In this document: positions 1 through 16,968 of the stretch, one piece after another
How the letters are laid out: every line of letters starts with the position of its first letter
Numbering within the stretch: position 1 is the first letter of the stretch
Made by a program: the position numbers and the translations under genes
Notes under the pieces: model-generated
What the model was told of the DNA's origin: nothing
The model's database searches: none
What the model saw: the letters and a program-made list of their open reading frames with translations, nothing else
Assembly (NCBI GenBank): GCA_018061385.1
Contig: JAGOUF010000009.1
Span: forward strand, 1-16,968
Length of the DNA: 16,968 nucleotides
Source of the DNA: Chitinophagaceae bacterium
Lineage (GTDB): Bacteria; Bacteroidota; Bacteroidia; Chitinophagales; Chitinophagaceae
Direction: 5' to 3'

Positions 1-44
1 GCTGGGCAGTAATCAAATCATGCAGTTTATCAAATTCTAATTGT

Positions 45-800
45 TTATCTTTTAGCTGTATTTGATTTCACCGTTGCATTACGTGAAAACCATTTTAAAA
101 TTAAGTTGTCTGATTTTTTGGAATTCTCTAGAATACCTTTTTCAATTAACAACTTTATGAGTCTTGCTAAATCAGTTTGGTCTAAGTTAAAGTTTAAGAC
201 AATATTTTCTGTGTTCTCTTCTATCAAAGTATTTATTTCACTGATTTCTTCACCGATATTTGAAATATAACTATAGAGAAGATTTAGCTGTTTAGATAGT
301 ATGGCTGACCTTTTATTATTGACTTCAAAAGAATCTTTATAATTTTTTATAATTGTATCTAAAGAGTTTATGAATAATTCTTTTTCCGCCAAATTAGAGA
401 TTAACGATAGTGACCTATCAATTTTTGCAATCATCTTTTTTTTCCAAATACCTAAAGATGGTATAGGATACCATTCATTGGAGCTATTAAATTGTACATC
501 TTCAGGCAACTTGTAATCAGGGTAGCCGTTAGGTAATTCACCAATAATTTCTAATTTATTTTCTTCTATTTCATCATTTACACTATCAGTTACTTCATCT
601 CTAGCACCTAGAACAAAATCTTCAAATGTTATTAATTTATTTAATATTTTATTATCGTTAGGCTCATTGATAAAAGTTATTAAAAAGCTGTTTTCTTTGT
701 TTTTATTTGAAGGGTGGTTGTAAAATTTTTCTTCGGCATCATCAAACCATTGTTGGTTATAAAGAGTATCGAGTTCTTCAAATATATCATTGACTGTCAT
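45..800 (-). CDS. Hypothetical island protein downstream of integrase
   Basis: I do not recognise this 251-residue protein. It has no signal peptide or membrane segment. The N-terminal half is acidic and rich in Asn and Glu. From about residue 120 it is predominantly helix-forming, and it ends in a basic stretch (SRNATVKSNTAKR). The segment around residues 205-235 (DLARLIKLLIEKGIL) resembles the helical C-terminal segment of RteC-like and related proteins often found next to Bacteroidota integrases, but that likeness is weak. Its ATG lies 6 bases after the integrase stop on the same strand, so the two are almost certainly co-transcribed. By context it may be a regulator or accessory factor of the integrated element; this is inference. 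Confidence 0.7.
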   Translation of the reverse strand: MTVNDIFEELDTLYNQQWFDDAEEKFYNHPSNKNKENSFLITFINEPNDNKILNKLITFEDFVLGARDEVTDSVNDEIEENKLEIIGELPNGYPDYKLPEDVQFNSSNEWYPIPSLGIWKKKMIAKIDRSLSLISNLAEKELFINSLDTIIKNYKDSFEVNNKRSAILSKQLNLLYSYISNIGEEISEINTLIEENTENIVLNFNLDQTDLARLIKLLIEKGILENSKKSDNLILKWFSRNATVKSNTAKR

Positions 801-806
801 AAGAGA

Positions 807-2018
807 TTAATTAAAAATTGACATTGCATTATCTAAATCCGAATTTACAATTTTGGTATATATCTGCGTTGTTTTTATTGTTGAGTGCCCTAAGAGTTTA
901 CTTACATATTCAATACGCATACCTTTTTGTAAAGCTCTTGTTGCAAAGCTATGACGGCTAGAATGAAAGCTGATACTTTTTGTTAACTCCGCTTTAGTAG
1001 CTATAGTTTTAAGATTCTTGTTAGCATAAGCTGTATTTGAAGAAATAGCTTTAAACAATACACTTGGGTTTGAGTAATCAATCGTATTTGAAAGGAATGG
1101 GAAAATAAAATCAGTTGTTTTGGTATCTGGATTTAAGCTTTTGTAATACTCTAAAATTTCAATTGCCTTAGATGGTAATTTTACTGAAATAGATTCTTTG
1201 GTTTTTTGTGTAAATATTCTAACGTGTGTACCATCATAGTTACACCAACGCAACTGTAATAAATCAGAAATTCTAATGCCACCTGCATAAGCTGCAAATA
1301 CATACATGTTTTTATGATGGAACATTACAGTGTTTTCTTTTAATTCTAATTTTTCGATTGCCAATAATTCTTCATCGTTTAAATAGGCCCTGCTGGTTTT
1401 TTCCCATGATAACTTATATTTTGTGAAAGGATTTAAATGAGCTTCAATTAAATCTTCCCTAATTGCATCATTAAAAAATTTGCGAAATATTTTAAGGTTA
1501 GAGTGAATGGTATTGGGTTTATTACTTAATACATCTCTCATATACTTTTCGTATTTTTTGACAAAATCAAGATCAAATTCATCAAAATAAATATCAGCAT
1601 TATTGAGGTAGGTTTTTAATTTGAGTAAAACAGCATTTACTTTATCATGTGTACCCATTTTACCTTTTTGTAAAGTTGTTGCTTGAAAATCTTCAATGTA
1701 CTTTATAAGACTTACTGAAGCCTTACCCATAATTTCTTCTTTAATCTTTTTACTTGAAACATACTTTTTTGAGGTTTCTAAACCAACTGCTGTGCATTCT
1801 GCTTCTGAAACTTTTTTTGCAATGAATGCATTAACCTTGGTTGCATTTGGGTACTTCTTTTTTACTCTTTGATTTTGTTCGTCCCATAAATCGGGATGTA
1901 CTTTAATACCAATAGAAATAAACTTGGCTTTGCGATTTTTAGTAATTCTAAGATAAAGAGGCATTTCACCTTTTTCGTCTACTTTGTTTGCTTTTAATAT
2001 TACTTTTACTGTTGCCAT
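807..2018 (-). CDS. Tyrosine recombinase / site-specific integrase
   Basis: This 403-residue integrase would catalyse strand exchange between attachment sites of a mobile element through a 3'-phosphotyrosyl intermediate. The layout is that of Bacteroidota integrases: an N-terminal arm-type DNA-binding domain (about residues 1-90), a helical SAM-like core-binding domain (about 100-195), and the C-terminal catalytic domain (about 212-400). The catalytic set is complete: Arg249 (AGGIRIS), a Lys near 272-274 (QKTK), His352 and Arg355 (HSSRHSFATR), His378 (LLGHSTIKTT) and the nucleophile Tyr387 (QIYTKI). It therefore looks intact and active. It is transcribed toward the left edge with the 251-residue gene behind it. 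About 190 bases upstream of its start is a GC-rich tRNA-like segment (2213-2226), the likely attachment site. Tandem 12-base repeats lie in its promoter region. Confidence 0.95.
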   Translation of the reverse strand: MATVKVILKANKVDEKGEMPLYLRITKNRKAKFISIGIKVHPDLWDEQNQRVKKKYPNATKVNAFIAKKVSEAECTAVGLETSKKYVSSKKIKEEIMGKASVSLIKYIEDFQATTLQKGKMGTHDKVNAVLLKLKTYLNNADIYFDEFDLDFVKKYEKYMRDVLSNKPNTIHSNLKIFRKFFNDAIREDLIEAHLNPFTKYKLSWEKTSRAYLNDEELLAIEKLELKENTVMFHHKNMYVFAAYAGGIRISDLLQLRWCNYDGTHVRIFTQKTKESISVKLPSKAIEILEYYKSLNPDTKTTDFIFPFLSNTIDYSNPSVLFKAISSNTAYANKNLKTIATKAELTKSISFHSSRHSFATRALQKGMRIEYVSKLLGHSTIKTTQIYTKIVNSDLDNAMSIFN

Positions 2019-2061
2019 AAATAACTGATTTACAAGTGTTTGAATAACTTTTTTGCTCTCT

Positions 2062-2100
2062 TAAAGATACAAAAAAGGTACAACAAATGGTACAACAAAT
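2062..2100 (-). promoter_or_regulatory. Integrase promoter region with tandem 12-bp repeat
   Basis: Two perfect head-to-tail copies of GGTACAACAAAT (plus-strand reading) occupy 2077-2088 and 2089-2100, and a partial third (GCTAC) follows. On the minus strand a TAnnTTTR-like -7 element (TATCTTTA, 2069 to 2062) lies below them, with TTGT at 2095-2092, about 22 bases upstream, as a possible -33. The repeats thus overlap the likely integrase promoter. They could be operators, or arm-type sites for the integrase's N-terminal domain. The repeat is seen; the promoter and the binding role are inferred. Confidence 0.45.
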
Positions 2101-2212
2101 GCTACTTTTTTTAGCTTTTCTTTGCTTTGATATGCAAATAAAGTAAATTATAAATCATTGATTTATAGTATAGTTAGTGTAAATGAATGCAAGTGAGTGA
2201 AGTAGTTTTGAC

Positions 2213-2226
2213 CCCGTCCGGTCCGC
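2213..2226 (+). other. Candidate attachment site: 3' end of tRNA-Asp
   Basis: In a very AT-rich setting, 2211-2226 is suddenly GC-rich. CCCGT (2213-2217), CCGGTCC (2218-2224) and G2225 then C2226 fit, in order, the 3' strand of a T-stem, the 3' strand of an acceptor stem and discriminator G73, as in bacterial tRNA-Asp, whose 3' end typically reads CCCGTCCGnnCCGC. The sequence to its left is not a proper T-loop and there is no tRNA body, so only the 3' fragment remains. That is what integration into a tRNA 3' end leaves at the far border of an island. The terminator 17 bases further on would be the original tRNA terminator. The tRNA identity rests on memory of the family consensus. Confidence 0.5.
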
Positions 2227-2242
2227 TAACCAAGAAAAGAAA

Positions 2243-2280
2243 CCTTGTAAGTTAAATGCTTACAAGGCTTTTTTATTTTT
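2243..2280 (+). terminator. Rho-independent terminator, probably of the disrupted tRNA
   Basis: A perfect 9-bp stem (CCTTGTAAG at 2243-2251 with CTTACAAGG at 2259-2267) closes a 7-base loop and is followed by C and a T-rich tail (TTTTTTATTTTT). No complete plus-strand gene ends here inside the window. It fits the terminator of the tRNA whose 3' fragment lies just upstream. Confidence 0.85.
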
Positions 2281-2462
2281 GGGGATACAATTGCTAAATT
2301 GTACTTTATATTTCAATAGCTTCTCACCCTTTGTGCTGATAAAGTAATAATAACGATCAATTATATAGATGCATTGCAATAAAAAAATAGCAGTTAGGAA
2401 TGTAGGCGACGCCAATGATATTTTTTGTACTGGTTAGGTTACTTCGCCTATTTATGGTTAAT
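2281..2462. other. Intergenic gap with two small inverted repeats
   Basis: No gene is seen here. A 7-bp inverted repeat (TACAATT, 2286-2292; AATTGTA, 2297-2303) follows the terminator. A second (TAGGCGA, 2403-2409; TCGCCTA, 2444-2450) lies just past the end of the minus-strand gene that stops at 2463. Neither has a convincing T-tract on the minus strand, so I do not call them terminators. Confidence 0.4.
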
Positions 2463-3056
2463 TTAATCTTTATAATCCCCGTCTAAAAAGCTATTTTTTG
2501 TAGAAATACAATTATTGGTAGAACTTGTATTTGTTTTTTTATTGCTACCCATTGAGCTAAATAAGAAACTTTCTAGTTTCCTGTTTTCAATGTTTTCTAC
2601 TCCATTAGAATCTATTAATAAATGTATTTGACTCTGTATAAAATCTGAATTTCTAATTAAATACAATTCCAATTTCGTTTGTTTATTTTCGAGTTTAATT
2701 GATGTCGATTTTTTCGAAATCTCAGCAGTTTTACGATCTAAAAATAACCTTGCTTCAACTTTATCGTTATACAGAGAATTGCTTTTAAACACATACTCTT
2801 TTTCATAAAATGTTGTTAACCCATCACTACTTACTATTGTTTCTTTTATAAGATAAAAACTTGATTCAGGGTTTGTTTTTTGTTTCTGTATTTTAGTTTT
2901 ATCAAGTGTTGAGAATAAATTAATTGGTTCTTTTATTATTTTCGGCTCTTCAATTATATTTTCTGAATTAGTGTTGCCTTTTTTCTTTGATTGAAGCAAT
3001 TTTTTTGTTAAAAAAATTACTATTAAAAGTGACAGAGTGGTAACGTAAATTAGCAT
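2463..3056 (-). CDS. Hypothetical single-pass membrane protein
   Basis: I do not recognise this 197-residue protein. Residues 2-17 (start LIYVTTLSLLIVIFL) form one N-terminal membrane segment, followed by a basic stretch (KKLLQSKKKG). The remainder would face the cytoplasm under the positive-inside rule. The central part (about 65-150) alternates charged and hydrophobic residues, as a beta-rich domain would. The last 30 residues are Ser, Thr and Asn rich and probably disordered. It starts 11 bases after the stop of the 336-residue gene on the same strand, so the two are probably co-transcribed. Both sit just beyond the inferred island border, on the chromosomal side. Confidence 0.7.
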   Translation of the reverse strand: MLIYVTTLSLLIVIFLTKKLLQSKKKGNTNSENIIEEPKIIKEPINLFSTLDKTKIQKQKTNPESSFYLIKETIVSSDGLTTFYEKEYVFKSNSLYNDKVEARLFLDRKTAEISKKSTSIKLENKQTKLELYLIRNSDFIQSQIHLLIDSNGVENIENRKLESFLFSSMGSNKKTNTSSTNNCISTKNSFLDGDYKD

Positions 3057-3067
3057 ACATTAATTTC

Positions 3068-4078
3068 TTAAATTATTCCTCGTTTTGTTAAATGATATTT
3101 CAGAGAGTAAGAATTACCTGTAATTTCTTTGAACCCATTTATATTACATTTATCATCTTCGATAAGAGTGGCATATTTTTCTAATAGATCCCAATAATAA
3201 ATATTAAATAAAGTTTTAAAATTTTGAACTGCTTCAAAATCGTTAATTGCAATTAGCACATTATTATAGCCCGATAACCTAAAATATCCTTTTTTTATTT
3301 CATCATCATCAAGATAATCCAAATATGAGAAAAGAATTAAGTCACTATAAATTTCTTCATATTTAACAAGCCATTGTAAAAGTAATATTTCACAGTCTGT
3401 ATTTAATTGTTCAAATTCATTAATAGCTTTTTTAGACTCAGTCTCGATCATTAAAAACTCCGCCAATTCGTTTAATCTTTCGTATAACCAATAGAACTTT
3501 TCAAAGTTCTTATACGAGGGGAAAAAATGTATAGTTTTACGTATGGTTTTATACTTTTCTAACCAATAGAAATAATCCTCTTTTGTGATATATACTATTT
3601 CATCTCTAACAAGCTCTGAATATGCTATTTCACAATGCTGAACTTTCACTAAATACTCTACGGATGGGCTGAAATTTTGTTTTTCATCTTCTTTAATGAA
3701 AAAATATATTTGATTGTTAACGTTTTCTAAAAATACACTTCTTTCAAATTGAGAGCAGTTATATATATCTGTAAAGTCATTTTCAACTTCGTTAAAAATT
3801 AAATCTAAATGCTTTTTAGAGTTATTGCCAATGAATGAATAACCAGCACAGCCAATATTGCTGCAATCATTACTAGTACATATACCCTTCACTGCAATTA
3901 ATGCAGTATCGTTACTTTCTCTAAATTCATTAAATGATTCGGTTAATTTGTTTAAAAAAACATCTTTTGTAGCATCTTGATAGGTATTAGAATCATCTAG
4001 TAATAATTCTAACATTTCCAAATCCATTTTTTCGAATGAACTAATAATACATTCTTTCTTAGATGCTATTTCTGCCAT
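3068..4078 (-). CDS. Hypothetical protein with N-terminal Cys cluster
   Basis: This 336-residue protein, with no signal peptide or membrane segment, resembles uncharacterised cytoplasmic proteins of Bacteroidota that I cannot assign a function. Residues 10-55 look like a helical opening (SSFEKMDLEMLELLLDD). A cluster of Cys67, Cys72 and Cys77 (ICTSNDCSNIGCAGY), with Cys108 further on, could bind a metal or form a redox site. Residues 165-335 are acidic, rich in aromatic residues and helical (EDYFYWLEKYKTIRKTIHFF and after). It probably heads a two-gene unit with the membrane protein 11 bases downstream. The ATG follows a 102-base gap and no alternative start looks better. Confidence 0.75.
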   Translation of the reverse strand: MAEIASKKECIISSFEKMDLEMLELLLDDSNTYQDATKDVFLNKLTESFNEFRESNDTALIAVKGICTSNDCSNIGCAGYSFIGNNSKKHLDLIFNEVENDFTDIYNCSQFERSVFLENVNNQIYFFIKEDEKQNFSPSVEYLVKVQHCEIAYSELVRDEIVYITKEDYFYWLEKYKTIRKTIHFFPSYKNFEKFYWLYERLNELAEFLMIETESKKAINEFEQLNTDCEILLLQWLVKYEEIYSDLILFSYLDYLDDDEIKKGYFRLSGYNNVLIAINDFEAVQNFKTLFNIYYWDLLEKYATLIEDDKCNINGFKEITGNSYSLKYHLTKRGII

Positions 4079-4180
4079 TTTTTACTTTTTTAATGAAGAT
4101 ATAGTATTGTGCACTAGTTTAAAATACACATTAATTGGCTGCTTTTAAGATATTTCTTTTTTTGTGGCAATCTTTTAGAA

Positions 4181-4504
4181 TTACATATCTAAAATTTCAA
4201 TTTCAGATCCGTTTAAATCATTTGTGATAAATAGTTGACATGCAAGACGAATTTCTACATTGTTAAAGCCCATTTTTAAAAGTGTCACTGGTTCGTTTCG
4301 ATCTTTTATTAAAGAGCTACCAGTTAATCCTTTTATTCGAATAACACAGGTTCCGCATTTACCAGTTCCACCACATTCACCAAAATCATCTGGATAAAAT
4401 TGATCTTTAAGCAATGTCATTAAATTTCGATACTCACCAAAATAAGTGTTTACAACTCTTTTCGAGTCCTTTTCTATTACTGTAAAATGTATTGTATTGT
4501 TCAT
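4181..4504 (-). CDS. 2Fe-2S plant-type ferredoxin domain protein
   Basis: This small electron-transfer protein (107 residues) carries a [2Fe-2S] cluster. Residues 44-53 (CGGTGKCGTC) followed by Cys89 (RLACQ) give the C-x5-C-x2-C...C ligand set of plant-type ferredoxins, within a beta-grasp fold of the usual size. I chose the ATG at 4504. The open frame can be extended to a TTG at 4567, but those extra 21 residues look unlike the family and would overlap the end of the methyltransferase gene. It lies 46 bases after the methyltransferase stop on the same strand. Its redox partner is not evident nearby, so its role is unknown. The cluster-binding call is secure; the physiological role is not. 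Confidence 0.85.
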   Translation of the reverse strand: MNNTIHFTVIEKDSKRVVNTYFGEYRNLMTLLKDQFYPDDFGECGGTGKCGTCVIRIKGLTGSSLIKDRNEPVTLLKMGFNNVEIRLACQLFITNDLNGSEIEILDM

Positions 4505-4550
4505 TGGTTCAATAAAAGCTAGAGGAAGGTTATAAGTAAAACTTATGCTT

Positions 4551-5183
4551 TCACAATTTCTCTGCAATTAAAACAGTATGTATCTCTTTTTCATTATTGC
4601 TTTTTTCATATTCCACATGAAATGTTTTTAGCAGTTTAAACTGGTTGGAAGATAATAATTTTTCTAAATCATTTAAATGGTAGTAATAAAAGTAAGTTCT
4701 ATCTCCGCTACTTGCTGTTTGATAGCCAGAGTTAATTGGATTTCCTTCAACAAAGGAAAGATATAAAACACCTTTTTTATTTAAAGCTGAATAGGCATTT
4801 TTTATAAAATGCTCAGCATCCATAGGTGCAAAATAGGGCAAGCAAAAGCCTACAATAATTGCATCGAACAAATCATTTAATTCATGAATCTTTAAAGCAT
4901 CTAATACTTTGAATGTTGCAGTTGGATTGTTTTGCTCAGCAAGTTGAATCATATTTGGTGCAATATCAATTCCTAAAATATCAAAATCGGGCTTCTGCGT
5001 TAATAAGTATTTGGTAATATTTCCAGGTCCACAACCTACTTCTAATAACTTAGAATTTAGATGTTGAAGATGTTTACAAACAAAATCATACGACTCATTG
5101 TAAATGGTTAGATGCATGAATTTGTCTTCATAGAGTTGGGCAACTTTATTCCAAGTATCAAACGTTTCTTGATAAGGGTTCAT
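4551..5183 (-). CDS. Class I SAM-dependent methyltransferase
   Basis: This 210-residue Rossmann-fold methyltransferase has motif I at residues 47-55 (LEVGCGPGN), an acidic residue at the end of strand 2 (Asp73, LGIDIAPNM) that would hold the ribose of S-adenosylmethionine, and a post-motif region (DALKIHELNDLFDAIIVGFC) typical of the Methyltransf_11/25 groups. No substrate-specific domain is visible, so the acceptor is unknown. It is soluble with no signal peptide. It is followed by the ferredoxin gene and preceded, 66 bases upstream, by the SGNH-hydrolase lipoprotein gene, all on the minus strand. Nothing in the neighbours identifies a shared pathway. Confidence 0.9.
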   Translation of the reverse strand: MNPYQETFDTWNKVAQLYEDKFMHLTIYNESYDFVCKHLQHLNSKLLEVGCGPGNITKYLLTQKPDFDILGIDIAPNMIQLAEQNNPTATFKVLDALKIHELNDLFDAIIVGFCLPYFAPMDAEHFIKNAYSALNKKGVLYLSFVEGNPINSGYQTASSGDRTYFYYYHLNDLEKLLSSNQFKLLKTFHVEYEKSNNEKEIHTVLIAEKL

Positions 5184-5249
5184 GATTTAATTTTCAGGTC
5201 TTGTGTAGTAAAATTAACCAATTTGAGAACTGAAGAATAAGAGATAAGC

Positions 5250-5963
5250 CTACTTTAATGTAAGTATTATTTTAGGTGCAAGTAATTCAGCCCACTTTTT
5301 ATATTCTAAACCAGATGGATGTAATCCATCAGAAGCAATCAATTGTGCATTGTTGGCAGCTTCTCTACTTGAAATGGTAATATCAGTATAACTCACTTCA
5401 AAACTTAGTGTTACACTTTTATTGATTTCGTTAAACCAATCAATTTCTTTACTTACAGTTGCTTTATTGCTTGCAGAAACTGCTGGTGTTGCACTATAAT
5501 CTGGAATGGATAAAACAAAAACATGTTCTTTCTTATTTCCTGCAAGTTGAATGGCTTTTAGCAATAAGTTAGTAAATCTAGTTCTGTAAGAAGTAGTGTC
5601 GTGTGTTTGATATTGATCGTTTACACCTATCAATAAACTTACGATGGTATAATTATTCATTGGATTTTGTGCATGAATTGCAGATTCAAGATTTAGGGTT
5701 GTCCATCCTGTTGTTGCAATGTATTCTATGGGTTCAAATGCAATGTTTTGATTGGCCAATAATTGTTTTGTTTGTTCCGCAAAACGATCAGTTTTAGGCA
5801 CCGATTGTCCAATTGTGTACGAATCGCCCAAAGCTAAAAATTTTTTCTTAGATGTGTCAATAGCAGTAGAATTAACTATAGGCAATGGAGTTGAAGTAAT
5901 TTTTATGCAGGCAACTGTAAGTAAACCAAACAGCAATGCTAAATTGAATGCAATCGTTTTCAT
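5250..5963 (-). CDS. SGNH/GDSL hydrolase lipoprotein
   Basis: This is a 237-residue esterase or lipase of the SGNH superfamily. The N-terminus is a lipoprotein signal: a hydrophobic stretch (residues 5-18) ending in LTVAC with Cys19 as the lipidation site, so it is probably anchored in the periplasm or on the outer membrane. The catalytic blocks are present: GDS with nucleophile Ser48 (FLALGDSYTIG), a block II Gly near 86, block III GVND with Asn115, and block V with Asp212 and His215 (SDGLHPSG). The substrate cannot be read; acyl or acetyl ester hydrolysis is expected for the family. It is divergent from the isocitrate dehydrogenase gene across about 104 bases. Confidence 0.9.
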   Translation of the reverse strand: MKTIAFNLALLFGLLTVACIKITSTPLPIVNSTAIDTSKKKFLALGDSYTIGQSVPKTDRFAEQTKQLLANQNIAFEPIEYIATTGWTTLNLESAIHAQNPMNNYTIVSLLIGVNDQYQTHDTTSYRTRFTNLLLKAIQLAGNKKEHVFVLSIPDYSATPAVSASNKATVSKEIDWFNEINKSVTLSFEVSYTDITISSREAANNAQLIASDGLHPSGLEYKKWAELLAPKIILTLK

Positions 5964-6002
5964 TAGTTTTTATATACGTAACCGAAAAGCATTTTGTTTG
6001 CT

Positions 6003-6033
6003 GTTGCCCTAAATGTTTTAAGCATTACATTTG
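6003..6033 (+). promoter_or_regulatory. Bacteroidota-type promoter of isocitrate dehydrogenase
   Basis: TACATTTG at 6026-6033 matches the TAnnTTTG -7 element of the Bacteroidota housekeeping sigma factor. GTTG at 6003-6006 sits exactly 19 bases upstream and resembles the TTTG -33 element. Transcription would begin near 6040, about 28 bases before the ATG at 6068. The motif match is seen; activity is inferred. Confidence 0.6.
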
Positions 6034-6067
6034 CATTTGTTAAAAATTATTCATTAAACTAAAGCAA

Positions 6068-7297
6068 ATGGCAGCAAAAATTAAAGTAGCTAATCCTGTG
6101 GTTGAATTGGATGGCGATGAAATGACTAGAATTATTTGGAAATTTATTAAGGACAAGTTGATTCTTCCTTATTTGGAAGTAGATATTAAATATTATGATT
6201 TGGGCATGGAATATCGTGATGAAACCAACGATCAAGTTACCATTGATGCTGCAAATGCAATTAAACAATATGGTGTAGGGATTAAATGTGCAACCATTAC
6301 TCCTGATGAGCAAAGAGTAGAAGAGTTTAAGCTAAAACAAATGTGGAAAAGCCCCAATGGTACTATTCGAAATATTTTGGATGGTACTGTTTTTCGTGAG
6401 CCCATTGTTTGCAAAAATGTACCACGTTTAGTACCCAATTGGACTGCACCAATTTGTATTGGTCGTCATGCTTTTGGTGATCAATATCGTGCAACAGATT
6501 TTGTTACTAAGGGCAAAGGAAAATTAACTATTAAGTTTGAAGGTGAGGATGGACAAGTGATACAACACGAAGTGTTCAACTTTAAAGGCGATGGCGTTGC
6601 TTTAGCAATGTACAATACCGATGAAAGTATTTATGGTTTTGCTAGAAGCTGCTTTAACACTGCATTACAAAAGAAATGGCCTTTGTATTTAAGTACAAAG
6701 AATACCATTTTGAAAAAGTATGATGGCAGATTTAAAGATATTTTTGAAGATGTTTATCAAACTGAATTTAAAGCTAAATATGCCGAAGCAGGTATAACTT
6801 ACGAACATCGTTTAATTGATGATATGGTTGCAAGTGCTTTAAAATGGAATGGCAATTTTGTTTGGGCTTGTAAAAATTATGATGGAGATGTACAAAGTGA
6901 TACTGTAGCACAAGGCTTTGGTAGCTTGGGTTTAATGACATCAACACTTGTAACACCAGATGGTAAAGTAATGGAAGCAGAAGCTGCACATGGTACAGTT
7001 ACTCGTCATTATCGTGAACATCAAAAAGGAAAACCAACTTCTACAAACCCAATTGCTTCAATTTTTGCATGGACAAGAGGTTTAGAGTTTCGTGGCAAGT
7101 TAGACAATAACCAAGCCTTAATTAATTTTTGCCAAGCTTTAGAACAAGTTTGTATTGAAGTTGTTGAAAGTGGAAAAATGACTAAAGATTTAGCAGTTTG
7201 TGTTCATGGTAATAAAGTAAACCATGGAGAACATTATTTATATACTGAAGAATTTTTAGATGAATTAGACAAAGCTTTACAAGCTAAATTGGCTTAA
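6068..7297 (+). CDS. icd: NADP-dependent isocitrate dehydrogenase, eukaryote-like type
   Basis: This enzyme oxidatively decarboxylates isocitrate to 2-oxoglutarate with NADP in the cytoplasmic TCA cycle. At 409 residues and with an IDH1/IDH2-like sequence ([14 protein letters not shown] near the start, then [18 protein letters not shown] and [14 protein letters not shown]), it belongs to the homodimeric eukaryote-like subfamily rather than the E. coli type. The substrate-binding SPNGT and IRN residues, the metal-binding aspartates (LIDDMVA and YDGDVQSD) and the NADP-binding [11 protein letters not shown] segment are all present, and the protein looks complete. It is probably monocistronic: it has its own promoter, and a terminator directly downstream is shared with the convergent FKBP gene. 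Confidence 0.97.
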
Positions 7298-7307
7298 GAT
7301 ATTGATA

Positions 7308-7352
7308 TAAAAAAAGGGCGTCAAAAAATAAAAATTTTGACGCTCTTTTTTA
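7308..7352. terminator. Bidirectional terminator between icd and FKBP gene
   Basis: AGGGCGTCAAAA (7315-7326) pairs with TTTTGACGCTCT (7335-7346) with one G-T wobble, giving a 12-bp stem around an 8-base loop. An A-tract lies before it (7308-7315) and a T-tract after it (7346-7352). It can therefore stop both the rightward icd transcript and the leftward ispH-FKBP transcript. Confidence 0.9.
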
Positions 7353-7368
7353 TGCACTAGCTAAAAAA

Positions 7369-7803
7369 TTATTTGAAGCTAATTAACTCAACATCAAAAA
7401 TTAATGTACTATTTGCACCAATTACTGCACTTACTTGTCTTTCTCCATAGCCTAAATGTGGAGGAATAAAAAATCTAAATTTACTACCCATTGGCATGTA
7501 CTGTAAACCTTCTGTCCAACCAGTAATTACTGCACTTAAAGGAAAACTTGCTGGTTCTCCACGTTTTACACTAGAGTCAAATACAGTACCATCAATAACA
7601 GTTCCATGATAATGGCAAGTAACTGTATTTTGGGCTGTAGGCTTTTCGCCAGTACCCATTGTTAATACTTTGTATTGTAAGCCACTAGCAGTTTCTACAA
7701 CACCTTCTTCATTTTTGTTACTAGCTAAAAAATCTTGTCCAGCTTTTAAATTAGCTGCTGCTTTTTCGTTTTTCATTTCAAATAATTTGTCTGCAATTCC
7801 CAT
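7369..7803 (-). CDS. FKBP-type peptidyl-prolyl cis-trans isomerase
   Basis: This prolyl isomerase and folding helper has 144 residues and no signal peptide, so it is cytoplasmic. A short helical N-terminal extension (1-35) precedes a complete FKBP domain (about 38-144). Most of the usual pocket residues are present: Tyr65 (CHYHG), Phe75-Asp76 (GTVFDSS), Val92-Ile93 and Trp96 (AVITGWTEGL), Tyr119 (PHLGYGER) and Phe136 (LIFDVEL). The extension plus domain recalls FklB and Mip-like proteins, but it is much shorter than their dimerisation region. It lies 78 bases downstream of ispH on the same strand and ends at the bidirectional terminator, so co-transcription with ispH is possible. Confidence 0.93.
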   Translation of the reverse strand: MGIADKLFEMKNEKAAANLKAGQDFLASNKNEEGVVETASGLQYKVLTMGTGEKPTAQNTVTCHYHGTVIDGTVFDSSVKRGEPASFPLSAVITGWTEGLQYMPMGSKFRFFIPPHLGYGERQVSAVIGANSTLIFDVELISFK

Positions 7804-7881
7804 AATATAAATTAAAATTTAAAAATACAATTTTATTAAACCAACACTCAACACCTACATCTTCTGCTTATAACCCAAAAC

Positions 7882-9111
7882 TTACACCTCAAACCTTTCA
7901 ATCATTTCATTCACTTTTTCTTCTTCATTAAAAAAGCCAGCCAATTTTCTAATTACCGTTTCCACCAATGCATCAGGACAACTAGCTCCACTTGTGATTA
8001 AAATTTTTACAGGTTGCTTAGTAGGTAGAAAATTGGTAACAGTTCTTTGTTCTTTTGTTTTCCAATTACAATCAATTAATTCATTATTGTTCAAAATTCT
8101 ATCTGCATTATCAATAAAATAAGTAGGTAATTTTTGTTCACACAATTCTACTAAGTGAGATGTGTTAGAAGAGTTGTAACCACCAATTACAATGGCCAAA
8201 TCGGCTTCTGTATTCAACATTCCACCAACAGCAGTTTGATTATCATTTGTAGCATAACAAAGTGTATCTCTAGTGTCAGCAAAACGTTCTGCAATATTGT
8301 TGGCATTCAGATTATAATGTTTAATCATTACACTTTTTAAATAATCTGCAATCGCTTGTGTGTCTGTTGCCAATTGTGTTGTTTGATTGATTACACCAAT
8401 TTTTTGTAAGTCTTTTACAACATCAAAACCATCACTAAATTGACCTTTAAATTCAGTATAAAAATCTTCAGTCTTTTTTTCTCCAGTAATGTATTTGGCT
8501 AGCTCAACAGTTTCTTTAATATCGTTTACAACAATGGTTGGTGTATGATACGATGCATGAGAAAACGTGGCTCTTGTTTCTTCATGCTTTGGTTTGCCAT
8601 GTATTACAATGCTATAGCCTTTTTTAGCAATTTGTTCACCCCGATTCCAAACTTTTTCAACAAACGGACAAGTGGTATTGTATTTTTCAGTAACAATGCC
8701 TTTGTCATTCAACATTTTTTCAATGGCCAAAGTTGTGCCAAATGCAGGAATAAGAACTACGTCATCCTTTGTAATTTCTTCAAACGGAATGATTTGTTTG
8801 CCATAAGTATCTTGCAAAAATTGTACTCCACGTTCAATTAAATCTTTATTTACTTGTGGGTTATGAATCATTTCACTCAACAAGAAAATTTTTTTGCCTT
8901 CATTTTCCTCAATTGTTCTAAAAGCAATTTCAATGGCATTTTCAACACCATAACAAAACCCAAAATGCCTTGCTAAATAAACTTGCAAATTGCCAAAATC
9001 AAGTAGGGTAGGCGTAAAGTCTTTTTTTAATTTATCCTCTTGCTTTCGGCCATTTTTTATGGTGCTAATCAGCTTGCTTCTATAAATATTCGGAACTTCA
9101 AATTGCTTCAT
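7882..9111 (-). CDS. ispH: 4-hydroxy-3-methylbut-2-enyl diphosphate reductase
   Basis: This is the last step of the MEP isoprenoid pathway, turning HMBPP into isopentenyl and dimethylallyl diphosphate with an iron-sulfur cluster. At 409 residues it is the long form seen in plants, cyanobacteria and many Bacteroidota, compared with about 316 in E. coli. The three cluster cysteines are Cys53 (GFCYGVENA), Cys148 (NTTCPFVEKV) and Cys285 (DTLCYATNDNQ). Substrate residues include His83 (IHNPQV), His171-His176-Glu177 (HGKPKHEETR), the NQTTQ segment at 242-246 and the Ser/Asn pair in GYNSSNTSHL. The ITSGASCPD segment near the C-terminus is typical. The gene is divergent from the his operon across about 115 bases, with an FKBP gene downstream. 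Confidence 0.97.
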   Translation of the reverse strand: MKQFEVPNIYRSKLISTIKNGRKQEDKLKKDFTPTLLDFGNLQVYLARHFGFCYGVENAIEIAFRTIEENEGKKIFLLSEMIHNPQVNKDLIERGVQFLQDTYGKQIIPFEEITKDDVVLIPAFGTTLAIEKMLNDKGIVTEKYNTTCPFVEKVWNRGEQIAKKGYSIVIHGKPKHEETRATFSHASYHTPTIVVNDIKETVELAKYITGEKKTEDFYTEFKGQFSDGFDVVKDLQKIGVINQTTQLATDTQAIADYLKSVMIKHYNLNANNIAERFADTRDTLCYATNDNQTAVGGMLNTEADLAIVIGGYNSSNTSHLVELCEQKLPTYFIDNADRILNNNELIDCNWKTKEQRTVTNFLPTKQPVKILITSGASCPDALVETVIRKLAGFFNEEEKVNEMIERFEV

Positions 9112-9130
9112 ATTTCAGGTATAACTGTTG

Positions 9131-9138
9131 CAAATGTA
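9131..9138 (-). promoter_or_regulatory. Possible -7 element of the ispH promoter
   Basis: Read on the minus strand this is TACATTTG, a full match to the Bacteroidota TAnnTTTG -7 element, about 20 bases upstream of the ispH ATG. I could not find a good -33 TTTG at the usual spacing, so the call rests on the -7 box alone. Confidence 0.35.
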
Positions 9139-9226
9139 CAAAGTTCAGCACCATTAACTTTTGTAAACAACCAATCGTTAGTTAAAAAATATTTTGCTTG
9201 TATTGGTTTTCTTATAATTTTACACC

Positions 9227-9277
9227 ATGAATAATTTACAACACATCCATCATCATCATACCATACCCAATGGGTAG
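9227..9277 (+). CDS. Histidine operon leader peptide
   Basis: A 16-codon open frame, too short for routine gene calling, reads MNNLQHIHHHHTIPNG and stops at TAG. Five of its 16 codons are histidine (CAC once, CAT four times), in the cluster H-I-H-H-H-H at 9242-9259. It lies upstream of hisG on the same strand, 36 bases before an intrinsic terminator. This is the classical arrangement for ribosome-mediated attenuation: a shortage of charged tRNA-His stalls the ribosome in the leader and prevents termination. There is no Shine-Dalgarno sequence before the ATG, as is common in Bacteroidota. The leader is separated from hisG by a whole extra gene (9405-9794), so that gene should be under the same control. 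Confidence 0.88.
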   Translation: MNNLQHIHHHHTIPNG

Positions 9278-9302
9278 GCTATTTTGTATGTGTTGTTCAA
9301 CA
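9239..9302 (+). promoter_or_regulatory. Leader RNA with competing helices of the his attenuator
   Basis: CAACACAT (9239-9246, overlapping the first His codon) is perfectly complementary to ATGTGTTG (9288-9295). This can enclose a small hairpin, TACCC (9264-9268) with GGGTA (9272-9276), at the leader stop codon. The downstream arm also lies in a second, mutually exclusive hairpin, TGTT (9291-9294) with AACA (9299-9302). A ribosome stalled on the His codons would cover the first arm and shift the balance. The link from these helices to disruption of the terminator at 9314 is not clear by eye; I did not find a long antiterminator pairing. Confidence 0.55.
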
Positions 9303-9313
9303 TAAAACATTAG

Positions 9314-9345
9314 AAGGCTTACTCTACGAGTGAGCCTTTTTTATT
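9314..9345 (+). terminator. Intrinsic terminator of the his attenuator
   Basis: AAGGCTTACTC (9314-9324) pairs with GAGTGAGCCTT (9328-9338) over 11 bp with one T-G wobble and a 3-base loop, followed by TTTTATT. It lies between the His-rich leader peptide and the structural genes. It therefore acts before any his gene is transcribed, which is where an attenuator should be. Confidence 0.88.
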
Positions 9346-9349
9346 ACCA

Positions 9350-9380
9350 TGATTTAACTGATTCAATGATTTATAAGATT
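9350..9380 (+). repeat. Left array of 8-9-base-period repeats before GxxExxY gene
   Basis: The core GATT occurs four times at 9351, 9360, 9368 and 9377 (spacing 9, 8, 9); three of the copies are TGATT (from 9350, 9359 and 9367) and the last is AGATT. The reverse complement, AATCA, makes up the array on the other side of the gene, so the two arrays are inverted relative to each other. Confidence 0.65.
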
Positions 9381-9404
9381 CCTAAAATATAGAGATTAGA
9401 AGAT

Positions 9405-9794
9405 ATGGAAGAACAAAAATATTTATATCAAGATTTGACACAAACCATTATTGGTTGTGCAATGAAAGTGCATTCTGCATTGGGCAATGGTTTTCAAGAA
9501 GTAATTTATCAAAGAGCATTAGCAATTGAATTGACTGAAAATGGAATTAATTTTCAAAGAGAAGTTTCTATTAAAGTGTTTTATAAAGAGCAGCAAATTG
9601 GAGAGAGAAGAGTTGATTTTTTAATTGAAAATAAAATTTGTGTTGAATTGAAAGCTATGGTACAGTTGGAAGATGTGCATTTGGCACAAGCTAAAAATTA
9701 TTTGGAAGCATTCAAACTAGAAGTAGGGTTATTAATCAATTTTGGAAATACAAGCCTACAATTTAAACGTGTACAAAACAATAAGTTAAAATAA
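9405..9794 (+). CDS. GxxExxY family PDDEXK-fold protein
   Basis: This 129-residue protein belongs to the GxxExxY family (PD-(D/E)XK nuclease-like fold), whose biological role is not established. The name-giving motif is Gly29-Phe-Gln-Glu32-Val-Ile-Tyr35 in LGNGFQEVIYQRAL. The predicted nuclease core is Asp71 (RVDFLIENK) with Glu81 and Lys83 (VELKA), plus Gln95 and Tyr99 (QAKNYL), so the active site looks intact. The length is usual for the family and there is no signal peptide. It lies between the his attenuator terminator and hisG, co-directional with the operon, with 18 bases between its stop and the hisG ATG. It is bracketed by inverted arrays of a 5-base core. It has no known place in histidine synthesis and looks like an inserted passenger. 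Confidence 0.92.
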   Translation: MEEQKYLYQDLTQTIIGCAMKVHSALGNGFQEVIYQRALAIELTENGINFQREVSIKVFYKEQQIGERRVDFLIENKICVELKAMVQLEDVHLAQAKNYLEAFKLEVGLLINFGNTSLQFKRVQNNKLK

Positions 9795-9821
9795 TCATTT
9801 AATCATATAATCATGAAATCA
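9792..9821 (+). repeat. Right array of 8-base-period repeats spanning hisG start
   Basis: TAATCATT, TAATCATA and TAATCATG follow each other without gaps (9792-9815), and a fourth AATCA follows at 9817-9821. The core AATCA therefore recurs at 9793, 9801, 9809 and 9817, exactly 8 bases apart. The first copy contains the GxxExxY stop codon and the third ends with the hisG ATG. The core is the inverse of the TGATT core in the left array. Confidence 0.7.
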
Positions 9822-10670
9822 AGGTTAAGATTGGCCATTCAAAAAAGTGGTAGACTTTCAGAAGATTCTATTAAACTATTAAAAGATTGTGGTATTGATT
9901 TACGCAATGTAAAAGATAGATTAAAAACAGAATCGGATAATTTTCCGTTAGAAATTTTCTTTTTACGAGACGATGATATTCCAGAATATGTAAGTGATGG
10001 AGTTGCAGATATTGGAATTGTTGGTGAAAATGTGGTGTACGAAAAAAACAAACAAGTTGAAGTAGTAGAAAAATTGGGTTTTGGAAAATGTAGATTGTGT
10101 TTTGCAGTTGATAAAAGCATCGACTACTCAAAAAATTATTTGCAAGACAAAAGAATTGCAACAAGTTACCCAGTTTTAGTGCAAAAATATTTAGTAGAAA
10201 ATAGTATAAAAGCTACCATACATGAAATTAGTGGAAGTGTAGAAATTGCACCAGGCATAGGTTTGGCAGATGCTGTTTGCGATTTGGTAAGTAGTGGCTC
10301 AACCTTATTTATGAATGGTTTAAAAGAAGTTGAAACCATTTTAAAAAGTGAAGCTGTATTAATAAGAAACAATAATTTGAATGAAGAACAAGAAAAGTTA
10401 TTGGCAAAAATATTGTTCAGAATTCAGGCTGTAAAAAAAGCAAAAAATAATAAATATATTTTGCTGAATGCACCCAACAATAAGTTGAATGAAATTGTTG
10501 CTTTATTACCTGGCATGAAAAGCCCAACAGTTTTGCCTTTGGCAACAGACGGGTGGAGCAGCGTTCACAGTGTATTAAATGAAAACGATTTCTGGAATAT
10601 TATTGAGCAACTAAAAGAACATGGAGCACAAGGAATTTTGGTTGTTCCAATAGAGAAAATGATCATTTAG
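9813..10670 (+). CDS. hisG: ATP phosphoribosyltransferase, long form
   Basis: This is the first and committed step of histidine synthesis: it condenses ATP with PRPP to phosphoribosyl-ATP and is normally feedback-inhibited by histidine. At 285 residues it is the long form (HisG_L), with two periplasmic-binding-like catalytic lobes (about 1-210) and a C-terminal ACT-like regulatory domain (about 212-285), so it needs no HisZ partner. Landmarks are LRLAIQKSGRLSEDS at the N-terminus, LRDDDIPEYV, ADIGIVGENVV and the PRPP-binding SSGSTLFMNGL. The ATG sits within the period-8 repeat array. The start fits the family, since long HisG proteins begin a few residues before the AIQKSGRL segment. It is the first his gene of the operon, although a GxxExxY gene precedes it. 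Confidence 0.97.
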   Translation: MKSRLRLAIQKSGRLSEDSIKLLKDCGIDLRNVKDRLKTESDNFPLEIFFLRDDDIPEYVSDGVADIGIVGENVVYEKNKQVEVVEKLGFGKCRLCFAVDKSIDYSKNYLQDKRIATSYPVLVQKYLVENSIKATIHEISGSVEIAPGIGLADAVCDLVSSGSTLFMNGLKEVETILKSEAVLIRNNNLNEEQEKLLAKILFRIQAVKKAKNNKYILLNAPNNKLNEIVALLPGMKSPTVLPLATDGWSSVHSVLNENDFWNIIEQLKEHGAQGILVVPIEKMII

Positions 10671-10706
10671 AATACTAATATAGGATTTGATGAAAACATA
10701 TTTTTA

Positions 10707-10732
10707 CTGTCAGCCTGAGCTTGTCGAAGGCG
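10707..10732 (+). repeat. REP-like intergenic palindromic element between hisG and hisD
   Basis: The core CCTGAGCTTGTCGAAGG lies at 10714-10730, within a longer stretch from 10707. It matches a short GC-rich extragenic repeat (CCTGAGCYTGTCGAAGG) common in many bacterial genomes. It is partly palindromic (GCCT...AGGC, with CTT-GTCG-AAG inside). It is the only GC-rich stretch in the 81-base gap between hisG and hisD. Recognition of the repeat family is from memory. Confidence 0.6.
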
Positions 10733-10751
10733 ATTATAAGAAACATTTAAA

Positions 10752-12029
10752 ATGAAAATTTTTTTATACCCAAATAAAAATACTTGGAAGGAATTACTTG
10801 TAAGACCAACATTTGACAATGTTAACTTACAAGAACAAGTATCCAAAGTTTTAAAAGAAGTTCAACAAAATGGAGATGCAGCTATAAAAAAATATACTGC
10901 ACAGTTCGATGGCGTTGAATTGAATGATTTTGTAGTAACTGAAAATGAAATTACGCTTGCTATCGCAAGCCTTTCCAATGAATTGAAACAAGCTATTGAA
11001 ACTGCAGCCAACAATATCAATACTTTTCATCAAAAGCAAGTTGCCAAAATTGAGGTTGTTGAAACAATGTCAGGTGTAAATTGTTGGCGTAAAAGTATAG
11101 GTATAGAAAAAGTGGGATTATATATTCCTGGAGGAACTGCACCCTTATTTTCTACAATTTTAATGTTGGGAATTCCTGCAAAAATTGCTGGTTGTAAAGA
11201 GGTAGTTTTATGTTCTCCTCCAAACAAAGAAGGCAAATTGCATCCAGCAATTTTGTTTGCAGCCAACCTTGTTGGAATAAACAAAATATACAAAGTTGGA
11301 GGTGTACAAGCTATAGCTGCAATGGCTTATGGAACTGAAACAATTAATGAATGTTATAAAATATTTGGTCCGGGTAATCAATATGTAACTTGTGCCAAAC
11401 AATTGATTCAACAAGAAGGAATTGCTATTGATATGCCTGCAGGCCCTAGTGAAGTGTGTGTAATGGCTGACGCAACTGCTAATGCAAGTTTTGTTGCTTC
11501 GGATTTATTGAGTCAGGCTGAACATGGTATAGATAGTCAAGTTTTATTGGTAAGCACAAGTGAACAATTGGTAAATGAAGTAAATAAGGAGTTAGCAATA
11601 CAAGTACAATTCCTGTCAAGAAAAGAAATTGCCCTTCAATCTTTAGAAAATAGTAAAGCGATACTTGTTAATACTATGGATGAAGCCATTGATTTGGTAA
11701 ATGAATATGCTGCTGAACATCTTATTATTTCTTGCGAAAATGATGAGGCCATTGCAGAAAAAATCATCAATGCTGGTTCTATTTTCTTGGGAAATTATTC
11801 ACCTGAAAGTGTGGGTGATTATGCTAGTGGTACCAATCATACTTTACCTACCAATGGTTTTGCAAAAGCTTATAGTGGTGTAAGCGTAGATAGTTTTGTA
11901 AAGAAAATTACCTATCAAAAATTAACTAAAGAGGGCTTAACTAATATTGCAAATACTGTAGAGTTAATGGCAGCAGCAGAGGGGTTAGATGGGCATAAGA
12001 ATGCAGTAAGTGTAAGAAGAGAATCTTAA
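10752..12029 (+). CDS. hisD: Histidinol dehydrogenase
   Basis: This enzyme carries out the last two steps of histidine synthesis, oxidising L-histidinol to histidinal and then to L-histidine with NAD; it is a cytoplasmic zinc homodimer. The 425-residue length is typical. The family landmarks are all visible: GLYIPGGTAPL (122-132), FGPGNQYV (205-212), AGPSEVCV (230-237), the zinc-site QAEHG (255-259), AEHLII (321-326, containing the Glu-His pair) and GDYASGTNHTLPT. It lies 81 bases after hisG, and the gap holds a REP-like element. The stop is followed within 10 bases by the left inverted repeat of the DUF559 unit. No broken or missing motif is seen. Confidence 0.97.
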   Translation: MKIFLYPNKNTWKELLVRPTFDNVNLQEQVSKVLKEVQQNGDAAIKKYTAQFDGVELNDFVVTENEITLAIASLSNELKQAIETAANNINTFHQKQVAKIEVVETMSGVNCWRKSIGIEKVGLYIPGGTAPLFSTILMLGIPAKIAGCKEVVLCSPPNKEGKLHPAILFAANLVGINKIYKVGGVQAIAAMAYGTETINECYKIFGPGNQYVTCAKQLIQQEGIAIDMPAGPSEVCVMADATANASFVASDLLSQAEHGIDSQVLLVSTSEQLVNEVNKELAIQVQFLSRKEIALQSLENSKAILVNTMDEAIDLVNEYAAEHLIISCENDEAIAEKIINAGSIFLGNYSPESVGDYASGTNHTLPTNGFAKAYSGVSVDSFVKKITYQKLTKEGLTNIANTVELMAAAEGLDGHKNAVSVRRES

Positions 12030-12037
12030 TTAATGAA

Positions 12038-12079
12038 TCTTCCCCTCCTTGGAGGGGTGCCCTTTAAGGCGGGGTGGGT
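12038..12079 (+). repeat. Left inverted repeat of DUF559 unit, with internal hairpin
   Basis: It begins TCTTCCCCTCCTTGGAGGGG and ends GGCGGGGTGGGT. The first part contains a perfect 7-bp palindrome, CCCCTCC-TT-GGAGGGG (12042-12057). It is strongly GC-rich against an AT-rich background. Its reverse complement reappears at 12521-12559. Confidence 0.85.
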
Positions 12080-12110
12080 AAAATATTTATAATATTTTTA
12101 TGTGTTTAAA

Positions 12111-12590
12111 ATGAAACGAAAAATTATTCCATATAATCCATCTTTAAAAAATTTAGCCAAGCAATTGCGAAAGCAAATGACTTTTTCTGAAGTAAAATTG
12201 TGGATGTTATTGAACAATTTTCAAATGATGGGATATGACTTTGACCGACAAAGACCCATTCTAAATTATATTGTAGACTTTTATTGTAAAGATCTGCAAT
12301 TAGTTATTGAAGTAGATGGTATAACGCATATGGACACAAATGCTGTTGAAAAAGATGAAATACGTGATGATGAACTAAATGAGTATGGTATTACAGTATT
12401 AAGATTTAATGCTTTAGATGTACTGCATAATTCATGTGCATGTTTAGAAAATATAGAGGCATGGATTATTGGTTATGAAAAAGTAAATGGGGTTGAGGCT
12501 CATCTTTTGAAAAGAAGAAAACCCACCCCGCCTTTGGCATCCCTCCAAGGAGGGGAAGATGAAAAAAAAAATGAACATAATAAACTATGA
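12111..12590 (+). CDS. DUF559 family endonuclease-like protein
   Basis: This 159-residue protein has the DUF559 domain, a PD-(D/E)XK/Vsr-like endonuclease fold of unknown natural substrate. Landmarks are SEVKLW (26-31, Glu27), GYDFDRQRPI (41-50), the catalytic-type Asp56 (YIVDFYCK), VIEVDG (65-70, with Glu67 and Asp69) and His73, then LRFN (97-100). I chose the ATG at 12111; a GTG at 12102 in the same frame would add three residues, but family members begin MKRKIIPYNP. Residues 137-150 (PTPPLASLQGGED) are simply the translation of the right inverted repeat, so the C-terminus was contributed by the repeat. The TGA overlaps the hisC ATG (ATGA), which couples the two genes. It has no role in histidine synthesis. 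Confidence 0.9.
   Translation: MKRKIIPYNPSLKNLAKQLRKQMTFSEVKLWMLLNNFQMMGYDFDRQRPILNYIVDFYCKDLQLVIEVDGITHMDTNAVEKDEIRDDELNEYGITVLRFNALDVLHNSCACLENIEAWIIGYEKVNGVEAHLLKRRKPTPPLASLQGGEDEKKNEHNKL
12521..12559 (-). repeat. Right inverted repeat of DUF559 unit, inside its coding region
   Basis: On the plus strand it reads ACCCACCCCGCC at its start and CCAAGGAGGGGAAGA at its end, the inverse of 12038-12079 apart from one substitution and a 3-base gap. The internal palindrome has one mismatch here (CCCTCC-AA-GGAGGGG). It supplies the last part of the DUF559 reading frame and places an AAGGAGG sequence (12547-12553) about 33 bases before the hisC start. Confidence 0.85.
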
Positions 12591-13645
12591 GTTTCGACAT
12601 AAACAAATTAGCCAGAGAAAATATCAAAAAACTCACTCCATACTCATCGGCTCGTGATGAGTTTAGTGGCGAAGCAAAAGTATTTTTAGATGCCAATGAA
12701 AACAGCTTAGGAAGTCCTTTGAAAAAATGGTACAATCGTTATCCAGATCCTCATCAACAAAAATTAAAAGAAGCGATTTCTTTTGTAAAAACGGTTCCTA
12801 CAGAAAATATTTTTTTAGGCAATGGCAGCGATGAATGTATAGATTTATTGTATCGTTGTTTTTGTGAGCCAAAGAAAGACAATGTGATTATTTGTCCTCC
12901 AACTTATGGCATGTACGAAGTAAGTGCCAATATCAATGATGTTGAAATTAGAAAAGCATCTTTGCTAGATGATTTTCAATTAGACTTAGTTCACTTAGAA
13001 AATTTGGTAGATGAAAATACCAAGCTCATTTGGATTTGTTCGCCCAATAATCCTACAGGAAATTCTTTAAATAGAGTAGATATTGAATCCGTCTTAAACA
13101 ACTTCAATGGCATTGTTGTAATTGATGAAGCTTATATCAATTTTGCCAAGCAAAAGTCTTTTATTCAAGAATTGAATGACTATCCCAATTTAGTAGTGAT
13201 GCAAACCTTTAGTAAAGCATGGGGTTTGGCAGGTTTGCGTTTAGGAATGTCATTTGCGTCAGTGGAAATTATTGAGGTAATGAATAAGGTTAAGCCACCT
13301 TACAATATCAATCAAGCAACGCAAGAGTTGGCATTGAAAGCATTGGAGGAAGTTGGTCAAGTAAATGATATGATTAAAGTGTTGGTAGATATGCGTAATG
13401 CTTTAGCAGAAGTTTTTATACAAATTCCTATTGTTGAAAAAGTGTATCCTAGTGATGCTAATTTTCTATTGGTAAAAGTACAAGAAGCAAGAAAATTGTA
13501 TGACTATTTATTAAGTAAAGGCATTGTTGTAAGAGATAGAAGCAATGTACAGTTGTGTGATGAGTGTTTAAGAATAACCATTGGAACAGAAACAGAAAAT
13601 ACATTGTTAATAGATGCAATTGCTGACTATTTAAATCAATTATAA
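12587..13645 (+). CDS. hisC: Histidinol-phosphate aminotransferase
   Basis: This PLP enzyme transaminates imidazole-acetol phosphate with glutamate to give L-histidinol phosphate. At 352 residues it is a typical class I/II fold-type I aminotransferase. The motifs are complete: the ANEN segment (36-39), NGSDECID (79-86), SPNNPTGN (152-159), Asp180 with Tyr183 (VIDEAYINF), the PLP lysine Lys210 (TFSKAWGLAGLRLGM) with Arg218, and a C-terminal Arg that would bind the substrate carboxylate. Its ATG overlaps the stop of the DUF559 gene (ATGA), and the hisB ATG follows its TAA with no gap, so translation of the three is likely coupled. No independent promoter is seen. Confidence 0.97.
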   Translation: MSFDINKLARENIKKLTPYSSARDEFSGEAKVFLDANENSLGSPLKKWYNRYPDPHQQKLKEAISFVKTVPTENIFLGNGSDECIDLLYRCFCEPKKDNVIICPPTYGMYEVSANINDVEIRKASLLDDFQLDLVHLENLVDENTKLIWICSPNNPTGNSLNRVDIESVLNNFNGIVVIDEAYINFAKQKSFIQELNDYPNLVVMQTFSKAWGLAGLRLGMSFASVEIIEVMNKVKPPYNINQATQELALKALEEVGQVNDMIKVLVDMRNALAEVFIQIPIVEKVYPSDANFLLVKVQEARKLYDYLLSKGIVVRDRSNVQLCDECLRITIGTETENTLLIDAIADYLNQL

Positions 13646-14812
13646 ATGCAAAGAGATTTTCAAAATTTCCATTCAGGGGTTAGTGGGAAACGAGTTTTAT
13701 TTATAGATAGAGATGGAGTTATTTTACAAGAACCACCATCCGATTTTCAAATTGATTCAACCGATAAAACCAATTTTGTAAAAGGCTCTATTACAGCATT
13801 GGCAAAGGTTGCAGCCGATTTAGATTATTACAAAGTAATGGTAACGAATCAAGATGGATTGGGAACAGTATCTTATCCAACAGAAACATTTGAGCCCTAT
13901 CAAAACCTCATGCTGAGAACATTAGCTGGCGAAGGATTTAAATTTGATGAAGTAATTATAGATACAACTTTTGCAGCCGATAATCAACCAACAAGAAAAC
14001 CTGGAACTGCATTATTGACTCATTTTTTTGATACAGAAAAATATGATTTAACGAACTCATTTGTAATTGGTGATAGATGGAGTGATATTCAATTGGCTAA
14101 AAACCTTGGAGCAAAAGCAATTTATATAAAGGGCTTGCATGAACTAACAACTGAACAAGAGTTAGAACTAAGAAGTACGATTGTTTTAGAAACAGACAAT
14201 TGGAATGAGATTTATACTTTTTTGAAATTGGGTTTGAGGAAAGTGGTTCATGAAAGACATACCAACGAAACAAAAATTACAGTTGAGCTAAATTTAGATG
14301 GAAGTGGCAAAGCCAATATAAATACAGGATTGGGCTTTTTTGACCACATGCTCGACCAAATTGCACGTCACGGGAAAATGGATTTAAACATTCTTACAAA
14401 AGGCGATTTACATATTGACGAACACCACACTATTGAAGATACAGGACTTGCATTAGGAGAAGCTTTTGCCAAAGCCTTGGTAGATAAAATTGGCATGGAA
14501 CGTTATGGTTTTGCATTGCCAATGGATGAAGCCGAAGCCAAAGTATTGATTGACTTTGGTGGACGTAACTGGATTGTTTGGAATGCTGAATTTAAAAGAG
14601 AAAAAATAGGAGAGATGCCAACCGAAATGTTTTTCCATTTCTTTAAATCTTTTAGCGATGCAGCTAAATGCAATTTGAACATTGAGTGTAAAGGCGATAA
14701 CGAACATCATAAAATAGAAGCCATTTTTAAAGCTTTTGCCAAAGCCATAAAAATGGCTGTAAAAAGAGATCCATTGAGTAATTATTTGCCAAGTACAAAA
14801 GGTGTTTTGTAA
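13646..14812 (+). CDS. hisB: Bifunctional histidinol-phosphatase / imidazoleglycerol-phosphate dehydratase
   Basis: This fused enzyme catalyses IGP dehydration and histidinol-phosphate hydrolysis. Residues 1-190 form a HAD phosphatase with nucleophile Asp21 and acid/base Asp23 (FIDRDGVI) and the metal-binding GDRWSDIQLA (142-151). Residues 198-388 form the dehydratase, with metal-binding GFFDHMLDQIARHG (230-243) and DEHHTIED (258-265). An odd point is that the zinc-binding loop known from E. coli HisB (C-x-H and C-x-C after FDEV) is replaced here by IIDTTFAADNQPTRKP (104-119), which has no cysteines. The fused form without that zinc site seems usual in Bacteroidota, from memory. It is the last gene of the operon and is followed by a strong terminator. 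hisH, hisA, hisF and hisI are not in the window. Confidence 0.97.
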   Translation: MQRDFQNFHSGVSGKRVLFIDRDGVILQEPPSDFQIDSTDKTNFVKGSITALAKVAADLDYYKVMVTNQDGLGTVSYPTETFEPYQNLMLRTLAGEGFKFDEVIIDTTFAADNQPTRKPGTALLTHFFDTEKYDLTNSFVIGDRWSDIQLAKNLGAKAIYIKGLHELTTEQELELRSTIVLETDNWNEIYTFLKLGLRKVVHERHTNETKITVELNLDGSGKANINTGLGFFDHMLDQIARHGKMDLNILTKGDLHIDEHHTIEDTGLALGEAFAKALVDKIGMERYGFALPMDEAEAKVLIDFGGRNWIVWNAEFKREKIGEMPTEMFFHFFKSFSDAAKCNLNIECKGDNEHHKIEAIFKAFAKAIKMAVKRDPLSNYLPSTKGVL

Positions 14813-14831
14813 ATAAAGATTGGTTTGCAAT

Positions 14832-14884
14832 AGCATCTATTAAAAAATATATACCCATTTATGGGTATTTTTTTTATAGATGCT
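14832..14884 (+). terminator. Rho-independent terminator of the his operon
   Basis: ATACCCA (14851-14857) and TGGGTAT (14862-14868) form a 7-bp hairpin with a 4-base loop, followed by a run of eight T (14868-14875). Outside it, AGCATCTAT (14832-14840) pairs with ATAGATGCT (14876-14884), making one extended hairpin, with the A-tract facing the T-tract. It starts 20 bases after the hisB stop and shows that the operon ends at hisB. Confidence 0.9.
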
Positions 14885-14907
14885 CTCCTTTATTTTTAAC
14901 TCAAAAA

Positions 14908-15252
14908 ATGAAAGTTAAACTCATCTTATTGGGCATCCTAGTTTTTGCAACTCAAATCGAAAGTTTCTGCACTATTTCAGTAAAAAAAGAAAAACATTTT
15001 GGAAAAGTATTTTCTATTATGGGTAATTATGAAGGCAATATTTATATAAACCTAATGGGTGAAAATCATGAGATGATTGAGATTGATTTAGGAACGGTAA
15101 ACGAAAAATCGAAAGGTAAAAAAAGCTCTGTATCAAATGGTGTAAACTTAAATGCAAAAGCTATTCGTAGTTTAATGATTGATGGGGTTGAATACGTGAT
15201 TAAAGACATTGAATACGAAATAAGCAAACTCTACAAAACTGTTGTTTGGTAA
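14908..15252 (+). CDS. Hypothetical secreted protein, N-terminal part of split gene
   Basis: I do not recognise this 114-residue product. It opens with a Sec signal peptide (MKVKLILLGILVFATQIESF); there is no lipobox. The mature part begins ISVKKEKHFGKVFSIMGNYEG and has an alternating beta-like pattern. It stops with TAA at 15250-15252. The frame one base behind (-1) has been open since 15213, continues to 15533, and would carry a matching C-terminal half, so this is probably the 5' part of one gene of about 208 codons interrupted by a single-base change or a sequencing error. It lies just downstream of the his terminator and is not part of that operon. Confidence 0.6.
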   Translation: MKVKLILLGILVFATQIESFCTISVKKEKHFGKVFSIMGNYEGNIYINLMGENHEMIEIDLGTVNEKSKGKKSSVSNGVNLNAKAIRSLMIDGVEYVIKDIEYEISKLYKTVVW

Positions 15253-15533
15253 AGAACATACATAATAGTACCACAAGTTTGTTTGAATGGAAAAGCAAAA
15301 AAGGTGTAAATCATTTTGCGATATTGTTTAATGGATATAAGGATGTTAAATTTTTGTATTTAGCAAGTAGTACCAATATATTATCAGCCTTTAAAGGATG
15401 TGATGAATTGAAAACAAAGATTAGGAATAAAGAAGAGGGTTATACCATTTTAGAAGCAACAACAGAAGCAGAAAGGGTGTCTATTTGGAAAAAGTTAATT
15501 GTTGAAGCGGCAGATTGTGTAAAAACTCAGTAA
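15246..15533 (+). pseudogene. C-terminal part of the split secreted-protein gene
   Basis: This frame has no ATG near its 5' end. The only available start is a TTG at 15246 with no ribosome binding site, inside the last codons of the preceding gene. The 95 codons (VKNIHNSTTSLFEWKSKKG onward) carry no signal peptide of their own. Joined in the -1 frame within 15213-15252 to the upstream product, they give one secreted protein. I therefore read it as the displaced 3' half of a frameshifted gene rather than as an independent gene. A genuinely separate overlapping gene with a TTG start is the alternative. The function is unknown. Confidence 0.5.
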
Positions 15534-15791
15534 ATTTTGGTAGTAAAGAAATCAATTTGCTTTCATAGTGCCGTTGTATTTGCAAATAGATAAAAAGTCT
15601 AAGTGAAGGAAATGCAAACAACCGAATTGGGAAAGCTAGAACAAGATTTTTTCTTTTTATTGAACCAATTTTTAACTTATTTTCGAAAGCCAATTCAATT
15701 ATTTAAAACAAAAGACCAACTGTTTTCTTGCCTCTGTTTAATATTTTAATTATTTTATTAGGTGTTTTTGTGCCCCTGCTTAATTTATACA
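15534..15791. other. Intergenic region before the PKD protein gene
   Basis: There is no convincing gene here. A 45-codon plus-strand frame (ATG 15612, TAA 15747-15749; begins MQTTELGKLEQDF) is present but has no neighbour or family support. I see no TAnnTTTG box at a sensible distance from 15792. Confidence 0.3.
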
Positions 15792-16968
15792 ATGAAACAA
15801 AGAATTTTAGTACTTAGTATTTTATTGATTGCATTCTTGGGCATTGATAATAAGGCATTGGGGCAGAGTATAGTTGTTGTAACTGGTTCTCTTAACTTAT
15901 GTCCTGGTGCATCGGTAACTTTAAAAGCGGACAATTCTTTAACTAATCCAACTTATCAATGGCAATCTACACCTGATGGTGGAACAACTTGGAATAATAT
16001 TGCGAGTCAAACAAATCAAAACTTTATAACAAGTAATGCTGGAACTTTTCAAGTTTTAATTAACAATATCCCTTTTGGTCCAGTTACAGTTGTTGGAGTT
16101 TCCAACCCTGTTGCAAGTTTTACATTCACACAAAATAATGAATGTAGTAATGTTGCCTCCGTTTTTTCAAATGTATCAACTGGAACAGGACTTACTTATT
16201 TATGGAATTTTCAAGATCCCAATTCTGGTGCTAATAATACTAGTACAACAACTAACCCAACACATACTTTTATTGGAACCAATGGTAACGGTAATCAAAG
16301 TTTTACAGTTAGCTTAACAGCAACCAATAGTTTTGGATGTGATAATACAACAACTAGAAATGTTACAAAAAAGCAAATACCAAAGGTTGAACTTCTTGGG
16401 CCTAATCCATCTCTTTATAATGGACAAAACTATTTCACAGAATGTTCAGGGGCGTCATCTGCACCTCTAGATTTTCTTAATAGTGGTAATAGCTCTGCAG
16501 GAACAAATTTTAAAATTGTATGGGGAGATGCTTCGACTGATTTTAATCAAAATTCTTTTGGAGCTCCAGCTCAGCATACATATTCAGTTGGGACGAATAA
16601 CTTGATTTATTCTATAACAGGAACAAATGGTTGTATTAATTCTGCTAGTTATTATGTATTTGTTGGAAGTAATCCTTCAGTTGGAATTACAAATCCAGGT
16701 AACACTTCGATTTGTACTGGTTCATCATTAACTTTTCCAATTACTTATACAAACTCTCCTGGTACTATTTATACAGTTACATTCAACGATGGGACTGCTC
16801 CTGTTAATTTTAATCCAGCGTCTCAAACAAGTATAACTCACATTTTTAATTTAAGTTCTTGTGGAACTACTAGTCAAGCTAGTCAAACTTATCAAAATTC
16901 ATTTTCAGCATCTGTTAACGCAATAAACCCATGTTCACAATCATCAGGCACTGTGGTTCCCATCTATG
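15792..16968 (+). CDS. Secreted Ig/PKD-repeat protein, 3' end beyond window
   Basis: An open frame starts at ATG 15792 and stays open for 392 codons to the right edge, so the gene is partial. A signal peptide (MKQRILVLSILLIAFLGI..., cleaved near ALG-Q, residues 24-25) is followed by an Ig-like domain (about 26-100: LCPGASVTLKA, then YQWQSTPDGGTTW), a PKD-like domain (about 107-195: ASFTFTQNNEC, then LTYLWNFQDPNSG, SLTATNSFGC) and further PKD-like repeats (KIVWGDAST near 241; YTVTFNDGTAP near 327). It is rich in Thr, Ser, Asn and Gly with recurring single Cys residues. Such proteins in Bacteroidota are usually large adhesins or gliding-associated proteins secreted by the type IX system, whose C-terminal sorting domain would lie outside the window; that part is inference. 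Confidence 0.85.
   Translation, partial: MKQRILVLSILLIAFLGIDNKALGQSIVVVTGSLNLCPGASVTLKADNSLTNPTYQWQSTPDGGTTWNNIASQTNQNFITSNAGTFQVLINNIPFGPVTVVGVSNPVASFTFTQNNECSNVASVFSNVSTGTGLTYLWNFQDPNSGANNTSTTTNPTHTFIGTNGNGNQSFTVSLTATNSFGCDNTTTRNVTKKQIPKVELLGPNPSLYNGQNYFTECSGASSAPLDFLNSGNSSAGTNFKIVWGDASTDFNQNSFGAPAQHTYSVGTNNLIYSITGTNGCINSASYYVFVGSNPSVGITNPGNTSICTGSSLTFPITYTNSPGTIYTVTFNDGTAPVNFNPASQTSITHIFNLSSCGTTSQASQTYQNSFSASVNAINPCSQSSGTVVPIY

Follow-up and report, generated by a model that had tools for sequence, protein, structure and literature searches.

Why should a histidine operon carry two small nuclease genes at its junctions, each of them bracketed by repeats, and do the two belong together? The question is raised by the window, a 16,968-nucleotide stretch of a Chitinophagaceae contig (JAGOUF010000009.1). 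A sequence-only reading had proposed that both genes are PD-(D/E)XK-type cassettes of one shared design, placed at operon junctions as minimal mobile elements.

Two nuclease genes in a histidine operon

The features of the region are collected in Table 1. As that reading had claimed, a GxxExxY gene and a DUF559 gene were found in the same direction as the operon, and hisG, hisD, hisC and hisB are all intact. Histidine-rich leaders similar to the one in the window are also present 5′ of hisG in three relatives' loci (L043, L044 and L045).

Table 1. Features of the his region, with positions in the window
Feature	Positions	Strand	Remarks
his leader peptide ORF, His-rich	9227..9277	+	MNNLQHIHHHHTIPNG; identified by eye
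Terminator-like hairpin after the leader ORF	~9314-9344		
Left short-period array of the GxxExxY cassette	9346..9380	.	
GxxExxY protein gene (PF13366 / TIGR04256)	9405..9794	+	TIGR04256 match, 142 bits
Right short-period array of the GxxExxY cassette	9791..9821	.	Tandem repeats; overlaps the GxxExxY stop and the hisG start
hisG	9813..10670	+	Intact
hisD	10752..12029	+	Intact
Left REP-like arm of the DUF559 element	12037..12079	.	Palindrome outward, G-rich tail inward
DUF559 EDxHD/Vsr-fold nuclease gene	12114..12590	+	PF04480, 104 bits; ATG start, alternative GTG at 12102
Right REP-like arm of the DUF559 element	12521..12560	.	Within the DUF559 frame (...RKPTPPLASLQGGEDE...)
hisC	12587..13645	+	Intact; start overlaps the DUF559 stop (ATGA)

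The his loci of 20 relatives, two of them from the same genus, were searched for empty sites, and neither gene was found in any of them (tblastn, 1e-6). The 5′ side of hisG could be assessed in 19 of these loci and the hisD–hisC junction in 17, the other three showing no hisC. Two further expectations were also borne out: the genome has further repeat pairs, some with a nuclease gene and others lacking one, and pairs of occupied and empty sites were found at other genes. The exact borders at the his junctions could not be fixed because the spacers of the relatives carry other, unrelated repeats.

The DUF559 gene lies between hisD and hisC with inverted repeats of about 40 bp, as had been described. 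The two arms are copies of a single REP-like palindromic unit in inverted orientation and are 88% identical when one is reverse-complemented. The pair scores 61 on alignment, while arms taken from different loci reach 43 at the 99th percentile and 64 at the maximum; the pairing is well above chance. A close copy of this element is absent from the 148 genomes compared, in which the best DNA match has 74% identity over 221 bp.

The GxxExxY gene was likewise found where it had been placed, between the attenuator and hisG and surrounded by short-period arrays, and the arrays of this copy are weaker, with a score of 28 that is slightly below the 95th percentile of mismatched pairs (30). The main reason to accept them is that this percentile is surpassed at 22 of 37 such loci. 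Long host frames around GxxExxY genes were not seen, as the open frames listed reach 197 aa at most, and a search of the genus with one arm motif revealed no solo form, with eight of its ten matches flanking GxxExxY genes (control pattern, 6).

The idea of a shared design was not supported. GxxExxY genes are accompanied by short-period arrays and DUF559 genes by REP-like arms, and insertion at operon junctions fails as a common trait since about half of the DUF559 copies form part of another reading frame, either within it or as a fusion. The two cassettes are different systems; the one with GxxExxY is probably another nuclease element, located at intergenic sites and unrelated to the DUF559 element.

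DUF559 copies, arms and host sites

While the copy in the window is free-standing between genes, 48 of the 94 DUF559 loci analysed in relatives lie in longer host frames as unspliced domains in which both arms are translated. Leucyl-tRNA synthetase (LeuS) hosts 20 of these 48 copies at two sites; the insert in one LeuS (genome G001) is about 134 aa long. Among the best 80 named matches, obtained with a query biased toward in-frame copies, 67 are in host frames (LeuS, IleS, ValS, MetG, MetH, RecG, AroC, PurL and others). The host count for these named loci relied on short signature peptides and, for nine leftovers, on reading by eye; ten were checked by hmmscan. The host names 'CinA' (L125) and 'IcmF2' (L147), which came from flanks or blastp similarity, were unconfirmed by hmmscan. 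Ten proteins scanned with Pfam (E 1e-4) contained host domains and DUF559/MTES_1575 only, with no splicing domain.

The earlier fold assignment required correction. The DUF559 fold finds its matches in I-Bth0305I, an EDxHD homing endonuclease, and in Vsr; it belongs to the EDxHD/Vsr branch and not to the classical PD-(D/E)XK folds, and the protein thus has the EDxHD/Vsr-like catalytic fold of the EDxHD homing endonuclease family. The active-site motif is retained in 47 of the 48 in-frame copies, and the inserts are under purifying selection at several sites. The corresponding count among the named loci (79/80) was left unused as evidence, being circular because the motif was built into the scan pattern.

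Arm scores are at least 30 in 50 of the 77 scored named loci across Bacteroidota and at most 22 in 18 of 89 DUF559 loci; 15 of the 89 also surpass the 99th percentile when the arms are compared on the same strand. The arm ends covary, a terminal pairing uncorrected for relatedness. Both termini could be defined by motif in 37 of 174 elements, with borders that may be a few bases off, and no target duplication of at least 4 bp was detected among these 37. With the same borders, there was one 3-bp duplication (0.8 expected) and six 2-bp matches (2.4 expected).

Within one family, LeuS sites are found empty, with a single arm or with the whole element, and occupancy of DUF559 sites varies between species of one genus. 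LeuS has two solo arms in G110 and one in G000, and solo arms are also present in G133, within a 543-aa frame that by eye is HsdM-like. Some genomes with no DUF559 match also have class-I arms: seven in G070, six in G129 and five in G076. At 21 of 52 palindromes the frame is open for 50 codons to both sides, which is weak evidence of a gene; two of these palindromes belong to the G000 LeuS element as its own arms. A first comparison of palindromes with DUF559 (27/62 versus 11/86) was set aside as it included the elements' own arms, and the association of arms with DUF559 is uncorrected for relatedness.

In the DUF559 tree many copies cluster by host site, with the IcmF copies in one clade and the ArgB copies in another. 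Host-site labels change 23 times, the minimum being 18. Such grouping speaks against frequent random jumps; vertical persistence or homing to specific sites would fit it better.

Origin of the DUF559 element

We favor, at a probability of about 0.6, the explanation that the DUF559 cassette is a copy of an unspliced, homing-type selfish nuclease element that would cleave and move, and whose arms also serve as linkers. Such an element, with inverted, paired REP-like arms around a small EDxHD/Vsr-fold nuclease, is likely to be widespread in Bacteroidota. It would have two lifestyles, either free between genes, as in the window, where it runs with the operon and is translationally overlapped, or in frame as part of another protein, whether inserted or fused. 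An element inside a protein would lack its own promoter, start and stop and would be translated from the host gene, with the arms becoming flexible linkers. The nuclease would cut an empty or solo-arm allele, and repair of the break would then copy in the arm–nuclease–arm block in a homing-like manner. In essential genes the survivors would be in-frame, stop-free insertions in tolerant loops that are later hard to delete. Solo arms may be left-over or non-autonomous forms dependent on the nuclease. Tentatively, these elements might even form an undescribed category of mobile element, an unspliced "resident nuclease" that colonizes open reading frames, with aminoacyl-tRNA synthetases as its foremost targets, palindromic ends that double as DNA termini and linkers, and solo arms as non-autonomous offspring. 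On that reading the host could not easily delete or frameshift the element, since it would be a domain that an essential enzyme tolerates. Among the titles and abstract openings listed in searches of the open PMC literature, which excludes subscription papers and preprints, none concerned DUF559 elements placed in host frames or flanked by arms.

The arms could instead be ordinary REPs moved by a RAYT or IS200-type (Y1) transposase, with DUF559 as a passenger between two of them. Their REP-like appearance and their presence in genomes with no DUF559 match agree with this view, as does an ORF that by eye resembles a Y1 transposase and lies between its own inverted repeats at the hisD–hisC junction of one relative (G021, locus L049). 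Nonetheless, this is unlikely, since the genome of the window (80% complete) has a single Y1 fragment of 24.6 bits and yet contains paired and solo arms. In addition, passenger nucleases would be expected to decay, yet the motif is intact in all but one of the in-frame copies, and one nuclease family is repeatedly found between such arms across Bacteroidota (the 50 of 77 loci scoring at least 30).

Recruitment of the nuclease domain by the hosts for a benefit, such as Vsr-like damage repair or phage defence tied to essential enzymes, would fit the purifying selection at several sites and the stable occupancy in some clades, for example the ArgB and IcmF copies. However, the host proteins are unrelated in function, and recruitment requires neither the differences in occupancy within one genus nor the repeat arms and solo-arm states that accompany the inserts, so we consider it improbable. 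The notion that the his-operon repeats are mere regulatory punctuation (terminators, mRNA stabilisers) around resident, immobile genes is disfavoured. In the few loci inspected, the his spacers of relatives are indeed full of other repeats, mostly with no nuclease genes, but the absence of both genes from the his junctions of the 20 relatives' loci searched, together with copies in frame within coding sequence, where punctuation makes no sense, renders it highly implausible.

If the homing-type element is real, selfish DNA can persist in essential enzymes without splicing, and domain insertions in conserved bacterial proteins should be read differently. It would also explain recurring translated peptides in Bacteroidota proteins (SPLERG, TPNPSPKERG and similar) and would give DUF559, a family of unknown function, a testable role. 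Genomes paired by site open homing without intron or intein to direct testing.

Relation to known systems

The DUF559 element resembles EDxHD homing endonucleases such as I-Bth0305I, and homing endonuclease genes at large, in its catalytic fold and residues, its sites in conserved genes and its patchy occupancy. It differs in having inverted REP-like arms and no intron or intein, so that nothing is spliced out, and in lacking a long DNA-binding extension. Long additional DNA-binding regions are described for I-Bth0305I-type enzymes (PMC3943268), and the 158-aa DUF559 protein of the window shows none. With inteins it shares a nuclease-bearing, in-frame insertion in essential genes, but the inserts scanned have no splicing (Hint) domain and their linkers are the translated arms. 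A section on inteins in a published article assigned a DUF559 gene to the EDxHD family, and the passage that does so mentions neither arms nor unspliced residence (PMC9403480).

Inverted palindromic repeats flanking one gene, with solo repeats elsewhere, are also the arrangement of REP/REPIN-RAYT systems. RAYT (TnpAREP) proteins are HUH (Y1) enzymes and REPs are extragenic, whereas the element described here combines an EDxHD nuclease with coding insertions; no Y1 (HUH) transposase was found between its repeats, the place being taken by DUF559. Finally, Rickettsia palindromic elements are palindromic DNA in frame in unrelated coding genes, of about 150 bp, with a conserved peptide and no nuclease, as they are described (PMC10969869). 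The solo arms in LeuS and the HsdM-like frame are likewise in-frame palindromic DNA in unrelated genes. Compared by description, the two sets differ in that the DUF559 arms are also paired around a nuclease and their host group is Bacteroidota.

The histidine operon and its two cassettes

The hisG-hisD-hisC-hisB operon is intact in the window, and the GxxExxY and DUF559 (PF04480) nuclease genes that the sequence-only reading had placed in it were both located. Its view of them as mobile-looking minimal units stands as a reading. Each DUF559 arm is a REP-like unit made of a CCCCTCC-n-GGAGGGG type palindrome and a GGGGTGGG tail, and the right arm is translated, forming the tail of the protein.

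Features of the histidine operon region and other elements of the window
Feature	Position	Remarks
Tyrosine-recombinase-like integrase ORF	807-2018	minus strand; by eye; ORFs of unknown function close by
His-rich leader	9227-9277	by eye
GxxExxY gene	9405-9794	between His-rich leader and hisG
Repeat with TCAGCCTGAGCTTGTCGAAGG	10707-10732	hisG-hisD spacer; near copy at the same position in G009 (L044)
DUF559 arms	12037-12079 and 12521-12560	88% reverse complements of each other
DUF559 gene	12114-12590	between hisD and hisC; hisC overlap ATGA

Among 59 relatives, hisD was present in 31, and 20 of these his loci were fetched. Neither gene was found in any of the 20 (tblastn, 1e-6), where the hisD-hisC junction could be assessed in 17 (L058, L061 and L062 show no hisC) and the hisG side in 19 (L048 is cut at hisG). 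The proposed search for empty sites was thus answered as to absence, but no border-exact empty site for the window DUF559 copy was obtainable from these loci. In the same-genus genomes G002 and G009 both junctions lack the two genes, yet are occupied by other repeats. The hisD-hisC junction of G021 (L049), where the window has DUF559, holds a Y1/IS200-like transposase ORF (by eye) flanked by inverted repeats. The two junctions therefore collect repeats.

Further copies exist in the same genome (G000; 2.84 Mb, 516 contigs, 80% complete), which carries eight intact GxxExxY genes, broken pieces at two more places, and four DUF559 genes. One DUF559 copy (C346) lies in frame within leucyl-tRNA synthetase (LeuS), its arms translated as TSPQPLSKGEGQ and SPSPLERGRGEV, and a third, solo arm is found in the same frame. 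Class-I palindromes, one type of arm, also occur apart from the nuclease gene: nine were found at ≤2 mismatches (control 0), two being the arms of the LeuS element, while six of the other seven lie within open frames of ≥316 codons (one of them LeuS) and one does not. One ORF of about 940-1000 aa on contig C343 (L307, L313) has two in-frame class-I arms and a third, variant palindrome.

DUF559 copies inside host reading frames

Judged by sequence comparison, the DUF559 element inhabits essential reading frames as well as intergenic sites; a small mobile cassette at operon junctions, as first described, remains tenable as a reading but is too small in scope. PF04480 matches were listed in 72 of 148 genomes (138 rows). 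The analysis covered 94 of the best 97, leaving out the near full-length G110:C412, G140:C35 and G071:C30, and excluded 41 weaker or shorter rows. Forty-eight of the 94 loci (37 genomes) lie inside longer host frames and 46 are free. Hosts were identified by hmmscan for part of the copies, like copies being grouped by blastp. LeuS is the commonest host (20 copies from 18 genomes, of which 16 occupy the CP1 editing-domain loop and four a second loop), followed by MetH (5), HsdR (4), ArgB (3, N-terminal), IcmF-type (3), adenine deaminase (2) and type IIG (2). AroC, MetG, HemE (C-terminal), RecQ (N-terminal), an Lhr-type helicase, an M23 peptidase and a type ISP protein carry one copy each, as do two hosts with the unconfirmed labels CinA and IcmF2.

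In 143 of the 148 genomes a match exceeded the cut-off of the LeuS model. Most listed frames span 920-1000 aa, and complete insert-bearing genes 1074-1315 aa; one LeuS, in G021, has two inserts, one per site. Within one genus the element is absent from the CP1 loop in G002-G005, G007 and G009 and full in G001 and G006; G110, from the same family, shows just one arm there, in frame. The second loop is empty in G003-G006 and contains a degraded solo arm in G001. The whole element occupies it in G000 and in two Ferruginibacter MAGs, where its borders are GACCTCACC...GGTGAGGTC or near variants. The DUF559 domains of G000 (second site) and G001 (CP1 site) are 75% identical, and by this comparison the inserts are related copies at different sites. 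CP1 loops counted as empty in this genus (L189, L192, L199, L214-L216) can contain other in-frame short tandem repeats, such as repeated AACATTC in G005, GTTGGAAGTCGGAAGTTGG in G007 and CCACAGTCCACAGTCC in G009, so that the loop resembles a general landing place for repeats. The LeuS of G058 (L211), a genome with no listed PF04480 match, has a different CP1-site insert of about 180 aa, possibly another nuclease-like domain.

Ten in-frame DUF559 sequences (alignment A1) were used to scan named genomes, giving at least 568 confirmed stretches, of which the best 80 were kept. By title 77 are Bacteroidota, and the others are Limnohabitans, Ignavibacterium and Nitrotoga MAGs. Frames are host-size in 67 of the 80 and short in 13, a fraction biased upward by a query made up of in-frame copies; the 48 of 94 obtained with the family HMM is the fairer share. 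Hosts among the 80 (nine leftovers assigned by reading, ten checked with hmmscan) were LeuS (24), MetH (9), IleS (7), ValS (6), RecG (6), IspF (3), AroC (2) and, once each, MetG, PurL, Gmk, ArgB, Acs-like, AddA-like, PaaZ-like, Lhr-like, IspG and a glycosidase. Some are terminal fusions and not interior inserts: N-terminal on IspF (L254, L258, L271), Gmk (L266) and ArgB (L238, and L089/L137/L153 among the relatives), and C-terminal on IspG (L281).

A quickly built tree (114 columns, 32 of 91 forks open) separates in-frame from free copies strongly (9 changes versus 31.8 in shuffles). Grouping according to host site is partial, the 19 labels needing 23 changes (at least 18 are required, and shuffles average 46), and LeuS copies from the two sites intermix. 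This pattern fits copies that reside at one site for long periods and now and then reach a new site or host.

Repeat arms of the two elements

At 89 DUF559 loci, the upstream arm matched the reverse-complemented downstream arm with a median score of 34 (mismatched loci, 20), above the 95th percentile in 54 (26/43 in-frame and 28/46 free copies) and the 99th in 32. Same-strand comparison gave a median of 25 and 15/89 above the 99th percentile; some such similarity is expected since each arm is itself palindromic. Arm scores reached ≥30 in 50 of the 77 named loci scored. Class-I termini were recognisable in 37 of 174 elements; their outermost bases pair in 33 (A-T 24, G-C 9; others 4; P 1.6e-5), and no target duplication of ≥4 bp was found in these 37. 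The window's arm recurs at 95% identity in G111 and G047, apart from listed DUF559 matches, with 92% identity in G028 (three places), and at 88% inside a 543-aa HsdM-like frame of G133.

The single design proposed for both cassettes did not hold. GxxExxY was found in 41 of the 59 relatives, with no listed match there in an open frame >197 aa. All eight intact G000 copies have inverted short-period arrays of differing motif classes (by eye), and eight of ten matches to one arm motif in the genus adjoin GxxExxY genes. Across 37 loci (the eight G000 copies plus a single copy for each of 29 relatives) the median arm score was 34 versus 20, with 22 above the 95th and nine above the 99th percentile; the same-strand control was nearly as strong (13/37 and 11/37), which makes inversion less certain than for DUF559. 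We regard GxxExxY, with lower confidence, as a separate intergenic nuclease element.

Proposed spread of the DUF559 element

The DUF559 gene could be a passenger of a REP/RAYT system. The Y1-transposase-like ORF of G021 speaks for this, as do arms in genomes that lack a DUF559 match. Class-I palindromes number 200 across 38 of 148 genomes, and are present in 27 of the 62 genomes with a strong DUF559 hit and in 11 of the 86 others; after removal of 19 near analysed DUF559 hits the comparison is 25/62 versus 11/86 genomes (P 1.8e-4, relatedness ignored), with 149 versus 32 palindromes. We consider a passenger role unlikely, and recruitment of DUF559 by the host more improbable still. The best model is a homing-type spread of the DUF559 element, with predicted cleavage and copying and no splicing.
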